Positions 1-64,000 of a stretch of DNA of 64,000 nt are shown in pieces (position 1 is the stretch's first letter; each line of letters starts with the position of its first letter). The stretch comes from Microbacterium sp. TPD7012 (lineage in GTDB: Bacteria; Actinomycetota; Actinomycetes; Actinomycetales; Microbacteriaceae). The notes under the pieces were generated by a model. That model was given only the letters and a program-made list of their open reading frames with translations, made no database searches and was not told the origin of the DNA. The stretch is taken from assembly GCF_003075395.1 (NCBI RefSeq), contig NZ_QDFV01000010.1, forward strand, positions 1 to 64,000. Reading direction: 5' to 3'. A program made the translations under genes and the position numbers.

Positions 1-105
1 GTCTGGTATCAGGCGAACAACATCTACTACACAGCGAGCGGCATCCAGCTGCAGCCGGTCGTCGGGATGATGTTCCCGACGCTGCGCTACATCACTCGGG
101 GCTGA
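1..105 (+). CDS. C-terminal end of a peptide ABC transporter substrate-binding protein (partial)
   Basis: Frame 1 is open from the window edge to the TGA at 103-105 and encodes the last 34 residues of a protein (start VWYQANNIYY, end YITRG). The residues alone are not diagnostic. The next genes encode the permeases and ATPases of a Dpp/Opp-type importer, and in such operons the extracytoplasmic binding protein usually comes first, so this is most likely that lipoprotein. The gene is cut by the window start, so signal peptide and domains cannot be seen. The assignment is inference from context. Confidence 0.6.
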   Translation, partial: VWYQANNIYYTASGIQLQPVVGMMFPTLRYITRG

Positions 106-173
106 TGCTCCGGCCGGGGCGGCGCTCGCGTCCGCCCCGGCCCACCCCTTCCCCTCCGACCCGAGAGGTTCCC

Positions 174-1115
174 ATGCTTCTGTTCACGGCGAAGCGCGTG
201 CTGTCCGGTCTGGTTCTGCTGGTCGCGGTCTCGATCGGCACCTTCTTCCTCGCCCACCTCGCGATCAGCGACCCGACGGCATCGCTCCTCGGCACCACGG
301 CGAGCCCCGCGCAGCAGGCCGCCCTCGCCGAGAAGATCGGGCTCGACCGTCCCCTGCTCGTGCAGTTCTGGGACTGGCTCTCGCACGCGGCACTGCTCGA
401 CTTCGGCGTCTCCTGGCGCAACTTCCAGCCGATCTCCGAGCAGCTCGCCGTCAAGGTCCCGGTGACCCTGTCGGTGGTGACGCTCGCGACTCTCATCACC
501 GCGGTGATCGGCGTCGTGTTCGGGATGATCACCGGTCTCCGACCCGGCACGTGGTTCGACCGGTGCATCAAGGGGATCTCTGTCGTGCTCTTCGCCCTCC
601 CCGGCTTCTGGGTGAGCCTCGTGCTGGTGATGTGGCTCGCCGTCCAGCTCAAGTGGTTCCCCGCGGTCGGCTACGTGCCGCCGACGCAGTCCGTCGACGG
701 GTGGCTGCGGTCGATCACGCTCCCCGCCGTCTCACTCGCCCTCGGCGGCATCGTCGCCGTCGCCGAGCAGCTGCGCAATGCGGTGATCGCGCAGAGCCGG
801 CAGGACTGGGTCCGCACCCTCCGCAGTCGTGGCCTGTCGCCCGCCAGGGTCAACCTGCACATCCTGCGCAACGCTTCGCCGGCCGCCCTCACGGTGATCG
901 CCCTGATGTTCGTCGGGCTGCTCTCCGGAGCGGTCGTGGTCGAGCAGATCTTCAGCCTCCCGGGTCTCGGGCAGCTCACCAACCAGTCCTCGCAGAACGG
1001 CGACATCCCGATGCTGCTCGGCATCACCGTCATCTCGATCGTCTTCGTCGTCCTCATCAACCTCCTGCTCGACCTCGTGCTCGGCTGGATCAACCCGAAG
1101 GTGCGCGTCGCATGA
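174..1115 (+). CDS. Dipeptide/oligopeptide ABC transporter permease (DppB-like)
   Basis: A 313-residue integral membrane subunit of a peptide-type importer. The N-terminal helix (about residues 8-30) is followed by an extracytoplasmic loop and a BPD_transp_1 core (about 95-305). The cytoplasmic EAA-like coupling loop, containing VRTLRSRGLSP, lies near residues 212-228 and would contact the ATPases. The ATG at 174 is chosen over an in-frame ATG at 105 because GAGAGG lies just upstream and the protein then begins at the hydrophobic helix; the extra 23 residues of the longer form are Pro/Arg-rich translation of an intergenic stretch. Its stop overlaps the next start (ATGA), indicating coupled translation. 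The transported peptide or nickel/sugar-type substrate cannot be read from the sequence. Confidence 0.9.
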   Translation: MLLFTAKRVLSGLVLLVAVSIGTFFLAHLAISDPTASLLGTTASPAQQAALAEKIGLDRPLLVQFWDWLSHAALLDFGVSWRNFQPISEQLAVKVPVTLSVVTLATLITAVIGVVFGMITGLRPGTWFDRCIKGISVVLFALPGFWVSLVLVMWLAVQLKWFPAVGYVPPTQSVDGWLRSITLPAVSLALGGIVAVAEQLRNAVIAQSRQDWVRTLRSRGLSPARVNLHILRNASPAALTVIALMFVGLLSGAVVVEQIFSLPGLGQLTNQSSQNGDIPMLLGITVISIVFVVLINLLLDLVLGWINPKVRVA

Positions 1116-2929
1116 CCACGACAGACATCCGCGTCGCCTTCGACAGGGCGGCCCAGAAGCGCCGGTCCGGCCTGTTCCGCCGTTTCCTCCGGCACCCCGG
1201 AGGCTTCATCCCGTTGGCGATCTTCGCGGCGGTCGTGCTGGTCGGCGTCCTCGCCCCGCTTCTCGCGCCGATGGATCCGAACCTCGTCGATCTCGCCGCG
1301 GCGAAGGCCGCGCCGGGACCGGAGCACCTCCTCGGCGGGGACTCCACCGGCCGCGACATCCTGTCCCGTCTCATCTACGGCACGCGCACCACGCTGTGGG
1401 GGGCTCTCATCACGGTCGTCACGGCGCTCGTGCTCGGCGTGCCGTCCGGTGTGGCGGCCGGCTACTTCGGCGGCGTCTTCGACCGCGTCGCGACGTGGAT
1501 CAGCGATGCGCTGCAGTCGATCCCCGGCATGATCATCCTGCTGGTGGTCGCCGCAGGCAGCCGCAACAACTTCGAGCTGCTCATGGCGACGGTCGGGGTG
1601 TTCATGGTGCCCGGCTACTTCCGGATCTCGCGCTCGCAGACGCTCGCTGTGCGGGGCGAGCCGTACATCGACGCCGCCCGCGTCTCCGGACTGTCGGACG
1701 CGCGCATCATCTTCCGCCACGTGATCAGAGCGGTGTATCCGCCCGTGATCATCCAGACGGCGCTGACGGCCGGCATCGCGATGGGCATGCAGGCCGGGCT
1801 CCAGTTCCTCGGTATCGGCGACTCGAACGTCCCCAGCTGGGGCGCGATGATGCTCGAGGGCTTCCGCCTCATGCTCACCTATCCGCTCATGCTGCTCTGG
1901 CCGTCGGCTGCACTCGGGCTCACGATCGCCGTCCTGGCGATCATGGGGTCGACCCTCGCCGAGCTGGTGCAGGTGCGCACCCCACGGGCGTCGCGTCGGA
2001 AGGCGGATGCCGTCGTCGCTGGGCCATCGACCTCGGCCACGGGCAGCGCCCAGCACGAAGCCGCGCACGCCGCGCTCCGCATCGACAACCTCCGTGTCGC
2101 GCACGTCACGCCGAACGGCGAGACCGAGGTCGTGCACGGTGTCACCCTCGACATCGCGCCCGGCGAGGTCGTCGGGATCGTGGGGGAGTCGGGGTCGGGC
2201 AAGTCGCAGACCGTGTTCTCGGTGCTCGACCTGCTGCCATCGACAGGGCGAGCGACGGCCGATGCGATCTGGGTGGGCGGCAAGGACATCAGCCGCGCGA
2301 GTGGGAAGCAGCGCCACGCGCTGCTCGGGCGGGAGATCGGCTACGTGCCGCAGGAGCCGATGAGCAACCTCGACCCGTCCTACACGATCGGCCACCAGCT
2401 CATCGAGCCGCTCCGGCGGACCCACGGGCTGAGCCGGGTCGAGGCGAAGGAGCGCGCTCGAGCCATGCTCGTCCGCGTCGGCATCACAGATCCGATCCGC
2501 GTCCTGCGCAGCTACCCGCACCAGATCTCCGGCGGCATGGCACAGCGCGTCCTGATCGCCGGCGCGATCGCGGGCAAGCCCTCGCTGCTCGTGGCCGACG
2601 AGCCGACGACCGCGCTCGACGTCACCGTGCAGGCGGAAGTGCTCGAGCTCCTGCGTGAGCTGCAGGCGGAATACGGGATGGCGCTGCTCATCGTGACCCA
2701 CAATTTCGGCGTCGTGGCCGACATCTGCGATCGCGTCATCGTGATGCGCGGCGGCGAGATCGTCGAAGCGGGCCCGGTCGACGAACTCTTCGCGACGCCG
2801 GCCGCCGACTACACGCGCGCCCTCATCTCGGCGTCACTCGACGATGTCGCCGGGCGCGCCGAACTCGACCGCGCCGATCTCGACCGTGCCGAGCGCCCGG
2901 TCGTGCAGACCACGGAGGTGACGGCATGA
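1112..2929 (+). CDS. Fused peptide ABC transporter permease and ATP-binding protein (DppC-DppD fusion)
   Basis: A 605-residue two-domain protein. Residues about 1-285 form a DppC-type permease with an EAA loop near residue 185 (DAARVSGLSD). A polar Ala/Ser-rich linker (about 290-315) leads to a DppD-type ATPase with Walker A GESGSGKS near residue 359, ABC signature SGGMAQRV and Walker B LLVADEPTTALD near 492-503. The ATG overlaps the preceding stop, and its own stop overlaps the next gene. In most bacteria these are two genes; the fused architecture is known in actinobacterial peptide transporters. It would join membrane channel and one motor subunit of the importer in a single chain, with the next gene giving the second ATPase. 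Confidence 0.9.
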   Translation: MTTTDIRVAFDRAAQKRRSGLFRRFLRHPGGFIPLAIFAAVVLVGVLAPLLAPMDPNLVDLAAAKAAPGPEHLLGGDSTGRDILSRLIYGTRTTLWGALITVVTALVLGVPSGVAAGYFGGVFDRVATWISDALQSIPGMIILLVVAAGSRNNFELLMATVGVFMVPGYFRISRSQTLAVRGEPYIDAARVSGLSDARIIFRHVIRAVYPPVIIQTALTAGIAMGMQAGLQFLGIGDSNVPSWGAMMLEGFRLMLTYPLMLLWPSAALGLTIAVLAIMGSTLAELVQVRTPRASRRKADAVVAGPSTSATGSAQHEAAHAALRIDNLRVAHVTPNGETEVVHGVTLDIAPGEVVGIVGESGSGKSQTVFSVLDLLPSTGRATADAIWVGGKDISRASGKQRHALLGREIGYVPQEPMSNLDPSYTIGHQLIEPLRRTHGLSRVEAKERARAMLVRVGITDPIRVLRSYPHQISGGMAQRVLIAGAIAGKPSLLVADEPTTALDVTVQAEVLELLRELQAEYGMALLIVTHNFGVVADICDRVIVMRGGEIVEAGPVDELFATPAADYTRALISASLDDVAGRAELDRADLDRAERPVVQTTEVTA

Positions 2930-3759
2930 CCGCCCTGCTCGAAGTGGAAGACCTCGTGGTCGACTACGGCCACGGACGCCGTGCATTCCGCGCACTGCAC
3001 GGGATCTCCCTCGACATCGCGCCGGGCGAGTGCCTCGGGCTGGTCGGGGAATCGGGCTCCGGCAAATCGACTCTCGGCAAGGCGATCCTCGGACTCGCGC
3101 CGGTCACCGGCGGCTCCATCCGCTTCGACGGTCACGAGATCAGCCGCCTCGGCGGTCGGGGCAGACGTGCGCTCGCCGACGATGTGCAGGTCGTGTTCCA
3201 GGACCCGTACGGCTCACTGAACCCCGCGATGACGATCGGCGACATCCTGGCCGAACCCCTGCTCACCACGGGCATCGGCGCGAAGGCCGCCGAGAGCCGG
3301 GTGCGCGACATGCTCGATCGCGTGCGGCTGCCCGAGTCATCCATGGATCGGTATCCGAGCGAGTTCTCGGGCGGACAGCGTCAGCGCGTCGCGATCGCGA
3401 GGGCGCTCGTGCGCGGACCTCGCCTCATCGTGTGCGACGAGCCGGTCAGCGCGCTCGACCTCACGACGCAGGCGACCATCCTCGACCTGTTCATCGAGCT
3501 GCAGCGAGACACCGGCGTCGCGTACCTCTTCGTGTCGCATGACCTCGGCGTGGTGCGCCGGGTCTGCCACCGGGTCGCGGTCATGTACCGCGGCGAGATC
3601 GTGGAGATCGGCGACGGGGAACAGGTCACGCGGTCGCCACAGCATCCGTACTCCGAGCGGCTGCGCCTCGCCTCTCCGGTCGCAGACCCCGTCGCCCAGC
3701 GCGGACGACGTGCCGAATGGCTCGCTCTCCGGGAGGTGCGCGATGCGGCGGTACGGTAG
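2926..3759 (+). CDS. Peptide ABC transporter ATP-binding protein (DppF-like)
   Basis: A 277-residue ATPase, the second motor subunit of the importer. Walker A GESGSGKST is near residue 41, the signature SGGQRQRVAIARAL near 148, Walker B LIVCDEPVSALD near 167, and the switch His is in FVSHDLG. The length is shorter than typical DppF (about 320), and the C-terminal oligopeptide-transporter extension is short. The start overlaps the stop of the fused permease-ATPase (ATGA), so all three transporter genes form one translationally coupled operon. A 47-bp gap separates it from the TetR gene. Confidence 0.9.
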   Translation: MTALLEVEDLVVDYGHGRRAFRALHGISLDIAPGECLGLVGESGSGKSTLGKAILGLAPVTGGSIRFDGHEISRLGGRGRRALADDVQVVFQDPYGSLNPAMTIGDILAEPLLTTGIGAKAAESRVRDMLDRVRLPESSMDRYPSEFSGGQRQRVAIARALVRGPRLIVCDEPVSALDLTTQATILDLFIELQRDTGVAYLFVSHDLGVVRRVCHRVAVMYRGEIVEIGDGEQVTRSPQHPYSERLRLASPVADPVAQRGRRAEWLALREVRDAAVR

Positions 3760-3806
3760 CTCCAGGCCGGATCATCGCGTCGTCCACGACCGGCCGGAAG
3801 GACTCC

Positions 3807-4394
3807 ATGCCGAAGATCATCGATCACGACCAGCGTCGACGGGACATCGTCGAGGTGGCGAAGAGCATCATCCTCAAGGGTGGCTTCGAAGCGGCGACGA
3901 TGCGCAGCATCGCCGCCGAGGCGGGCTTCGCCAACGGAGCGCTGAAGCACTACTTCCCCGGCAAGGAGAGCATCGTCGCCGCGACCTTCGAGACGATCCT
4001 GCAGCAGATGTCGGAGGGCGTTCAGGCCGCAGGCGCGGAGCCGACGACGGCGGATGCCGCGCTGCGCGGGTTCCTGGAGGCCACGATCCCGCGCGATCAG
4101 GCACAGATCGCCGCGGGCCGGGTGCTGCTCGCCCTGTGGGAGTACGCGATGGCGAACGAGTCGCTCGCGGACCTGTACCGGAGCCACCTCGCTGCCTGGC
4201 GGGCGTCGCTCATCGAGCGGATGGAAGCCGCGCGCGACGAGGGCACGATCCGCGACCAGGACTTCGGCGCCAGGGCGAACGAGTACATCTCGGTCGCGGT
4301 CGGAGCGACCGTCATCAACCTCATGTACCCGGACGGCGAGCGCATCGCCGACTACGAGACCTACATCGACCAGTTCCTGGCGCGACTCCGCTGA
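3807..4394 (+). CDS. TetR family transcriptional regulator
   Basis: A 195-residue one-component repressor-like protein. The N-terminal HTH spans about residues 20-60 and includes MRSIAAEAGFANGALKHYFP, typical of TetR/BetI-like regulators, followed by an all-helical ligand domain. The ATG at 3807 has GGAAGGA upstream; an upstream in-frame ATG at 3717 would add an Arg/Gly-rich tail lying inside the previous gene and is rejected. It lies between the peptide transporter and the hydrolase/methyltransferase genes on the same strand, so it may control this cluster. No operator was identified. Confidence 0.85.
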   Translation: MPKIIDHDQRRRDIVEVAKSIILKGGFEAATMRSIAAEAGFANGALKHYFPGKESIVAATFETILQQMSEGVQAAGAEPTTADAALRGFLEATIPRDQAQIAAGRVLLALWEYAMANESLADLYRSHLAAWRASLIERMEAARDEGTIRDQDFGARANEYISVAVGATVINLMYPDGERIADYETYIDQFLARLR

Positions 4395-4428
4395 CGGCGA
4401 CGCGCCCGATCCGAGAGGACGGCGCGCC

Positions 4429-5127
4429 GTGACGATCTCCCTGCACACCGATTACCACCGCGGCTCCGGCCGGCCTGTCGTCTTCCTGCACGGCCTCGCG
4501 TCGCGCGGGAAGCAGGATTGGCCGGATGCCGAGTGGGCGGCGGTCTTCACCGATCGTCCTCGGGTCCTCGTCGACCTCCCCGCACACGGCCGGAGCCCTG
4601 CGACGGGGACCGCGGCCACATCGGCGGTGATCGACGCGCTGGCGCTCGCGGTCGGCGATGAGGAGATCGACCTCGTCGGCTACTCGCTCGGGGCACGTCT
4701 CGCCTGGGATCTGGCGCAGCGTCCGTCCGCGCGGGTGCGCCGCCTCGTGCTCGGCGGGCTCAGTGCTGCGGAGCCGTTCGGTCATCTCGACCTCGCGGCT
4801 GCGAGGGCGGCGATCGGCGGCGGACCCGCCCCGCAGGACCCGCTCACGGCGATGATCGTGCACATGGTCTCCTTGCCCGGCGCCCGGTCGGCGCAGCTGC
4901 TCGATCTGATCGAGGGCCTGGCCGCAGAGCCGTTCGTGCCTGAGGCTCGAGGCCCGGAGATGCCGGTGCTCCTGGTCGGCGGCGTGCACGACACGATGTC
5001 CGACGGCATCGACGCGCTCGCCGCGCTGCTGCCGGACGCGCGTGCGATGCGGGTCCCCGGCGACCATGTCACGGCTCTGCACACCGCCGAGTTCCGCACC
5101 GCCGTACAGAGCTTCCTGACGGCCTAG
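4429..5127 (+). CDS. Alpha/beta hydrolase family protein
   Basis: A 232-residue alpha/beta hydrolase. The oxyanion motif FLHGLA is near residue 22, the nucleophile elbow GYSLGA places the catalytic Ser at 86, the acid is probably Asp188 (GVHDT) and the His is His213 (GDHVT), so the triad looks complete. The GTG start at 4429 has GAGAGGA 9 nt upstream. There is a small lid and no signal peptide, so it is cytoplasmic. The gene is 34 bp after the TetR gene and 70 bp before a methyltransferase-like gene on the same strand, suggesting a small co-regulated set. The substrate is unknown. Confidence 0.82.
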   Translation: MTISLHTDYHRGSGRPVVFLHGLASRGKQDWPDAEWAAVFTDRPRVLVDLPAHGRSPATGTAATSAVIDALALAVGDEEIDLVGYSLGARLAWDLAQRPSARVRRLVLGGLSAAEPFGHLDLAAARAAIGGGPAPQDPLTAMIVHMVSLPGARSAQLLDLIEGLAAEPFVPEARGPEMPVLLVGGVHDTMSDGIDALAALLPDARAMRVPGDHVTALHTAEFRTAVQSFLTA

Positions 5128-5197
5128 CGCCGATTCTCCATCTCCCAGACGCAGACAGGCGCAGCACTCCTGCGGCTCACTCATGAAAGGCAGAACC

Positions 5198-6187
5198 ATG
5201 ACGACCACCCACGCCCCCGATGCCGCACGCATCCTCGACATCGCGACCGGCTACATGGCCTCGCAGCAGCTCTTCGAAGCCAGCCGCATCGGGCTCTTCG
5301 CCGCGATCGCCGACGGCGCCGACACCATCGAGGCGATCGCCGGGCGCTGCGGGGTGAGCGAGCGCATCGCCCGCATCCTCGCCGACGCGATGGCGGCGAA
5401 GGGACTGCTCGTGCGCACCGATGCGCGGTACGCGGTGGCCGACGACGCTGCGGCGTACCTCACCGGTGCCGAGGCGCAGGTCGATCTCGCCCCCTTCCTC
5501 ACCTTCCTCGGCGAGATCAGCTATCCGCACTGGCTGCAGTTCGGGCACACGGTCGACACCACGGAGCCCGGTGATCTGCAGATGGATGACGCGCGCTGGG
5601 CGACATTCATGGCCGGTGTCATGACGTACAACCGTCTCCACGCGCAGGAGTTCGGCCGACACCTCGACCTGACCGGCGCCACGCGAGCGCTCGACTTCGG
5701 CGGGCTGTCCGCCGAGTTCGCCCTTTCGGTGATGGCGGGGAATCCCGGGCTGCACACCACGTTCGTCTACGCTCCGGGCTTCGAAGACGGCATCGCCGAC
5801 GCGGTCGAGGCCGCAGGTGTCGCGGATCGGACGGCGGTCGAGGTCGGCGACACCGCCACGGCGACGCCGCAGGGCGAATACGACCTGGTCTACGCGAACC
5901 ACGTGATCCACCGCTTCACCGCGGAGGAGAACGCGCAGATCTTCCGCAACCTGCGGGCGGCCGCGGTCGACGGCGCGACTCTGACGGTGCTCGACTTCTT
6001 CCTGGATGACGACGCGGATCAGCGCGGCCTCGATGCCCTGCACGCGGGGGAGTACCTCGTGATCGACGGCACCGTCGTGTATCCCGAGGCGCAGGTGCGC
6101 GGATGGCTGGATGACGCCGGGTGGAAGGTGCATGACAAGGTCGCGCTCCCCGGCAGCCCGCGGGTGCTGCTGGCCACCGCGGTATGA
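5198..6187 (+). CDS. O-methyltransferase-like protein (Methyltransf_2/dimerisation-domain type)
   Basis: A 329-residue protein. A winged-helix dimerisation domain (about residues 8-90, with RCGVSERIARILADAMAAKG) is followed by a Rossmann-like domain, as in acetylserotonin- and polyketide-type O-methyltransferases. The SAM-binding loop reads LDFGGLSAEF near residues 165-175 where the family usually has VDxGGGxG, so the glycine-rich motif is degenerate. A His is present in ANHVIHRF, near the usual catalytic position. The ATG at 5198 is preceded by GAAAGG; an in-frame ATG at 5183 overlaps that site and is less likely. It may be a working methyltransferase with a divergent loop or a non-methylating relative. 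A strong terminator follows directly. Confidence 0.75.
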   Translation: MTTTHAPDAARILDIATGYMASQQLFEASRIGLFAAIADGADTIEAIAGRCGVSERIARILADAMAAKGLLVRTDARYAVADDAAAYLTGAEAQVDLAPFLTFLGEISYPHWLQFGHTVDTTEPGDLQMDDARWATFMAGVMTYNRLHAQEFGRHLDLTGATRALDFGGLSAEFALSVMAGNPGLHTTFVYAPGFEDGIADAVEAAGVADRTAVEVGDTATATPQGEYDLVYANHVIHRFTAEENAQIFRNLRAAAVDGATLTVLDFFLDDDADQRGLDALHAGEYLVIDGTVVYPEAQVRGWLDDAGWKVHDKVALPGSPRVLLATAV

Positions 6188-6190
6188 GCT

Positions 6191-6225
6191 CTGCCCCGGC
6201 GCCCGCTCAGGCGGCGCCGGGGCAG
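6191..6225 (+). terminator. Rho-independent-type hairpin after the methyltransferase-like gene
   Basis: A perfect 13-bp stem (CTGCCCCGGCGCC with GGCGCCGGGGCAG) around a 9-nt loop starts 4 nt after the stop codon. There is no T-run, as is common in high-GC actinobacteria. It likely ends the forward cluster. Confidence 0.75.
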
Positions 6226-6248
6226 GGACTGGTCCGAGGGGGATCAGA

Positions 6249-6280
6249 GGCGGGCGGCATGCGTGAACATGCCGCCCGCC
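6249..6280 (-). terminator. Hairpin terminator downstream of the amidohydrolase gene
   Basis: A perfect 12-bp stem (GGCGGGCGGCAT with ATGCCGCCCGCC) and an 8-nt loop lie 35 bp beyond the stop of the reverse-strand amidohydrolase. On the forward strand GTTTCC follows, so it may work in both directions. Confidence 0.7.
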
Positions 6281-6314
6281 GTTTCCGTCCCGAACGTGCT
6301 CCGTCCGAGCGTGC

Positions 6315-7658
6315 TCACTCCCGAGCGAAGACCGTGCGGCCGTCGACGATCGTGCGCGCGACGTCGAGCGAGGAGAACGCGCGACCCGGCTCGAGCGGGT
6401 CCTCGCCGAGGATCGCGAGGTCCGCGACCTTGCCGATCTCGAGGGTGCCCTTCCAGGTCGGAGCGCCGTCCTGACGCGCCGCGTCCACGGTCATGGTCCG
6501 CAGCAGCGCTCGTCGCGTGCCGGCGTCGTCCGGAGATCCCGCCGCGGCGACCAGGTCGAGCGAGGCGTCGAGGCCTCGCCGCCAATCCGGCGTGGCGATC
6601 GGGGCGTCGCTCGTGATGGTGGTCAGCACGCCGGAGGCGAGCATCTCCGCGAGAGGCCAGGCGGTGGCGAGCCGCTCCGCGCCGAGCTGAGCGCGGGCCC
6701 AGCTGTGCGTGTGCGCGGCGATCAGCGGCTGCACGGCGAACCCCGCCCCCAGCCGCCGCATGCGCTCGATCTGCTCGAGGGTCGCGAGGTCGCCGTGCAC
6801 CACATAGTGCGGTCCGGGAGGTGCCGGGTGCCCGTTGGACCGCTCGAGCACCCGCACGAACTCCATGATCGAACGGTCGCCCGTGGCGTGCACCGCGATC
6901 TGCAGTCCGAGCGACGCTGCGAGTTCCAGCATCCGGTGGAAGGCGGAGAGGGGATCGTGGCCGCCGCGCGTGAGCAGGCCGCCGGTCGTGCCGTCGGCGT
7001 ACGGCTCGTCGACCCACGCGGTCGCGAGAGGAGGGATGCCGTCGGCGAAGATCTTCACGCCGGTGATCGCGAGCCACCGGGGATCGGTCGTCGGGAGCGG
7101 CGTGCGGATGCCGCGCTCGAAGTCCTCGAGCGTGCTCTCGCCGTCGATCGTCCCGAACAGCCGCAGCATCGTCACCCGCGAGGTCTGCGCGCCTTCCCCG
7201 TGCAGGGCGACGTAGGTCGCGAGCATGTCCGAGCCGAAGCACCCGGTTTCGCCGTCGTCCTCACCGGGGCCGATGCCCGGCTCGGTGTAGCTCGTGACGC
7301 CGAGCTCTGCGAGCAGGCGCCAGGCCGCCCGCAGCGCCGATCGCCGTTCGACCTCGGTCGACACCAGGCGTCCGGAGGGCTGTTGGTCGGGCGGGGTGTC
7401 GGAGAAGAACAGGTGCGGCCAGCGTGCTCCGAGCCATGCCGCGTGCAGGTGCGCGTCGTTGATGCCGGGGATCGCGGTCCGTCCGTCGAGCTCGATCGTC
7501 GAACGCGCGCGGAGGCGTTCCGCCTCGGCATCCAGGCCGACGATCAGACCCGCTCGGACCGCGAGGGCGCGGACGGTCGTGTCCGACTCGTCGAAGGTGT
7601 GGATCCGCCCGCCGCGGATGATCAGATCGGCGTCGTCGCCGGAGATTGCCTCACTCAT
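6315..7658 (-). CDS. Amidohydrolase family protein (YtcJ/amidohydrolase_3 type)
   Basis: A 447-residue metal-dependent hydrolase of the TIM-barrel amidohydrolase superfamily. The N-terminal beta domain is followed by the metal motif DAHLHA near residue 67, HATGDRS in the mid-barrel, and the conserved Asp in TSDAPI near the C-terminal third. The C-terminal beta-sandwich contains GKVADLAIL and a DGRTVF ending, as in this family. The ATG at 7658 is preferred over an upstream in-frame start at 7772 because the extra segment overlaps the divergent promoter region. GGTGGA lies upstream as a possible ribosome site. The gene is monocistronic with its own terminator; the substrate is unknown (amide or imide hydrolysis). 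Confidence 0.85.
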   Translation of the reverse strand: MSEAISGDDADLIIRGGRIHTFDESDTTVRALAVRAGLIVGLDAEAERLRARSTIELDGRTAIPGINDAHLHAAWLGARWPHLFFSDTPPDQQPSGRLVSTEVERRSALRAAWRLLAELGVTSYTEPGIGPGEDDGETGCFGSDMLATYVALHGEGAQTSRVTMLRLFGTIDGESTLEDFERGIRTPLPTTDPRWLAITGVKIFADGIPPLATAWVDEPYADGTTGGLLTRGGHDPLSAFHRMLELAASLGLQIAVHATGDRSIMEFVRVLERSNGHPAPPGPHYVVHGDLATLEQIERMRRLGAGFAVQPLIAAHTHSWARAQLGAERLATAWPLAEMLASGVLTTITSDAPIATPDWRRGLDASLDLVAAAGSPDDAGTRRALLRTMTVDAARQDGAPTWKGTLEIGKVADLAILGEDPLEPGRAFSSLDVARTIVDGRTVFARE

Positions 7659-7819
7659 TATTCCACCACTGTAGACGAATAATGGGATCGCATGCTCCGG
7701 CAACACTCCTGGATTCGAAACCGCCGCCGACCACGCGTACGCTGGTGGCATCCCCCGAATCTCACCCGGCAACCTCGCGCGCCGGCGATCTCGGCGCGCT
7801 CACACATGCAAGGACGCAG

Positions 7820-9268
7820 ATGAACGATTCCGCCGCACCCCACGACGACTGGACGGCGAGAGAAGAGCTGGCCGAGCGGATGATCCCGCTCATCGGCGCA
7901 CTCAAGCGCGAACACGACGTGGTGACGTCGCTCCACGGCCACCGCCTGCTCGGGCTCTCCGCCACGGGACTCGTCGAGGTGCACGAGCGCGTCGCCCAGC
8001 TCGGGCATGAGCAGCTCCGTCTCGAAGACAGCCTCGCCGTCCTGCAGGCCATCCACCAGCTGGCCCCCGGCGCCTCGTCCCTCGATGTCGCACGACTGGT
8101 CTCCGGGCATGCCGAGAGCGATCAGCCTCTCGAGGACTACGTCGCCGAGGTGCTCGCTCCGGCGGTCGGCGCGGTCGCCGCTGCGCCCACCGACGTGGTG
8201 CTCTACGGCTTCGGGCGGATCGGACGCCTGCTCGCCCGCATCCTCATCGCCCACACCGGCGGCGGCAACGGCCTGCGCCTTCGCGCGATCGTCGTGCGGC
8301 GGGGATCCGAGAACGATCTGATCAAGCGCGCGTCCCTGCTGCTGCGCGACTCGGTGCACGGGCGCTTCGCCGGCTCGGTGACGGTCGACGAGGAGGCCGA
8401 GCAGATCATCGCCAACGGCACGCGCATCCAGGTCATCTACTCCGATGCGCCGGCATCCGTCGACTACACCGCCTACGGCATCCAGGACGCGATCGTCGTC
8501 GACAACACGGGGCGCTGGCGCGACGAGGCCGGCCTCTCGCAGCACCTCGAGGCGAAGGGCGTCGCCCGCGTCCTGCTCACGGCACCGGGCAAGGGGCCGC
8601 TCAAGAACATCGTGCACGGCATCAACGACGACACGATCGACGTCGGCGACCGCATCGTCTCGGCCGCGTCGTGCACGACGAACGCCATCACGCCGGTCCT
8701 GGCGGCCATCGACGAGGCCTACGGGGTCGTGCGAGGTCACGTCGAGACCGTGCACTCGTTCACGAACGACCAGAACCTGATCGACAACTTCCACAAGGGC
8801 GACCGGCGGGGTCGCTCGGCCGTGCTGAACATGGTCATCACCGAGACCGGCGCGGCGAAGGCCGTGGCCAAGGCCCTTCCGCAGCTGGAGGGGAGGCTCA
8901 CCGGCAGCTCGATCCGGGTGCCCACCCCCGACGTCTCGCTCGCGGTGCTCCACCTCACCACGGAGCGACCGGTCTCGAAGGAGCAGGTCAACGACTACCT
9001 GCGCCGTGTGTCGCTGCACTCGAAGCTGCGGCAGCAGATCGACTACGTCGAGTCGCCCGAGGTCGTGTCGACGGACTTCGTCGGCTCCCACCGCGCCGGC
9101 ATCGTCGACGGGCTGGCGACGGTCGCCGACGAGAACACCCTGATCCTCTACGTCTGGTACGACAACGAGTTCGGATACTCGTGCCAGGTGATCCGCGTCC
9201 TGGAGGTCATGGCAGGATCGCATCCCGTCGTGCTCCCCGCGCGTCGAGAGGTCACGCTCCACTCCTGA
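7820..9268 (+). CDS. gap: Glyceraldehyde-3-phosphate dehydrogenase, long form (GapB-like)
   Basis: A 482-residue protein whose C-terminal ~350 residues are a full GAPDH: nucleotide-binding GFGRIGR at about 130-136, catalytic Cys285 in ASCTTNAITPV, and the C-terminal WYDNEFGYS. Normal GAPDH is about 335 residues; the extra N-terminal ~125 residues are helical and not part of the dehydrogenase fold. Similar ~480-residue GAPDHs (such as corynebacterial GapB, which acts in gluconeogenesis) are known. It interconverts glyceraldehyde-3-phosphate and 1,3-bisphosphoglycerate in the cytoplasm. The ATG at 7820 follows AAGGACG; an upstream start at 7646 would run through the divergent promoter. The presence of pckG and ramB 2.6 kb away fits a gluconeogenic role, which is inference. 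Confidence 0.9.
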   Translation: MNDSAAPHDDWTAREELAERMIPLIGALKREHDVVTSLHGHRLLGLSATGLVEVHERVAQLGHEQLRLEDSLAVLQAIHQLAPGASSLDVARLVSGHAESDQPLEDYVAEVLAPAVGAVAAAPTDVVLYGFGRIGRLLARILIAHTGGGNGLRLRAIVVRRGSENDLIKRASLLLRDSVHGRFAGSVTVDEEAEQIIANGTRIQVIYSDAPASVDYTAYGIQDAIVVDNTGRWRDEAGLSQHLEAKGVARVLLTAPGKGPLKNIVHGINDDTIDVGDRIVSAASCTTNAITPVLAAIDEAYGVVRGHVETVHSFTNDQNLIDNFHKGDRRGRSAVLNMVITETGAAKAVAKALPQLEGRLTGSSIRVPTPDVSLAVLHLTTERPVSKEQVNDYLRRVSLHSKLRQQIDYVESPEVVSTDFVGSHRAGIVDGLATVADENTLILYVWYDNEFGYSCQVIRVLEVMAGSHPVVLPARREVTLHS

Positions 9269-9312
9269 GCTCGCAGGTGCGCGACGTCGGCGGTGCCCGG
9301 CATGATGGGGGC

Positions 9313-10359
9313 ATGAAGACCGCGACCCTGCTGGCCGAGCGTCTCCGATCGCACCGGCTCACCGCGCCGACGAAGACGGTGGCGGATGCCGCGCACCATA
9401 TGCTCGCCGTGCAGAGCCAGGATTTCACCGCCGGGCGCTGGGCACTTGCCCTGCGCACGCGGGGCGAACCGCGGATGAGCGACGTGGATCGGGCGTTCGA
9501 CGCCGGCGACATCGTGCGCGCGTGGCCGATGCGGGGGACGCTGCACACGCTGCCGGCGCGCGACCTCGGCTGGGTGCTCTCGGTGACGGCGGCGCGGCAG
9601 CGGCAGCAGGCTGCGGGGCGGCACCGTGACCTCGGGATCGACGACGACATGGTCGCCCTCGCCGTGCGCGCCCTCACCCCGGCGCTGCACGACGGCGGTC
9701 GGACGCGTGCGGAGATCTTCGAGATCCTCGAGGGCGTCGGTATCGACCCCACCGGTCAGCGCGGGCTCCACCTGCTCTTCGTGCTCACGATCGACGGACT
9801 CATCTGCCAGGGGCCGGTCGTCGCCCGCGAGGGGATGACGCGCGAGCAGCGGTTCGTGCTCGTCGATGACCACATCCGCGATCACGCGCGCCCCGACGAT
9901 CCGCTCGCCGAGCTGTTCGTGCGGTACATCACGGGCCACGGGCCGGCGGGGGTCGCGGACTTCGCCTGGTGGTCGGGGCTCACGCTGGGCCAGTCCCGCG
10001 AGGCGGCTGTGCGTGCTGCCGGACGCGTGGACGAGGTCGCCGAGGGCCTCTTCGTCGCGATCGAGCGTCCGCGGCGCGCCCCGGGGGCGGCATCCATCCT
10101 CGCCCTCGGCGCCTTCGACGAGTACTACCTCTCCTATGCCGACCGCACGACCGTCTGCGCGCCGGAGCACCTCGCGACCGTCGGCCCGGGGAAGAACGGC
10201 ATGGTGCGCGCGACGCTCGTCGAGGACGGACGCGTCATCGGATGCTGGATGCACGCGACCGCGAGCAGGGGAGTGCCACCCGAGTACTTCGCGGCGCCGG
10301 CCGACGCCGACGCCGCGATGGCGTCACTCGCCCGCTTCGAGCGCTTCACGGAGAGCTGA
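9313..10359 (+). CDS. Winged-helix DNA-binding protein of the AlkZ/YcaQ-like family
   Basis: A 348-residue protein of the HTH_42 (AlkZ-like) family. The N-terminal LLAERLRSHRL is followed by LAVQSQDF with Q34 and Q36, matching the Gln-x-Gln active-site motif of AlkZ-type DNA glycosylases, which remove bulky or crosslinked bases; the trait MRGTLH (near residue 75) is also characteristic of the family. The start at 9313 lies six bases after CATGAT, a weak leaderless-type -10. It ends 6 bp before the convergent ramB gene. Whether it is a repair enzyme or a divergent family member cannot be decided from sequence. Confidence 0.75.
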   Translation: MKTATLLAERLRSHRLTAPTKTVADAAHHMLAVQSQDFTAGRWALALRTRGEPRMSDVDRAFDAGDIVRAWPMRGTLHTLPARDLGWVLSVTAARQRQQAAGRHRDLGIDDDMVALAVRALTPALHDGGRTRAEIFEILEGVGIDPTGQRGLHLLFVLTIDGLICQGPVVAREGMTREQRFVLVDDHIRDHARPDDPLAELFVRYITGHGPAGVADFAWWSGLTLGQSREAAVRAAGRVDEVAEGLFVAIERPRRAPGAASILALGAFDEYYLSYADRTTVCAPEHLATVGPGKNGMVRATLVEDGRVIGCWMHATASRGVPPEYFAAPADADAAMASLARFERFTES

Positions 10360-10365
10360 GGCGCG

Positions 10366-11808
10366 TCACTCGCTGGCGTGCCGCCCGAGGAAGTTGTACA
10401 CCTCGTTGTCGTCCACGCCGGGGAAAGCGCCACGGGGGAGCGGCGAGAACATGTGCGTGTGCACGCGCGCGCTCGGCCAGGCCTTCCCGTTCCAGCGCTC
10501 CGCGAGGTCGTTGGACGGACGGCGGCAGCAGGCTTCGTCCGGGCAGGTCGACACGGCGCGGTCGACGCTCTCACGGCCGCGCCACCAGCGCGCATCGTCG
10601 AAGGGGACGCCGACGGTGATGGAGAACTCCCCGTCGCTCGACGAACCCGTCTGCGTCGAGCACCAGAACGTGCCGGACGGGGTGTCGGTGTACTGGTGGT
10701 GCTCGGTCGTGCGGTTCTGCTGCGTGAACGCCGCCCGCGCCTGGAACTTCCGGCAGACGCGCTGACCCTCGACCGCCCCTGTGACGTCCATCGGCAGCGG
10801 CAGGTCGTCGTTCTCGTAGACGCGCGTGATCGCTCCGGTCGCATCCACGCGCAGGAAGTGCAGCGGCATCCCGAGGTGCTGCGTGACGAGGTTCGTCATG
10901 CGCATCCCCGCGGCCTCGTGCGTCACGCCGAACGCGTCGCGGAAGTCCTCGACCGCGAGGTTGCGGTCCTTCTTGGCCTGCTGGAGGAAGGCGACCGACG
11001 CGGTCTCGGGCATGAGGCAGCACGCGGCGAAGTAGTTGATCTCGAGGCGCTGCTGCAGGAAGTCCGCGTAGTCGGTCGGCGGCGTGTGGCCGAGCAGCCG
11101 GTGCGCCATGGCCTGCAGCGCCATCGAGCGCAGTCCGTGGCCGCCCGGGATCGACGCCGGCGGAAGGTAGATGCGCCCGTTCTCGAGGTCGGTGACGGAG
11201 CGGGTGGAATGAGGGAGATCGTTCACGTAGATCAGCTCGAAGCCGAGCTTCTCCGCCATGATGCTCACGGTGCGGTGCGTCAGTGCACCCTGCACGTGCC
11301 CTGCCGACTTCAGCTGCTTCTCGGCCAGCTTCTCGATGTCGGGGAGGTAGTTGTTCTGCGCGCGCATCCGCAGTCGCAGCTCGGTGTTGCCGCGGCGCGC
11401 CTCCTCGGGCGTCGCGATGGCCTCGCGCTCGCGGCGCTGCAGCTCGCGATGCAGCCCGAGAATCGATTCGATCGTCTCGTCGCTGGTGCCCTTGGTGACG
11501 CGGATCGGCGCGACGCCGAGCTGGCGGAACACCGGGCTCTCCTGCGCGCGCTCGAGCTCGATCTCGAGTGCCGCGCGGCGGTTCGGCGGCTCACCGGAGA
11601 TGAGGTCGGTCACCTGGGTGCTGGTCGCCTGCGCGATCGCCTGGAGCAGCGACAGCTTCGGTTCGCGTTTGCCGTTCTCGATGAGGCTCAGCTGGGAGCC
11701 TGCGACGCCGACGAGCGCGCCGAGCTCGTCGAGCGTGAACCCGTTCTCGAGTCGGTGGTGACGGATGCGGTGACCGAGGGTCGTGAGATGGATGCCGGAG
11801 GACGCCAT
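10366..11808 (-). CDS. ramB: RamB-like transcriptional regulator of acetate/central carbon metabolism
   Basis: A 480-residue regulator. An N-terminal Xre-type HTH (about residues 8-65, including LGALVGVAGSQLSLIENGKR) is followed by an IrrE/ImmA-like domain and a C-terminal DUF2083-type region with a Cys-rich end (TCPDEACC). This architecture and length match RamB, which in corynebacteria and mycobacteria controls acetate, glyoxylate and related genes. The HExxH zinc motif of IrrE proteases is not kept: the corresponding place reads HRLLGH (236-241), so peptidase activity is unlikely. It is divergent from pckG across a 109-bp region holding two palindromes, consistent with autoregulation and control of pckG. 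Confidence 0.85.
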   Translation of the reverse strand: MASSGIHLTTLGHRIRHHRLENGFTLDELGALVGVAGSQLSLIENGKREPKLSLLQAIAQATSTQVTDLISGEPPNRRAALEIELERAQESPVFRQLGVAPIRVTKGTSDETIESILGLHRELQRREREAIATPEEARRGNTELRLRMRAQNNYLPDIEKLAEKQLKSAGHVQGALTHRTVSIMAEKLGFELIYVNDLPHSTRSVTDLENGRIYLPPASIPGGHGLRSMALQAMAHRLLGHTPPTDYADFLQQRLEINYFAACCLMPETASVAFLQQAKKDRNLAVEDFRDAFGVTHEAAGMRMTNLVTQHLGMPLHFLRVDATGAITRVYENDDLPLPMDVTGAVEGQRVCRKFQARAAFTQQNRTTEHHQYTDTPSGTFWCSTQTGSSSDGEFSITVGVPFDDARWWRGRESVDRAVSTCPDEACCRRPSNDLAERWNGKAWPSARVHTHMFSPLPRGAFPGVDDNEVYNFLGRHASE

Positions 11809-11814
11809 TCCTTG

Positions 11815-11820
11815 AGTCTA
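11815..11820 (-). promoter_or_regulatory. Leaderless-type -10 element of ramB
   Basis: Read on the minus strand, TAGACT is followed by CAAGGA and then the ATG of ramB, giving TANNNT-N6-ATG. Transcription would start at or next to the start codon, although AAGGA could also act as a ribosome site. Confidence 0.6.
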
Positions 11821-11824
11821 GCGA

Positions 11825-11840
11825 AAGAATTTGAATTCTT
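11825..11840. promoter_or_regulatory. Candidate operator: AT-rich inverted repeat between ramB and pckG
   Basis: AAGAATT-TG-AATTCTT is a perfect 7-bp inverted repeat with a 2-nt centre, strikingly AT-rich for this genome. It lies directly upstream of the ramB -10, where the -35 and spacer would be, and 78 bp before the pckG start. Position and symmetry suggest a binding site for RamB or another regulator of the pair; the corynebacterial RamB box is not recognisable as such. Confidence 0.5.
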
Positions 11841-11848
11841 ATCGTCTG

Positions 11849-11860
11849 TTTCGTCCGAAA
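11849..11860. promoter_or_regulatory. Second small palindrome between ramB and pckG
   Basis: TTTCG-TC-CGAAA, a 5-bp inverted repeat with a 2-nt centre, lies 8 bp beyond the first palindrome on the pckG side. It may be a second half of the same regulatory region. Short enough to be chance. Confidence 0.3.
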
Positions 11861-11917
11861 ATACCTCCCGAGTCGGAAGAAGATGGATGCAACGCCCCAC
11901 ACTTCGAAGGAGCAGTC

Positions 11918-13780
11918 ATGGCCATGGCCGAAGTCATCACCCCTCGCACGTCACCCGTCGCCGCGGAGCGCACGTTCGGTGCCGCACCGACGTATGACAC
12001 TCCCGCGATGGCCGAGCTGGTCGCCTGGGTCGAGGAGATCCGCGCGCTCACCCAGCCCGACTCCGTGCACTGGGTCGACGGCTCGCGAGCCGAGAACGAC
12101 TGGCTCCTGCGCGGGCTCGTCTCCGAGGGCAAGCTGATCAAGCTCAACCCCGAGTGGCGCCCCGGCTCCTACCTCGCCCGCTCGCACCCGAGCGACGTCG
12201 CCCGCACCGAGGGACGCACGTACATCTCCTCGGAGCGCGAAGAGGATGCCGGCCCGACGAACAACTGGGCAGCCCCCGCCGAGATGCACGCGAAGATGGA
12301 CGAGATCTTCGAGGGCTCGATGCGCGGACGCACGATGTACGTCGTGCCGTTCTCGATGGGTCCGGTCGGCGGACCGCTCTCCCACATCGGCGTGCAGGTC
12401 ACCGACAGCGCCTACGCGGTCGCCTCGATCGGCATCATGACCCGCGTCGGCGAAGCCGTGACGAGCCGGATCGCCGAAGGCGCGCCCTGGGTGAAGACCG
12501 TGCACACCGTCGGCGCACCGCTCGCGCCCGGCGAGCAGGACGTCGAATGGCCGTGCAACGACGAGAAGTACATCGTGCACTTCCCCGAGACGCTCGAGGT
12601 CTACTCGTTCGGCTCCGGCTACGGCGGCAACGCGATCCTCGCGAAGAAGTGCTTCGCGCTGCGCATCGCCTCGGTGATCGCCCGCGACGAGGGCTGGCTC
12701 GCCGAGCACATGCTCCTCATCCGCGTGATCGATCCGCAGGGCAAGGCGTACCACGTCGCCGCGGCGTTCCCCTCGGCGTGCGGCAAGACGAACCTCGCGA
12801 TGCTGCGTCCGACCATCCCCGGCTGGAAGGTCGAGACTCTCGGCGACGACATCGCCTGGATCCGTCCCGGCGAGGACGGCCGCATGTGGGCGATCAACCC
12901 CGAGGCCGGCTTCTTCGGCGTCGCTCCCGGCACCGGTGAGTCGACCAACGTCACCGCGGTCGAGACGCTGTGGGGCAACACGATCTTCACGAACGTCGCG
13001 CTCCGCCCGGACGGCGACGTCTGGTGGGAGGGGCTGACCGAGCAGGCGCCCGCGAACCTGATCGACTGGGAGGGCAACGACTGGACGCCCGACTCCGATC
13101 GGCCGGCGGCGCACCCGAACTCGCGCTTCACCGTGTCTGCGGCGCAGTGCCCGCAGATCTCCGAGGACTGGGAGCAGGCCGTTCCGCTCGACGTCATCCT
13201 CTTCGGCGGGCGACGTGCCAGCAACGTGCCGCTCGTGGTCGAGGCGACCGACTGGACGCACGGCGTCTTCCTCGGGTCGAACATCTCGTCCGAGAGGACG
13301 GCGGCGGCCGAGGGCAAGGTCGGCGAGCTCCGCCGCGACCCGTTCGCGATGCTGCCGTTCTGCGGCTACAACATGGCGGACTACTTCGGCCACTGGCTGA
13401 AGGTCGGTCGCGGTCTGCGCTTCGACCGCGCACCGCGCATCTTCCAGGTGAACTGGTTCCGTCGCGGCGACGACGGCCGGTTCCTGTGGCCCGGCTTCGG
13501 CGACAACTCGCGCGTCGTCGACTGGATCATCCGCCGCATCGCGGGAGACGTGCCCGCGGTCGACAGCCCGATCGGACGCCTGCCGCGCCCCGAGGACCTC
13601 AACCTCGACGGACTCGACATCCCCGCCGCCGACCTCGACGAGCTGTTCTCCGTCGATGCCGAGGCGTGGAAGACCGAGGCCGACCTCACCGAGGCGTTCT
13701 ACGACACCTTCGGCGACAAGGTCCCGGCGGCTCTGCGCGCAGAGCTCGCCTCGCTCCGCTACCGCCTCGCGAAGGCGTAG
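11918..13780 (+). CDS. pckG: Phosphoenolpyruvate carboxykinase (GTP)
   Basis: A 620-residue GTP-dependent PEPCK, close to the family length of about 610. The kinase loop [13 protein letters not shown] contains the hyper-reactive Cys at 288, and PCNDEKY, HPNSRF and [13 protein letters not shown] segments match the substrate and nucleotide regions of the GTP class. It converts oxaloacetate to PEP in the cytoplasm, the first committed step of gluconeogenesis. The ATG at 11918 follows GAAGGA at 11905-11911; ATG at 11924 is a possible alternative. Divergent from ramB with palindromes between, so likely RamB-controlled; a terminator follows 9 nt after the stop. Confidence 0.96.
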
Positions 13781-13789
13781 CCCCAGACC

Positions 13790-13815
13790 GGTGCCGACTC
13801 GGGGGAGTCGGCACC
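13790..13815 (+). terminator. Terminator hairpin after pckG
   Basis: A perfect 11-bp stem (GGTGCCGACTC with GAGTCGGCACC) with a GGGG loop, then TCCCCTT. It starts 9 nt after the pckG stop. Confidence 0.8.
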
Positions 13816-13846
13816 TCCCCTTCCGGCCCGCGCGGCCGGTCGAACC

Positions 13847-13910
13847 CGCGAAGGCGGGACGTCAGAGACGAACCCATGGCTGAGTGTGTCTCCGGTGTCC
13901 CGCCTTCGCG
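13847..13910. repeat. Long two-tier palindromic element
   Basis: A perfect 14-bp inverted repeat, CGCGAAGGCGGGAC (13847-13860) with GTCCCGCCTTCGCG (13897-13910), encloses a second 5-bp repeat, GAGAC (13865-13869) with GTCTC (13888-13892), each separated from the outer arm by exactly 4 nt. The whole can fold as one hairpin with a symmetrical internal loop. It follows the pckG terminator and contains no gene. It could be a bidirectional terminator, a REP-like element or a relic of a small mobile element. Confidence 0.7.
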
Positions 13911-13934
13911 TCTGTCATCACCCGTTCGGTTTCC

Positions 13935-14001
13935 GGGTCCCTGAGCTCGAGGTTCTGGGTCCCTGAGCTCGAGGTTCTGGGTCCCTGAGCTTGTCGAAGG
14001 G
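13935..14001. repeat. Tandem array of the dispersed GGGTCCCTGAGC repeat
   Basis: Two identical 22-bp units (GGGTCCCTGAGCTCGAGGTT plus CT, at 13935-13956 and 13957-13978) are followed by one full copy of the dispersed repeat (GGGTCCCTGAGC then TTGTCGAAGGG, 13979-14001). The last base abuts the stop codon of the reverse-strand ABC exporter. One of seven loci of this repeat in the window. Confidence 0.85.
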
Positions 14002-15933
14002 TCAGGCGAGCAGCTGGTGACGCGCGAGGTCGCGGTACAGCGGGGTGGACTCCACCAGCTCGGCGTGGGTGCCCTGCCCGACGACCGCGCCGTCCTGGAG
14101 CACGACGATCAGGTCGCTGTCGACCACGGTCGACAGGCGGTGGGCGATCACCACGAGCGTGCGGTCCGTCGAGACGGCGTCGATGGCCTCTCGCATCCGC
14201 TGTTCGTTGACGCCGTCGAGCGACGACGTCGACTCGTCCAGGAGCAGGATCGGCGCATTCGTCAGCAGCGCACGGGCGATCGCGAGCCGCTGGCGCTCGC
14301 CGCCGGAGAGCATCACCCCGTCCTCGCCCACGGGGGCCTGGAGCCCGAGCGGACTGCGTTCGAGCACGTCGCCGAGATTGACCGCGCGCAGCACGCGCTC
14401 GCAGTCGGCATCCGAGGCGTCGGGGGCCGCGAGGCGCAGGTTCTCGGCGAGCGATCCGGCGAGCGTGGGAGCATCCTGCTCCACGTACCCGAACTGGGCG
14501 CGCAGTTCAGCGCGCGGGTAGGTGCGTGCGTCGTGGCCATGGAGCCGGATCGACCCTCCGGTCGGGTCGTAGAAGCGCTCGACCAGCGACAGGATCGTGC
14601 TCTTGCCCGCCCCGCTCGGTCCGACGAGGGCCACGCGCGCGCCGCGCGGCACGACGAAGGACACGCCCCGCAGGACCTCGTGGTCCGGCGTCGCGGCCGG
14701 CTCGGCATCCGCCTGTTCGAAGTGGGCGTCGGCGAGCAGGCTCCGCGCCTCCTTCGCGGCGGCCTGGCGAGCGGCGACGACGTTCTCGGGGTAGTGGAAG
14801 CGCACGTCGCGGAACTCGATGGCCGGTGCGGATCCGCCGATGCTCTGTCCCTGAGCCTCCATGGGTCCCTGAGCCTCCATGGGCCCCTGAGCCTGTCGAA
14901 GGGAGGCCGCGATCTCCTCGTCGTCCTGGGTCTCGGTCGGCAGGTCGAGGACCTCCTGGATGCGTCCGAGGGCTCCGAGCGCCTGGTTCACCGAGGTGAT
15001 CGCGCCGAAGGTCGTGGCGAGCGGCATGACGAGCAGGAACAGGAACATGATGAACGCGATCAGCGAGGCGATCGAGATCACGCCGGCCGCGACACGGAAG
15101 CCGCCGACGCCCAGGACGACCAGGAGCGACAGCTGCAGGGCGATGCCCGAGACGGGGACGACGAGCGAGGAGATCTTCGCGATGCGCACGCCGATGCCGT
15201 AGGCGTCCGACGCGAGCTCCGACACGGCGGCGGTCTCGCGCTCCGTCGCTCCCGATGCGCGGACCGTGCGGATCGATCCGATCGCCCGCTCCACGCCGGA
15301 GGCGAGCTCTCCGACCTTCTCCTGCTGCGCGGTCGAGGCCGTGCGGATGCGTCCGCTGAGCAGCACCACGGTCACGACCGAGATGCCGATCACGACGACG
15401 ATGAGCAGCAGCAGGACCGGGTCGATCACCAGCATGGCGATGAGCGCGCCGAGGAACAGCACCGCGCTGCCCACGGCATCCGCCAGTCCCTGGGTGAGCA
15501 CGGCGTAGAGCAGAGTCGTGTCGGTGCCGACGCGCGAGACGAGGTCGCCGGTGCGCCGGGCGTCGAACTCGGAGACCGGAAGGTGCAGGATGCGCGCGAT
15601 GAGCTTGCGCCGGCTGGAGTACACGACCGCGGTGCCGGTGCGCTGCAGCAGGTAGTGCTGGAAGCCGGAGATGATCGACGACACGATCACGAAGCCGACG
15701 AGGAGCCAGACCAGGATCCCGAGCGTGCCGCCGGACTGCACCGCCTCGATGACCTGCCCGACGAGGAGCGGCTGCACGAGCGAGGTCGCGGCGCCGACGA
15801 CGCTCAGCACCGCGACGACGATCAGCGTGCGCTTGTGCTCGAACAGGAAGGGGAGGAGCTGGCGGAACGTGGCGCGGGGGCCTTCGGGCTGCGCGCCGCG
15901 TCCGCGGCGGCGTGGTGTCGCCGTGCGGGACAT
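14002..15933 (-). CDS. ABC transporter, fused membrane and ATP-binding domains (exporter type)
   Basis: A 643-residue half-transporter of the multidrug/lipid exporter class. A six-helix membrane domain (about residues 25-320) precedes an ATPase domain with Walker A GPSGAGKST, signature LSGGERQRLAIARALL, Walker B ILLLDEST and the switch His in VIAHRLST. Residues about 344-362, in the linker, are coded by tandem copies of the dispersed repeat (QGPMEA repeated twice), a low-complexity insertion just before the nucleotide-binding domain. The ATG at 15933 follows GAGG. It acts as a homo- or heterodimer in the cytoplasmic membrane; the substrate is unknown. Its stop abuts another copy of the same repeat. 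Confidence 0.88.
   Translation of the reverse strand: MSRTATPRRRGRGAQPEGPRATFRQLLPFLFEHKRTLIVVAVLSVVGAATSLVQPLLVGQVIEAVQSGGTLGILVWLLVGFVIVSSIISGFQHYLLQRTGTAVVYSSRRKLIARILHLPVSEFDARRTGDLVSRVGTDTTLLYAVLTQGLADAVGSAVLFLGALIAMLVIDPVLLLLIVVVIGISVVTVVLLSGRIRTASTAQQEKVGELASGVERAIGSIRTVRASGATERETAAVSELASDAYGIGVRIAKISSLVVPVSGIALQLSLLVVLGVGGFRVAAGVISIASLIAFIMFLFLLVMPLATTFGAITSVNQALGALGRIQEVLDLPTETQDDEEIAASLRQAQGPMEAQGPMEAQGQSIGGSAPAIEFRDVRFHYPENVVAARQAAAKEARSLLADAHFEQADAEPAATPDHEVLRGVSFVVPRGARVALVGPSGAGKSTILSLVERFYDPTGGSIRLHGHDARTYPRAELRAQFGYVEQDAPTLAGSLAENLRLAAPDASDADCERVLRAVNLGDVLERSPLGLQAPVGEDGVMLSGGERQRLAIARALLTNAPILLLDESTSSLDGVNEQRMREAIDAVSTDRTLVVIAHRLSTVVDSDLIVVLQDGAVVGQGTHAELVESTPLYRDLARHQLLA
14848..14903. 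repeat. In-frame tandem copies of the dispersed repeat inside the ABC exporter gene
   Basis: Two identical 18-bp units (TCCCTGAGCCTCCATGGG at 14848-14865 and 14866-14883) are followed by CCCCTGAGCCTGTCGAAGGG (14884-14903). Because 18 is a multiple of three, the reading frame is kept. It encodes SLRQAQGPMEAQGPMEAQG on the minus strand. Confidence 0.85.
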
Positions 15934-15963
15934 GCGGGACCTCGATCTGAGAAGGGTACTTAG

Positions 15964-15969
15964 AACGTA
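15964..15969 (-). promoter_or_regulatory. Possible -10 of the ABC exporter gene
   Basis: On the minus strand TACGTT lies 31 bp before the start codon, leaving room for a short leader with GAGG. Two copies of AAGTAC, 11 bp apart (15956-15961 and 15967-15972), flank it and might bind a regulator. Weak evidence. Confidence 0.35.
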
Positions 15970-16014
15970 CTTCGTGCGTGCGCGGATTCTGTGGATGGGC
16001 TGTGTGCCCAGGCG

Positions 16015-16218
16015 TCAGTGCCGCCCGTACTTCCGGTGTGCGGCCTGCTTGCTCACGCCCAGTGCGCTCGCGATCGCCTGCCAGGAGTAGCCCGCGTTCC
16101 GCGCGCGGCGCACCTGGCCCTCCTCTGCGCGGGAGATCTCCTTGCGGATGCCGGCGAGCCGGTGCAGCTCTGCCAGCGGCTCGCCTCCGTCTTCGGCGAT
16201 CGCTGTCGGTGTGGTCAT
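16015..16218 (-). CDS. Small helix-turn-helix protein (67 aa)
   Basis: A 67-residue protein consisting of a charged N-terminal helix and a C-terminal HTH (ARNAGYSWQAIASALGVSKQ, then AAHRKYGR), like a free-standing DNA-binding domain of the AsnC/sigma-like type. A strong ribosome site, AGGAGG, lies 6 nt before the ATG at 16218. Its promoter carries two GTCAA-N6-TTGAC palindromes over the -10 and -35 (see those entries), so autorepression is likely. The gene is 81 bp upstream of the ABC exporter on the same strand but may be transcribed separately. No ligand or dimerisation domain is visible. Confidence 0.75.
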   Translation of the reverse strand: MTTPTAIAEDGGEPLAELHRLAGIRKEISRAEEGQVRRARNAGYSWQAIASALGVSKQAAHRKYGRH

Positions 16219-16230
16219 GATGAGCCTCCT

Positions 16231-16250
16231 GCGTCAATCATTGTTGACGC
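16231..16250. promoter_or_regulatory. Operator 1 of the small HTH gene
   Basis: GCGTCAA-TCATTG-TTGACGC is a perfect 7-bp inverted repeat with a 6-nt centre that covers the -10 box. It shares the core GTCAA-N6-TTGAC with operator 2; their centres are 28 bp apart. Confidence 0.65.
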
Positions 16251-16265
16251 TCCATCGGTTGTCAA
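16237..16265 (-). promoter_or_regulatory. Promoter of the small HTH gene
   Basis: On the minus strand TTGACA (16260-16265) is followed by a 17-bp spacer and AATGAT (16237-16242). The -35 is a perfect consensus and the spacing is ideal, a clear sigma-70-type promoter with both boxes inside candidate operators. Confidence 0.7.
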
Positions 16266-16276
16266 CACTCATTGAC
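16261..16276. promoter_or_regulatory. Operator 2 of the small HTH gene
   Basis: GTCAA-CACTCA-TTGAC, a 5-bp inverted repeat with the same 6-nt spacing as operator 1. It overlaps the -35 box. Confidence 0.6.
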
Positions 16277-16381
16277 GCGCTTCCCGCGCTCCCGCACCTC
16301 CCGTCGCCATATGTCAGCGATTTCCGCACCGGATGCGTGTGATTCTGCGACCTCGGCCGCGTGCGGCGACAGACTGGACGG

Positions 16382-17413
16382 ATGCTGTCCGCACCGAAGC
16401 TCGTCCCCGGCGACCGCGTCGCCGTCCTCTCGCCCGCCTTCGCGGCTCCGGCCGTCGCGCCCGCGCTGCATGAGCAGGCGATGCGCCGCCTGCAGGAGCT
16501 CACCGGGCTGGTCCCTGTCGAGTATCCGACGACTCGCGTGCTGGACGCATCGCCGGAGGCGCGCGCCGCGGATGTGAACGCGGCCTTCGCCGATCCCGGC
16601 ATCCGCGCGATCCTCGCCACGATCGGCGGCGACGACCAGATCCTCGTGGTCCCGCATCTCGACCCGGCGCTCCCCGTGGCCGATCCGAAGCCGTTCGTCG
16701 GATACAGCGACAACACGAACATCCTCAACTGGCTCTGGAGTCTCGGCGTCCGGGGATACTACGGCGGCTCGACGGCCGTGCATCTCGGTCCCGGCCCTGG
16801 GGTCGACGAGATCCACCTGCTCTCGCTGCGGGCGCTGCTCCTGGACGGCGGTTCCCTCGCCATCACCGAGCCCGGGGAGTCGGAGGACGTCGGGCGGCGC
16901 TGGGACGACCCGCGCGCGCTCACCGAGTTCGGCGACCGAACCCCGACCGAGGAGTGGGCGTGGGCCGGTCCGGCGAAGCGCGTCGAGGGACGCACCTGGG
17001 GCGGTTGCCTCGAGGTGATCGACGGACTCGCGCTCGCCGACCGTCTGCCCGCGGTCGACGAGCTGACCGGCGCGATCCTGCTGCTCGAGACGAGCGAGGA
17101 GCGCCCGTCCGCCGGGTGGGTCGCCCGCTGGGTGCGGGGGCTCGGGGAACGGGGCATCCTGGGCGCGGTGTCGGGGGTGGTCGTCGCGCGCCCGCCGGTG
17201 AGCGACTTCGAGTTCCACCCGTCGACCGGGGAGGCGGCCTCGCTCCGCGCGGCGCAACGGGACGCCGTGCTCGATCAGGTCGCCCGCTACAACCGGGATG
17301 CCGTCGTCTGCGTCGGCGTTCCGTTCGGGCACACCCGCCCGCAGTGGATCCTGCCCCACGGCGGCACGATGGTGCTGGACGGTGCGGCGCGCACCATCGT
17401 GGCCGAGTACTGA
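16382..17413 (+). CDS. LD-carboxypeptidase family protein (S66, LdcA/MccF-like)
   Basis: A 343-residue S66 serine peptidase-like protein. The nucleophile is Ser109 in VGYSDNTN, the mid-region LEVIDGL segment and LLLETSEE supply the Glu, and VPFGHTRPQW the His expected for the Ser-Glu-His triad. Family members cleave L,D-peptide bonds of murein tetrapeptides in the cytoplasm (LdcA) or inactivate microcin C-type peptide nucleotides (MccF). No signal peptide is present, so cell-wall recycling or detoxification inside the cell is likely. The ATG at 16382 sits 6 nt after CAGACT, a weak leaderless-type -10. Confidence 0.85.
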   Translation: MLSAPKLVPGDRVAVLSPAFAAPAVAPALHEQAMRRLQELTGLVPVEYPTTRVLDASPEARAADVNAAFADPGIRAILATIGGDDQILVVPHLDPALPVADPKPFVGYSDNTNILNWLWSLGVRGYYGGSTAVHLGPGPGVDEIHLLSLRALLLDGGSLAITEPGESEDVGRRWDDPRALTEFGDRTPTEEWAWAGPAKRVEGRTWGGCLEVIDGLALADRLPAVDELTGAILLLETSEERPSAGWVARWVRGLGERGILGAVSGVVVARPPVSDFEFHPSTGEAASLRAAQRDAVLDQVARYNRDAVVCVGVPFGHTRPQWILPHGGTMVLDGAARTIVAEY

Positions 17414-17430
17414 CTCTCGGCGACCTGTCC

Positions 17431-17436
17431 TAGGGT
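17431..17436 (+). promoter_or_regulatory. Leaderless-type -10 of the HAD hydrolase gene
   Basis: TAGGGT, six bases (GTCCGG), then ATG at 17443. It lies 17 bp after the stop of the preceding gene. Confidence 0.55.
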
Positions 17437-17442
17437 GTCCGG

Positions 17443-18096
17443 ATGACCGACGAGAAGTGGATCCTGTTCGACATCGGCGGCGTGCTCGAGGTCGTCGACG
17501 ACGACACCTGGCAGGAGCAGTGGTGGGGTCGCTGGCGCGACCGGTCGAGCCTCGATCGTGCCGAGTTCGACGCCCGGGTCGCCGCCGCCGATCTGCCGCC
17601 CATCGATGTCACCGACGGGCAGGCCGGCGTGTTCTGGCAGCGTCTCGCGGCCGCGCTCGACCTCGACGCCGACCAGGCGACCGCGATACGAACGGACTTC
17701 TGGGACGCGTACTGCGGCACGGCGAACACCGAGCTGGTCGAGTACGCGCGGTCGCTCCGCGGTCGCGCCCGCACGGCGATCCTGTCGAACTCGGCAGACG
17801 GCGCGCGGGAGGAGGAGGAAGGCCGCTTCGGGTTCGCCGCCGTCTTCGACCCGATCTGCTACAGCCACGAGCAGGGCGTCAACAAGCCCGATCCGCGGGC
17901 CTACCTCCTCGCGCTCGGTCGGCTCGGGGCCGCCCCGGAGGACGTGTTCTTCATCGACGACCACGCCGAGTCGCTCGTGGGTGCCGCCGGCGTCGGCATC
18001 CGCGGCATCCTGCATCGCGACAACGCCGAGACGATCGCTGCGATCGAGAGCTTCCTCTCCGGCGGCACGACCGCTGGGTCAGAGCGCGGCGCCTGA
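17443..18096 (+). CDS. HAD superfamily hydrolase
   Basis: A 217-residue HAD-IA-type protein. Motif I is LFDIGGVL with nucleophile Asp10; the +2 acid/base Asp is replaced by Gly12, a variant often seen in FDxGGVL members. Motif II is AILSNSA, motif III the Lys in GVNKPDPRAY, and motif IV FFIDDHAESL. A helical cap follows motif I. It is probably a cytoplasmic phosphatase or related hydrolase of unknown substrate. Its last 18 bp overlap tail-to-tail with the MFS gene on the other strand. Confidence 0.82.
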   Translation: MTDEKWILFDIGGVLEVVDDDTWQEQWWGRWRDRSSLDRAEFDARVAAADLPPIDVTDGQAGVFWQRLAAALDLDADQATAIRTDFWDAYCGTANTELVEYARSLRGRARTAILSNSADGAREEEEGRFGFAAVFDPICYSHEQGVNKPDPRAYLLALGRLGAAPEDVFFIDDHAESLVGAAGVGIRGILHRDNAETIAAIESFLSGGTTAGSERGA

Positions 18097-19539
18097 CGAC
18101 ACTCCGAGGTCCTCCTCGTAGTCGTGGTCCTTCGTCTCGGGCGAGAGGATCAGCGCCACGAAGGTCAGCACGCCCATCACCGACAGGTACAGCCCGACGA
18201 GCCACGGAGCGCCGTCGCCGAGCTCCCACAGCGCCACCGCGATGAGCGGAGCGACGGCCGCACCCAGGATCGACGACACGTTGTACGAGATCGCCGACCC
18301 CGTGTACCGCACGTTCGTCGGGAAGAGCTCGGGAAGCAGAGCGCCCATGGGCCCGAACGTCGCGCCCATCAGCAGGAAGCCGATCACGAGGAACGCCTGC
18401 ACGAGCGTCGTGGTCAGTCGCGGGTCGGCGGTGGGCAGCAGGAACAGGTTGAAGGTGAGGCCGAACACGATGATGAGCCCGGTCACCACCAGCAGGACCT
18501 TCCGGCGGCCGTACCGGTCGGCGAAGGGCCCGGACAGCAGGGTGAAGATGCCGAAGAAGACCACGCCGACGATCTGCATCAGCACGAAGTCGGTGTAGCC
18601 GAAGCCGAGTCCGGGATAGAACTGGGCGGCGAACGCCGACGCGTCGAAGTCCTTGCCTGCGGCCTCGGCAGCGGCCTGGGCGGCTGCGGATGCCGTCTCG
18701 AGCGAGGCCGCCTTGGTGCCGTAGGCGAGCGTGAAGTTGGTCATCAGGTAGAAGAGCACGTACGTCGCGAGCATGATGAACGTGCCGAGGATCAGGTGCT
18801 TCCAGTGGTGACGGAACACCGTGGCGAGCGGGAGCTTGCGGATCACGCCCTTGGTCTCGGCCTTCTTGAAGGTGTCGGACTCGACGAGCTTGAGACGCAC
18901 CCACAGGCCGATGATCACCATGACAGCGGAGAACAGGAACGGGATGCGCCATCCCCACGACAGGAACGCCTCGGACTTCAGCGCCGGGTTCTCGGCGTGG
19001 GGCAGCAGCCAGTTGATCCCGAGGAACAGGAAGTTCGCGATGATGAAGCCGAGCGGCGCGCCCAGCTGCGGGAAGGTGCCGTACCAGGCGCGCTTGCCCT
19101 TCGGGGCGTTCTCGGTCGCGACCAGCGCGGCACCGGACCACTCGCCGCCGAGCGCGAAGCCCTGCGCGAGACGGAGGAGCAGCAGCAGGAGCGCCGCCCA
19201 CCAGCCGATCTGCTGGAACGTGGGCAGCAGGCCGATCACGAACGTCGCGATGCCCATCGTGAGCAGCGAGGCGACGAGTGTCGCCTTGCGGCCGAACTTG
19301 TCGCCGAAGTGGCCGAAGACGACCGCGCCGATCGGGCGCGCCACCATCGCCGCGCCGAACACGGCGAACGACGAGAGCAGCGATGTCGTGTCGTTGCCCG
19401 TCGGGAAGAACAGGGCGGGGAACACGAGCACGGCGGCCGTCGCATACGCGTAGAAGTCGTAGAACTCGATCGTGGTGCCGACGAGGCTGGCCGTGATGAC
19501 GCGCGAGCGCGGATTCGCGGGCGCGGGTGCAGTACTCAA
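18079..19539 (-). CDS. MFS transporter, metabolite:proton symporter type (ShiA/ProP-like)
   Basis: A 486-residue 12-helix transporter. The start SLVGTTIEFYDFYAYATAA is the hallmark of the metabolite:H+ symporter subfamily, followed by ARPIGAVVFGHFGDKFGRK in loop 2-3 and GPFADRYGRR in loop 8-9. An Ala-rich external loop (around residues 275-305) is longer than usual. It begins with TTG (minus strand), supported by GGAGAAG six bases upstream and the lack of a nearby better start. It likely imports an organic acid, betaine or similar solute with protons. Confidence 0.85.
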   Translation of the reverse strand: MSTAPAPANPRSRVITASLVGTTIEFYDFYAYATAAVLVFPALFFPTGNDTTSLLSSFAVFGAAMVARPIGAVVFGHFGDKFGRKATLVASLLTMGIATFVIGLLPTFQQIGWWAALLLLLLRLAQGFALGGEWSGAALVATENAPKGKRAWYGTFPQLGAPLGFIIANFLFLGINWLLPHAENPALKSEAFLSWGWRIPFLFSAVMVIIGLWVRLKLVESDTFKKAETKGVIRKLPLATVFRHHWKHLILGTFIMLATYVLFYLMTNFTLAYGTKAASLETASAAAQAAAEAAGKDFDASAFAAQFYPGLGFGYTDFVLMQIVGVVFFGIFTLLSGPFADRYGRRKVLLVVTGLIIVFGLTFNLFLLPTADPRLTTTLVQAFLVIGFLLMGATFGPMGALLPELFPTNVRYTGSAISYNVSSILGAAVAPLIAVALWELGDGAPWLVGLYLSVMGVLTFVALILSPETKDHDYEEDLGVSSGAAL

Positions 19540-19624
19540 GATGCTTCTCCGATCAGTGCCTGGTACGCCAGGGACTCGGGCGAGTTTACGCCTTCCTGAG
19601 TGTTCGCTGTGGGTGGGGGTCGGA

Positions 19625-19630
19625 TAGCGT
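19625..19630 (+). promoter_or_regulatory. Leaderless-type -10 of the metallophosphoesterase gene
   Basis: TAGCGT, seven bases (GTCGAGG), then the ATG at 19638. The GAGG could also act as a short ribosome site. Confidence 0.5.
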
Positions 19631-19637
19631 GTCGAGG

Positions 19638-20135
19638 ATGACGACGCGGATGCTGCTGCTCGCCGACACCCACGTGCCGAAGCGCGCGAGACGCCTGCCC
19701 GACGTCGTGCTGCGTGCGGTGGACGAGGCCGACATCGTGGTGCACGCGGGGGACTGGGTGGACCTGGCGACCCTCGAACTGCTCGAGTCGAGGTCTCGCC
19801 TCTGCCGCGGCGTCTACGGCAACAACGACGGACCCGAGCTGCGCGCCCGCCTGCCCGAGGTCGCGCGATTCACCGTCGAGGAGGTCGACATCGCGGTCAT
19901 CCACGAGACGGGGGCGGCGACGCGGCGGGAGCAGCGCATGGACGAGGCCTTCCCCGGCATCGATCTGCTGATCTTCGGCCACTCGCACATCCCCTGGGAC
20001 ACGGTGTCACCGGCCGGGATGCGGCTGCTGAACCCCGGGTCGCCCACGGATCGCCGGCGTCAGCCGGTCTGCACGATGATGACGGTCTCGATCGATGGGG
20101 CGTCGATCGAGACGACGCTGGTGCCCGTTCGATGA
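19638..20135 (+). CDS. Metallophosphoesterase (YfcE/MJ0936-like)
   Basis: A 165-residue minimal calcineurin-like phosphoesterase. The metal-binding motifs are all present: D10 and H12 in LLADTHVP, HAGDWVD near residue 38, YGNNDGPE near 65, and FGHSHIPW near 118. Family members hydrolyse phosphodiesters or phosphomonoesters in the cytoplasm with two metal ions. The start at 19638 is chosen because it directly precedes the first motif and fits a leaderless promoter. Its stop overlaps the next start (ATGA), pointing to co-translation with the unknown gene downstream. Confidence 0.88.
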   Translation: MTTRMLLLADTHVPKRARRLPDVVLRAVDEADIVVHAGDWVDLATLELLESRSRLCRGVYGNNDGPELRARLPEVARFTVEEVDIAVIHETGAATRREQRMDEAFPGIDLLIFGHSHIPWDTVSPAGMRLLNPGSPTDRRRQPVCTMMTVSIDGASIETTLVPVR

Positions 20136-20620
20136 GCGAGATGCCGGTCTACCGCGCTCCGATGCGCTCCCGCGACGATGCGGTGCCCCGTGGCGTGGGC
20201 CCGGAGCGCGCGCTCGAGCTCGGCATCTGCGGCATCGGCGGCAGACTGGAGCCGGCTCCCGGCTCACTGGCCGAGGCCTTGGTCATGGCAGACGCGCAGT
20301 CCGGCATCCGGTTGGCGTGGCGTATCGAGCGGTTCGCGAAGGCGCCGATCGGTGCGTTCGTGTGGACGAGGGATGTCGACGGCCTGACCTATCTGGGACG
20401 CATCGCCGGCCCGTGGGCGTACGACGCCGGAGACGACGCCGCAGCGGCGGACCTCGTACACGTCCGCCGCTGCGAGTGGCTCGCGGAACCGATCGACCCG
20501 GCGGAGGTGCCGGCCGGTGTGCGGGCGACCTTCGCCCGTAACGGTCGGAACTGGCAGCGTATCCACGACGACGATGCCGAGCGGCTGTCCGCCGTGCTCT
20601 GGCACACGCTCCGCGACTGA
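20132..20620 (+). CDS. Hypothetical protein (162 aa) coupled to the metallophosphoesterase gene
   Basis: I do not recognise this protein. The ATG overlaps the stop of the metallophosphoesterase gene, so the two are co-translated. It is soluble, with no signal peptide or membrane helix. The middle part (FVWTRDVDGLTYLGRI, then GPWAYD and VHVRRCEWL) has a strand-rich pattern with a small-ligand feel reminiscent of PUA/EVE-type domains in modification-dependent proteins, but this is only an impression. Codon bias is native. The gene ends 7 bp before the convergent beta-galactosidase gene. Confidence 0.65.
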   Translation: MSEMPVYRAPMRSRDDAVPRGVGPERALELGICGIGGRLEPAPGSLAEALVMADAQSGIRLAWRIERFAKAPIGAFVWTRDVDGLTYLGRIAGPWAYDAGDDAAAADLVHVRRCEWLAEPIDPAEVPAGVRATFARNGRNWQRIHDDDAERLSAVLWHTLRD

Positions 20621-20627
20621 ACGCCTG

Positions 20628-22358
20628 TCACTCCTCGGTGTCGCCGAGCGAGAGAGCGCCGACGAATGACGCCCGCGGTGCCACGAGGTGCTCCAGCTCG
20701 AGCACGATCAGGCGGTTCGCACCCGACCGGGTCGCCGGTGCCGGGACGTACAGCGTGCGCTGCGGTCCGTTGCGCCAGTAGCGGCCGAGGAAGAAGCCGT
20801 TGAGGAAGGCGTAGCCCTTGCTCCAGGCGGACGTCTCGAGGAACAGGTCGCTCGGCTCCTCGAGGGAGAAGTCTCCGGCCCATGCCAGCGGTCCGTCTTC
20901 GGCGGCGTCGTCCGATCGTCCGCTGATCGCCGCCGTGATCGCCGTGACGTCGAGGGGGGTCGAGCGCCAGCCCGTCAGCGGGACGCCGTCGAGGGTCACG
21001 GAGCCGAGCAGCCCCTTCTCCTCGCCGAGGCGGTGGTCGTAGTTCACGCGGCCCTGGTCTTCGACGAGGATGCTGAGCAGGCCGCCGGCCGGGATCCGGA
21101 TGGTGCGATCGTGCCGCGTGCGAGACAGCGTTCCGACAGGCTGCCCGTCGACGCTCACCCAGGCGAGGTCGCGGACGTCCTCGACCGCGAGCAGCCCGCC
21201 CTGGCCGGGCAGCTCGACGTCGTAGCGCACCAGGGCGCTGAGGTGCCCGAGCTCGTCGAACGTCAGGGGATGTACGGTGACGGGACCGGATGCCGTGGCA
21301 TCCGTCCATCCGCCCAGGGGAGAGAGCGCGACATCGAAGGTCGGCGCCGCCGCGATCCGGGCCGGAAGCTCCTCGGGAACCGGAGCGTACTTCGCGATGA
21401 CGTCGCGGAAGGCGAAGAACTTCTCCGTGGGGTCACCGGCTTCGTCGAGCGGGGCGTCGTAGTCGTAGGAGGTCACGAGCGGGAGGTAGCGGCCCTTGTC
21501 GTTCGCGCCGTTGGTCAGGCCGAAGTTCGTGCCGCCATGGAACATGTAGATGTTCACCGACGCGCCGGCGGCGAGCAGCTCGTCGAGGTCGGCAGCGGCG
21601 GTGGCGACGTCGGTCGTGTGGTGCACGCCGCCCCACCAGTCGAACCAGCCGTCCCAGAACTCCGAGCACATCAGGGGTCCGGTCGGCTGGTGCTTCCGGA
21701 GCGTCGCCAGCCGCTCGGCGCTGCGCGAGCCGAAGGACCCGGTCTTGTGGAGCTCGGGAAGGCTGCCGTCGTCGAGCATCCGGTCGACCGGCTGATCGAC
21801 CGTGGTGAGCGGCACCGTGATGCCGGCGTCGCGGGTGACGGTGACCAGCGCTTCGAGGTAGGCCTTGTCGGAGCCGTACGCGCCGTACTCGTTCTCGATC
21901 TGGACGAGCACGACGGGCCCGCCGCGATCGATCTGCCGCGGCGCGACGATCTCGTAGACCCGGCGGAGATACGAGCTCACGTCGGCCAGGAACGCCGGCT
22001 CCGAGGAGCGCAGCTCGCGCTCGCCGCCGGTGAGCCAGACGGGGAGGCCCCCGTTGTGCCACTCGGCGCAGATGTAGGGTCCGGGGCGGACGATGGCGTC
22101 CATGCCCTCTGCGTGCACGAGATCGAGGAATCGACCGAGGTCGTTCCAGCCGCTCGCGTCCCACTCCCCGCGCCGGGGCTCGTGCGCGTTCCACGCGACG
22201 TAGGTCTCGATGGTGTTGAGGCCCATGAGCCTCGCCTTGCGGATGCGGTCCTGCCACTGGTCGGGGTGCACCCGGAAGTAGTGGATGGCGCCGGAGATCA
22301 CCTGGTGCGGCGAGCCGTCGCGAAGGAAGTCGGTGTCGCCGATGGAGAAGGAGGTCAC
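20628..22358 (-). CDS. Beta-galactosidase, glycoside hydrolase family 35
   Basis: A 576-residue GH35 enzyme. GAIHYFRVHP, WNAHEPRRGEWD and RPGPYICAEW mark the TIM barrel; the acid/base Glu is in QIENEYGAYG (near residue 153) and the nucleophile Glu in CSEFWDGWFDWWGG (near 231). Two C-terminal jelly-roll-like domains follow, ending with NGFFLGRYWRNGPQRTLYVP. No signal peptide, so it cleaves imported beta-galactosides in the cytoplasm. It starts with GTG at 22358. It is the last gene of the LacI-controlled operon with a binding protein and two permeases, so the substrate is probably a beta-linked galacto-oligosaccharide. Confidence 0.93.
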   Translation of the reverse strand: MTSFSIGDTDFLRDGSPHQVISGAIHYFRVHPDQWQDRIRKARLMGLNTIETYVAWNAHEPRRGEWDASGWNDLGRFLDLVHAEGMDAIVRPGPYICAEWHNGGLPVWLTGGERELRSSEPAFLADVSSYLRRVYEIVAPRQIDRGGPVVLVQIENEYGAYGSDKAYLEALVTVTRDAGITVPLTTVDQPVDRMLDDGSLPELHKTGSFGSRSAERLATLRKHQPTGPLMCSEFWDGWFDWWGGVHHTTDVATAAADLDELLAAGASVNIYMFHGGTNFGLTNGANDKGRYLPLVTSYDYDAPLDEAGDPTEKFFAFRDVIAKYAPVPEELPARIAAAPTFDVALSPLGGWTDATASGPVTVHPLTFDELGHLSALVRYDVELPGQGGLLAVEDVRDLAWVSVDGQPVGTLSRTRHDRTIRIPAGGLLSILVEDQGRVNYDHRLGEEKGLLGSVTLDGVPLTGWRSTPLDVTAITAAISGRSDDAAEDGPLAWAGDFSLEEPSDLFLETSAWSKGYAFLNGFFLGRYWRNGPQRTLYVPAPATRSGANRLIVLELEHLVAPRASFVGALSLGDTEE

Positions 22359-22394
22359 GTTTTCGCGGTGCTTTCGATGGGGGAGGCCGGAGGG

Positions 22395-22436
22395 GTCCCA
22401 CTGGGCCCTTCGACAGGCTCAGGGACCCAGCGGGAC
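22395..22436. repeat. Dispersed repeat copy embedded in an inverted repeat
   Basis: A copy of the dispersed repeat (CCCTTCGACAGGCTCAGGGA, 22406-22425) lies between GTCCCACTGGG (22395-22405) and CCCAGCGGGAC (22426-22436), which pair at 10 of 11 positions. It sits in the 95-bp gap between the binding-protein gene and the GH35 gene, and could attenuate transcription into the latter. Confidence 0.7.
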
Positions 22437-22453
22437 CCGATCCGGCCTGCGTG

Positions 22454-23809
22454 TTACTTGTTGACGGCGAAGCCCTGGTCGTTGCCGTACTCGACCAGCG
22501 CGTCCTGCCAGGCGGTGAGGCCCTCGTTCAGGTCGCTGTTGTTCTGGTACGACTGGCCGACGGTGTCACCGAAGATGCTGTTCGCGTACACCTGGTAGGG
22601 GAGGTAGCTCCAGCCTTCGACCACGTCATCGGCCGCACCCGCGAGCACCTCGTTGATCTTCTGACCGCCGAAGTACTCCGGCGCGTCGGCCAGGAACTCG
22701 TCGCTCGACAGCTCTGCCGTGGTCGACGGGAAGCCGCCGGACTCGAGGAAGATCGAGATGCTCTCCTCGGAGTTGTTCAGCCACCACAGGAAGCCTGCGG
22801 CGAGCTCCGGGTTCTTGCTCTGCTTCGTCACGGCCTGGCCGCCGCCGCCGTTCTCGGCGCTGGCCGGGGTGCCGTCATAGGTCGGCATCGGCGCGACGCG
22901 CCAGTCGCCGGCGCCGTCGGGAGCACCCGAGATCAGGTTGCCGGGCATCCAGGCGCCGATCACGAGCGTGGCGATGCTGCCGTCGCCGAGCCCGCGGAAC
23001 CACTCGTCGCTCCAGCTGCTGGTCTGCGCGACGAGGCCCTCCTCGACGAGGCGGTTCCAGTTCTCGGTCCACTTCTTCGACCCCTCGTCCTGCAGGTCGA
23101 GGGTGACATCGGTGCCGGAGGTCGCGAACGGCTTGCCGCCTGCCTGCCAGATCATCGACGTCGCGAAGCCCGCGTCGCCCGTGTCGTTCGTGATGTAGGC
23201 GTCGGGGTTCGCCGCGTGGATCGCCTTGGCGGCTTCGTAGTACTCATCCCACGTGGTCGGGACTTCGATGCCGGCCGCGTCGAAGACGGTCTTGTTGTAG
23301 AAGAGCGCCATGGGACCGGAGTCCTGGGGGAGGCCGTAGACGGCGTCGCCGTCGGTCACCGAGTTCCAGGTCGAGGCCGTGTAATCGTCTTCGAAGTCGG
23401 CGAAGCCGTACTGCGAGAGGTCGACGAACGCGTCGGTCAGGGCGAACTGCGGCAGCGCGTAGTACTCGACCTGCACGACGTCGGGAGCGCCGGAGCCCGC
23501 CTTGATGGCGTTCTGCAGCTTCGTGTACTCCTCGTTGTTGGTGCCCGCGTTGACGAGGTTGACCTTGACGTTCGGGTACTCCTTCTCGAACGCGGCGACC
23601 TGGTCCTCGGCGGACGGGGTCCACGACCAGTACGTGATCTCGCCGCCCTTCTCGAGGGCCGCCTCCACGGAGTCGAACGAGCCGGTGCCGGAGCCGCCGC
23701 CGGTGTCGCCGCTGCCGCCGGTGCTGCAGCCGGCCAGCGCCAGCGCTGCCACGGTTCCTGCGGCGAGCACTGCGAGGGTGCGCCGCGTCGGTGAGGGAAG
23801 GTGCTTCAT
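22454..23809 (-). CDS. Carbohydrate ABC transporter substrate-binding lipoprotein
   Basis: A 451-residue extracellular solute-binding protein of family 1. The signal peptide has a lipobox ALALAGC with the lipidated Cys28, followed by a Gly/Ser-rich linker and the SBP_bac_1 fold (VNLVNAGTNNEEYTKL, SGAPDVVQVEYYALPQFA, YGLPQDSGPMALFYN). AAAGGA precedes the ATG. It captures the sugar outside the membrane for the two permeases encoded upstream in the same operon. No ATPase gene is present, so a shared MsiK-type ATPase encoded elsewhere is likely, as is known for actinobacteria. Confidence 0.93.
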   Translation of the reverse strand: MKHLPSPTRRTLAVLAAGTVAALALAGCSTGGSGDTGGGSGTGSFDSVEAALEKGGEITYWSWTPSAEDQVAAFEKEYPNVKVNLVNAGTNNEEYTKLQNAIKAGSGAPDVVQVEYYALPQFALTDAFVDLSQYGFADFEDDYTASTWNSVTDGDAVYGLPQDSGPMALFYNKTVFDAAGIEVPTTWDEYYEAAKAIHAANPDAYITNDTGDAGFATSMIWQAGGKPFATSGTDVTLDLQDEGSKKWTENWNRLVEEGLVAQTSSWSDEWFRGLGDGSIATLVIGAWMPGNLISGAPDGAGDWRVAPMPTYDGTPASAENGGGGQAVTKQSKNPELAAGFLWWLNNSEESISIFLESGGFPSTTAELSSDEFLADAPEYFGGQKINEVLAGAADDVVEGWSYLPYQVYANSIFGDTVGQSYQNNSDLNEGLTAWQDALVEYGNDQGFAVNK

Positions 23810-23876
23810 TGCTGTGTCCTTTCGGGGGGGTGCGATCCGGCATCGGAGCGCGAGGGTGATGCAGGGGTACGGGAGG

Positions 23877-24767
23877 CTACTGCTTGACGCTTCCCGCGGT
23901 GAGACCTGACTGCCAGAAACGCTGCAGCAGCAGGAAGGCGATGACGATCGGGATGATCGTGAGGAGCGAGCCCATGATCACGAGGTTGTAGATGGGCTGG
24001 GATCCGGCGCCGATCGCCTGCGAACTCCACTGGTTGAGACCCACGGTGAGCGGGTACCAGGCGGGGTCCGACAGCATGATCAGCGGCAGGAAGTAGTTGT
24101 TCCAGGTGGCGACGACCGTGAAGAGCGCGACGGTCACGATGCCGGGAGCGAGCAGCCGCATCGAGATCGTGAAGAACGTGCGGAACTCGCCGGCGCCGTC
24201 GATGCGCGCCGCCTCGAGCAGTTCGGTCGGCACCGACTCGGAGGCGAACACCCAGATGAGGTACAGGCCGAACGGACTGATCAGCGACGGGATGATCACC
24301 GCCCACGGCGTGTTCGTCAGTCCCAGTTCGCTGAACAGCAGGAACGTCGGGACTGCGAGCGCCGTGCCGGGCACCGCGACCGCGCCGAGGACGACGGCGA
24401 ACACCGCACGGCGGCCCGGGAACCGGTACTTCGCCAGACCGTAGCCGGCCAGGGTGGCCAGCAGCGTCGCACCGCCGGCACCCACCACGACGTAGAGCAG
24501 CGTGTTGCCCAGCCAGCGCAGGAAGATGCCGTCGCGGTACGAGAACGTGGCCACGAGGTTGTCGAAGAACGCGAAGTCGTCGGCGAACCAGAGGCCGAAC
24601 GAGCTGAACAGCCCGGACTGGGTCTTGGTCGAGCTGAAGAGCAGCCACACCAGCGGGACGAGCGTGTACAGCGCGTACAGGATCATGACGATCAGCAGCG
24701 TGTGGGACTTGCGCGGGTTCATCGGATCGTGGCGCTTGCGCGAGGAACGGGCGAGGGGGAGTGCCAT
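23877..24767 (-). CDS. Carbohydrate ABC transporter permease (MalG/LacG type)
   Basis: A 296-residue permease with about six helices. The EAA coupling loop reads ELLEAARIDGAGEFRTFFTI, and the C-terminal segment ITAGSVKQ matches the conserved LTxGAVKG ending of this family. It starts one base after the stop of the partner permease gene, so the two are translationally linked. An internal Met at residue 16 (MNPRKSH) is an alternative start. It is part of the sugar importer in the LacI-controlled operon. Confidence 0.92.
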   Translation of the reverse strand: MALPLARSSRKRHDPMNPRKSHTLLIVMILYALYTLVPLVWLLFSSTKTQSGLFSSFGLWFADDFAFFDNLVATFSYRDGIFLRWLGNTLLYVVVGAGGATLLATLAGYGLAKYRFPGRRAVFAVVLGAVAVPGTALAVPTFLLFSELGLTNTPWAVIIPSLISPFGLYLIWVFASESVPTELLEAARIDGAGEFRTFFTISMRLLAPGIVTVALFTVVATWNNYFLPLIMLSDPAWYPLTVGLNQWSSQAIGAGSQPIYNLVIMGSLLTIIPIVIAFLLLQRFWQSGLTAGSVKQ

Positions 24768-24768
24768 G

Positions 24769-25686
24769 TCAGCGCACCTCCGACTTCGAGCCGCGCAGCT
24801 GCACGACGTAGGCGATGACCGCGGTGATGACGCCCATGATGATGGCGATCGTCGCGGCGTAGTTGAACTGCTGGCCTGCGAACGACAGGTTGTACGCGTA
24901 CATGTTCGGCGTGAAGAACGTCGTGATCACGTTGGGTGCCAGCGGGCGCAGGATGTTGGGCTCGTTGAACAGCTGGAAGCTGCCGATGATCGAGAAGATC
25001 GTCGCGATCACGAGAGCGCCGCGGACCGAGGGGATCTTGATCGAGAAGATCGTGCGCCATGCTCCCGCGCCGTCGAGCGAGGCGGCCTCGTACATGTCGG
25101 TGGGGATGGTCTTGAGCGAGGAGTAGAAGATCAGCATGTTGTAGCCGACGAACTCCCAGGTCACGATGTTGCCGATCGAGACCAGCATCCATTCCTTCGC
25201 GAACGGGGTGATCGCGTCGATGCCGAGGAAGTCGTTGACGTTGCTCGCGAGGCCGAACTGGTCGCCGTAGATGTAGCCCCACATGAGCACGGCGACGACA
25301 GCGGGTACGGCATAGGGCAGGAAGATGATGATGCGGAAGAAGGATGCTCCGCGCAGCCGGGCGCTGTCGAGGGCGAGCGCCGCGCCGAGGGCGAGGATCA
25401 GCATGATCGGCACCTGCACGACGAGGAAGATCAGCACGCGGCCGAACGCCTCCCAGAACTGCGGGTCGCTCAGCGCGCGGACGTAGTTGTCGAGGCCGAC
25501 GAATGCGGTGCCGCCGATGAGCTTCTCCTGGAAGAAGCTCAGGTAGAGCGCGTAGGCGAGCGGTGTCAGGAACACCAGGGCGAACACGACCATGAACGGG
25601 CCGACGAAGGCCCATCCCTTCCAGTCGCGCTTGTCGCGGCGTCGGATGCCGAGGGCTCCGAGTGCTGCGGGGTTTTCAGTCGTCAT
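24769..25686 (-). CDS. Carbohydrate ABC transporter permease (MalF/LacF type)
   Basis: A 305-residue permease, first gene of the sugar operon. The N-terminal helix starts after a basic stretch (RRRDKRDWKGW), and the EAA loop reads DMYEAASLDGAGAWRTIFSI. Two further loops match the MalF-type inner-membrane subunit. The ATG at 25686 has GAAGG about 10 nt upstream. The promoter at 25738-25767 is overlapped by two LacI-type operators, so the gene and the whole operon are under LacI-family control. Confidence 0.92.
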   Translation of the reverse strand: MTTENPAALGALGIRRRDKRDWKGWAFVGPFMVVFALVFLTPLAYALYLSFFQEKLIGGTAFVGLDNYVRALSDPQFWEAFGRVLIFLVVQVPIMLILALGAALALDSARLRGASFFRIIIFLPYAVPAVVAVLMWGYIYGDQFGLASNVNDFLGIDAITPFAKEWMLVSIGNIVTWEFVGYNMLIFYSSLKTIPTDMYEAASLDGAGAWRTIFSIKIPSVRGALVIATIFSIIGSFQLFNEPNILRPLAPNVITTFFTPNMYAYNLSFAGQQFNYAATIAIIMGVITAVIAYVVQLRGSKSEVR

Positions 25687-25727
25687 CGACGAGACCTTCT
25701 TCGAGTAAGTGCGCTCGATGCGCCATG

Positions 25728-25745
25728 TGTCTACGTCAACATATG
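25728..25745. promoter_or_regulatory. LacI-type operator 1
   Basis: TGTCTACGTCAACATATG. The 14-bp core has the symmetry TGT-N2-ACGT-N2-ACA with the central CG typical of LacI-family sites. It covers the -10 box of the sugar operon and differs by one base from operator 2, 34 bp away. Confidence 0.75.
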
Positions 25746-25767
25746 CGATCGACTGCTAGTGTGTCAA
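25738..25767 (-). promoter_or_regulatory. Promoter of the GH35/sugar-transport operon
   Basis: On the minus strand TTGACA (25762-25767), an 18-bp spacer and TATGTT (25738-25743). Both boxes lie within the two operator copies, an arrangement suited to tight repression. Confidence 0.65.
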
Positions 25768-25779
25768 CGTCAACATATG
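25762..25779. promoter_or_regulatory. LacI-type operator 2
   Basis: TGTCAACGTCAACATATG, the same 18-bp sequence as operator 1 except for one base. It covers the -35 box of the sugar operon and the candidate ATG of the lacI-type gene, so it may also mediate autoregulation. Confidence 0.75.
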
Positions 25780-26832
25780 AATGGATGGTTGATCGTGTCC
25801 TCGGAGCATCTGGCAGAGCCCTCGCAGCGTCGTCGCGAGCCGTCGATGGAGGACGTGGCACGGGAGGCCGGGGTCTCCGGTCAGACCGTCTCGCGCGTGG
25901 TGAACGCGCGCGGATACGTGGGCGCGGCCACGCGGGAACGCGTCGAAGCGGCCATGCAGAGCCTCGGCTACCGACCGAACAGCGCCGCCCGCGCCCTGCG
26001 ATCCGGGCGCTTCCGCACCATCGGCGTGGTGATGTTCTCGTTCAGCTCCTACGGCAACCAGCGCACGCTCGACGCGATCGCCGTGCGCGCCGCGCAGCTC
26101 GGATACGCCCTCACCCTCATCCCCGTCGAGTCGAGCGCGGGGGAGACCGTCGAAGGCGCCTTCCGCCGGCTCGAGGAGCATGCGGTCGACGGCATCATCA
26201 TCGTGATCGAGGCCCATCAGCTCGATGAGGCCGACATCGAGATCCCCGCCGCGCTGCCCGTCGTCTTCGTGGACTCGAACCGCGGTGACCTGCATCCGTT
26301 CGTCGACACCGACCAGGCGCAGGGAGCGCGGCTCGCGACCGAGCATCTGCTCGATCTCGGCCACGACACGGTCTGGCATGTCGCCGGCCCCGCGAAGTCG
26401 TACTCCGCGGAGCGTCGGCGGGAAGCCTGGCGGGCCACCCTCGACGGGCGCGGCCGGCCGGTCCCCGAGGTGCTGCAGGGGGACTGGTCGGCGGCATCCG
26501 GCTACGCGGCGGGACTGCGCCTGCGCGAGATCGACGACGTGACGGCGGTGTTCGCCGCGAACGACCAGATGGCGATCGGTGTGCTGCGCGCGTTCCGGGA
26601 GGCCGGTCGCGAAGTGCCGGGCGACGTCAGCATCGTGGGCTTCGACGGGCTGCCGGATGCCGCGCAGCTCTGGCCGCCCCTCACGACCGTGCAGCAGCAT
26701 CCGGAGCGCGTCGGTGCGCTCGCGGTCGATGCGCTGCTCGCCGAGCTCGACGGCGAAGACCGCCTGCACACGCCGCTGGTGGGCACGGAGCTGATCGTGC
26801 GCGAGAGCACGGCTCCGCCGCGAGGGCGCTGA
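25777..26832 (+). CDS. LacI family transcriptional regulator
   Basis: A 351-residue repressor. The N-terminal HTH (MEDVAREAGVSGQTVSRVVN, then YVGAATRERV) and hinge (YRPNSAARALRSGR) lead to a periplasmic-binding-protein-like ligand domain with TEHLLDLGH, FAANDQMAIGVLRA and SIVGFDGLPDA. The ATG at 25777 overlaps operator 2; GTG at 25795 is an alternative start 18 bp later, and neither has a strong ribosome site. It is divergent from the sugar permease, binding-protein and GH35 genes and almost certainly represses them, with a galactoside or its metabolite as inducer (inference). Confidence 0.9.
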   Translation: MNGWLIVSSEHLAEPSQRRREPSMEDVAREAGVSGQTVSRVVNARGYVGAATRERVEAAMQSLGYRPNSAARALRSGRFRTIGVVMFSFSSYGNQRTLDAIAVRAAQLGYALTLIPVESSAGETVEGAFRRLEEHAVDGIIIVIEAHQLDEADIEIPAALPVVFVDSNRGDLHPFVDTDQAQGARLATEHLLDLGHDTVWHVAGPAKSYSAERRREAWRATLDGRGRPVPEVLQGDWSAASGYAAGLRLREIDDVTAVFAANDQMAIGVLRAFREAGREVPGDVSIVGFDGLPDAAQLWPPLTTVQQHPERVGALAVDALLAELDGEDRLHTPLVGTELIVRESTAPPRGR

Positions 26833-26838
26833 CCGCGA

Positions 26839-27192
26839 TCAGCGCCAGAGCAGGGCGAGAGCGGCGTTCGTCACCGTGAGGATGCCGATGAGCCAGAACA
26901 CCGCCGACGGCACCGCGTCCCCGCGCTTCTGGCGCGCCATCCCGATGCCCAGCATCGCGCCGATGACCAGCAGGATGACGAGCTTCGTGCCGATCTTGAC
27001 GTAGTTCAGGTCGTGGTCGATGCCCCAGGGAGCCGCCAGAGCGAGACCGGCGAGACCGGCGATCGCCAGTCCGTAGTCCATCATCCTGGTGATCTTGCGC
27101 TCCCCGCCGAACGCCTGAGCGGCCCACGAGCCGAAGAGCACGGCGAAGCCGATGAGATGGACGAGCACGACGATCAGGCGCAGGGTCTCCAT
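26839..27192 (-). CDS. Small integral membrane protein (117 aa)
   Basis: An unrecognised conserved-type membrane protein with four predicted helices (about residues 3-23, 42-57, 68-84 and 97-115) and short polar loops such as GGERKITRMMDYG. There is no known catalytic motif. The start ATG at 27192 sits six bases after TACGGT on the minus strand, the leaderless pattern. It lies between the convergent lacI-type gene and the riboflavin operon, 53 bp after ribH, and with its own promoter is probably independent of it. Confidence 0.7.
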   Translation of the reverse strand: METLRLIVVLVHLIGFAVLFGSWAAQAFGGERKITRMMDYGLAIAGLAGLALAAPWGIDHDLNYVKIGTKLVILLVIGAMLGIGMARQKRGDAVPSAVFWLIGILTVTNAALALLWR

Positions 27193-27198
27193 GCGCTC

Positions 27199-27204
27199 AC
27201 CGTA
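27199..27204 (-). promoter_or_regulatory. Leaderless-type -10 of the small membrane protein gene
   Basis: Minus strand TACGGT, six bases (GAGCGC), then ATG. Confidence 0.55.
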
Positions 27205-27245
27205 GCGATCCCGGCCGATATTCCGCCAGCAAGGAGAGGCTGACC

Positions 27246-27719
27246 TCAGCCGCGAAGCTCGCGCGTCAGGAGGGCGGTGCGCAGCGCGGCATCCGCGGCC
27301 TCGGCGCCCTTGTCCTCCTTGGAGCCCGCGAGCCCTGCGCGGTCCAGACCCTGCTGCTCGTCGTCGAGGGTCAGCACGCCGAACCCGACGGGCTTGCCCG
27401 CATCGAGAGAGACCCGCGTGAGACCGTCGGTCGTGGCCGCGGACACGTACTCGAAGTGCGGGGTGCCGCCGCGGATGATGACCCCGAGCGCGACCACGGC
27501 ATCCGCTCCGCCCGCGAAAGCGGCCTGTGCGGCGATCGCCAGCTCGAAGGAACCGGGCACGCGCGCGACGCGGTACGTGGCGCCCGCCTCGCCCAGCACG
27601 CGCTCGGCTCCGGCGATCAGACCGTCGGAGATCGCCTCATGCCAGGTTCCGGCGATGATGACGACGTTCAGCCCGCGGCCGTCGATCTTCTCGGTCTGGG
27701 GTGCTCCTGCGCCGCTCAT
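27246..27719 (-). CDS. ribH: 6,7-dimethyl-8-ribityllumazine synthase
   Basis: A 157-residue lumazine synthase, the usual length. VVIIAGTWHEAI is the N-terminal substrate segment, VPGSFELAIAA the phosphate-binding loop, and ALGVIIRGGTPHFEYV the active-site strand with its His. It condenses the pyrimidinedione and 3,4-dihydroxybutanone phosphate, usually within an icosahedral or pentameric shell. The ATG overlaps the ribBA stop (ATGA), so it is the last gene of the ribD-ribE-ribBA-ribH operon. Confidence 0.97.
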   Translation of the reverse strand: MSGAGAPQTEKIDGRGLNVVIIAGTWHEAISDGLIAGAERVLGEAGATYRVARVPGSFELAIAAQAAFAGGADAVVALGVIIRGGTPHFEYVSAATTDGLTRVSLDAGKPVGFGVLTLDDEQQGLDRAGLAGSKEDKGAEAADAALRTALLTRELRG

Positions 27720-28984
27720 TCGTGGTCCTCTCCGTGGGCGAGAGCCTCTGCGAGCTCGTCCGCGCCGATGATGTGACCCATGCGGTCACGCTTGGTCTCC
27801 AGGTACTGGTGGTTGTTCGGGCCGACGCCGACGATCAGCGGCACCTGCTCGATGATGTCGAGTCCGAGCTCGCGCAGCTGCGTCACCTTGTCGGTGTTGT
27901 TCGTCAGCAGGCGCACGCGTGAGACTCCGAGGTCGTGCAGGATGCCGGCGGCCGCAGCGTATTCGCGGGCGTCGGCAGGCAGGCCGAGCGCGAGGTTGGC
28001 GTCCACGGTGTCGAGGCCCTCCTCCTGCAGGCTGTACGCCCGCAGCTTGTTGATGAGCCCGATCCCTCGTCCTTCGTGGCCGCGCATGTAGACGACGACG
28101 CCGCCCTCCTTCTCGATCGCGTCGAGCGCCGCGTCGAGCTGCGGGCCGCACTCGCACTTGAGCGAGCCGAAGGCCTCGCCGGTCAGGCACTCCGAGTGCA
28201 CGCGGACGAGCGCCGTCTCGGTGAGCTCACCGGAGACGACCGCGATGTGGTCGGTGCCGGTCACCCGGTCCTTGTATGCGAGGAAGCGGAACGTGCCGTG
28301 CGTGGTCGGCACCGTCGCGTCCGCGCGCAGGCTCACACGGCGTCCGCGGACAGCCTTCGGCGTGGAGCCCTCCGGATCGATCTCGTTGAGATGCGCGATG
28401 AGCTGCTCGATCGTGATCACCGGAACGCCGTCGCGGGCGCCGAGTTCCATCAGGCCGGGCAGGCGCATCATGCTGCCGTCCTCGGCGACGACCTCGGCGA
28501 TGCCGCCGACCGGCTGGAGACCTGCGAGCTTCATCAGCTCGACGGCGGCCTCCGTGTGACCGCTGCGCTCCCGCACGCCGCCATCGACGGCGCGCAGCGG
28601 CAGCACGTGCCCCGGGCGGATGATGCTCGTCGCGGTCGACGCCGGATTCGCCAGCACGTTCAGCGTGTGGGCGCGGTCGTGTGCGCTGATGCCCGTGGTG
28701 ACGCCCTCCGCGGCATCCACGCTCACGGTGTAGGCGGTGGAGCGGGCGTCCTCGCTCGCGGCGACCATCGGCGGCAGGTTCAGGCTGTCGGCGAGGTCGG
28801 CGGGCATGGGGGCGCAGATGAAGCCGGACGACCAGCGCACGGTCCAGGCGACCCACTCGGGGGTGGCGAGCTCGGCCGACAGGATGACGTCGCCCTCGTT
28901 CTCACGGTTCTCGTCGTCCGCGACGAGGACGGGACGCCCGGCGCGCAGCGCTTCGAGGGCCTCGGGGATGGTGGAAAGGCTCAT
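27716..28984 (-). CDS. ribBA: Bifunctional 3,4-dihydroxy-2-butanone-4-phosphate synthase / GTP cyclohydrolase II
   Basis: A 422-residue fusion. The RibB half (residues 1 to about 205) shows VADDENRENEGDV near residue 20 and RPGHVLPLRAVDGGVRERSG. The RibA half (about 210-422) has the zinc cysteines in SECLTGEAFGSLKCECG and RGHEGRGIGLINKLRAY. It supplies both precursors of riboflavin from ribulose-5-phosphate and GTP. The ATG at 28984 overlaps the ribE stop; a longer in-frame extension into ribE is rejected. Conserved active residues are intact. Confidence 0.97.
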   Translation of the reverse strand: MSLSTIPEALEALRAGRPVLVADDENRENEGDVILSAELATPEWVAWTVRWSSGFICAPMPADLADSLNLPPMVAASEDARSTAYTVSVDAAEGVTTGISAHDRAHTLNVLANPASTATSIIRPGHVLPLRAVDGGVRERSGHTEAAVELMKLAGLQPVGGIAEVVAEDGSMMRLPGLMELGARDGVPVITIEQLIAHLNEIDPEGSTPKAVRGRRVSLRADATVPTTHGTFRFLAYKDRVTGTDHIAVVSGELTETALVRVHSECLTGEAFGSLKCECGPQLDAALDAIEKEGGVVVYMRGHEGRGIGLINKLRAYSLQEEGLDTVDANLALGLPADAREYAAAAGILHDLGVSRVRLLTNNTDKVTQLRELGLDIIEQVPLIVGVGPNNHQYLETKRDRMGHIIGADELAEALAHGEDHE

Positions 28985-29637
28985 CGCGAGCCTCCTTCCG
29001 GTGCGGCGGAGGTGGTCGGCCTGAACGCGAGCAGCCGCTCGACGTGGCGGGCGAGGATGTCGGTCTCGAGGTTGACGCGGTCTCCGACGGCGCGGGCGCC
29101 GAGAGTGGTCGCGGCGAGCGTCTCGGGGATGAGCGAGACCTCGAACCAGTGACCGCCCTGGGTCCCTGAGCTTGTCGAAGGGCCGCTCACCGCGCTCACC
29201 GTGAGCGAGGTGCCGTCGACCGAGATCGATCCCTTGTCGACGACGAGCGGCGCGAGATCGGCCGGCAGGCTGATGCGCAGCACGCTCCACTGGGCGCCGG
29301 GGCGCACCTCGAGCACCTCGCCGACCCCGTCGACGTGGCCCTGCACGATGTGGCCGCCGAGGCGGGCACCGACCGGCATGGCCTTCTCGATGTTGACCCG
29401 CGTGCCGACGACCGCCCCGCCGATCGCGGCGACGTCGAGGGTCTGCTTCATCACATCGGTGTCGAACGTGTCGTCCGTGGATCCGACGACCGTGAGGCAC
29501 ACACCCGACACGGCGATGGACTCGCCGTGCACGGCATCCGCGGCGGCCCTGGGCGCTCGCACGGTCAGACGCCAGCCGTCGCCTGAGGGCGCGATCGCGG
29601 TGATCTCGCCGATCTCCTCGATGATTCCGGTGAACAT
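28981..29637 (-). CDS. ribE: Riboflavin synthase, alpha chain
   Basis: A 218-residue protein with the internal duplication of this enzyme: MFTGIIEEIGEI and GESIAVSGVCLTV in the first barrel, and HIVQGHVDGVG and GSISVDGTSLTVS in the second. It dismutates two lumazine molecules to riboflavin. Residues about 152-160 (GPSTSSGTQ), just after the second SLTVS strand, come from an in-frame copy of the dispersed repeat. The ATG at 29637 overlaps the ribD stop by one base (TGATG). The insertion is in a loop, so activity is probably kept. Confidence 0.95.
   Translation of the reverse strand: MFTGIIEEIGEITAIAPSGDGWRLTVRAPRAAADAVHGESIAVSGVCLTVVGSTDDTFDTDVMKQTLDVAAIGGAVVGTRVNIEKAMPVGARLGGHIVQGHVDGVGEVLEVRPGAQWSVLRISLPADLAPLVVDKGSISVDGTSLTVSAVSGPSTSSGTQGGHWFEVSLIPETLAATTLGARAVGDRVNLETDILARHVERLLAFRPTTSAAPEGGSR
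29160..29182. repeat. Copy of the dispersed repeat inside ribE
   Basis: GGGTCCCTGAGC followed by TTGTCGAAGGG on the plus strand, an exact match to the full unit at 13979-14001. On the coding (minus) strand it is read in frame as GPSTSSGTQ. Confidence 0.9.
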
Positions 29638-30680
29638 CAGTCGGTTCCTTCGTTCTGAGAGTGAGGGTCTTCGGCGGGGCGCGCGATCGCGAGCAGGTCG
29701 GGCCCGAGAGGGACCCATTCCGTCACGGTGAGGCGGCGGGCCTCATCGATCGACGCCACGCCGATGTCGGTGAGGGCGAGGCGGTCGCCGCCGAGCAGGA
29801 CGGGAGCGATGTACGCGAGCACGCGGTCGGCCAGACCGGCGCGGAGGAAGGCGCTGGCAAGTGTCGGCCCGCCCTCGACGAACACGCTCTGGATCCCGCG
29901 AGCGTGCAGGTCGGCCGCGATGCTCTGCAGGTCATGGGTGTCGTAGAAGAGGGGCGCGTGCGGATGCCGGTGCACCGCGGCATCCGACGGCGTCGGACGC
30001 GTTCCGATGACCACGGGGATCGGCTGGTTCGGGTGCAGCGCGTCGCCGTCCCGCGCGGTGAGCGCCGGGTCGTCTGCGAGCACGGTGCCGGTGCCGACGG
30101 CGATGGCGTCGGCCTGCGCGCGACGGAGGTGCACGTCGGCCCTGGCCGCGGGACCCGTGATCCACTGGCTCGAGCCGTCGGCCGCGGCCGCACGCCCGTC
30201 GAGACTCTGCGCCCACTTCACCGTGATGTGCGGTCGACCCAGACGCTGAGCGGTGAGCCATCCGTCGATCAGCGCGTGCGCGGCATCCGCCTGCTCGCCG
30301 GACTCGACGCTCACACCGGCGGCGCGCAGACGCTCCGCTCCGCCGCCCGAGGCGATGCCGGGGTCGTCCAGCGCGTACACGACGCGCGACACGCCCGCGT
30401 CGATCAGGGCCACGGCGCACGGACCGGTGCGTCCGGTGTGGTTGCAGGGCTCGAGCGTCACGACCGCGGTCGCGCCGCGCGCCGCGCCGGGAGCGAGCTT
30501 CGACAGCGCGTCGACCTCGGCGTGCGGTGTGCCGGCGCCGTGGTGCCAGCCCTCCGCGAGGACCTCGCCGTCGGGGGAGAGGATGACGGCACCGACCTGC
30601 GGATTCACGCCGCGCGGCCCGCGGGCGGCGAGCTCGAGCGCACGGCTCATCGCCTCGCGCTCTGTCCCGTTCACTGCCAT
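29637..30680 (-). CDS. ribD: Bifunctional pyrimidine deaminase / 5-amino-6-(5-phosphoribosylamino)uracil reductase
   Basis: A 347-residue RibD. The deaminase domain has the zinc His in GAGTPHAEVDAL and the two cysteines in VTLEPCNHTGRTGPCA; the reductase domain (about 150-347) has VKWAQSLDGR and VFVEGGPTLASAFL. It performs steps two and three of the GTP branch of riboflavin synthesis. The ATG at 30680 has GGAGGACG upstream; the in-frame extension to 30866 runs through the riboswitch and is not coding. The SD lies in a hairpin downstream of an FMN riboswitch, so its translation is likely FMN-repressed. Confidence 0.96.
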   Translation of the reverse strand: MAVNGTEREAMSRALELAARGPRGVNPQVGAVILSPDGEVLAEGWHHGAGTPHAEVDALSKLAPGAARGATAVVTLEPCNHTGRTGPCAVALIDAGVSRVVYALDDPGIASGGGAERLRAAGVSVESGEQADAAHALIDGWLTAQRLGRPHITVKWAQSLDGRAAAADGSSQWITGPAARADVHLRRAQADAIAVGTGTVLADDPALTARDGDALHPNQPIPVVIGTRPTPSDAAVHRHPHAPLFYDTHDLQSIAADLHARGIQSVFVEGGPTLASAFLRAGLADRVLAYIAPVLLGGDRLALTDIGVASIDEARRLTVTEWVPLGPDLLAIARPAEDPHSQNEGTD

Positions 30681-30687
30681 CCGTCGT

Positions 30688-30699
30688 CCTCCTGTGAGG
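30688..30699 (-). promoter_or_regulatory. SD-sequestering hairpin of the ribD leader
   Basis: On the RNA, CCUC-ACAG-GAGG places the ribD ribosome site (GGAGGA) in a four-pair stem next to the start codon. A 12-bp palindrome (GCGCAGCTGCGC, 30745-30756) lies between it and the riboswitch. This suggests translational control as the expression platform. Confidence 0.5.
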
Positions 30700-30758
30700 C
30701 TCCGGAGCTTCTCCTGATCGGAGAGAGCGGCAGACAGAAGGCGCGCGCAGCTGCGCCT

Positions 30759-30900
30759 CGTGCTGCCTCCCTTCCGGACTAGCGAGGTCTCCCTCGCATC
30801 ACCGTCGGTCCCGGAATTCCACCGGATCGGCATCTCGGCTCGGCCGAGACGCTCGCGGACTGTCACCGCCGGTTCGGATTCTCACCGACCCCGGAGCACG
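30759..30900 (-). ncRNA. FMN riboswitch (RFN element) of the riboflavin operon
   Basis: On the minus strand the conserved RFN blocks appear in order: GGGGTCGGTGAGAATCCGAA, ACCGGCGGTGACAGTCCGCG, GGTGGAATTCCGG, GACCGACGGT and AGTCCGGAAGGGAGG. The P1 stem pairs CGTGCT (30895-30900) with AGCACG (30759-30764). It binds FMN and lowers expression of ribD-ribE-ribBA-ribH. The ribD start is about 80 nt downstream. Confidence 0.96.
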
Positions 30901-30912
30901 TTCAATGCTCTG

Positions 30913-30918
30913 AGTGTA
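30913..30918 (-). promoter_or_regulatory. Putative -10 of the riboflavin operon
   Basis: Minus strand TACACT ends 13 nt before the 5' edge of the riboswitch, so transcription would begin just ahead of P1. No clear -35. Confidence 0.45.
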
Positions 30919-30970
30919 CTCAACGCGTCCGGACACATTTCATTCCGCGTCATCGCGCAGAGCGCATCGG

Positions 30971-31834
30971 TCACTTCAGAAGCCGCGAGAGACGACGATC
31001 GGCGAGCACCTTGCCGCCCGTCTGACAGGTCGGGCAGTACTCGAGCGAGCGGTCGGCGAAGAACACGCTGCGCACCGTGTCGCCGCAGACCGGACACGTC
31101 TCGCCGCGCCGGGCGTGCACCTGCATGCCCCGACGCTTCGCATCCTTGAGATCGGCGGGAGGCTTGCCGGATGCCTCGGCGACGGCGTCGGTCAGCGTCT
31201 CCTGCATCGCGGCGAAGAGCCGATCGACCTCGGCGTCGTCGAGCTTGCCGGCGATGGCGTACGGCGACATCTTCGCGGCGTGCAGGATCTCATCGGAATA
31301 GGCGTTCCCGATGCCGGCGATGACCGCCTGATCGCGCAGGAGGCCCTTGATCTGCATGCGGCGGTCCGTGAGCAGAGCGGCGAACGCGTCGCGCGTGAAG
31401 CCGGGAGCGAGGGGGTCGGGTCCGAGCCTCGCGATGCCGGGGACATCCTGCACGTCACGCACGACGTACACCGCGAGGGACTTCTTCGTCCCCGCTTCGG
31501 TCAGGTCGAACCCGCTGCCGTCGTCGAACGCGATGCGCAGCGCGATCGGCGACTTGCCCGGCTTGATCAGCGTCGCGGGGAGGGCGTCGTACCAGCGCAG
31601 CCAGCCGGCTTTGGCGAGATGGAACACGAGATGCAGGTCATCGCCGCACGACAGCACGACGAACTTGCCCAGACGAGCGGATGTCGTGATCTCCGCGCCC
31701 TGGAGCGCGGAGATCGGCGGGTCGTATGTCTTGAGCGCGGCGATCGCAGCGACGGTCGCGCGGGTGATCGTGCGCCCCACCGCGCGCCCGCCGAGGAACG
31801 CGGTGAGTCCCTGGACCTCCGGCATCTCGGGCAT
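30971..31834 (-). CDS. Fpg/Nei family DNA glycosylase
   Basis: A 287-residue base-excision repair glycosylase. The N-terminus MPEMPEVQGL exposes the catalytic Pro after Met removal, followed by the essential Glu; LVFHLAKAGWLRW carries the strand typical of this fold, a helix-two-turn-helix lies around 145-200 (AVIAGIGNAYSDEILHAAKMSP), and the C-terminal zinc finger is CPVCGDTVRSVFFADRSLEY then CPTC. It removes oxidised bases and nicks DNA. The exact subclass (Fpg, Nei or an actinobacterial variant) is unsettled. A leaderless-like -10 (CAGGAT, six bases, ATG) precedes it. Confidence 0.9.
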   Translation of the reverse strand: MPEMPEVQGLTAFLGGRAVGRTITRATVAAIAALKTYDPPISALQGAEITTSARLGKFVVLSCGDDLHLVFHLAKAGWLRWYDALPATLIKPGKSPIALRIAFDDGSGFDLTEAGTKKSLAVYVVRDVQDVPGIARLGPDPLAPGFTRDAFAALLTDRRMQIKGLLRDQAVIAGIGNAYSDEILHAAKMSPYAIAGKLDDAEVDRLFAAMQETLTDAVAEASGKPPADLKDAKRRGMQVHARRGETCPVCGDTVRSVFFADRSLEYCPTCQTGGKVLADRRLSRLLK

Positions 31835-31885
31835 GGTGTCATCCTGCCACCGGCATCCGACACTGTCACCCGAGGACCGTTCGCC

Positions 31886-32449
31886 TCAGAGCACCGGCCA
31901 CTCGACCGGAGTGCGGTCATCGGTCGGGAGGAGACCGGCGAACCAGCCGTCGTCGCGACCGCGCGGACTCGTGAGCGCCTGGCGCTGCAGACCCTCGTAG
32001 CGGAAGCCGAGTGCCCTGGCGGAGCGCGCGGACGGGATGTTGCCGGCGACAGCACGCCACGTGAGTCGCACGAGTCCGAGTTCCGAGAAGCCCCAGTCGA
32101 TCACGGCGCGCGCCGCTTCGGCGAGGTATCCCCGGCCTCGGGCGTCTCCCGTCATCCAGAAGCCGATCTCGGCGTGACCACCGGTGTGGTGCTGATCGAT
32201 GTCGTGCAGCCCGATCATGCCGGAGAGGCGATCGTCGACGAAGATCGCCCACACCGTCTCCTTGTCCTCGGCCCACCACCCGGCCACGAGCCGTACGAAG
32301 TCCACGGCGTTCTCGCGCGTGTAGGGGCTCGGCACCGTCGTCCACCGCGGGATCTCCGGATCCTGGCACGCCGCCTCGATCGCGTCGATGTCGGCCTCGG
32401 TCGGAGCGCGCAGCACGAGTCGTTCGGTGGTGAGGGTGACCGTTTCCAT
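31886..32449 (-). CDS. GNAT family N-acetyltransferase (RimJ/RimL-like)
   Basis: A 187-residue acetyltransferase of the Acetyltransf_3 type. LTTERLVLRAPTEADIDAI is the classic start, GFWMTGDARGRGYLAEAARA carries the acetyl-CoA-binding loop, and SARSARALGFRYEGL the C-terminal motif. Such enzymes acetylate N-termini of ribosomal proteins, amino groups of small molecules, or antibiotics. It is leaderless-type (TAGGCT, six bases, ATG) and divergent from mfd with a 58-bp gap. Confidence 0.88.
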   Translation of the reverse strand: METVTLTTERLVLRAPTEADIDAIEAACQDPEIPRWTTVPSPYTRENAVDFVRLVAGWWAEDKETVWAIFVDDRLSGMIGLHDIDQHHTGGHAEIGFWMTGDARGRGYLAEAARAVIDWGFSELGLVRLTWRAVAGNIPSARSARALGFRYEGLQRQALTSPRGRDDGWFAGLLPTDDRTPVEWPVL

Positions 32450-32455
32450 CCCGAC

Positions 32456-32461
32456 AGCCTA
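32456..32461 (-). promoter_or_regulatory. Leaderless-type -10 of the acetyltransferase gene
   Basis: Minus strand TAGGCT, six bases (GTCGGG), then ATG at 32449. Confidence 0.6.
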
Positions 32462-32495
32462 CGAGGAGGCGAGCCGCCATGTCGGTGGGCGCGAC

Positions 32496-32501
32496 TAGTC
32501 T
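32496..32501 (+). promoter_or_regulatory. Leaderless-type -10 of mfd
   Basis: TAGTCT, six bases (TGTCCG), then the GTG at 32508. The same octamer GACTAGTC occurs at the same distance before the hexapeptide-protein gene at 38198. Confidence 0.6.
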
Positions 32502-32507
32502 TGTCCG

Positions 32508-35500
32508 GTGACTGTTCCGGGGATTCTGCGCGCCTTGGAAGAGGCGTCTCTGTACCGTGACGCCCTCAGCTGGGCGCACACCGACGCCGACCTCGGCCTG
32601 GTCGACGGACTCGACGCTCCGGCGCTGGCCGGGCTGCTCGAGAAGCGCGGCGCCGCGGGGCACCCCTCGGCGCTGCTCGCCGTCGCGCCGACCGGCCGTC
32701 GCGCCGAGAGCCTCGCACACGCACTCGAGGCCTACCTCCCGACGGCCGAGATCCTCACCTTCCCCGCGTGGGAGACGCTCCCGCACGAGCGGCTGAGCCC
32801 GAGCCCCGACACGGTCGGACAGCGGCTGCAGACGCTGCGCCGGATCGCCGAGTGGTCGGGCGAGCATCCCCTCGTCGTCGTCGCCTCGGTGCGTGCGGCA
32901 CTCCAGCCGATCGCCGGCAACCTCGGCGAGATCGCGCCGCTCGAACTCGTGACCGGCAGCCGCGGCAACGAGCTCGACCAGGTCGCCGAGCAGCTCGTCG
33001 AGCGCGCCTACTCGCGCGTCGACATGGTCTCGCGTCGAGGCGAGTTCGCTGTGCGCGGCGGCATCCTCGACGTCTTCCCACCCACGTCGGAGCATCCGTA
33101 CCGCGTCGAGTTCTTCGGCGACGAGATCGATCAGATCCGCGCGTTCTCGGTCGCCGATCAGCGCTCGCTGCCGGGCGACATCCCGGGTGTCGACCTGCCC
33201 CCGAGCCGCGAGCTGCTGCTCACCCCCGACGTCCGCGAGCGGGCCCGAGCCCTGATCGGCGGATTCCCGGCGATCTCGGGGATGCTCGAGAAGATGGCCG
33301 AGGGCATCCCGGTCGAGGGCATGGAATCGCTGCTCCCCGCCGTGTCCGGTCCGCTCAAGTCGCTGGCCGAGTATCTGCCGGAGGGCAGCGCGACCGCCGT
33401 CGTCGACCCCGAACGCTCGACGGCGCGTGCCATCACGCTCGGCGAGACGAACCGCGAGTTCCTCGACGCCGCGTGGAGCGCGGCCACCTCGGGCGCATCG
33501 GCGCCGATCGACCTCGGGGCCGGCGACTTCCGCACGATCGCCCAGCTGCGCGAGGTCGTCCGCGATCGCGGCGGCGTCTGGTGGCGGCTGAGCCCGTTCG
33601 GTGCGGGCCTCGGCGAAGGCGACGCCGAGGCGACGAACCTCGATGCCGCCGTCATCCCGTCGTTCCACGGCAACGTCGACGGTGCGATCTCGTTCGTCGA
33701 GGCGAAGGTCTCGGACGGATGGCGGGTCGTCGTGATCTCCGCGGGCTCCGGGCTCGTCGATCGCGCGCGCGACGTGCTCGCCGATCGGGGCATCGCGGCA
33801 CGCGTCGTCGAGTCGCTCACCGAGGCGCCGGAGGCGGGGATCGCGACGCTCGTCACGGGATCGGTCGAAGCCGGCTTCCAGATCTCCGAGGCGAAACTCG
33901 CCGTCCTGACCGACAACGAGTTCTACGGCCGCACGATCGGCGGCGACCAGCGCGTCGTCAAGAAACTCGCCTCCCGCCGCAAGAACGTCGTCGACCCGCT
34001 GCAGCTCAAGCCCGGCGACCACGTGGTGCACGCCACGCACGGCATCGGCCGCTTCGTCGAGATGACCAAGCGCGAGGTGTCGACCGGCGGTCGCAACGCC
34101 ACCAAGTCGGTCCGCGACTATCTCGTCCTGGAGTACGCGCCGTCCAAGCGCGGCTACCCCGGCGACAAGCTGTACGTTCCCACCGACCAGCTCGACCTGC
34201 TGTCGAAGTATGTCGGCGGCGAGGCTCCGACCCTGTCGAAGATGGGCGGCAGCGACTGGTCGCAGGCCAAGGGCAAGGCCCGCAAGGCCGTGCGCGACAT
34301 CGCGGTCGAGCTCGTCAAGCTGTACTCCGCGCGGATGAGCGCCAAGGGCCATGCGTTCGGCCCGGACACCCCGTGGCAGCGTGAGCTCGAGGAGGCGTTC
34401 CCCTTCGCCGAGACGCCCGATCAGCTGCAGACGATCGACGAGATCAAGGCCGACATGGAACGGCCCATCCCGATGGACCGCCTGCTCTCCGGAGACGTCG
34501 GCTTCGGCAAGACCGAGGTCGCCGTGCGTGCGGCGTTCAAGGCGATCCAGGACGGCAAGCAGGTCGCGATGCTCGTGCCGACGACACTGCTGGTCAAGCA
34601 GCACATGGAGACGTTCACCGAGCGATTCGCCGGCTTCCCCGTCAAGGTGCGGGCGCTGTCGCGGTTCCAGACCGACAAGGAGGTCCGGCTCACGCTGCAG
34701 GGGCTCCTCGAGGGCTCGGTCGACATGGTCATCGGCACGCACCGCATCCTCACCGAGGGCGTCCTGTTCAAGGACCTCGGCCTGATGATCATCGACGAGG
34801 AGCAGCGGTTCGGCGTCGAGCACAAGGACACGCTGAAGAAGCTCAAGATGAACGTCGACATCCTCGCGATGAGTGCGACGCCGATTCCGCGCACGCTCGA
34901 GATGGCGGTGACCGGCATCCGCGAGATGTCGACGCTCGCGACACCGCCCGAGGACCGGCATCCGATCCTGTCGTTCGTCGGCCCTCGCAGCGACAAGCAG
35001 ATGGCGGCGGCGATCCGCCGCGAGATCCTGCGCGAGGGCCAGGTGTTCTTCGTGCACAACCGCGTCCAGTCGATCCAGCGGGTCGCCGCGCAGCTCGCCG
35101 AGCTCGTGCCGGAGGCCCGGATCGCCGTCGCTCACGGACAGATGGGGGAGCACCAGCTGGAACAGGTCGTCGACGACTTCTGGGAGCGGAAGTTCGACGT
35201 GCTCGTCTCGACCACCATCATCGAGACCGGGCTCGACATCTCGAACGCGAACACGATCATCATCGATCGCGCCGACAAGTACGGCCTGAGTCAGCTGCAC
35301 CAGCTGCGCGGCCGTGTCGGCCGTGGACGCGAGCGCGCCTACGCCTACTTCCTCTACGACGAGATGAAGCCGCTGAGCGAGACCGCCGCCGACCGCCTGC
35401 AGACGATCGCGGTGAACAACGATCTCGGCTCAGGCATGCAGGTGGCGCTGAAGGACCTGGAGCTGCGCGGCGCGGGCAACATGCTCGGCGCCGAGCAGGC

Positions 35501-36083
35501 CGGGCACATCGCCGGTGTCGGATTCGACCTGTACCTGCGCATGATCGGCGAGGCCGTGGCCACGTTCCGCGGTGACGAGGTCGAGAGCGGGCAGGAGCTG
35601 CGGCTGGAGCTGCCGCTCGACGCCCGCATCCCGGAGTACTACATCGACAGCGAGAGGCTGCGTCTCGAGGCGTACCAGAAGCTCTCGGCGGCATCGGCAG
35701 CCACGGCGAAGGACGAGGCGATCGACCAGGTCATCGAGGAGCTCGTCGACCGTTACGGCACCCCGCCCGAAGAGGTCGAGGGGCTGCTCGCGATCTCGCG
35801 TCTGCGCCGCCGTGCCGCACGGGCAGGGCTGACGGATGTCGTCGTGATGGGCTCGAACCTGCGCATCGCGCCGGCGCGCCTGGAGGACTCCATCAAGGTG
35901 CGGCTGCAGCGGCTCTACCCCAAGGCGAAGCTCGTCGCCGGGGGAGAGGCGCTGGTCGTGCCGATGCCGACCGTGCCGGCCGCGGTGGGCGTGGGTCTCG
36001 AGCCGCTGCCCGATGCGCAGCTGCTCGAGTGGGTCGGCCAGCTGTTCACGGCGATCTTCCCCGAGCCCGTCAAGGTGGAGTAG
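32508..36083 (+). CDS. mfd: Transcription-repair coupling factor
   Basis: An 1191-residue Mfd, the family length. A UvrB-like N-terminal region (residues about 1-350), the CarD-like RNA polymerase interaction domain (KPGDHVVHATHGIGRF around 505), and a RecG-like translocase with Walker A GDVGFGKTE near 663 and IIDEEQRFG near 763 lead to the C-terminal TRCF domain. It removes stalled RNA polymerase at lesions and recruits UvrA. The GTG at 32508 is supported by a -10 six bases upstream. It stands alone, convergent with the merR-type gene. Confidence 0.97.
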   Translation: MTVPGILRALEEASLYRDALSWAHTDADLGLVDGLDAPALAGLLEKRGAAGHPSALLAVAPTGRRAESLAHALEAYLPTAEILTFPAWETLPHERLSPSPDTVGQRLQTLRRIAEWSGEHPLVVVASVRAALQPIAGNLGEIAPLELVTGSRGNELDQVAEQLVERAYSRVDMVSRRGEFAVRGGILDVFPPTSEHPYRVEFFGDEIDQIRAFSVADQRSLPGDIPGVDLPPSRELLLTPDVRERARALIGGFPAISGMLEKMAEGIPVEGMESLLPAVSGPLKSLAEYLPEGSATAVVDPERSTARAITLGETNREFLDAAWSAATSGASAPIDLGAGDFRTIAQLREVVRDRGGVWWRLSPFGAGLGEGDAEATNLDAAVIPSFHGNVDGAISFVEAKVSDGWRVVVISAGSGLVDRARDVLADRGIAARVVESLTEAPEAGIATLVTGSVEAGFQISEAKLAVLTDNEFYGRTIGGDQRVVKKLASRRKNVVDPLQLKPGDHVVHATHGIGRFVEMTKREVSTGGRNATKSVRDYLVLEYAPSKRGYPGDKLYVPTDQLDLLSKYVGGEAPTLSKMGGSDWSQAKGKARKAVRDIAVELVKLYSARMSAKGHAFGPDTPWQRELEEAFPFAETPDQLQTIDEIKADMERPIPMDRLLSGDVGFGKTEVAVRAAFKAIQDGKQVAMLVPTTLLVKQHMETFTERFAGFPVKVRALSRFQTDKEVRLTLQGLLEGSVDMVIGTHRILTEGVLFKDLGLMIIDEEQRFGVEHKDTLKKLKMNVDILAMSATPIPRTLEMAVTGIREMSTLATPPEDRHPILSFVGPRSDKQMAAAIRREILREGQVFFVHNRVQSIQRVAAQLAELVPEARIAVAHGQMGEHQLEQVVDDFWERKFDVLVSTTIIETGLDISNANTIIIDRADKYGLSQLHQLRGRVGRGRERAYAYFLYDEMKPLSETAADRLQTIAVNNDLGSGMQVALKDLELRGAGNMLGAEQAGHIAGVGFDLYLRMIGEAVATFRGDEVESGQELRLELPLDARIPEYYIDSERLRLEAYQKLSAASAATAKDEAIDQVIEELVDRYGTPPEEVEGLLAISRLRRRAARAGLTDVVVMGSNLRIAPARLEDSIKVRLQRLYPKAKLVAGGEALVVPMPTVPAAVGVGLEPLPDAQLLEWVGQLFTAIFPEPVKVE

Positions 36084-36093
36084 CCGGGCGGTC

Positions 36094-36474
36094 TCAGCCG
36101 GCCGCCTCGCGCTCGGCGATGTCATCGGTCGTGCGCGCGAGGAACCGGCGGATCGTGTCGCGGCTCCGCGTGAGACAGGCGATCCGCTCGTCCAGCCCGG
36201 TCAGCTCGGTGGACAACAGCGAAGCCACCTCGCGGGGGCAGGAGGCATCCATCCGATCTGCCGCGTCCTCAGCATCGAGGAGCACCTTGACGAGCCGCGT
36301 GGGGATCCCGGCGCGCACCAGGCCGGCGGCGCGCTCGAGGCGCTCGGCGTCGGTCTCGGAGTAGTGCCGATAGCCGTTCTCCGACCGCTCGGCCGTCAGC
36401 AGCCCCTGCTGCTCGTAGTAGCGGATGAGTCGCGGCGCGACATCCGCTCTCCGCGCGAGTTCGCCGATCTTCAT
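36094..36474 (-). CDS. MerR family transcriptional regulator
   Basis: A 126-residue regulator. The N-terminal winged HTH (KIGELARRADVAPRLIRYYE) and NGYRHY are diagnostic; a long dimerisation helix follows, and the short effector region has only one Cys (ASCPRE), so metal sensing of the MerR/CueR kind is not supported. GGAGGAG precedes the ATG. It is divergent from an MFS efflux-type gene whose promoter has a 20-bp spacer and a dyad, so it probably activates that transporter in response to a small molecule. Confidence 0.9.
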   Translation of the reverse strand: MKIGELARRADVAPRLIRYYEQQGLLTAERSENGYRHYSETDAERLERAAGLVRAGIPTRLVKVLLDAEDAADRMDASCPREVASLLSTELTGLDERIACLTRSRDTIRRFLARTTDDIAEREAAG

Positions 36475-36490
36475 GACTTCTCCTCCGAAA

Positions 36491-36524
36491 CCTTGACATT
36501 GACATTGATGTCAGGGTTTACGTT
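36491..36524 (+). promoter_or_regulatory. MerR-type promoter and operator of the MFS gene
   Basis: TTGACA (36493-36498), a 20-bp spacer and TACGTT (36519-36524) are followed by six bases and the ATG at 36531. The spacer contains a dyad, CCTTGACAT (36491-36499) with ATGTCAGGG (36508-36516), matching at 8 of 9 pairs. An over-long spacer with an internal dyad is the hallmark of MerR-controlled promoters; the transcript would be leaderless. Confidence 0.75.
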
Positions 36525-36530
36525 CTCAGC

Positions 36531-37754
36531 ATGACTCACAGAATCTCTGATGACAAGCCCGGATTCCCGTGGACTCCGGTCCTCGTCCTCGCGGCGGCGA
36601 CAATGCTGATGGTCACCGCCGAGATGCTCCCGACCGCCCTCCTCGTGCCGATGAGCGTCGGGTTGGGAGCCTCCGAGGCCCAGATCGGCTCACTGGTCGC
36701 CGTCTGGGCAGGAGTCGTGGTCGTGACCAGCTTCCCGCTCAGCCGGTGGGCGCGTCGGTGGCCGGCGCGACCGGTGATCGTCGTCGCACTGGCGTCGCTG
36801 GTCGTCTCGTCCGGATTGACTGCGGTCGCATCGGACTTCGTCTTCGTCGTCGCCGTGCGGATGCTGGGAGCTGCCGCGGTTGGCCTGCTCTGGGCGACGG
36901 TGAACGCCTATGTCGCCGACCTCGTCGACGATCGGATGCTGGGTCGGGCGATCAGCCTCGTGCTCGGGGGAGGGACACTCGGGATGGTGATCGGCACTCC
37001 GCTCGCGCGTGTCCTCGCCGATGCCACGGACTGGCGAGTGGCCTTCCTCGTCCTCGCGGCGGCCCTGGCCGTAATCGCGATCATCGTCGCGGTCTCCGTT
37101 CCTCTCGTGGTGCGGCAGCCGTCCGCAGCGGCGGGTGGCGAGAGGTCCGCACGCGCGGCCGGTCGCCGGCTCGGGATCGTGACGGCGCTCATCGCCGTGG
37201 CGCTGATCGGTCATTACGGCGCTTACACCTTCATCACGCGCCTCGCGGAGCCGGCGGCATCTCTGCTCCCCGGCGGAGTCGGCGGCCTCCTCATCGTGTT
37301 CGGCATCGCATCGGCCGTGGGAGTGGGCATCGCCGCGCGGGTCGAGACCGGCACGATCCGTGCGCTGCTCATCGCGCTGCTCACGACGGCGGCCGCCGTG
37401 GCAGGAACCGCGCTGGCGGAACCTTCGGGGTCCCTGCTTGTCGTCGTGCTCTGGGGTGTCGGGTCGGGTGCGTTCCCGCCCCTCGCCCAGACGCTGATCC
37501 TGCGCATCGCCGGCCCGGAGCGTCGTGATTTCGCCGGTGCCCTCATCCCCGTCCTCTTCAACGGAGGGATCGCGGTCGGTGCCTCCTCCGCCGCCGTGCT
37601 CGCCGGTGGCTGGGGTGTCGAGAGCATCCCGTTCCCGGCAGCGGCCGCGGTCCTCGTCTCCGCGGCCGCCCTCGCCGTCACGCTCGTCGTCTTGGGCGGT
37701 GGGGCTTCGCGAGAGCGTCGTTCACCGCGACCGGACAGATCGTTCGCCGAGTGA
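36531..37754 (+). CDS. MFS transporter (drug/metabolite efflux, AraJ/CmlA-like)
   Basis: A 407-residue 12-helix transporter of the DHA1-like group. Helix 1 with TAEMLPTALLVPMS and loop 2-3 with SRWARRWPARPV are consistent with sugar-efflux and drug-efflux proteins of the AraJ/PbuE kind; helix 5 has LVLGGGTLGMVIGTPL, resembling the antiporter motif C. It likely extrudes a toxic small molecule or nucleoside. The gene is read from the MerR-type promoter immediately upstream, with the divergent MerR gene as its activator. Confidence 0.88.
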   Translation: MTHRISDDKPGFPWTPVLVLAAATMLMVTAEMLPTALLVPMSVGLGASEAQIGSLVAVWAGVVVVTSFPLSRWARRWPARPVIVVALASLVVSSGLTAVASDFVFVVAVRMLGAAAVGLLWATVNAYVADLVDDRMLGRAISLVLGGGTLGMVIGTPLARVLADATDWRVAFLVLAAALAVIAIIVAVSVPLVVRQPSAAAGGERSARAAGRRLGIVTALIAVALIGHYGAYTFITRLAEPAASLLPGGVGGLLIVFGIASAVGVGIAARVETGTIRALLIALLTTAAAVAGTALAEPSGSLLVVVLWGVGSGAFPPLAQTLILRIAGPERRDFAGALIPVLFNGGIAVGASSAAVLAGGWGVESIPFPAAAAVLVSAAALAVTLVVLGGGASRERRSPRPDRSFAE

Positions 37755-37763
37755 GCCGGATGT

Positions 37764-38132
37764 TCAGCTCTCGGCCGCCGCCGTCGCGAGGTGCAGCAGG
37801 TTGCCGTCGGGGTCGCGCACCTGCGCGACCCGCTCGCCCCAGGGGAGATCCTCCGGCGGAGCGACGGACAGCGCTCCTGCATCGATCGCCGCACGATACG
37901 TCGCGTCGACTCCGTCGGAGTAGAGCCAGATCGCGATCGCCTCTCCCCGGAGGACGTCCGTCTCGAATCCGATGCCGATCTGACCACCCCCGACAGCGAG
38001 CGCCACGTAGACGTCGACTCCGTCCTGGTCGTACCGATACGTGACCTCGCCGCCGAACGCCTGCTCGTAGAAGCCGCGGAGTCGCGGGAGATCAGTCGTG
38101 CGCAGGATCGGGAAGAGACTCGTGATCGCCAT
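37764..38132 (-). CDS. VOC family protein (glyoxalase/bleomycin-resistance fold)
   Basis: A 122-residue single-domain vicinal-oxygen-chelate protein. TSLFPILRTTDLPRLRGFYE is the typical first beta-alpha unit, GGGQIGIGFE the middle strand and VRDPDGNLLHLA the C-terminal strand with the conserved metal-side segment. Function ranges from isomerase to drug binding and cannot be assigned. It has a leaderless-type -10 (TACTCT, six bases, ATG), with a perfect inverted repeat over the -35 region. Confidence 0.85.
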   Translation of the reverse strand: MAITSLFPILRTTDLPRLRGFYEQAFGGEVTYRYDQDGVDVYVALAVGGGQIGIGFETDVLRGEAIAIWLYSDGVDATYRAAIDAGALSVAPPEDLPWGERVAQVRDPDGNLLHLATAAAES

Positions 38133-38138
38133 GCCGGG

Positions 38139-38144
38139 AGAGTA
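38139..38144 (-). promoter_or_regulatory. Leaderless-type -10 of the VOC gene
   Basis: Minus strand TACTCT, six bases (CCCGGC), then ATG at 38132. Confidence 0.55.
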
Positions 38145-38148
38145 GGGC

Positions 38149-38165
38149 GACAGTGAGGCACTGTC
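38149..38165. promoter_or_regulatory. Candidate operator between the VOC and hexapeptide genes
   Basis: GACAGTG-AGG-CACTGTC is a perfect 7-bp inverted repeat with a 3-nt centre. It lies where the -35 and spacer of the VOC promoter fall, and upstream of the divergent hexapeptide-gene promoter. No regulator gene is adjacent. Confidence 0.45.
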
Positions 38166-38176
38166 AACGGCGACAT

Positions 38177-38196
38177 CCGCCGGACTAGTCTGGCGG
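38177..38196 (+). promoter_or_regulatory. Leaderless-type -10 within a near-palindrome, hexapeptide-protein gene
   Basis: TAGTCT (38186-38191), six bases, then ATG at 38198. It is centred in CCGCCGGACTAGTCTGGCGG, symmetrical except for one mismatched pair, which may be an operator. Confidence 0.5.
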
Positions 38197-38197
38197 C

Positions 38198-38800
38198 ATG
38201 TTGTACGAGCACCTCGGGGCTCGGCCCCGGATCCATGACACCGCCGTCATCGCTCCCACCGCCGTGATCTCCGGCGACGTGGAGATCGGCCCGGACTGCC
38301 AGGTGCTGCACGGTGCCGTGATCACCGCGGAGGGCGGACCCATCACGCTCGGCGAGAACGTCATCGTGATGGAGAACGCTCTCATCCGCGCGACGGCGGC
38401 GAACGCCGTGCACATCGGGGCGCACACCCTCATCGGCACGCTCGCGAGCATCGCCGGCGCGACCGTCGGCGAGGAGGTCTTCTTCGCCTCGGGCGCCCGC
38501 ATCTTCAATGGGGCGCTGGTCGGCGACCGCTGCGAGGTGCGGGTCAACGCCATCGTGCATCGTCGAGCCGTGCTCCCGGAGGGAACCGTCGTGCCGATCG
38601 GCTGGGTGGCCGTCGGCGACCCCGTGCAGCTGCTGTCACCCGACCGGGAGGCCGAGATCACCGCCGCGCAGCCGGAGCTCGACTTCCCCGGCCACGTGTT
38701 CGGCGTCGATCGCGACACTCCCGACCTGATGGTGCAGCTCACCGAGCGCTACGGCCGTTCGCTCGCGCGGCACGCCGACGATCGGCAGGTCGGCGGCTGA
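38198..38800 (+). CDS. Gamma-carbonic-anhydrase-like hexapeptide repeat protein
   Basis: A 200-residue left-handed beta-helix protein. Repeated hexapeptides (IAPTAVISGDVEIGPDC, VIVMENALI, VHIGAHTLIGTLASIAGATV) span about residues 12-120, then a C-terminal helix. The gamma-CA/YrdA-type fold usually has three metal-binding His; here His appears in VLHGAV, AVHIGAHT and IVHRRA, so the site is not identical to canonical enzymes and catalytic activity is uncertain. It is transcribed alone with a leaderless-type promoter. Confidence 0.8.
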   Translation: MLYEHLGARPRIHDTAVIAPTAVISGDVEIGPDCQVLHGAVITAEGGPITLGENVIVMENALIRATAANAVHIGAHTLIGTLASIAGATVGEEVFFASGARIFNGALVGDRCEVRVNAIVHRRAVLPEGTVVPIGWVAVGDPVQLLSPDREAEITAAQPELDFPGHVFGVDRDTPDLMVQLTERYGRSLARHADDRQVGG

Positions 38801-38823
38801 CGGCATCCGCCCTGCGCCGGTGA

Positions 38824-40312
<1,489 letters not shown>

Positions 40313-40329
40313 GCCGCCTCGGCCGAGGA

Positions 40330-43038
40330 TCACCCGGTGTTCTGCAGGCCCGCCGCGACGCCGCTGACCGAGAGCAGGAGCAGTCGCTGCTGCTCGGCAT
40401 CCGCTCCCGAGCCCTCCGCCTGCTCGGCGGCCGAGCGGAGCGCCCGGAGCGCACGGAGCTGCAGCAGCGAGAGCGCGTCGACGTAGGGGCTCCGCAGCTG
40501 GACGGCGCGCTGCAGCACGGGCTTGTTCTCGAGGAGGCCCTCGCCTCCGGTGAGACGGATCACCCACTGACGGGTGAGCGCGAGCTCGTCGAGCACGAGG
40601 GCGGCGAGGTCGTCGCGGTCCCCGAGTGCGAGGTACTGACGGGCGATCCGCTCGTCGGTCTTCGCCAGGCTCATCGCGACGTTGTCGATCATGGTGCGCA
40701 GCAGCGGCCAGTCCCGGTACGCCTCGGTGAGCAGCTCCACGTCTCCCACGGCCTCCAGCGCCGTGCCCAGGCCGAACCATCCGGCGAGGTTGATGCGCGC
40801 CTGCGTCCACGCGAAGACCCACGGGATCGCCCGGAGGTCTTCGAGCGATTCGACGGAGAGGCCGCGCCGTGCGGGCCGCGAGCCCAGGGCCAGCAGGCCG
40901 ATCTCCTCCAGCGGCGTGACGGTCGCGAACCAGGGAGCGAAGCCCTCGGCCTTGACGAGCGAGAAGAACCGCTCGCGCGAGGTCGCATCCATGATCGACG
41001 CGACTTCGGCGTAGCGGGCCGCCGCGCTGCTCGTGCGCTTCTCCTCCGAGGGGGAGGAGGCGAGCAGGGTCGCCGCGGCGACCTGGTCGATGTGCCGCAT
41101 GGCGATCGCAGGCTCGCCGTAGCGCGCGAAGATGACCTCGCCCTGCTCCGTGAGCTTGAACCGGCCGTCGACGGAGTGCGGCGGCTGCGCGAGGATCGCG
41201 GAGTTCGCGGGTCCGCCGCCGCGGCCGAGCGCGCCGCCACGACCATGGAAGAGGGTGAGCTCGATGCCCGACTCCTGCGCCCACCGGGCGATCTTCTCCT
41301 GCGCCTCGTAGAGGGCGAGGTTCGCGGCGACCGGGCCGACGTCCTTCGACGAGTCCGAGTAGCCGAGCATGACCTCGAGGCGGTTGCCGGTCTCGGCCAT
41401 GCGCGCGCGGAACTCCGGGAAGGTCACCGCCTCGGCGAGGATCTCCGGCGCGGCCTGCAGGTCGGCGAAAGTCTCGAACAACGGCACGACGTCGAGCACC
41501 GGCACATTATCGCCGAGCGCATGCCGGGCGAGGCGGTGCACGTTCGCGAGATCGGATGCGGCCTGCGTGAAAGACACCACGTAGCGGCCGGCAGCCCGGA
41601 CGCCCCGGTCACGCTGGATCTCGGCGATCACGCGGAAGAGCTCGAGGACCTCCTCGGTCTGCGCGCTGATCGCCTCGCCCGCCTCGAGCTCGGCCAGCGC
41701 CTTCGCGTGCACCTGCGAGTGCTGCCGGACCTCGAGCTCGGTGAGGTGGAAGCCGTAGGTCTCGACCTGCCAGATCAGGTGCTGCACCCCGCCGAACGCG
41801 TGGCGCCTGGCACCGGCGTCCGCGAGAGAGTTCTGCACCGTGCGCAGGTCGGCGAGCAGCTCCTCGGGACGGGCGTATCCGTGCTCGCCGTCTCCGCGAC
41901 GGGTCGCCGCGACCCGGCGCGCGAGCACGAGCAGCACCCGGCGGTGCGGCTCCTCGGGGGAGCGCGCGGCCAGTTCGGCGGCGACGTCGGGCTCGGCGGC
42001 GGCGAAGGCCTCCCAGAGCGCCGTGACGGCGGCGCTCGGCGGCGTGTCGTCCGCGGCGAGCGTGAGAGTGCGGCCGATGCGATCGAGGGCGCGCTCCAGT
42101 CCGCGGAGCACGTGGTCCGCGGCGATCTGCGATGCCTCGCGGGTGACGGATGCCGTCACGAACGGGTTCCCGTCGCGGTCGCCGCCGACCCAGGATCCGA
42201 TGCGGACGAAGGCCGGGACGACGGGTGCGCTGGAGCCGGACTCCTCGCCGCGCAGCGCGTCGTCGATGCGGCGGTACACGTGAGGCACGGTCGTGAAGAG
42301 GGTCTCGTCGAACACGCCCATGACCGTGCGCACCTCGTCGGTCGGCGATGGCTTCTGCGAACGCAGCGGCGCGGTGCGCCAGAGCGTGTCGATCTCCTCC
42401 AGCATCCGGCGACGGGCGCGGTGCTGCTCGGCGCCGCCCTCGCTCGCCGCGTCGTGCTGCGTGAGCAGCTCGGAGAGGCGGCGGATGCTGGACGACACGG
42501 CGCGGCGGCGGGCCTCGGTCGGGTGCGCCGTGAAGACGGGGTGGAAGCGCAGCCCGTCCAGGCGGCGGCGTGCCTCGTCGTCGCCGACCTCGCTCCGCAG
42601 ACGCGCGTAGGCGGTGGCGACGGTGTCGGCGGACTGGGTGCCTGAGCCTGTCGACGGGCCGGGCTGGCCGGCGCGCTCGCGCAGCACCCGCACGCGCTGA
42701 TGCTCCTCGGCGAGGTTCACCAGGTGGAAGTAGCAGGTGAAGGCGCGGGCGACCTCATCGGCGCGTGCGACGGTGAAGGACTCGGCGATCGCCGCTGCCC
42801 GCTCGAAGGCGTCGGAGTTCTCCTCCTCGTACGCCTGGATCGTCGCGAGGCGCAGACGCTCGACGTCTTCGAAGAGGTCGTCGCCGCCGGCTTCGCGCAG
42901 CACCTGACCGAGCAGGCCGCCCAGCATCCTGACGTCGGAGCGCATGGCATCCGGGATGCCCTGGCCGGCTTCGAAGCGGCCGATCACGCGGATGGCCTCG
43001 GTGTTCGTGGGCTCGGGAAAGCTCTGTGCGGGGGTCAC
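40330..43038 (-). CDS. ppc: Phosphoenolpyruvate carboxylase
   Basis: A 902-residue PEPC (family about 880-930). VFTAHPTEARRRAV contains the catalytic His, SDSSKDVGP and FHGRGGALGRGGGP the core loops, and QNTG the conserved C-terminus. It makes oxaloacetate from PEP and bicarbonate, opposing pckG. The GTG start at 43038 is fixed by a TACTCT -10 six bases upstream on the minus strand; much longer in-frame extension towards 45126 covers the next genes and is noise. Residues about 127-135 (GPSTGSGTQ) are coded by an in-frame dispersed repeat. Confidence 0.96.
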   Translation of the reverse strand: MTPAQSFPEPTNTEAIRVIGRFEAGQGIPDAMRSDVRMLGGLLGQVLREAGGDDLFEDVERLRLATIQAYEEENSDAFERAAAIAESFTVARADEVARAFTCYFHLVNLAEEHQRVRVLRERAGQPGPSTGSGTQSADTVATAYARLRSEVGDDEARRRLDGLRFHPVFTAHPTEARRRAVSSSIRRLSELLTQHDAASEGGAEQHRARRRMLEEIDTLWRTAPLRSQKPSPTDEVRTVMGVFDETLFTTVPHVYRRIDDALRGEESGSSAPVVPAFVRIGSWVGGDRDGNPFVTASVTREASQIAADHVLRGLERALDRIGRTLTLAADDTPPSAAVTALWEAFAAAEPDVAAELAARSPEEPHRRVLLVLARRVAATRRGDGEHGYARPEELLADLRTVQNSLADAGARRHAFGGVQHLIWQVETYGFHLTELEVRQHSQVHAKALAELEAGEAISAQTEEVLELFRVIAEIQRDRGVRAAGRYVVSFTQAASDLANVHRLARHALGDNVPVLDVVPLFETFADLQAAPEILAEAVTFPEFRARMAETGNRLEVMLGYSDSSKDVGPVAANLALYEAQEKIARWAQESGIELTLFHGRGGALGRGGGPANSAILAQPPHSVDGRFKLTEQGEVIFARYGEPAIAMRHIDQVAAATLLASSPSEEKRTSSAAARYAEVASIMDATSRERFFSLVKAEGFAPWFATVTPLEEIGLLALGSRPARRGLSVESLEDLRAIPWVFAWTQARINLAGWFGLGTALEAVGDVELLTEAYRDWPLLRTMIDNVAMSLAKTDERIARQYLALGDRDDLAALVLDELALTRQWVIRLTGGEGLLENKPVLQRAVQLRSPYVDALSLLQLRALRALRSAAEQAEGSGADAEQQRLLLLSVSGVAAGLQNTG
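42636..42658. repeat. Copy of the dispersed repeat inside ppc
   Basis: GGGTGCCTGAGCCTG then TCGACGGG, with two substitutions from the main consensus. On the coding (minus) strand it is in frame as GPSTGSGTQ. Confidence 0.85.
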
Positions 43039-43044
43039 CCTTCG

Positions 43045-43050
43045 AGAGTA
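43045..43050 (-). promoter_or_regulatory. Leaderless-type -10 of ppc
   Basis: Minus strand TACTCT, six bases (CGAAGG), then GTG at 43038. Confidence 0.6.
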
Positions 43051-43110
43051 TCCCCGTCGGTCGGGGTGTCTTGAACGCATGACGCCCGAGGACGCTCTCA
43101 CCCCGCGACC

Positions 43111-43116
43111 TACGAT
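43111..43116 (+). promoter_or_regulatory. -10 of nhaA
   Basis: TACGAT, seven bases (GGAGGGG), then ATG at 43124. GGAGGGG may also serve as a ribosome site, but the distance suggests a leaderless transcript. Confidence 0.5.
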
Positions 43117-43123
43117 GGAGGGG

Positions 43124-44290
43124 ATGCGCATCTCAGCGAACCCTCTCCGCGGCCAGCAGTTCCCCGCCGTCCTCCTGCTCGTCGCGGCCGGGCTCGGCCT
43201 TCTTCTGGCGAACCTCCCGTCACACGATGCGCTCGCCGCCGTCCTCGACTTCCACATCGCCGTGCCCGGTACGGGGCTCGACCTGTCGGTCGCGCACTGG
43301 GTGTCCGACGGGCTGCTCGCCGTCTTCTTCCTCGTCGTGGCGATCGAGCTGCGGCACGAGCTGACCCACGGCGAGCTGGATTCCCCGCGCAAGGCGGTGC
43401 AGCCCGCGATCGCCGCCGCCGGCGGCGTGCTCGTGCCGATCGCGGTGTACCTGCTGATCGCCGGCAGCGGCGACACGGCGACGGGGTGGCCCATCCCGAC
43501 CGCCACCGACATCGCCTTCGCCCTCGGCGTCCTGGCGATGTTCGGTCGCGGCCTGCCGTCGAGCGTGCGCGTCTTCCTGCTCGCGCTCGCGATCCTCGAC
43601 GACATCATCGGCATCATCTTCATCGCGGTCCTGTTCGCCCACGACGTGCAGTGGCTGCTGCTCGGGCTCGCGGTCGTCGGCGTCGCGGCGTTCTGGGTGC
43701 TCAGCCGCCTGCTCCACGAACACGGACATGCGCTGATCGCGGTGGCCATGGTCATCGTCGGGGTCGTGACCTGGGGGCTGGTCGCGTCCTCCGGCATCCA
43801 CGCCACGATCGCCGGCGTGATGCTCGGACTGGTCATGTCGCCCGTGCCCGCCGGACGCACACGGCACGCGCTCGAGCCGACCGTGAACGGTGTGATCCTG
43901 CCGGTGTTCGCGTTCGTCGCGGCCTTCGTGGTGATTCCCGCCCTCTCGCCCGCGCAGCTGTCGCCGGCTTTCTGGGCCATCGTCGTCGCGCTCCCTGTGG
44001 GCAAGATCCTCGGCATCGCGCTGTTCGGATGGATCGCGATGCGTATCCGGCCGAAGGGCGCGCCGCCGGCCCTGCCGTTCGGGGACATCCTGGCGGCGGG
44101 TGCTCTGGGCGGCATCGGCTTCACGGTCTCGCTGCTGCTCGCCAACCTGGCGTTCGCCGACGACGGCGGCATCCGCGACCAGGCGATCCTCGGCGTGCTC
44201 GTCGGCTCGCTGATCGCCCTCGTGCTCTCGGGCATCATCGTGTCGCTGCGGGCGCGCTGGTACCGTCGGGTCGCGGCCGCGTCGTCGTGA
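43124..44290 (+). CDS. nhaA: Na+/H+ antiporter NhaA
   Basis: A 388-residue inner-membrane antiporter of about 12 helices. PIPTATDIAFALGVLAMFG and LALAILDDIIGIIFIAVLF contain the paired Asp residues of the ion-binding site, and IHATIAGVMLGL the discontinuous helix. It exchanges sodium for protons to keep internal pH and salt balance. The ATG at 43124 is chosen over in-frame ATGs further upstream (from 42944) because those run through the ppc promoter. It is followed by mazG 45 bp later. Confidence 0.95.
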   Translation: MRISANPLRGQQFPAVLLLVAAGLGLLLANLPSHDALAAVLDFHIAVPGTGLDLSVAHWVSDGLLAVFFLVVAIELRHELTHGELDSPRKAVQPAIAAAGGVLVPIAVYLLIAGSGDTATGWPIPTATDIAFALGVLAMFGRGLPSSVRVFLLALAILDDIIGIIFIAVLFAHDVQWLLLGLAVVGVAAFWVLSRLLHEHGHALIAVAMVIVGVVTWGLVASSGIHATIAGVMLGLVMSPVPAGRTRHALEPTVNGVILPVFAFVAAFVVIPALSPAQLSPAFWAIVVALPVGKILGIALFGWIAMRIRPKGAPPALPFGDILAAGALGGIGFTVSLLLANLAFADDGGIRDQAILGVLVGSLIALVLSGIIVSLRARWYRRVAAASS

Positions 44291-44334
44291 GCGACACCGG
44301 CCGGAGCGCATCCGAAGGCATCGAAGGAGGAAGC

Positions 44335-44997
44335 GTGAGCACTGGCCCCGAACCCCGCGCGAACGTGGACGACCCGCTGCGCGCCGCGGCCGAGACCATG
44401 CGCCAGGTGCGCGAGCGCTGCGTGTGGTCGCAGCGCATCACCCACCGCGACCTGGTCCCGTACCTGATCGAGGAGTCGCACGAGGTCATCGACGCGGTCG
44501 AGAACGGCACTCGCGCCGATCTGCGCGAGGAACTCGGCGACCTGCTCTGGCAGGTGCTGTTCCACGCGGCGATCGCCGCGCAGGATCCGGACGACCCCTT
44601 CGACATCGACGACGTGGCGGAGACGCTGACCGAGAAGATGGTGCGCCGGCATCCGCACGTCTTCGCCGGTGAGGTGGCCACGACGCCGGAAGAGGTGCTC
44701 GTGCACTGGAATGCGGCGAAGGCCGCGGAGAAGCGCACCAGGACGAGCGTGCTCGACGGCGTGCCCCGGGGGATGCCGGCGCTCGCGCTCGCGCAGAAGC
44801 TCGTCGGGCGGGCCGCCGGGGCGGGGATCGTGCCACGGGCCGATGCCGCCGCTCCGGCATCCGAGGCCGAGCTCGGAGACGCGCTCCTCGCGCTGGTGGC
44901 GACCGCGCGTGCCGAGGGATGGGATGCCGAGCGCGCCCTGCGCGAGCGGCTGCGGACGCTCGAGGACGAGGTGCGCACGGCCGAGGCGCGCGCCTGA
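44335..44997 (+). CDS. mazG: MazG nucleoside triphosphate pyrophosphohydrolase
   Basis: A 220-residue all-alpha NTP pyrophosphohydrolase with one clear MazG domain (about 15-110): the metal-binding EESHEVIDAVE and EELGDLLWQVLFHA motifs, then KMVRRHPHVF typical of the family. The second half is reduced relative to two-domain E. coli MazG. It removes abnormal NTPs. The GTG at 44335 has GGAGG 5-9 nt upstream; the earlier GTG at 44287 overlaps nhaA and has no such site. It lies between nhaA and hisS on the same strand. Confidence 0.92.
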   Translation: MSTGPEPRANVDDPLRAAAETMRQVRERCVWSQRITHRDLVPYLIEESHEVIDAVENGTRADLREELGDLLWQVLFHAAIAAQDPDDPFDIDDVAETLTEKMVRRHPHVFAGEVATTPEEVLVHWNAAKAAEKRTRTSVLDGVPRGMPALALAQKLVGRAAGAGIVPRADAAAPASEAELGDALLALVATARAEGWDAERALRERLRTLEDEVRTAEARA

Positions 44998-45043
44998 GAC
45001 CGACCGGGCGCGGTCGCGGCGACGGACCTGGGAAGATGGGACC

Positions 45044-46366
45044 GTGGCTACTGTGAACCCGCCGCGCGGCATGCGCGACATCCTCCCCGCCGACAAGGCG
45101 CGCCGTGAGCGCGTGCTCTCCGTCATCCGCGACCGCTACCTCGCGCATGGATTCGACGAGATCGAGACGCCGGTCGTCGAGGACTACGACCGCCTGCACG
45201 CCGGCATCGGCGGCGACAACGAGAAGCTGTCGTTCAACATCCTGCGGCGGGGTCTCGACGTCGAAGCCATCCGCGCGGCGGCGGAGGATCCGGCCGAGCT
45301 GTCCGATCTCGGGCTGCGCTACGACCTCACCGTGCCGCTCGCCCGGTTCTACGCGAGCAACCGCGGACAGCTGCCCGGGGTGTTCCGCTCGATCCAGATC
45401 GGACCCGTCTGGCGAGCCGAGCGTCCGCAGAAGGGCCGCTACCGCCAGTTCGTGCAGTGCGACATCGACATCATCGGCGATGACTCCTCGCGCGCCGAGG
45501 CCGAGCTCATGGTCGCCTCGCTCGACGCCGTCGACGCCCTCGGACTCGAGGGCGCCACGGTACGGATCAACGACCGGCGCGTGCTGGACTGGATGCTCGA
45601 CAGCTTCGGCTTCACGGCCGACGAGCGGCCGGGTGTGCTGATCACGATCGACAAGCTCGACAAGATCGGTCCGGAGGGCGTCGGGGCCGAGCTCCGCGAG
45701 CGAGCACTCCGCCAGGGGAGCAGCACGGAACCCGTCGACGCGTTCGAGGAGTTCCTGCGGCGTCCGCAGACCATGGAGTACAACCCCTACGGTGAGCGGC
45801 AGATCCGCAAGGCGCTGCCCGACGGTGCACCGGACGAGATCGTCGCGCACCTGGTCGGCATCGGCGACGCCGTGGCTGCCGGGCGTGCTTCGACAGGCCC
45901 TTCGACGGGCTCAGGGACCCAGGTGTCAGAGATCCCGCTCGTCTTCGACCCGTTCCTCGTGCGGGGGATGGGCTACTACACGGGCACGATCTTCGAGCTC
46001 GCGCACCCCTCGGTCGGATATTCGCTCGGCGGCGGCGGACGCTATGACGGCATGATCGGCCGCTTCCTCGGCCAGCAGGTTCCCGCCGTCGGGTTCTCGC
46101 TCGGGTTCGAACGCCTGGTCGACCTCGTGACGGCGGAACCGGATGCCGCGGCGGAAGCCGTCGTGCTCATCCACGACGCCGACGTTCCCGTCGGCGAGCT
46201 CGTCGCGCACAAGGCCCGTCTCATCGCGGGCGGTGCACGGGTTCGTCTCGAGCGTCGCACCAAGAACCTCAGGGCGCTGCTCGAGCGCTCGGCCGCCGAC
46301 GGCTACACCGCGTTCGCGACGGTGTCGGCGGGCAGCGGCGAGCTGGAGCTCAAGCCCCTGTCCTGA
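45044..46366 (+). CDS. hisS: Histidyl-tRNA synthetase
   Basis: A 440-residue class II synthetase. Motif 1 contains PRGMRDILP and IETPVVEDYDRL, motif 2 FRSIQIGPVWRAERPQKGRY then RQF, the histidine A-type segment VRGMGYYTGTIFE, and motif 3 GFSLGFERL. The C-terminal anticodon domain follows. It charges tRNA-His. Residues about 282-294 (STGPSTGSGTQ) come from an in-frame dispersed repeat and a half copy, between the insertion domain and motif-2-adjacent core, an unusual place for a low-complexity insert in an essential enzyme. It starts with GTG at 45044. Confidence 0.95.
   Translation: MATVNPPRGMRDILPADKARRERVLSVIRDRYLAHGFDEIETPVVEDYDRLHAGIGGDNEKLSFNILRRGLDVEAIRAAAEDPAELSDLGLRYDLTVPLARFYASNRGQLPGVFRSIQIGPVWRAERPQKGRYRQFVQCDIDIIGDDSSRAEAELMVASLDAVDALGLEGATVRINDRRVLDWMLDSFGFTADERPGVLITIDKLDKIGPEGVGAELRERALRQGSSTEPVDAFEEFLRRPQTMEYNPYGERQIRKALPDGAPDEIVAHLVGIGDAVAAGRASTGPSTGSGTQVSEIPLVFDPFLVRGMGYYTGTIFELAHPSVGYSLGGGGRYDGMIGRFLGQQVPAVGFSLGFERLVDLVTAEPDAAAEAVVLIHDADVPVGELVAHKARLIAGGARVRLERRTKNLRALLERSAADGYTAFATVSAGSGELELKPLS
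45888..45920. repeat. Copy and half copy of the dispersed repeat inside hisS
   Basis: CTTCGACAGG (45888-45897) is directly followed by a full copy, CCCTTCGACGGGCTCAGGGA then CCC (45898-45920). It is read in frame as GPSTGSGTQ. Confidence 0.88.
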
Positions 46367-46403
46367 GCCGCTGACCCGACCCGACTGTCCGGAGAAGGCA
46401 CGG

Positions 46404-47273
46404 ATGTCGGGCGGAGTTCATTCCGCGTTCACGACCGTCGTGTCGAATCGTGGCGTGAGCCGTATCCGCGTCCTGGTGCTCCGGGGTCTTGTCGCCGGCC
46501 TCGCGGTCGCGGCCGTCCTCGTCGGCATCCGTCTCGTCCTCACCCGGCAGGCGGCGCTCGCCAGGGAGCGGATCGGGAAGCCGCTGGGCGAGGAGTCGCT
46601 GGATGCCGATCGCGTCTGGCGCCGGTCGCTCGACGGCGACCCGATCGACCTGCTGATCCTCGGCGACTCGATCGCGGCCGGGCTCGGCGCGGAACGGCGC
46701 AAGGAGACGCTCGGCGGGCGGCTCGCGAAGGGACTGGCACGACGGATGCGCCGTCCCGTGCGCCTGCACACCGCGGCGGTCGTGGGCTCGGAGTCCCCGG
46801 ATCTTCCGGCGCAGCTCGACGGGCTGTCCGCCGACTACCGTCCGCGCGTCGCCGTGATCGTCGTGGGCGGGAACGACGTCACGCATCGCCTTCCGCCTTC
46901 GCTCTCGGCCCAGCACCTGCACGAGTCGATCCGACGGCTGCGCGAGGCGGGTGCCGAGATCGTCGTCGGCACGTGTCCCGACCTCGGCGCGCTGCGCCCG
47001 GTGCCGCAGCCGCTCCGGCGCCTGGCCTCCAGCATGTCGCGCCGCCTCGCCGACATCCAGGCGGAGACGGCGCGGCACGCGGGCGCCGAACCCGTCGACC
47101 TGCGTCGCGCGGTCGGGCCGATGTTCTTCGACGAGCCGGAGGCGATGTTCAGCCTCGACCGCTTCCACCCGAGCGCTCTAGGCTACCGGCGCACGGCGGA
47201 GGCGCTGCTCCCTGCCGTGTGCCGCGCTGCCGAGGTCGCCGTCAGCTCGCGGCGTCCGTCGGCGCCGAGGTGA
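46404..47273 (+). CDS. SGNH/GDSL hydrolase family protein with N-terminal membrane anchor
   Basis: A 289-residue protein with a membrane segment near residues 26-46 and an SGNH-hydrolase domain outside or at the membrane. Block I LILGDSIAAG, block III VVGGNDVT and block V DRFHPSALGY give the Ser, Gly/Asn and Asp-His of the family. It is likely an esterase/acetyl-hydrolase acting on cell-envelope lipids or glycans, but the substrate is unknown. The ATG at 46404 follows GGAGAAGG; GTG at 46455 is an alternative close to the membrane segment. Its last 32 bp overlap the convergent VOC gene. Confidence 0.85.
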   Translation: MSGGVHSAFTTVVSNRGVSRIRVLVLRGLVAGLAVAAVLVGIRLVLTRQAALARERIGKPLGEESLDADRVWRRSLDGDPIDLLILGDSIAAGLGAERRKETLGGRLAKGLARRMRRPVRLHTAAVVGSESPDLPAQLDGLSADYRPRVAVIVVGGNDVTHRLPPSLSAQHLHESIRRLREAGAEIVVGTCPDLGALRPVPQPLRRLASSMSRRLADIQAETARHAGAEPVDLRRAVGPMFFDEPEAMFSLDRFHPSALGYRRTAEALLPAVCRAAEVAVSSRRPSAPR

Positions 47274-47769
47274 ACGACTCGGCCCATTCGGCCACGCGCC
47301 GGCTGCTCTCCTCGTCGGAGATGTCCTCGACCCGGGTCATCACCGACCAGCGCACGCCGAACGGATCGCGGATGCTGGCGAAACGGTCGCCCGACACGAA
47401 CGGCGCGGGAGCTTCGCGCACGGTCGCTCCCGCGGCGACGGCCTTCTCGACCACCGCGTCGACGTCGGGCACGTACAGGCCCATCGAATAGCAGTCGTCG
47501 TCGCCCTCGGGCGAGGGGACGAGGTGGTAGTCGGGGCTCGGCTCGCCGAGCTGGAGGAGCCCGAGCCCGAAGTCGAGGTCGGCGTGGGCGACGACGCCGC
47601 CGAACTCGGTCACGTCGACGACGCGCGCGCCGAAGACGTCCCGGTAGAACTCGATCGCCTGCTTCGCTCCCGGGATCGCGAGGAAGGGCGTGAGCGACGT
47701 CGCGCTGTTCGGTCGTCCGTCTGTCGTGTAGGTGCCGTTCGCGCCGGTGGTGGGGGTCTCATCAGTCAT
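47242..47769 (-). CDS. VOC family protein (PhnB-like, 175 aa)
   Basis: A 175-residue VOC-fold protein resembling the PhnB/glyoxalase-like group. LTPFLAIPGAKQAIEFYRDV is the first beta-alpha unit, AHADLDFGLGLLQLGE the metal-ligand strand, and FASIRDPFGVRWSVMTRVED the end strand. No function can be set beyond the fold. ATG 47769 is placed by a leaderless-type -10 (TACCGT, six bases). It overlaps the SGNH gene tail-to-tail by 32 bp and is divergent from an araC-type gene. Confidence 0.85.
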   Translation of the reverse strand: MTDETPTTGANGTYTTDGRPNSATSLTPFLAIPGAKQAIEFYRDVFGARVVDVTEFGGVVAHADLDFGLGLLQLGEPSPDYHLVPSPEGDDDCYSMGLYVPDVDAVVEKAVAAGATVREAPAPFVSGDRFASIRDPFGVRWSVMTRVEDISDEESSRRVAEWAESFTSAPTDAAS

Positions 47770-47775
47770 GTCCTC

Positions 47776-47781
47776 ACGGTA
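47776..47781 (-). promoter_or_regulatory. Leaderless-type -10 of the second VOC gene
   Basis: Minus strand TACCGT, six bases (GAGGAC), then ATG at 47769. Confidence 0.55.
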
Positions 47782-47852
47782 CGAGGGGCAGGATGCCGGC
47801 GGCTTGAAGATCTGCGCCAACCTCGGTCCTCCGCGGTGTCGGGGCCGGACCC

Positions 47853-47858
47853 TACGCT
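47853..47858 (+). promoter_or_regulatory. Leaderless-type -10 of the araC-type gene
   Basis: TACGCT, six bases (GGGCCC), then ATG at 47865. The same -10 hexamer and spacing occurs before the DUF501 gene. Confidence 0.6.
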
Positions 47859-47864
47859 GGGCCC

Positions 47865-48719
47865 ATGGTGAATCCGACCCGCGGCATCCTGTACCCGGCG
47901 CGCCTGCCGGAGTTCCATCGGCTGCCGGCACCGGCCGATGCGGCAGACCTCGTCGCGTGGTTCTGGATCCCCGAGTGGGACATCGCCCCGGGGCGCTCGT
48001 CCCGGCAGGAGGTCGTCTCGTATCCCGCGCTCAACCTCGTGGTCGAGCCGGAGGGGGTCTCGCTGTCGGGCGCGACGACCCGCGTGTCGCACCGCGACCT
48101 GCGCGGACGCGGCTGGGCCGTGGGGGCTCTGCTGCGCCCCGCCGCGGTGCCCGCTCTCGTCGAGGAGCCGGCTGCGCTCATCGACACCGAGGCACGGGTC
48201 GACGCGCCGGGACTGCTCGATGCCGTGACCGCGGCCATGGAGTCGGGCGAGGGGCACAGGGAGCGCGCGGTCGCGTCGTTCTCGCGGTGGCTCGGCGAGC
48301 GGATCGGCCGACCCGGCGAGGCCGCACGTCAGGCGAACGCCCTGTCCGACGCACTGATGGGGGAGGACGCCGCGCTCACGCCCGAGGAGGCGGCCATGCG
48401 ACTGGCGGTGTCGGTGCGCACGCTGCAGCGGATGACGCACCGGCACGTGGGTCTGTCGCCCGCCGCGATGATCCGTCGGCGGCGTCTGCAGGAGGCGGCC
48501 CAGCTGGTCCGCGACGAGCCGGCGACCGATCTCGCGAGGATCGCCGCCGAACTCGGGTACGCCGATCACGCGCACCTGACGCGGGACTTCCAGTCCGTGC
48601 TCGGGATCGCTCCGCGGATGTACCGCTCCGCGTCCGCCGTCGACTCAGCGGCGGGCGAGGCGCAGGCGCAGCATCCGGTACCCGACGCCGCAGACGACGA
48701 CCGCCGTCCCGACGAGTGA
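47865..48719 (+). CDS. AraC family transcriptional regulator
   Basis: A 284-residue AraC-type regulator. An N-terminal cupin-like domain of the DUF6597 type (residues about 10-110) is followed by a C-terminal double HTH (LTPEEAAMRLAVSVRTLQRM, and DLARIAAELGYADHAHLTRD then FQSVLGIAPRMYR), ending about residue 255. The last ~28 residues are disordered and encoded where the gene overlaps the opposite-strand APC permease by 75 bp. It is divergent from the second VOC gene, 95 bp apart, and may control it; no ligand is evident. Confidence 0.88.
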   Translation: MVNPTRGILYPARLPEFHRLPAPADAADLVAWFWIPEWDIAPGRSSRQEVVSYPALNLVVEPEGVSLSGATTRVSHRDLRGRGWAVGALLRPAAVPALVEEPAALIDTEARVDAPGLLDAVTAAMESGEGHRERAVASFSRWLGERIGRPGEAARQANALSDALMGEDAALTPEEAAMRLAVSVRTLQRMTHRHVGLSPAAMIRRRRLQEAAQLVRDEPATDLARIAAELGYADHAHLTRDFQSVLGIAPRMYRSASAVDSAAGEAQAQHPVPDAADDDRRPDE

Positions 48720-49874
48720 GGCGATGACCGGCAGGCTGTTCACGAGCACGAGGCAGCCGAGCGCCCCGATGACCTGCAGCACGCGCGGATAGCGGCGCGC
48801 GGGTCCGGTCTGCCGGAAGGCCGCCGCATTGGCGATCAGGTAGTACAGCAGCACCCCGAACGAGGAGAAGCCGATCGCGTCGCGGAGATCCGCGACGAGC
48901 ACGATGCCGATGACGATCGCGGCGATCACGATCTCTGCGCGCTGCGGCACCTGACGACGCTCGTCGACCTTCGCCAGGAACCGCGGCACGTCGCTCTCGC
49001 GGGCCATCGCGAGGGTCGTGCGTCCGATGCCCGTGAGCAGGGCGAGCAGCGCGCCGAGGGAGGCCGCGGCGGCGGCCACCCGGATGAGCGGTGCGAGCGC
49101 GGGCCATCCGGCGGCGACGAGGAGATCGGCCAGCGGGGCGGTCGACGAGGCGGCGTCGCCCCCGAGCACGAGGATGACCGCGAGGCCCACCAGGGCGTAG
49201 ACGACGACCGCGCCGCCGAGGGCGAGCACGATCGCGCGGGGGATCGTGCGCGCGGGATCGACGACCTCCTCGCCCATGGTCGCGATCCGCGCATAGCCGG
49301 CGAACGCGAAGAACAGCAGCCCGGCGCCCTGCAGCACCCCGTACGCGGAGGCGTCGGGGAGCGGAGGAGGCGATGCCGCGGCGGCGGACCCGAACCCGAC
49401 GGCGACCGTGACGGCGAGACCGAGCAGCGAGCACGCCACGAGGATCCGCGTCAGCAGGGCGGTGCGGGTCACTCCGAAGCAGTTCACCGTGGCGAGGGCC
49501 GCCACCGCGACCACGGCGACCGGCGTCTGCCAGCCCTCGGGGGCGGCGTACGCGGCGAACGTCATGGCCATCGCCGCGCAGCTCGCGATCTTGCCGATCA
49601 CGAAGCTCCACCCGGCGATGAATCCCCACCAGGGGCCGATCTCCGCACGGGCGTAGGCGTAGGTGCCTCCGGCGACGGGATGCACCGCGGCCAGCTGGGC
49701 CGACGAGGTGGCGTTGCAGAACGCCACGACGGCGGCGATCGCGAGAGCGATGAGGATGCCGCTGCCGGCCACGCCCATCGCGGGAGCCCACACCGCGAAC
49801 ACGCCGGCTCCGATCATGGAGCCCAGGCCGATCGCGACGGCGTCTCCGAGCGTCAGTCGGCGGGCGAGGAGCAT
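48645..49874 (-). CDS. APC family amino acid permease
   Basis: A 409-residue permease of about 12 helices. LTLGDAVAIGLGSMIGAGVF is the diagnostic first helix with the GxG substrate turn, and PVAGGTYAYARAEIGP and FAFAGYARIATMGEEV match helices 3 and 6. It is shorter than most relatives (450-500) but not broken. It probably imports an amino acid or polyamine by proton symport or exchange. Its C-terminal coding end overlaps the araC-type gene by 75 bp tail-to-tail. Confidence 0.88.
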   Translation of the reverse strand: MLLARRLTLGDAVAIGLGSMIGAGVFAVWAPAMGVAGSGILIALAIAAVVAFCNATSSAQLAAVHPVAGGTYAYARAEIGPWWGFIAGWSFVIGKIASCAAMAMTFAAYAAPEGWQTPVAVVAVAALATVNCFGVTRTALLTRILVACSLLGLAVTVAVGFGSAAAASPPPLPDASAYGVLQGAGLLFFAFAGYARIATMGEEVVDPARTIPRAIVLALGGAVVVYALVGLAVILVLGGDAASSTAPLADLLVAAGWPALAPLIRVAAAAASLGALLALLTGIGRTTLAMARESDVPRFLAKVDERRQVPQRAEIVIAAIVIGIVLVADLRDAIGFSSFGVLLYYLIANAAAFRQTGPARRYPRVLQVIGALGCLVLVNSLPVIASLVGTAVVVCGVGYRMLRLRLARR

Positions 49875-49915
49875 GCCGACATCGTCGCACGCCCAGGTGA
49901 ACGACAGGGGTCGAG

Positions 49916-50386
49916 TCAGCCGCGTGCGGCGGTGACCCGCTTCTTCTCGCGGATGTAGACCTCCCGGCGCACCTTCGCGACGATGTCTCCGTCACGGTCG
50001 GTGATCACGGTCTCGAACCACTCGAGCACCTTCGCTCCGCCGCGGGCGCGCTCGCGGATCTCGTCGGCCTTCTCCTTCGAGACCTCGAACTCGGCGGTGA
50101 GCACGCCGCGCCCCGGCTTGAGGAACTCGATCTCGCCGCGCGTGTCCCACACGACGTGATCGCGCCCGAGCTGATGCATAACCAGCATGAAGAAGTAGGG
50201 GTCGGTCATCGCCGACATCGAGCCGCCGAACGCCGTCTTGACGTAGTTGCGGGTGAAGACGTTCACGTGGAGCTCGACGGTCGCGTGGGTCCAGTCCTCG
50301 CTGAACCGGCGGATGCGGATGCCGCTGAAGAGGTTCGGGATCCAGAGACTCATGCCGATCGCCAGACGGCGGGGAGTGATGCGCAT
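49916..50386 (-). CDS. DUF4442 / hotdog-fold thioesterase-like protein
   Basis: A 156-residue protein of the DUF4442 type, related to hotdog thioesterases. ITPRRLAIGMSLWIPNLFSG precedes the hotdog helix region YVKTAFGGSMSAMTDPYFFM; no definitive catalytic Asp/Glu is placed. It may bind or cleave acyl-CoA. The ATG at 50386 is chosen over an upstream in-frame start; the latter lies in the divergent GntR promoter region. Confidence 0.8.
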   Translation of the reverse strand: MRITPRRLAIGMSLWIPNLFSGIRIRRFSEDWTHATVELHVNVFTRNYVKTAFGGSMSAMTDPYFFMLVMHQLGRDHVVWDTRGEIEFLKPGRGVLTAEFEVSKEKADEIRERARGGAKVLEWFETVITDRDGDIVAKVRREVYIREKKRVTAARG

Positions 50387-50435
50387 GGCGCCAGTGTCCC
50401 GGATGCGCGCCACACCGTCCAAGACGACTGGAGGG

Positions 50436-50465
50436 TTGCCACAGTTGTTCTAGTTCACTTAGAAT
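50436..50465 (+). promoter_or_regulatory. Promoter of the GntR-DUF1648-CPBP operon with overlapping palindrome
   Basis: TTGCCA (50436-50441), 18 bp, TAGAAT (50460-50465). An inverted repeat, TTCTA-N7-TAGAA (50448-50452 and 50460-50464), overlaps the -10 and is a likely binding site of the encoded GntR protein. The GntR ribosome site GAGAGGA follows at 50481-50487. Confidence 0.65.
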
Positions 50466-50493
50466 AAGTAGCGATTTGAAAGAGAGGACTCCG

Positions 50494-50892
50494 ATGCTGA
50501 TCCGAGTGGACACCGACAGCTCTCGACCGCTGTACGACCAGGTCGCGGCGTCCGTCCGCTCCGACATCCTCGCCGGTGCTCTCGTTCCGGGAGACCGGCT
50601 GCCCGCGGCGCGCGACGTCGCCGAAGCCCTCGACATCAATCAGCACACCGTTCTCCACGCTTATCAGCGGCTGCGCGACGAGGGACTCGTCGACCTCCGT
50701 CGCGGCAGGGGAGCGGTGATCGCGGGGTCGGCGGCGCCGCTGGCCGAGCTCGCGCAGGAGATCGACGCGCTCGTGCGCCGGGCCGGTGCCCTCGGCGTCT
50801 CCGCCGAGACGCTCGCCGGCATCGTGCACGCGCATCGCGATCCACGATCCGAGAAGAACGCCCCCAGGAACCCCGAGGAGGTCTCGCCATGA
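50494..50892 (+). CDS. GntR family transcriptional regulator (YtrA subfamily)
   Basis: A 132-residue regulator. The winged HTH (LYDQVAASVRSDILAGALVP, RLPAARDVAEALDINQHTVL and LRDEGLVDLRRGRG) is complete and the C-terminal effector part is only about 50 residues, as in the YtrA subfamily, which controls ABC or membrane-protein operons. The ATG at 50494 has GAGAGGA upstream. Its stop overlaps the next start, so it is the first gene of an operon with a DUF1648 membrane protein and a CPBP protease. Confidence 0.9.
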   Translation: MLIRVDTDSSRPLYDQVAASVRSDILAGALVPGDRLPAARDVAEALDINQHTVLHAYQRLRDEGLVDLRRGRGAVIAGSAAPLAELAQEIDALVRRAGALGVSAETLAGIVHAHRDPRSEKNAPRNPEEVSP

Positions 50893-51947
50893 CCGCACAC
50901 GACCTGACCCGCATACCGCCGGCGCCGCTGCGCAGAGCGCGTCTCACCTTCTTCCTCGTCGCGGTCGTCGTGCCCGTCGTGATCTCGGCCATCGGCGTCG
51001 CGGTGATCGTCGCCTGGCTGCCGTCGATGCCTGACCAGGTCGCCGTCCACTGGGGTGTCAGCGGCGCCGACGGGTTCGCCCCGGCATCCACCTACCTCTG
51101 GATCCTGCTCGGGGTCGGTCTGGTGCTCCCCGTTCTCATGGCGATCACGACGTTCGCCGCGGTGGGTGCGCACTGGGGCGGCGCCGCACGGCTCATGGGC
51201 GCACTCGCCGCGGGCCTCGCCGCCTTCGCCACCGCCATGAGCCTCGGCTCGCTCGCGATGCAGCGCGATCTCGCGCCCGAGGCCGACGTGCCGGGCATCG
51301 GCCTCGTGATGCTCGGATCGTTCGCCGCGCTCGCGGCCGTCGGTGCCGTCGCCTGGGCGGTGCAGCCCCGGGTCGGCCCCGAGTCGGGTCCCACGCTCGA
51401 ATCACGTCAGATCGTGCGCATCGCCGAGGGGGAGCGCGTCGTCTGGCTGGCCACGACCTCGATGCCGCGCGCCGCGGTCGCCGTCCTCCTGCTGCTCCTG
51501 CTCTCGCTCGCCGCGCTCGCCGCCTTCATGCTCGGTACTGGGGTGCAGGGCGGGTGGGTCGTCGCGGTCGTCGTGCTCGTCGTCGCCTTCGCGATGGTGG
51601 CCACCACCGCGTTCCGTGTGCGCGTGACGCCCGAGGGATTCGCCGCCAGGGCGCTGATCGGCTGGCCCCGCATCGAGATCCCGCTCGACGAGGTCGAGTC
51701 CGCGCGCGCGGTCGATGTCTCGCCGTTCGGGGAGTTCGGCGGGTGGGGGTGGCGCATCGCCCTGGACGGGCGGACCGGCATCGTGATCCGCCGCGGACCC
51801 GCGATCGAGGTCGCGCGTCGCGGCCGACGACCGTTCCTCGTGACGATCGACGGCGCCGAGGAGGCCGCGGCGCTGCTCCAGGCCTACGTGGACCGTGCAC
51901 GTCTGCGCGGCGCGACCCGGACCGACCAGGGAAAGGCGACCTCATGA
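50889..51947 (+). CDS. DUF1648 domain-containing membrane protein
   Basis: A 352-residue membrane protein. The first 70 residues include a helix and the DUF1648 signature MPDQVAVHWGVSGADGFAPA, with further helices around 75-95, 115-140, 150-175 and 200-245, then a C-terminal soluble domain (about 250-340). In other bacteria such proteins accompany YtrA/GntR regulators and stress or immunity-type functions; the biochemical role is unknown. The start overlaps the GntR stop and the stop overlaps the CPBP start, giving one translationally coupled unit. Confidence 0.85.
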   Translation: MTAHDLTRIPPAPLRRARLTFFLVAVVVPVVISAIGVAVIVAWLPSMPDQVAVHWGVSGADGFAPASTYLWILLGVGLVLPVLMAITTFAAVGAHWGGAARLMGALAAGLAAFATAMSLGSLAMQRDLAPEADVPGIGLVMLGSFAALAAVGAVAWAVQPRVGPESGPTLESRQIVRIAEGERVVWLATTSMPRAAVAVLLLLLLSLAALAAFMLGTGVQGGWVVAVVVLVVAFAMVATTAFRVRVTPEGFAARALIGWPRIEIPLDEVESARAVDVSPFGEFGGWGWRIALDGRTGIVIRRGPAIEVARRGRRPFLVTIDGAEEAAALLQAYVDRARLRGATRTDQGKATS

Positions 51948-52897
51948 ACGACTCCACGCCGCTCGAGACGCGACGGGTGCCCTGGGGTGCCGTCATCGTC
52001 TTCACTGTGCTCGCCTGCGGTCTCGCCTGGCTGGTCGCGCTGCCTCTGTGGCTCGGCGACGGCCTGGCGGAGCCCCTGGCCGCCGCACTGCTGCCGGTGA
52101 TGATGCTGACGCCTGCCATCGCGGCGCTCGTCGTCACCTTCGCGCTGCGCACCCCGGCGCGCGGGGAGCGCGCGCGGTTCCTGGGTCTGTGGCCGCTGCG
52201 TCCGGCGAAGCGCATCGTCTGGCTGATGGTCGCCGCCTGGCTGGTGCCGCCGCTGCTGGTCGGGCTGAGCATCCTCGTGTCCGCCGCCCTCGGCTTCGTC
52301 CGGCTCGATCTCACGTTCGCCGCCTTCGCCGCGGAGCTGCAGAAGGCTCTTCCTGCGGGCGCGCCGATGCCACCGGTCGAGGTGGTCGTGTTCGCACAGA
52401 TCGCGATGATCCCGCTGGCGGCGCTCCTCAACGCGATCCCCGCGTTCGGCGAGGAGCTCGGCTGGCGGGGATGGCTGGTCCCCGCCCTCCGTCCGCTCGG
52501 CACGTGGCCGACGCTGCTTCTCAGCGGCGCGATCTGGGGCGTCTGGCACAGCCCGGTCATCCTCCTCGGCTACAACTTCGGCCGCACCGACCTGAGCGGG
52601 GTGCTCCTGATGATCGGCGGCTGTGTCGCCTGGGGCATCCTGCTCGGCTGGCTGCGACTGCGCTCGGCGTCGGTCTGGCCGGCGGTCCTCGCGCACGGTT
52701 CGCTCAACGCCGCCGGCGGGCTCATCGTCCTCTTCGCCGCTGCGAAGCCCGACCTGGGCCTGGCCGGACCGCTCGGGGTCGCCGGCTGGATAGTCCTCGC
52801 CGTCGTGATCGGGGTCCTCGCGGCCACCGGGCAGTTCCGGCGGCAGCCGGAACTCGCCGGCGCACCGGGAAGGCTGCTCTCCGCTCCACGCTCTTGA
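51944..52897 (+). CDS. CPBP family intramembrane metalloprotease
   Basis: A 317-residue integral membrane protein of the CPBP/Abi (type II CAAX prenyl-protease-like) family with eight or so helices. The conserved motifs are FGEELGWRGWL (Glu-Glu and Arg), WGVWHSPVI (His) and VLAHGSLNAAGG (His/Asn). Members process proteins or mediate bacteriocin self-immunity. Third gene of the GntR operon, overlapping the DUF1648 gene by 4 bp. The substrate is unknown. Confidence 0.88.
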   Translation: MNDSTPLETRRVPWGAVIVFTVLACGLAWLVALPLWLGDGLAEPLAAALLPVMMLTPAIAALVVTFALRTPARGERARFLGLWPLRPAKRIVWLMVAAWLVPPLLVGLSILVSAALGFVRLDLTFAAFAAELQKALPAGAPMPPVEVVVFAQIAMIPLAALLNAIPAFGEELGWRGWLVPALRPLGTWPTLLLSGAIWGVWHSPVILLGYNFGRTDLSGVLLMIGGCVAWGILLGWLRLRSASVWPAVLAHGSLNAAGGLIVLFAAAKPDLGLAGPLGVAGWIVLAVVIGVLAATGQFRRQPELAGAPGRLLSAPRS

Positions 52898-52928
52898 CTC
52901 GTCGCCGGGCCGACGGTTGGCTGAGGGC

Positions 52929-53588
52929 ATGGAATCCACCCCCGCAGCATGGACGCAGGCCGACGCCTTCCTCGCCGACACCCTGGTCGGACACGACCCG
53001 GCGCTCGAGGCGGCGCTCGAGGCGCAGCGCGCAGCCGGCCTTCCCGAGATCGAGGTGGCTCCGGTGGCCGGCAAGCTGCTCGACCTCCTCGTCCGCATCA
53101 GCGGCGCGAGGCGGGTGCTCGAGATCGGCACGCTCGGCGGGTACTCCACGATCTGGCTGGCCCGCGCTGTCGGCCCGGAGGGGAGGGTCGTGACGATCGA
53201 GGCAGAGGCGGACAACGCCGCCGTCGCACGAGCCAGCATCGACGCAGCCGGCGTGGGCGATCGCGTCGACATCCGCGTCGGACGCGGCGCCGACGTGCTG
53301 CCGACTCTCATCGCCGGATTCGACCTGGTGTTCATCGACGCCGACAAGGAGTCCAACACCGTCTACCTCGACTGGGCGGCGAAGCTCGGCCATCCGGGGA
53401 CGGTGATCGTGCTCGACAACATCGGGCGCGAGGGCGAGATCGTGCGCGACGATTCGACGGACTCCAAGGTGATCGGCACCCGCGACGGGCTGCGGATGCT
53501 GGGCGACGACCCGCGGTTCGACGCGACGGCTCTGCAGACGGTCGGCGCGAAGGGCTGGGACGGCGTCGCGCTCGCGCTGGTCGTCTGA
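52929..53588 (+). CDS. O-methyltransferase (catechol/caffeoyl-CoA type)
   Basis: A 219-residue SAM-dependent methyltransferase of the Methyltransf_3 family. RRVLEIGTLGGYSTIWLARA is the SAM-binding motif I, VTIEAEADNAAVAR motif II, and DLVFIDADKESN carries the metal-binding Asp. It likely methylates a catechol-type hydroxyl of a small molecule. The ATG at 52929 is preferred over an in-frame TTG at 52917. It stands 31 bp after the CPBP gene and ends 1 bp before a dispersed repeat copy. Confidence 0.88.
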   Translation: MESTPAAWTQADAFLADTLVGHDPALEAALEAQRAAGLPEIEVAPVAGKLLDLLVRISGARRVLEIGTLGGYSTIWLARAVGPEGRVVTIEAEADNAAVARASIDAAGVGDRVDIRVGRGADVLPTLIAGFDLVFIDADKESNTVYLDWAAKLGHPGTVIVLDNIGREGEIVRDDSTDSKVIGTRDGLRMLGDDPRFDATALQTVGAKGWDGVALALVV

Positions 53589-53589
53589 C

Positions 53590-53612
53590 GGGTCCCTGAG
53601 CTCGTCGAAGGG
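53590..53612. repeat. Copy of the dispersed repeat upstream of eno
   Basis: GGGTCCCTGAGCTCG then TCGAAGGG, one base from the main consensus. It begins 2 bp after the methyltransferase stop and covers the place where the -35 and spacer of the eno promoter would lie. Confidence 0.88.
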
Positions 53613-53618
53613 CCGGGC

Positions 53619-53624
53619 TAGACT
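53619..53624 (+). promoter_or_regulatory. Putative -10 of eno
   Basis: TAGACT about 55 bp before the eno start, with AAGGAG near 53667-53672 as ribosome site. No -35 consensus is present; the dispersed repeat occupies that region. Confidence 0.5.
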
Positions 53625-53664
53625 GAGCGCGGACCGACGACGCTCCACACAACGTTTTCTCTGA

Positions 53665-54960
<1,296 letters not shown>

Positions 54961-55024
54961 GCCCGGCCCGCGCTCAGAAAGAAGTCAGATTCACACCGCC
55001 TGAGCGGTGACCGGAGGAGGAGCC

Positions 55025-55597
55025 GTGGTACGACGACCGGCTCCTCCTTCGGCGTCTCCGAAGGCTCCGGCGTCCCCGCCGTCGACGCCCAAGAAGGGGC
55101 GCGCCAAGGCCGACGCTCGAGCGGCGTCTGCGCCGCGGCGGAAGCGCGCCAAGGGGAGCACGCAGGGTGTCGATGTCCGCGAGTGGGCTTCCGGCATCCG
55201 TCTCTCCGCCTTCTCCGTCATCATGCTGTCCCTCGTCGTGCTGGGAGCGTGGGTGCTCGTGCCGACACTCGGCACGTTCATCGATCAGCGGCAGAAGATC
55301 GCGGCGCTCGAGGCCTCCGTGAAGGTCAGCGAGGACGAGATCGCGGATCTCATCGCGGAGCGCGAGCGCTGGAGCGATCCCGCCTACATCACGACCCAGG
55401 CCCGCGAGCGCCTGTACTACGTGAAGCCGGGGGAGGTCGTGTACCTGATCGACAACGACCTCGACCCTTCCGCGCTTCCGCGGGAGCAGGATCCGATCAG
55501 CGACACTCTCGAGGAGAAGCCGGCGGACTGGATGCCGCAGCTGCTGCGCACCCTCGTCTCGACGGGGCTCAGCGACACCGCGGCCGTCGCTCCCTGA
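55025..55597 (+). CDS. ftsB: Septum formation initiator / FtsB-DivIC family protein
   Basis: A 190-residue membrane protein. A basic Pro/Ala-rich cytoplasmic N-terminus (1 to about 55) precedes one transmembrane helix (about 65-85), then a coiled coil (about 88-118) and an ERLYYVKPGEVVYLI segment typical of the FtsB/DivIC family, with a longer C-tail. It stabilises the FtsQLB-type divisome. The GTG at 55025 has GGAGGAGG directly upstream; a second GTG at 55007 lies before that site and is less likely. Confidence 0.9.
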   Translation: MVRRPAPPSASPKAPASPPSTPKKGRAKADARAASAPRRKRAKGSTQGVDVREWASGIRLSAFSVIMLSLVVLGAWVLVPTLGTFIDQRQKIAALEASVKVSEDEIADLIAERERWSDPAYITTQARERLYYVKPGEVVYLIDNDLDPSALPREQDPISDTLEEKPADWMPQLLRTLVSTGLSDTAAVAP

Positions 55598-55632
55598 GTG
55601 TTCGCTCCGAGCATCCTCCCTGGCGGCTCCCC

Positions 55633-55638
55633 TACGCT
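55633..55638 (+). promoter_or_regulatory. Leaderless-type -10 of the DUF501 gene
   Basis: TACGCT, six bases (GGTGGG), then GTG at 55645. Confidence 0.6.
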
Positions 55639-55644
55639 GGTGGG

Positions 55645-56187
55645 GTGACCACGCCGCCTTTCCCCGCCCCCACGCCCGCCGAGCTCGCCGTCGTCTCGGC
55701 GCAGCTCGGCCGCCCTGCACGCGGTGTGGTCGGCATCGCGGCGCGATGCGCCTGCGGCAATCCGACGGTCGTCGCCACGACACCGCGGCTGCCCGAAGGA
55801 ACGCCGTTCCCGACCTTCTACTACCTGACCCACCCGTCCGCGACGGCGGCGATGTCGACCCTCGAGGCCACGCAGGTGATGCCGGAGCTCGCGGCTCTCC
55901 TCGCCGACGACGAGGCGGTCGCAGCCGGCTATCTCGCCGCACACGAGGCGTATCTGGCCGATCGCGGGCGGTTCGGCGACGTGCCGGAGATCGACGGCAT
56001 CTCGGCGGGCGGCATGCCCACCCGCGTCAAGTGCCTGCACGCCCTCGCGGGGCATGCGCTCGCGGCAGGGCCGGGCGTGAATCCGATCGGTGACATCGCA
56101 CTCGAACGATCCTCCTGGTCGCCGTCGGTGTGCCGCTGCGAGGACCCCGGTGCGGCAACCCGCGACGAGGCGGCGCGGTCGGCGTGA
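55645..56187 (+). CDS. DUF501 domain-containing protein
   Basis: A 180-residue protein of the DUF501 family, found next to eno and ftsB in many actinobacteria. AVVSAQLGRPARGVVGIAAR, RCACGNPTVV, FPTFYYLTHP and RVKCLHALAGHALAAG are its hallmark stretches, and CRCEDPG ends the domain. Conserved Cys and His suggest a metal or redox role, but the function is unknown. It is cytoplasmic. The start is placed by the leaderless -10; its stop overlaps the subtilase start (GTGA). Confidence 0.9.
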   Translation: MTTPPFPAPTPAELAVVSAQLGRPARGVVGIAARCACGNPTVVATTPRLPEGTPFPTFYYLTHPSATAAMSTLEATQVMPELAALLADDEAVAAGYLAAHEAYLADRGRFGDVPEIDGISAGGMPTRVKCLHALAGHALAAGPGVNPIGDIALERSSWSPSVCRCEDPGAATRDEAARSA

Positions 56188-57479
56188 GCCCGCGACGGAT
56201 GCTGCGCAGCGTCACGGCCCTCGCGGTCGTGGCGGCATCCGTCCTGCTCCTCGGCGCGACGGCGACGCCTCCGCCGATCCCCGACAACCCCACCGATCCG
56301 GTGCGCGCGTCGGAGTACTGGCTCGACGGGGCCAAGATCCGCGAGGCCTGGAAGACGACCAGGGGCGCCGGCGTCACGATCGCGGTGATCGACACGGGCA
56401 TCGGCAAGGTTCCGCAGACGTTCGGCGACGCCGTGATCGGCGGGACCGACGTCTCCGGGACCGGCACCCCCGACGGCCGCACGCCGGTCGGAGCGGTCGA
56501 CGGGAACCACGGATCCTGGGTGGCGTCGCTGGCCGCCGGCCGCGGATCCCCCGACGGCACCGGCATGATCGGCGTCGCCCCCGAGGCGAACCTCCTGTCC
56601 ATCTCCGTGGGGTTCGGTGCGGCGGCGGCCGTGCCGTTCACCGAGCAGGTCGCCAAGGCGATGCGTTGGGCCGTCGACAACGGCGCCGACGTCATCAACC
56701 TGTCGTTCACCACGAACACGCTCGACTGGGATGAGAGCTGGGACGACGCGTTCCTCTACGCCTTCGAGCACGATGTCGTCGTCGTGGTCGCCGCGGGCAA
56801 CCGGGGGAGCGGCACCGACATCATCGGTGCGCCGGCCACGATCCCCGGCGTCCTGACCGTCGGCGGCGTCGATCAGACCGGTACGGCCAGCGTCGAGGCC
56901 TCCACGCAGGGGATCACGATCGGCATCTCCGCTCCCAGCGAAGGTCTGCTGGGCGTCTCCGCGAACGGCGAGGTCGTCTCCTGGAGGGGCACCAGCGGTG
57001 CCGCCCCGATCGTGGCCGGCGTCGCGGCGCTGATCCGCTCGGCGCATCCCGACATCAAGGCGATCGACGTCATCAACCGGATCATCAAGACCGCGATGCC
57101 CGTCGCCGACGCCGTGAAGCCGAGGGATCCGCTGTACGGCTTCGGGCTCGTCGATGCGGCGGCGGCGATCTCCGCCGACATCGCCCCGGTGGACGAGAAT
57201 CCCATGGGGGATCTCGCCGAATGGATCCACTTCTTCCGGCGCGCCGACACCGAGCCGCAGCCCGAGCCGACGATCACTCCGGTCGCCGTCGAGCCGCTCC
57301 CGGATGCCGACGCGCCGACCGAGGCGGGCTCACCGCTGCTTCCCAGCGCTGATTCGCTGCGCTACGGTACCCTGCCGCTCATCGCCCTCACAGTCCCTGG
57401 TATCCTGATAGCGCTTGGCGTCACCGCAGCTGCCCGGCGAATCCGATCGGCGCGCGTTTCTCGTACGCCACATTCCTGA
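56184..57479 (+). CDS. S8 family serine peptidase, mycosin-like
   Basis: A 431-residue subtilase. An N-terminal signal/anchor (about 8-28) leads to the protease domain with Asp in VIDTGIG, His in GNHGSWVASLAAG, and Ser in GTSGAAPIVAGVAALI, so the triad is complete. A Pro/Glu-rich stalk and a C-terminal membrane helix (about 395-418) with a basic tail follow, as in mycosins. Mycosins process type VII secretion substrates, but no ESX gene is nearby; here it sits in the eno-ftsB cluster. It starts with GTG overlapping the DUF501 stop. Confidence 0.88.
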   Translation: MSPRRMLRSVTALAVVAASVLLLGATATPPPIPDNPTDPVRASEYWLDGAKIREAWKTTRGAGVTIAVIDTGIGKVPQTFGDAVIGGTDVSGTGTPDGRTPVGAVDGNHGSWVASLAAGRGSPDGTGMIGVAPEANLLSISVGFGAAAAVPFTEQVAKAMRWAVDNGADVINLSFTTNTLDWDESWDDAFLYAFEHDVVVVVAAGNRGSGTDIIGAPATIPGVLTVGGVDQTGTASVEASTQGITIGISAPSEGLLGVSANGEVVSWRGTSGAAPIVAGVAALIRSAHPDIKAIDVINRIIKTAMPVADAVKPRDPLYGFGLVDAAAAISADIAPVDENPMGDLAEWIHFFRRADTEPQPEPTITPVAVEPLPDADAPTEAGSPLLPSADSLRYGTLPLIALTVPGILIALGVTAAARRIRSARVSRTPHS

Positions 57480-57499
57480 CTCCAAGGAGTTGTTCCCCT

Positions 57500-59068
57500 G
57501 TGCCTCAGAACAGCACTGTGCCCAAGATTCTGATCGTCGGTGGAGGCTACGCGGGCTTCTACAGCGCGTGGAAGCTCGAGAAGCACCTGCGCAAGGGCGA
57601 GGCGGAGGTGACCATGGTCGACCCGCTGCCGTACATGACGTACCAGCCGTTCCTCCCCGAGGTCGCCGCGGGCTCGATCGAGGCTCGGCACTCCGTGGTC
57701 GCGCACCGACGTCACCTCAAGCGCACGAACGTCATCACCGCCAAGGTGACGAACATCAACCACGCCGAGAAGACCGCGACGATCACGCCGCCGCTCGGTG
57801 AGCCGTACGAGTTCGCGTACGACCAGATCGTCGTGACCGCCGGCGCCGTCTCGCGCACGTTCCCGATCCCGGGCATCGCCGACAACGCGATCGGCCTCAA
57901 GACGATCGAAGAGGCCGTCGCGATCCGCGACCGCCTCATGTCGAACTTCGACAAGGCGGCGTCCCTGCCCGCCGGTCCCGAGCGCGACCGACTGCTCACC
58001 GTCATCGTCGTCGGCGGTGGCTTCGCCGGTATCGAGGTGTTCGCCGAGCTGCGTTCGCTCGCCTCGTCGCTGGTGTCGAAGTACCCGCAGCTGACGTTCG
58101 ACGACACGCACTTCCACCTCATCGAGGCGATGGGCCGCATCATGCCCGAGGTCTCGCTGAAGACGAGCGAGTGGGTGCTCAAGGACCTCGCCAAGCGCGG
58201 TGCGAACGTGCACCTCGACACGCAGCTCACCAGCGCTGTCGACGGAAACGTCGAGCTCTCCACCGGTGAGGTCATCCCGACCGACCTGATCGTCTGGACC
58301 GCCGGTGTCATGGCGAACCCGACCGTCGTCCGCGGCGGCGACCTGCCCGTCGAGGAGCGCGGTCGCATCCAGACCCGCGCGGACCTGCGCGTCGGCACCC
58401 CCGAGGCTTTCGTCGAAGGCGCCTGGGCTGCCGGTGACGTCTCGGCCGTCCCTGATCTCTCCGGCGGTGGCGTCGGCGGCTTCTGCGTGCCGAACGCCCA
58501 GCACGCGGTGCGTCAGGCGAAGCTGCTCGCGAAGAACATCGTCGCCGTGCTCCGCGGGGAGACCCCGAAGGAGTACTTCCACAAGAACATGGGCGCCGTG
58601 GCCGGTCTCGGCCTCTACAACGGTGTCTTCCAGTCCGGAAAGCTCGCGCTCAAGGGCTTCGTCGCGTGGGTCGCCCACCGCGGCTACCACGGCCTCGCGA
58701 TGCCCACGTGGGAGCGCAAGTTCCGCGTGATCTGGGGCTGGTGGAACAACCTGTGGCTCGGCCGCGACCTGGTGAACCTCGAGACCGTGCAGAACCCGCG
58801 CTACGTCTTCGAGGAGTTCGCGGCACGTCCGCGTGCAGCCGCTCCCGCCGCGCCCGCCGTTCCGGCCTCGCCGTCGTCGGATGCCGCGACGACCACCGCC
58901 GTGACCGGCGCGGTCCCCGACGACAAGGCCCCGGTCGACGCTGCCGCGACGGAGAAGGCTCCGGCAGCGGAGAAGGCTCCGGCCGCGAAGTCTCCGGCGG
59001 CGAAGAAGGCTCCGGCCAAGAAGGCTCCGGCCAAGAAGCCTGTCGCCGAGAAGGTCGCCGCCAAGTAG
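57500..59068 (+). CDS. ndh: Type II NADH dehydrogenase with a long Ala/Pro/Lys-rich tail
   Basis: A 522-residue NDH-2. The FAD site is IVGGGYAGFYSAWKLE, the NAD site VVGGGFAGIEVFAEL, and GAWAAGDVSAVPD, GVGGFCVPNAQHAVRQAK and KGFVAWVAHRGYHGL mark the C-terminal parts of the family. It passes electrons from NADH to quinone at the inner face of the membrane. Residues about 450-522 form a low-complexity tail with KKAPAKKAPAKK-type repeats, like histone H1 C-termini, which normal NDH-2 lacks. The GTG at 57500 follows AAGGAG; a terminator follows. Confidence 0.93.
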   Translation: MPQNSTVPKILIVGGGYAGFYSAWKLEKHLRKGEAEVTMVDPLPYMTYQPFLPEVAAGSIEARHSVVAHRRHLKRTNVITAKVTNINHAEKTATITPPLGEPYEFAYDQIVVTAGAVSRTFPIPGIADNAIGLKTIEEAVAIRDRLMSNFDKAASLPAGPERDRLLTVIVVGGGFAGIEVFAELRSLASSLVSKYPQLTFDDTHFHLIEAMGRIMPEVSLKTSEWVLKDLAKRGANVHLDTQLTSAVDGNVELSTGEVIPTDLIVWTAGVMANPTVVRGGDLPVEERGRIQTRADLRVGTPEAFVEGAWAAGDVSAVPDLSGGGVGGFCVPNAQHAVRQAKLLAKNIVAVLRGETPKEYFHKNMGAVAGLGLYNGVFQSGKLALKGFVAWVAHRGYHGLAMPTWERKFRVIWGWWNNLWLGRDLVNLETVQNPRYVFEEFAARPRAAAPAAPAVPASPSSDAATTTAVTGAVPDDKAPVDAAATEKAPAAEKAPAAKSPAAKKAPAKKAPAKKPVAEKVAAK

Positions 59069-59089
59069 CACCTCGGCTCAGCCCGTCCG

Positions 59090-59120
59090 AACAGCCCTCC
59101 CTCTGCCGGGGAGGGCTGTT
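59090..59120 (+). terminator. Terminator after ndh
   Basis: A perfect 12-bp stem, AACAGCCCTCCC with GGGAGGGCTGTT, and a 7-nt loop, 22 nt after the ndh stop. Confidence 0.85.
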
Positions 59121-59165
59121 CGCGTTCCAGGGCGCGGCGTGGAGGTCACGCATAGCTCGGCTCGG

Positions 59166-59171
59166 TAGTGT
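59166..59171 (+). promoter_or_regulatory. Putative -10 of the structured leader
   Basis: TAGTGT lies seven bases before CAAGG, the 5' arm of the leader fold, so transcription would begin at the fold. Confidence 0.45.
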
Positions 59172-59177
59172 CGAGCG

Positions 59178-59275
59178 CGCAAGGGGAGTACTCCCGTCTG
59201 CGGCGGAGTCGTCATTACGGACACGAGATCGTGTCCCGGCCCGTCGGCCCGAGAGGGTGGAGGAGACCTTGGCAC
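59178..59275 (+). ncRNA. Structured leader, possibly of the yybP-ykoY (Mn) riboswitch class
   Basis: CAAGG pairs with CCTTG as an outer stem. Inside are GGGGAGTACTCCC, GTCGTCATTACGG, a perfect hairpin GGACACGA-GA-TCGTGTCC (59219-59236), the CCCGGCCCGTCGG block, and GGAGGAGACC before the closing arm. The GGGGAGTA and AGACC elements in this order resemble the conserved loops of the Mn-sensing yybP-ykoY family as seen before actinobacterial TerC genes. It lies before a hypothetical gene, and the match is from memory, so the class is tentative. Confidence 0.45.
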
Positions 59276-59360
59276 CCGCTCTGCGGGCTGCCTCGACTCT
59301 TGCCGTCGTCCGACGTCGTGGAATCCCGGTGGTCCGCACCGCTCCACGAAAGGGACCATC

Positions 59361-60257
59361 ATGGGAAAGCTCTCCCGCTTGATCGGCATCGCCTCCGAAG
59401 CCCTGGAGAAGAACTCCGGGTCCGCGCGCAGCGGCAGTCCCGCTGACGGATCCCGGTCATCGACCGATTGGGGCGGCGTGCTCCGCGGCGCCGTCGACGC
59501 CGTGCGAGGTCCGTCGGAGAGTGCCGGGCACCACGCAGAACGCCGGGTGCCCGCCCCGCCGTCGCCTCCCGCCGCCGCAGACCCGTACGCGCCGCCGCCC
59601 GCTCCCGGTGCGACGGCAGCGCACGTCGGATCGGCCTCGGGAGCTCGAGCGGCCACGACAGGGACCGACGCCGATCGAGCCGCGATCGCGCGCTACGACT
59701 ACCTGATGAAGACCGCAGATCCGCAGCGCATCGAGCAGATCCATCGTGACGCGTTCGCCCGCCTGACGCCGCAGCAGCGCACCCTGGTCGAGGAGCGCAT
59801 GCGCGCGGAACTCGCACCGGGCGAGCGCCCGCACTCCTCCTCGCCGGAAGACCTCGCGCGCGCGGCCGGACGCGCCGAGGCCCTGCGTCCGGGTCGGATG
59901 CGCGGACTCCTGTCCCGCGTCCGCGGGAGCGGGACGGGCGGTGCCGCGGTCCTGGCCGGAGGCGCGGCGGTCGGCATCCTCGGTGCGGTCGCGGGCGGCG
60001 CGGTGCTCAGCACCGTCGCTGCTCCGCTCCTGGAGCAGGCTGCGGGGCTCGGCGTCGACTTCAGCGCTCTGGCAGAGGGTGTCGATCTGGAGGCGCTCGC
60101 CTCGGGCGTCGATGTGGAAGCGTTCACCGGCGGTGCGGAGGAGCTGATGGGATCCGCCGGCGAGGCGGTGTCGGGGCTCGGCGAGACCGCGACCGGCTGG
60201 GGCGAGCGTCTCGGCGACCTCGGGATCCCGGGGCTCGGCGACATCTTCGGACGATAG
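59361..60257 (+). CDS. Hypothetical protein with glycine-rich hydrophobic segment (298 aa)
   Basis: Not recognised. The N-terminus (MGKLSRLIGIASEALEKNSG) is amphipathic, then a disordered Pro/Ala-rich region (30-105), a charged helical region (about 110-175, DPQRIEQIHRDAFARLTPQQ), one Gly/Ala-rich hydrophobic stretch (about 195-225) of glycine-zipper type, and a repetitive acidic tail (VDLEALASGVDVEAF). The ATG at 59361 has weak AAGGGA upstream. It follows a structured leader and precedes the DedA gene by 11 bp, so the two may be co-expressed. The protein could sit in the envelope. No function is supported. Confidence 0.7.
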   Translation: MGKLSRLIGIASEALEKNSGSARSGSPADGSRSSTDWGGVLRGAVDAVRGPSESAGHHAERRVPAPPSPPAAADPYAPPPAPGATAAHVGSASGARAATTGTDADRAAIARYDYLMKTADPQRIEQIHRDAFARLTPQQRTLVEERMRAELAPGERPHSSSPEDLARAAGRAEALRPGRMRGLLSRVRGSGTGGAAVLAGGAAVGILGAVAGGAVLSTVAAPLLEQAAGLGVDFSALAEGVDLEALASGVDVEAFTGGAEELMGSAGEAVSGLGETATGWGERLGDLGIPGLGDIFGR

Positions 60258-60268
60258 GCGGGGATCGC

Positions 60269-60925
60269 ATGACGGATGCCGACCACGGCTTCACCGGCCT
60301 GAGCGGTTTCGCGGCCGACGTCCTCACCGCACTCGGAGACATCGGTGTCGGGGTGCTCGTCTTCCTCGAGGTGCTGGTGCCGCCCATCCCGAGCGAGGTG
60401 ATCCTGCCGTTCGCCGGCTATCTCAGCCAGAGCGGACAGCTGACCCTCGGATGGCTCCTCTTCTGGAGCACGCTCGCGTCGTGGCTGGGAGCGCTGCTCC
60501 TCTACGGGCTGGGATCGGCCATCGGCATGGCGCGGGCGATCCGGCTGCTCGCCGGCACGCGCCTCGTCAGCAGGTCCGATCTCGAGCGGGGCGCGGCCTG
60601 GTTCGCGCGGAGCGGCGCGTGGACCGTGCTCGTCGGCCGCATGGTGCCGGGCGTGCGCAGCCTGATCTCGATCCCGGCCGGGGCATCGCGCATGAATCTG
60701 CTCACATTCAGCGTCTACACGATCCTCGGCAGCGGGCTGTGGAATGCGCTGCTCCTGGGAGTGGGCGCGGCGCTCGGCACGCAGCACGAGCAGCTCGAGC
60801 ACTACCTCGGATACCTGGACTACGCCGTGTACACGGCCATCGCGATCGCACTGGTGGTCCTGGTCGTGCGACGGATACGCGAGGCGGCCGCTGCTCGACG
60901 GGAACCTGCCGTGATCGACGAGTGA
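60269..60925 (+). CDS. DedA family membrane protein
   Basis: A 218-residue membrane protein of the DedA (SNARE-associated) family. FLEVLVPPIPSEVILPFAGY carries the conserved acidic and Pro motif of helix 1, and GRMVPGVRSLISIPAGASRM the second re-entrant motif with conserved Arg. Members support membrane lipid carrier recycling and proton homeostasis. It has 4-5 helices and a basic cytoplasmic end. It lies 11 bp after the hypothetical gene, likely in one unit. Confidence 0.92.
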   Translation: MTDADHGFTGLSGFAADVLTALGDIGVGVLVFLEVLVPPIPSEVILPFAGYLSQSGQLTLGWLLFWSTLASWLGALLLYGLGSAIGMARAIRLLAGTRLVSRSDLERGAAWFARSGAWTVLVGRMVPGVRSLISIPAGASRMNLLTFSVYTILGSGLWNALLLGVGAALGTQHEQLEHYLGYLDYAVYTAIAIALVVLVVRRIREAAAARREPAVIDE

Positions 60926-60935
60926 GGATCGGGCG

Positions 60936-61008
60936 TGCCCCCGCTGGGACTCGAACCCAGACTGAAGCGATTTTAAGTCGCCTGCCTCTGCCATTGGGCT
61001 ACGGGGGC
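60936..61008 (-). tRNA. tRNA with anticodon UAA (leucine), class I shape
   Basis: A 73-nt cloverleaf on the minus strand: acceptor GCCCCCG with CGGGGGC and discriminator A, three-pair D stem (GCC with GGC), anticodon stem GGCGA/TCGCT with loop CTTAAAA giving anticodon UAA, variable region of only 5 nt, T stem CTGGG/CCCAG with loop TTCGAGT. CCA is not encoded. UAA reads UUA leucine codons. Leucine tRNAs normally have a long variable arm; this one does not. Confidence 0.9.
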
Positions 61009-61017
61009 CACGCCGCC

Positions 61018-61023
61018 AGCCTA
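61018..61023 (-). promoter_or_regulatory. -10 of the tRNA gene
   Basis: Minus strand TAGGCT ends about 9 nt before the mature 5' end, so the primary transcript has almost no 5' leader. Confidence 0.5.
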
Positions 61024-61082
61024 TCGGCGACCGGCGCGTGCGACGGGGTGCCGCCGGACGTGATCCGGAGTCCGAGAAGCCA

Positions 61083-61088
61083 TAAGGT
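61083..61088 (+). promoter_or_regulatory. Leaderless-type -10 of the PLP-protein gene
   Basis: TAAGGT, six bases (GGGGGA), then GTG at 61095. Confidence 0.6.
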
Positions 61089-61094
61089 GGGGGA

Positions 61095-62342
61095 GTGCTC
61101 GACCTCACCGAAGAACTGAGCCCCGTTCCGGGTGCCCCCGTGGTTGCCCCCGAGTGGCAGGATCCGGCTCGATACTGGCCTCGCCTCTCCGCCGCGACGC
61201 AGCACCTGTCCGCGCCGGTCGCGGTGATCGACCGAGAGGCGCTGCGCTACAACGCGATGGACATGCTGGTGCGCTCCGGTGGCCTGCCCATCCGCGTCGC
61301 ATCCAAGTCGGTGCGCGTGCGTGCGGTCCTGGACGCCGTCCTGAAGCTCCCCGGGTACCGCGGCATCCTCGCGTTCACTCTCGCGGAGGCCCTCTGGCTC
61401 GCCGAGACCCACGACGACATCGTGCTCGCCTACCCGACGGTGGACCGGACGAGCCTCGAGATCCTGTTCGCCGATGAGCAGGCGGCGCGCCGCATCACGC
61501 TCATGGTCGACGACCCGGCGCATCTCGACCTCATCGACAGCATCAAGGGGCCGGGCGAACGTCCGGAGATCCGCGTCGCAGTCGATGTCGACGCCTCGTG
61601 GAAGTCTTCGGTCCTCGGGCACATCGGCGTCCGCCGCTCGGCGCTCTTCACCGCGGGAGAGGTCGCCGGCTTCGCCCGGAAGGTCATCGCGCGCCCCGGT
61701 TTCCGGCTCGTGGGTCTGCAGATGTACGACGCGCAGATCGCCGGTCAGGGCGATGACGCCGGGTCCGATGCGCCGCTGATCCGCATGGTGCAGGCGCGGT
61801 CGCGCGCCGAGCTGCGCGAGCGCCGGGCGGCGATCGTCGAGGCCGTCACCGCCCTCGCGCCGATGGAGTTCCTCAACGGCGGAGGCACGGGGTCGCTCGA
61901 GTTCACCGGCAGCGACGAGTCCCTCACCGAGGCGAGTGCCGGCAGCGGGCTCCTCGGTGGTCACCTGTTCGACGGCTATCGGTCGTTCCAGCCGGCTCCG
62001 GCATCCGCCTTCGCCTTCGATGTCGTCCGTCGTCCGGCTCCCGACATCGCGACCGTGCTCGGCGGGGGGTGGATCGCATCGGGCCCGCCCGTCGCCTCAC
62101 GTCAGCCGAAGCCGGTCTGGCCGCAAGGTCTCCGGACTCTCACTCGCGAGGCCGCCGGCGAGGTGCAGACACCGCTGCAGGGCCCCGCGGCGACCTCTCT
62201 CGGCGTCGGGGACCGGGTCTGGTTCCGGCACGCGAAGAGCGGCGAGCCGGCCGAGCGGATCGAGCGGTACCACCTCGTCTCCGGTGACGAGATCATCGAC
62301 GAGCTGCCGACCTACCGCGGCGAGGGAAAGGCGTTCCTGTGA
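61095..62342 (+). CDS. Alanine-racemase-fold PLP protein (amino acid deaminase/aldolase type)
   Basis: A 415-residue protein of the D-threonine aldolase / D-serine dehydratase-like group. The PLP Lys is in IRVASKSVRVR (near residue 72), FTLAEALWLAETHDDIVLAY follows in the barrel, and LVGLQMYDAQIAGQGD is the mid-barrel segment. The C-terminal beta domain ends with VGDRVWFRHAKSGE. It likely acts on a D-amino acid or beta-hydroxy amino acid; substrate unknown. The GTG at 61095 is set by the -10 six bases upstream. Its stop overlaps the next start (GTGA). Confidence 0.85.
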   Translation: MLDLTEELSPVPGAPVVAPEWQDPARYWPRLSAATQHLSAPVAVIDREALRYNAMDMLVRSGGLPIRVASKSVRVRAVLDAVLKLPGYRGILAFTLAEALWLAETHDDIVLAYPTVDRTSLEILFADEQAARRITLMVDDPAHLDLIDSIKGPGERPEIRVAVDVDASWKSSVLGHIGVRRSALFTAGEVAGFARKVIARPGFRLVGLQMYDAQIAGQGDDAGSDAPLIRMVQARSRAELRERRAAIVEAVTALAPMEFLNGGGTGSLEFTGSDESLTEASAGSGLLGGHLFDGYRSFQPAPASAFAFDVVRRPAPDIATVLGGGWIASGPPVASRQPKPVWPQGLRTLTREAAGEVQTPLQGPAATSLGVGDRVWFRHAKSGEPAERIERYHLVSGDEIIDELPTYRGEGKAFL

Positions 62343-63652
62343 CGAGAATCGGCGGCACCTGGCAGAACTGGGGGCGGTCGGCGTCGGTCCGTCCTGTGCG
62401 AGTGGAGCGTCCGCGCAGCCCCGAGGGTGTGCAGCGGGCGGTGATCGCCGCCGTGCACCACGGGCTCACGGTGAAGGCGGTGGGTGCCGGTCACAGCTTC
62501 ACGGGCATCGCCGTCGCGCCGGGCGTGCTGCTGGAACTCGACGACATGCAGGGCCTGGTCTCGGCGGACGCCGTCACCGGGCGCGTGACCCTGCTCGCGG
62601 GCACCCGGCTGCATCGGATCCCGGCGCTCCTCGCGCCGTACGGCCTGGCGATGGAGAACCTCGGAGACATCGATCGGCAGTCGATCTCCGGGGCGATCTC
62701 GACCGGCACACACGGCACCGGCGCTGCTTTCGGCGGGCTCGCCACCCAGGTCGTCGGCCTCACGATCATCACGGCCGCCGGCGAGTTCCTCCGCATCGAC
62801 GAGCAGCAGAACAGCGAACTCCTGCCCGCCGCCGCGCTCGGACTCGGCGCGCTCGGCATCATCGTCGAGGTCACCCTCCAGTGCGTCCCGACGTTCGTCA
62901 TGCACGCGGTCGACGAGCCGATGCCGCTGGAGGACGTGCTGGATCAGCTCGAGAGCCACGTCTCGGCATCCGACCACTTCGAGTTCTACTGGTTCCCGCA
63001 CACCGATGTCGCGCTCACCAAGCGGCAGTCCCGCCTGCCCGAATCGGCTGTGCGCAAGCCGCTCCCGACGGTGGGGAAGTGGATCGACGAGACTCTGCTG
63101 TCCAACGGCGTCTATCGGCTCGTGTGCGCGGCAGGACAGCTCGTCCCGGCCGTCACCCCGCCGTTCAGTCGGCTGGCGGTGAAGCTCACCGGAGATCGCG
63201 AGTACACCGACCTGTCGAATCGCGTCCTCACGCAGAGCCGCACGGTGCGCTTCCGCGAGATGGAATACGCGATCCCCGCCGAGAACGTCGTCCCGGCGTT
63301 CCGCGCCGTGCGAGAGCTCATCGACCGCCGGGGCTGGCGCATCGAGTTCCCCGTCGAGGTGCGCTTCGCCGCGCAGGACGACCGGTGGCTCTCCACGGCC
63401 CACGGGCGAGCGAGCGCCTACATCGCCGTGCACCGCTACTGGCGTGCCGATCCGACGGAGTACTTCGGGGCCGTCGAGGCCATCATGCAGGAGCACGGAG
63501 GGCGGCCGCACTGGGGCAAGCTCCACACGCAGACCGCCGAGACGCTGCGCGAGATCTACCCGCGGTTCGACGACTTCGTCGCCGTGCGCGACCGCCTCGA
63601 CCCCGAGCGTCGGTTCAGCAACCGCTATCTCGACCGCGTGCTGGGCGACTGA
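62339..63652 (+). CDS. FAD-dependent sugar-1,4-lactone oxidase family protein
   Basis: A 437-residue enzyme of the VAO/ALO type (D-arabinono-1,4-lactone or L-gulono-lactone oxidase-like). The FAD domain has VKAVGAGHSFTGIAVAPGV (a His lies in AGHS, the position used for covalent flavin in some members) and GAISTGTHGTGAAFGGLATQ; the ALO domain ends with RPHWGKLHTQ and the conserved HWGK. It oxidises a sugar lactone or related polyol. It overlaps the PLP-protein gene by 4 bp, so the two are translationally coupled. Confidence 0.9.
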   Translation: MTRIGGTWQNWGRSASVRPVRVERPRSPEGVQRAVIAAVHHGLTVKAVGAGHSFTGIAVAPGVLLELDDMQGLVSADAVTGRVTLLAGTRLHRIPALLAPYGLAMENLGDIDRQSISGAISTGTHGTGAAFGGLATQVVGLTIITAAGEFLRIDEQQNSELLPAAALGLGALGIIVEVTLQCVPTFVMHAVDEPMPLEDVLDQLESHVSASDHFEFYWFPHTDVALTKRQSRLPESAVRKPLPTVGKWIDETLLSNGVYRLVCAAGQLVPAVTPPFSRLAVKLTGDREYTDLSNRVLTQSRTVRFREMEYAIPAENVVPAFRAVRELIDRRGWRIEFPVEVRFAAQDDRWLSTAHGRASAYIAVHRYWRADPTEYFGAVEAIMQEHGGRPHWGKLHTQTAETLREIYPRFDDFVAVRDRLDPERRFSNRYLDRVLGD

Positions 63653-63708
63653 CCTGCTCGGACGGCGCCGGAGCGCGTGATCCCCAGTGCACGTGCAGAC
63701 AGCGCGTC

Positions 63709-63714
63709 TAGGAT
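63709..63714 (+). promoter_or_regulatory. Putative -10 of lemA
   Basis: TAGGAT about 30 bp before the ATG, with GAGGAAGGG between as ribosome site; a leadered transcript. Confidence 0.45.
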
Positions 63715-63744
63715 GAGAGAAACACGAGGAAGGGTGGGCCTCTG

Positions 63745-64000
63745 ATGGAATGGCTCGTGCCAGTACTGATCGTCGTCGGAGTGATCCTGCTCGTCGGCAT
63801 CTATCTCTGGGCCACGTACAACTCGCTGGTGCAGCTGAACGTCCGCGTCGATGAGGCGTGGAGCGGCATCACGGTGCAGCTCAAGCGACGAGCCGACCTC
63901 ATCCCGAACCTCATCGAGACGGTCAAGGGGTATGCCTCCCATGAGAAGGCCGTCTTCGAGAACGTCACGCGCGCACGCGCCGAGACGCTGTCCGCGGGCG
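63745..64000 (+). CDS. lemA: LemA family protein (partial, N-terminal part)
   Basis: The first 85 residues of a LemA protein, cut by the window end. A single N-terminal helix (about 4-24) is followed by [20 protein letters not shown] and [20 protein letters not shown], the typical LemA start that leads into a four-helix cytoplasmic or periplasmic bundle. LemA proteins are often co-encoded with a TPM-domain membrane protein, which would lie beyond the window. GAGGAAGGG precedes the ATG at 63745. Confidence 0.93.

Follow-up and report, generated by a model that had tools for sequence, protein, structure and literature searches.

A probable alx-type yybP-ykoY manganese-class leader upstream of a gene family tied to terC in Microbacterium

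The window analyzed here is a 64,000-nucleotide stretch of the genome of Microbacterium sp. TPD7012 (contig NZ_QDFV01000010.1, positions 1 to 64,000, forward strand). Within it, a structured leader lies between a gene assigned by Pfam to the pyridine-nucleotide-disulphide oxidoreductases and a gene starting at position 59361 (the 59361 gene), which is in turn followed by a DedA-like gene. The features of the locus are as follows.

59089-59121, perfect GC-rich hairpin of 13 bp, between the upstream oxidoreductase gene and the leader.
59166..59171, + strand, -10-like hexamer TAGTGT, the putative own promoter of the leader, with TANNNT conserved upstream.
59180..59271, + strand, aptamer core from P1.1 to P1.1, by alignment, pair counts and the match to R1, the covariance model described below.
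59180..59184, + strand, P1.1 5' strand CAAGG, pairing with 59267-59271 (98% of cells paired).
59183-59190, GGGGAGTA, read from the sequence.
59185..59190, + strand, L1 5' side GGAGTA, invariant in 40/40 leaders.
59191..59194, + strand, P1.2 5' strand CTCC, pairing with GGAG at 59259-59262.
59201..59211, + strand, P3.1 5' strand, pairing with 59237-59246, with changes on both sides in 7/11 pairs.
59212..59218, + strand, L3 loop TCATTAC, of which TCA is invariant in 40/40 leaders.
59219..59236, + strand, P3.2 perfect hairpin (59219-59225/59230-59236), with changes on both sides in 5/6 counted pairs.
59247..59258, + strand, P4 hairpin GCCC-GAGA-GGGT (59247-59250/59255-59258), 98.1% of cells paired.
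59262-59268, GGAGACC, read from the sequence.
59263..59266, + strand, L1 3' side GAGA, invariant in 40/40 leaders.
59267..59271, + strand, P1.1 3' strand CCTTG, which pairs with the ribosome site in relatives and not in the window's clade.
59271..59292, + strand, GC-rich hairpin directly 3' of the aptamer, predicted by single-sequence folds.
59348..59357, + strand, ribosome binding region GAAAGGGACC, from the sequence, before the ATG at 59361.
59361..59378, + strand, start codon region, a possible partner of the 5' half of the aptamer (59183-59197 and adjoining bases) in a putative OFF state, by folds and a synonymous-codon control.
59361..60257, + strand, target gene of 298 aa from a family of unknown function, with a predicted helical core at about residues 100-189 and a Gly/Ala-rich stretch at about 190-222.
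60269..60925, + strand, DedA-like gene (VTT domain), 11 nt downstream of the 59361 gene.

An earlier note on this DNA, made from the letters alone, had described a -10 element, an outer stem, a loop, an internal hairpin and a GGAGACC block in the leader. All of these are present in the sequence, and for the outer stem the comparison with relatives backs a short P1.1, CAAGG at 59180-59184 with CCTTG at 59267-59271. A TANNNT hexamer stands at -17 or -18 from GGGGAGTA in 41/41 distinct upstream regions; a strict sigma-70 scan found no promoter at the leader. Because the hairpin at 59089-59121 separates the leader from the upstream gene, the leader probably forms its own transcription unit. That hairpin may terminate the oxidoreductase transcript, and no T run follows it. 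About 33 to 26 nt before GGGGAGTA, inspection of the same 41 upstream regions and of their consensus shows a GCAYAGG-like motif that is conserved in part; it sits upstream of the -10, is not a standard -35 and is possibly a regulator site. Elsewhere in the window, an FMN riboswitch on the - strand (30757-30902) scores 74.4 bits, above its Rfam gathering score.

The 59361 protein resists assignment. No Pfam or NCBIfam match was obtained up to E 1, a sequence search of the PDB gave nothing better than E 0.31, and a fold search returned no match (best E 5.2); the protein has one PHROG match, at E 0.089. Six of its relatives have matches below curated cut-offs only (best E 0.018 and 0.005). The structure model has a mean pLDDT of 65 and is confident only at about residues 121-180. 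Ten residues are invariant in 32 aligned sequences, nine of them in the helical core (A108, Y112, E125, H128, A131, L135, Q139, R140 and A166), and all 24 of the 24 named relatives found with the protein are from Microbacterium. The description in the earlier note of an unrecognised product followed by DedA is thus confirmed, and the Gly/Ala-rich hydrophobic stretch at about 190-222 may be what it took for a glycine zipper. DedA is the next gene in most of the window's clade, being missing after the gene in L010, L011, L030 and L035 (L numbers denote loci), and dedA is probably cotranscribed with the 59361 gene. A different arrangement is seen in another family of the order, where DedA precedes a 59361-family gene and there is no riboswitch (L206, 524-2202).

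To describe the leader itself, we rely on an alignment of 40 distinct leaders of 59361 orthologues, one of which (L045) precedes terC and not the orthologue directly. The aptamer is conserved and it covaries. Standard pairs occupy 95.9% of cells, a figure that falls to 34-51% (at most 51.4%) when the partners are slid by 1-3 columns, and changes on both sides are found in 15/30 pairs. The covariation score was reached by 0/500 shuffles and the number of pair types by 12/500, and RNAalifold, unprompted, recovered almost this structure, differing in a one-base shift of P1.1. Support differs among the helices. Beyond the many compensated pairs of P3.1 and P3.2, P4 has two pairs with changes on both sides, P1.2 has a single compensated change with 99.4% of cells paired, and P1.1 has no covariation at all, so P1.1 and P1.2 are backed by invariance and pairing rather than compensation. 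Taking P1.1, P1.2, P3.1, P3.2 and P4 together, we counted the covariation support looked for in the yybP-ykoY class as present. Folded alone, the leader only modestly beats its shuffles (z -2.3, with 5/200 shuffles equally good), and evidence from single-sequence folding is therefore weak. Conservation of the stems in orthologous leaders, a check set beforehand, proved very strong, with the aptamer near-invariant before the 59361-gene orthologues in Microbacterium.

The architecture points to the yybP-ykoY class, as the earlier note had suggested by likening the leader to those before actinobacterial terC genes. The L1 signature of the class, GGGGAGUA...GAGACC, lies between P1.1 and P1.2, with loop positions invariant in 40/40 leaders. 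Among 48 wider matches, 45 keep GGGGAGTA exactly, 44 have a GAGAC-like 3' side (the other four have GAAGAC) and 47 carry GTCA in the L3 region. According to PMC6754395, the crystal structures show an adenosine of L1 (A10 in Xanthomonas oryzae) in A-minor contact with a P3.1 C-G pair, and in L3 the N7 of an adenosine (A41 in Lactococcus lactis, A48 in X. oryzae) is a ligand of Mn2+. By our own placement, the counterparts of these would be A59187, the pair C59210-G59238 and A59214, respectively, each of which is invariant in 40/40 leaders. The X. oryzae and L. lactis aptamers are four-way junctions, whereas the window element is a three-way junction in which the P2 arm is absent and P1.2 and P3.1 are joined by a short linker only.

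The relation to alx is a direct result of the model search. R1, a covariance model built solely from the 40 leaders, matches the window at 59176-59276 with 102.1 bits, the window leader being itself among its source sequences. It finds the E. coli K-12 alx leader both when run with filters off (42.2 bits, E 1.8e-9) and under default filters (50.6 bits, E 3.1e-11). The E. coli mntP leader scores 9.1 bits (E 0.5), though it is aligned at L1. Since alx aligns to R1 without P2, we treat that arm as a variable feature of the class. The alx leader has the same L1, L3 and P3/P4 layout as the window element, with a short linker in place of P2, and its partner is of the terC family, the one met most often behind the genus matches examined. 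It differs in a longer stretch after P3 (34 nt unshown in the R1 alignment) and in its expression platform, and the window copy has the 59361 gene and dedA behind it instead. In E. coli, alx lies before the gene of a TerC-family Mn exporter and is responsive to both Mn and pH. A further likeness, made by description, is the Corynebacterium glutamicum terC leader (cg2157), which has a different target gene but shares the class label and the terC partner; in PMC3890552, it is labelled yybP-ykoY with 49.13 bits in an older Rfam and has an observed transcript start.

The Rfam scan, another check set beforehand, gave the opposite outcome at first sight: RF00080, the yybP-ykoY model, has no match at the window leader in scans at gathering and permissive thresholds (E up to 10). 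Yet RF00080 also misses the experimentally known E. coli alx leader (L139, 1872-2004) in a library-wide scan up to E 10, and it matches none of 15 loci that R1 finds, so we do not take its silence as a test of class. In the permissive scan, as in those of the E. coli regions and the 15 R1 loci, E was counted over 4227 families; it was counted for RF00080 alone in a search of the whole genome of the window's strain. That search gave three weak matches of 8.3-13.1 bits, and since none coincides with the three R1 copies of the genome, they are probably chance. Even the E. coli mntP leader, at 41.6 bits, stays below the RF00080 gathering score of 45 bits. When both models are run at E 0.01 on one set of 246 phylum genomes, R1 matches 42 of them and RF00080 matches 10 (one above cut-off). 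The two models meet at L200, which scores 49.1 bits with RF00080, above cut-off, and which R1 recovers in register at that position with 25.9 bits. Three more places matched by RF00080 score 21.1 bits (a single arm), 14.3 bits and 11.3 bits with R1. The mntP-like form described by RF00080 shares GGGGAGUA and GAGACC with the window element and differs in its P2 arm, missing here, and in L3, where the TCATTAC of the window departs from the RF00080 consensus. As R1 finds alx and RF00080 does not, and both meet at L200, we assign the window element from its sequence to the alx-type yybP-ykoY RNAs, not to RF00080 as currently modelled. The earlier note was prepared to give up its proposal only if a model match and stem conservation were both lacking, and with conservation this strong the proposal stands.

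Evidence for a link to metal transport comes from the distribution of the element. R1 matches occur in 147/149 Microbacterium genomes and 42/246 phylum genomes (E 0.01). The genome of the window's strain has three copies, the one in the window and two before terC genes, with Pfam TerC confirmed for L118. Among 40 further genus matches, which were hand-picked from those listed and are not a random sample, terC lies behind 28 and the 59361 family behind 12, as judged with seven query proteins over the 350 nt that follow on the same strand. Outside the genus, 35 R1 loci divide into 21 with terC, 8 with a P-type ATPase gene and 6 with neither, the last including Na/Ca exchanger genes (L093 and L100) and an M50-peptidase/CBS gene (L101). 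At L101, the riboswitch (1501-1594) is followed by the gene of a CBS-domain M50 peptidase (1632-2828), an unusual partner. L182 has a second R1 match on the opposite strand, of 45.4 bits. The association of the element with terC thus holds at both other copies in the strain's own genome and at genus and phylum loci.

The 59361 family is drawn into the same association. At the orthologue loci L028-L053, the riboswitch is directly upstream in 23/26; L045 has the order riboswitch-terC-gene, given by L120 as well and seen in one Microbacterium, and two of the 26 (L037 and L043) have no riboswitch at the orthologue locus. In a partly overlapping set (L004-L027), the riboswitch is present in 24/24. 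At L014, L027 and L051, terC and the 59361-family gene are divergent, each with its own riboswitch, and as L014 and L051 are apparently one contig, this arrangement stands for two genomes. On the Arthrobacter plasmids L204 and L205, an R1 match of 78.2 bits is followed by terC and a 59361 relative, two genes that share 4 nt. The two arrangements are placed as follows.

L014, 2647-2749 (- strand) and 2867-2967 (+ strand), terC and the 59361-family gene diverging from a pair of back-to-back riboswitches.
L204, riboswitch at 1563-1670 and genes at 1703-3555, one overlapping operon on an Arthrobacter plasmid, with L205 likewise.

The link does not extend to the whole superfamily. Relatives from outside the genus were examined at 19 more loci, where no R1 match was found beyond one of 16.4 bits (E 0.063), and most of these relatives share only the core stretch with the window protein. 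At 20 loci with mostly distant relatives, a strong R1 match was found only at L159, the others staying below 19 bits. Given these relatives without R1 matches, the riboswitch link belongs to the Microbacterium and plasmid members. At L159, the riboswitch (1798-1898) lies before a family member (2139-2458) that matches in two frames and is apparently a broken frame. In Bacillus subtilis, TerC exports Mn2+ and supplies exported enzymes with Mn2+, according to PMC12096827. From its regulation and neighborhood, the 59361 product most likely works with TerC, aiding Mn export or metal handling.

How the aptamer might act on its gene can be approached through the sequences that it could sequester. 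In relatives across the phylum, the P1.1 3' strand is complementary to the ribosome site. For 26 phylum loci, chosen by hand from the 35 outside the genus, pairing of this strand with the locus's own ribosome site averages -15.5 kcal/mol, compared to -11.5 with the sites of other loci and -8.1 with shuffled ones. It beats 95% of shuffles in 21/26 of these loci and in 25/32 with six of the nine left-out loci added later; L102, L106 and L128 had no clear start codon and were left out. This complementarity fits an ON switch in which Mn2+ keeps P1.1 closed and the ribosome site free. In the clade of the family with short leaders, 15/23 beat their shuffles (-9.45 versus -5.63), and the sites of other loci pair equally well (-9.27) because the ribosome sites are nearly identical. 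The genus terC leaders show weak pairing, in 1/7 after three of ten loci were lost to a motif filter and in 7/30 in a redone test with the anchor misplaced in at least L184 and L191.

The window's own clade behaves differently. Its P1.1 pairs with the ribosome site in 0/15 leaders, and still in 0/15 with a wider strand, and a platform in which the 3' strand of P1.1 covers that site was accordingly rejected for this clade. A local hairpin of GGTGGTCC with the ribosome site, seen by eye in part of the clade and not all, was dropped. The distance from aptamer to start codon is 82-95 nt here versus 22-47 nt in the other clade. In the unconstrained consensus fold of the window clade, P3 and P4 are kept and the L1/P1.2 strand pairs with the start codon and the first codons; in the fold of L028, given in window coordinates, 59183-59197 pairs with 59361-59375, together with three outer pairs. 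Against random synonymous codings, start-region pairing in the window clade averages -22.05 versus -18.04, with 6/15 at 0.05 or better, a median rank of 0.09 and 0.010 for the window, the 15 being closely related. The same control gives nothing in the short-leader clade (2/23). The serine codon in the start stretch is TCC in 36/37, compared to 29.9% of later serine codons, and this bias is found in both clades; like the start-region values, these counts come from related sequences and are not independent. On these folds, start-codon masking may be the substitute platform of the window clade. In L028, the masked fold is about 17 kcal/mol better than the fold with P1 closed, so the switch would have to be kinetic, with the aptamer made first and Mn2+ having to hold it against the more stable masked fold. 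A precedent is alx, in which a less stable active form is set by cotranscriptional folding, as reported in PMC3874183.

Taken together, we consider it probable, at roughly 0.82, that the leader is a cis-acting manganese-class switch of the yybP-ykoY class and compact alx type, which turns on the 59361 gene and leaves its start masked without Mn2+. We infer manganese binding, the ON direction and the OFF structure of the window clade, and the sequence of events would run as follows. Transcribed from its own promoter, the leader would respond to high cytosolic Mn2+ by docking of L1 and L3, which would lock P1.1 and P1.2 and turn ON the translation of the 59361 gene, dedA probably included. Without Mn2+, P1 would open and the initiation region would be masked. 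In most of the phylum relatives examined, the P1.1 3' strand released in this way could cover the Shine-Dalgarno site by pairing. For the window's clade, the likeliest replacement would be that the 5' strand of L1/P1.2 pairs with the start codon and the codons directly behind it. A more far-reaching version, in which the 59361 family is a Mn-homeostasis factor that partners TerC and is switched by Mn2+, and in which the aptamer's own Mn-binding strand masks the start codon in the window clade, is a tentative possibility that we would not yet favor; if true, the platform of this clade would be unlike the ribosome-site masking of its relatives.

Several of these observations could be read in other ways. 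The long spacer of the window clade (82-95 nt compared to 22-47) and its lack of ribosome-site pairing would also fit a Mn2+-sensing aptamer that acts on transcription, for example through Rho, rather than on the start of translation, and Rho-dependent control beside the riboswitch is reported for mntP in PMC11647493. We think this doubtful, as a scan for intrinsic terminators found no terminator-like site in the region and the consensus alternative fold masks the start codon. The signal itself might be alkaline pH or another divalent ion acting on the same scaffold, as first proposed for alx, the closest validated relative by model, which PMC3874183 describes as a pH-responsive element acting via pausing. 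Such a signal appears improbable here, given that the counterparts of the Mn-contacting and A-minor adenosines are invariant in 40/40 leaders, that terC is the commonest gene behind the element and that alx is also described, in PMC12096827, as Mn induced through the yybP/ykoY riboswitch.

The two remaining alternatives concern whether the leader functions at all. It could be a relic of a duplicated terC promoter region that no longer regulates the 59361 gene, as might be suggested by the same element before terC in the strain's own genome and by the missing platform pairing in the window clade. Compensatory changes that keep the stems across diverged orthologues, core loop residues conserved in 40/40 leaders and retention of the element in several gene arrangements make a relic very improbable. 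The structure could also be a functionless product of chance in a sequence this rich in GC, which would agree with a single-sequence fold modestly above shuffles and with the silence of Rfam; we regard this reading as already refuted by the covariation, and the full-length matches across the phylum and the match to alx leave it a negligible probability.

The yybP-ykoY class is already known, also in actinobacteria. As far as can be told, the novelty lies in the target family with its connection to terC, and possibly in the platform at the start codon; in a search at the level of literature titles, no manganese riboswitch in Microbacterium or before the 59361 family was found. The current RF00080 model overlooks a manganese-class branch that includes alx and many actinobacterial terC leaders, and because it overlooks this alx-type branch, manganese regulons are probably underannotated. 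The riboswitch ties manganese handling to a protein family without a Pfam or NCBIfam match, and the operons shared with terC form an independent second line for a manganese role of that family. The element thus points to a new player in manganese handling.
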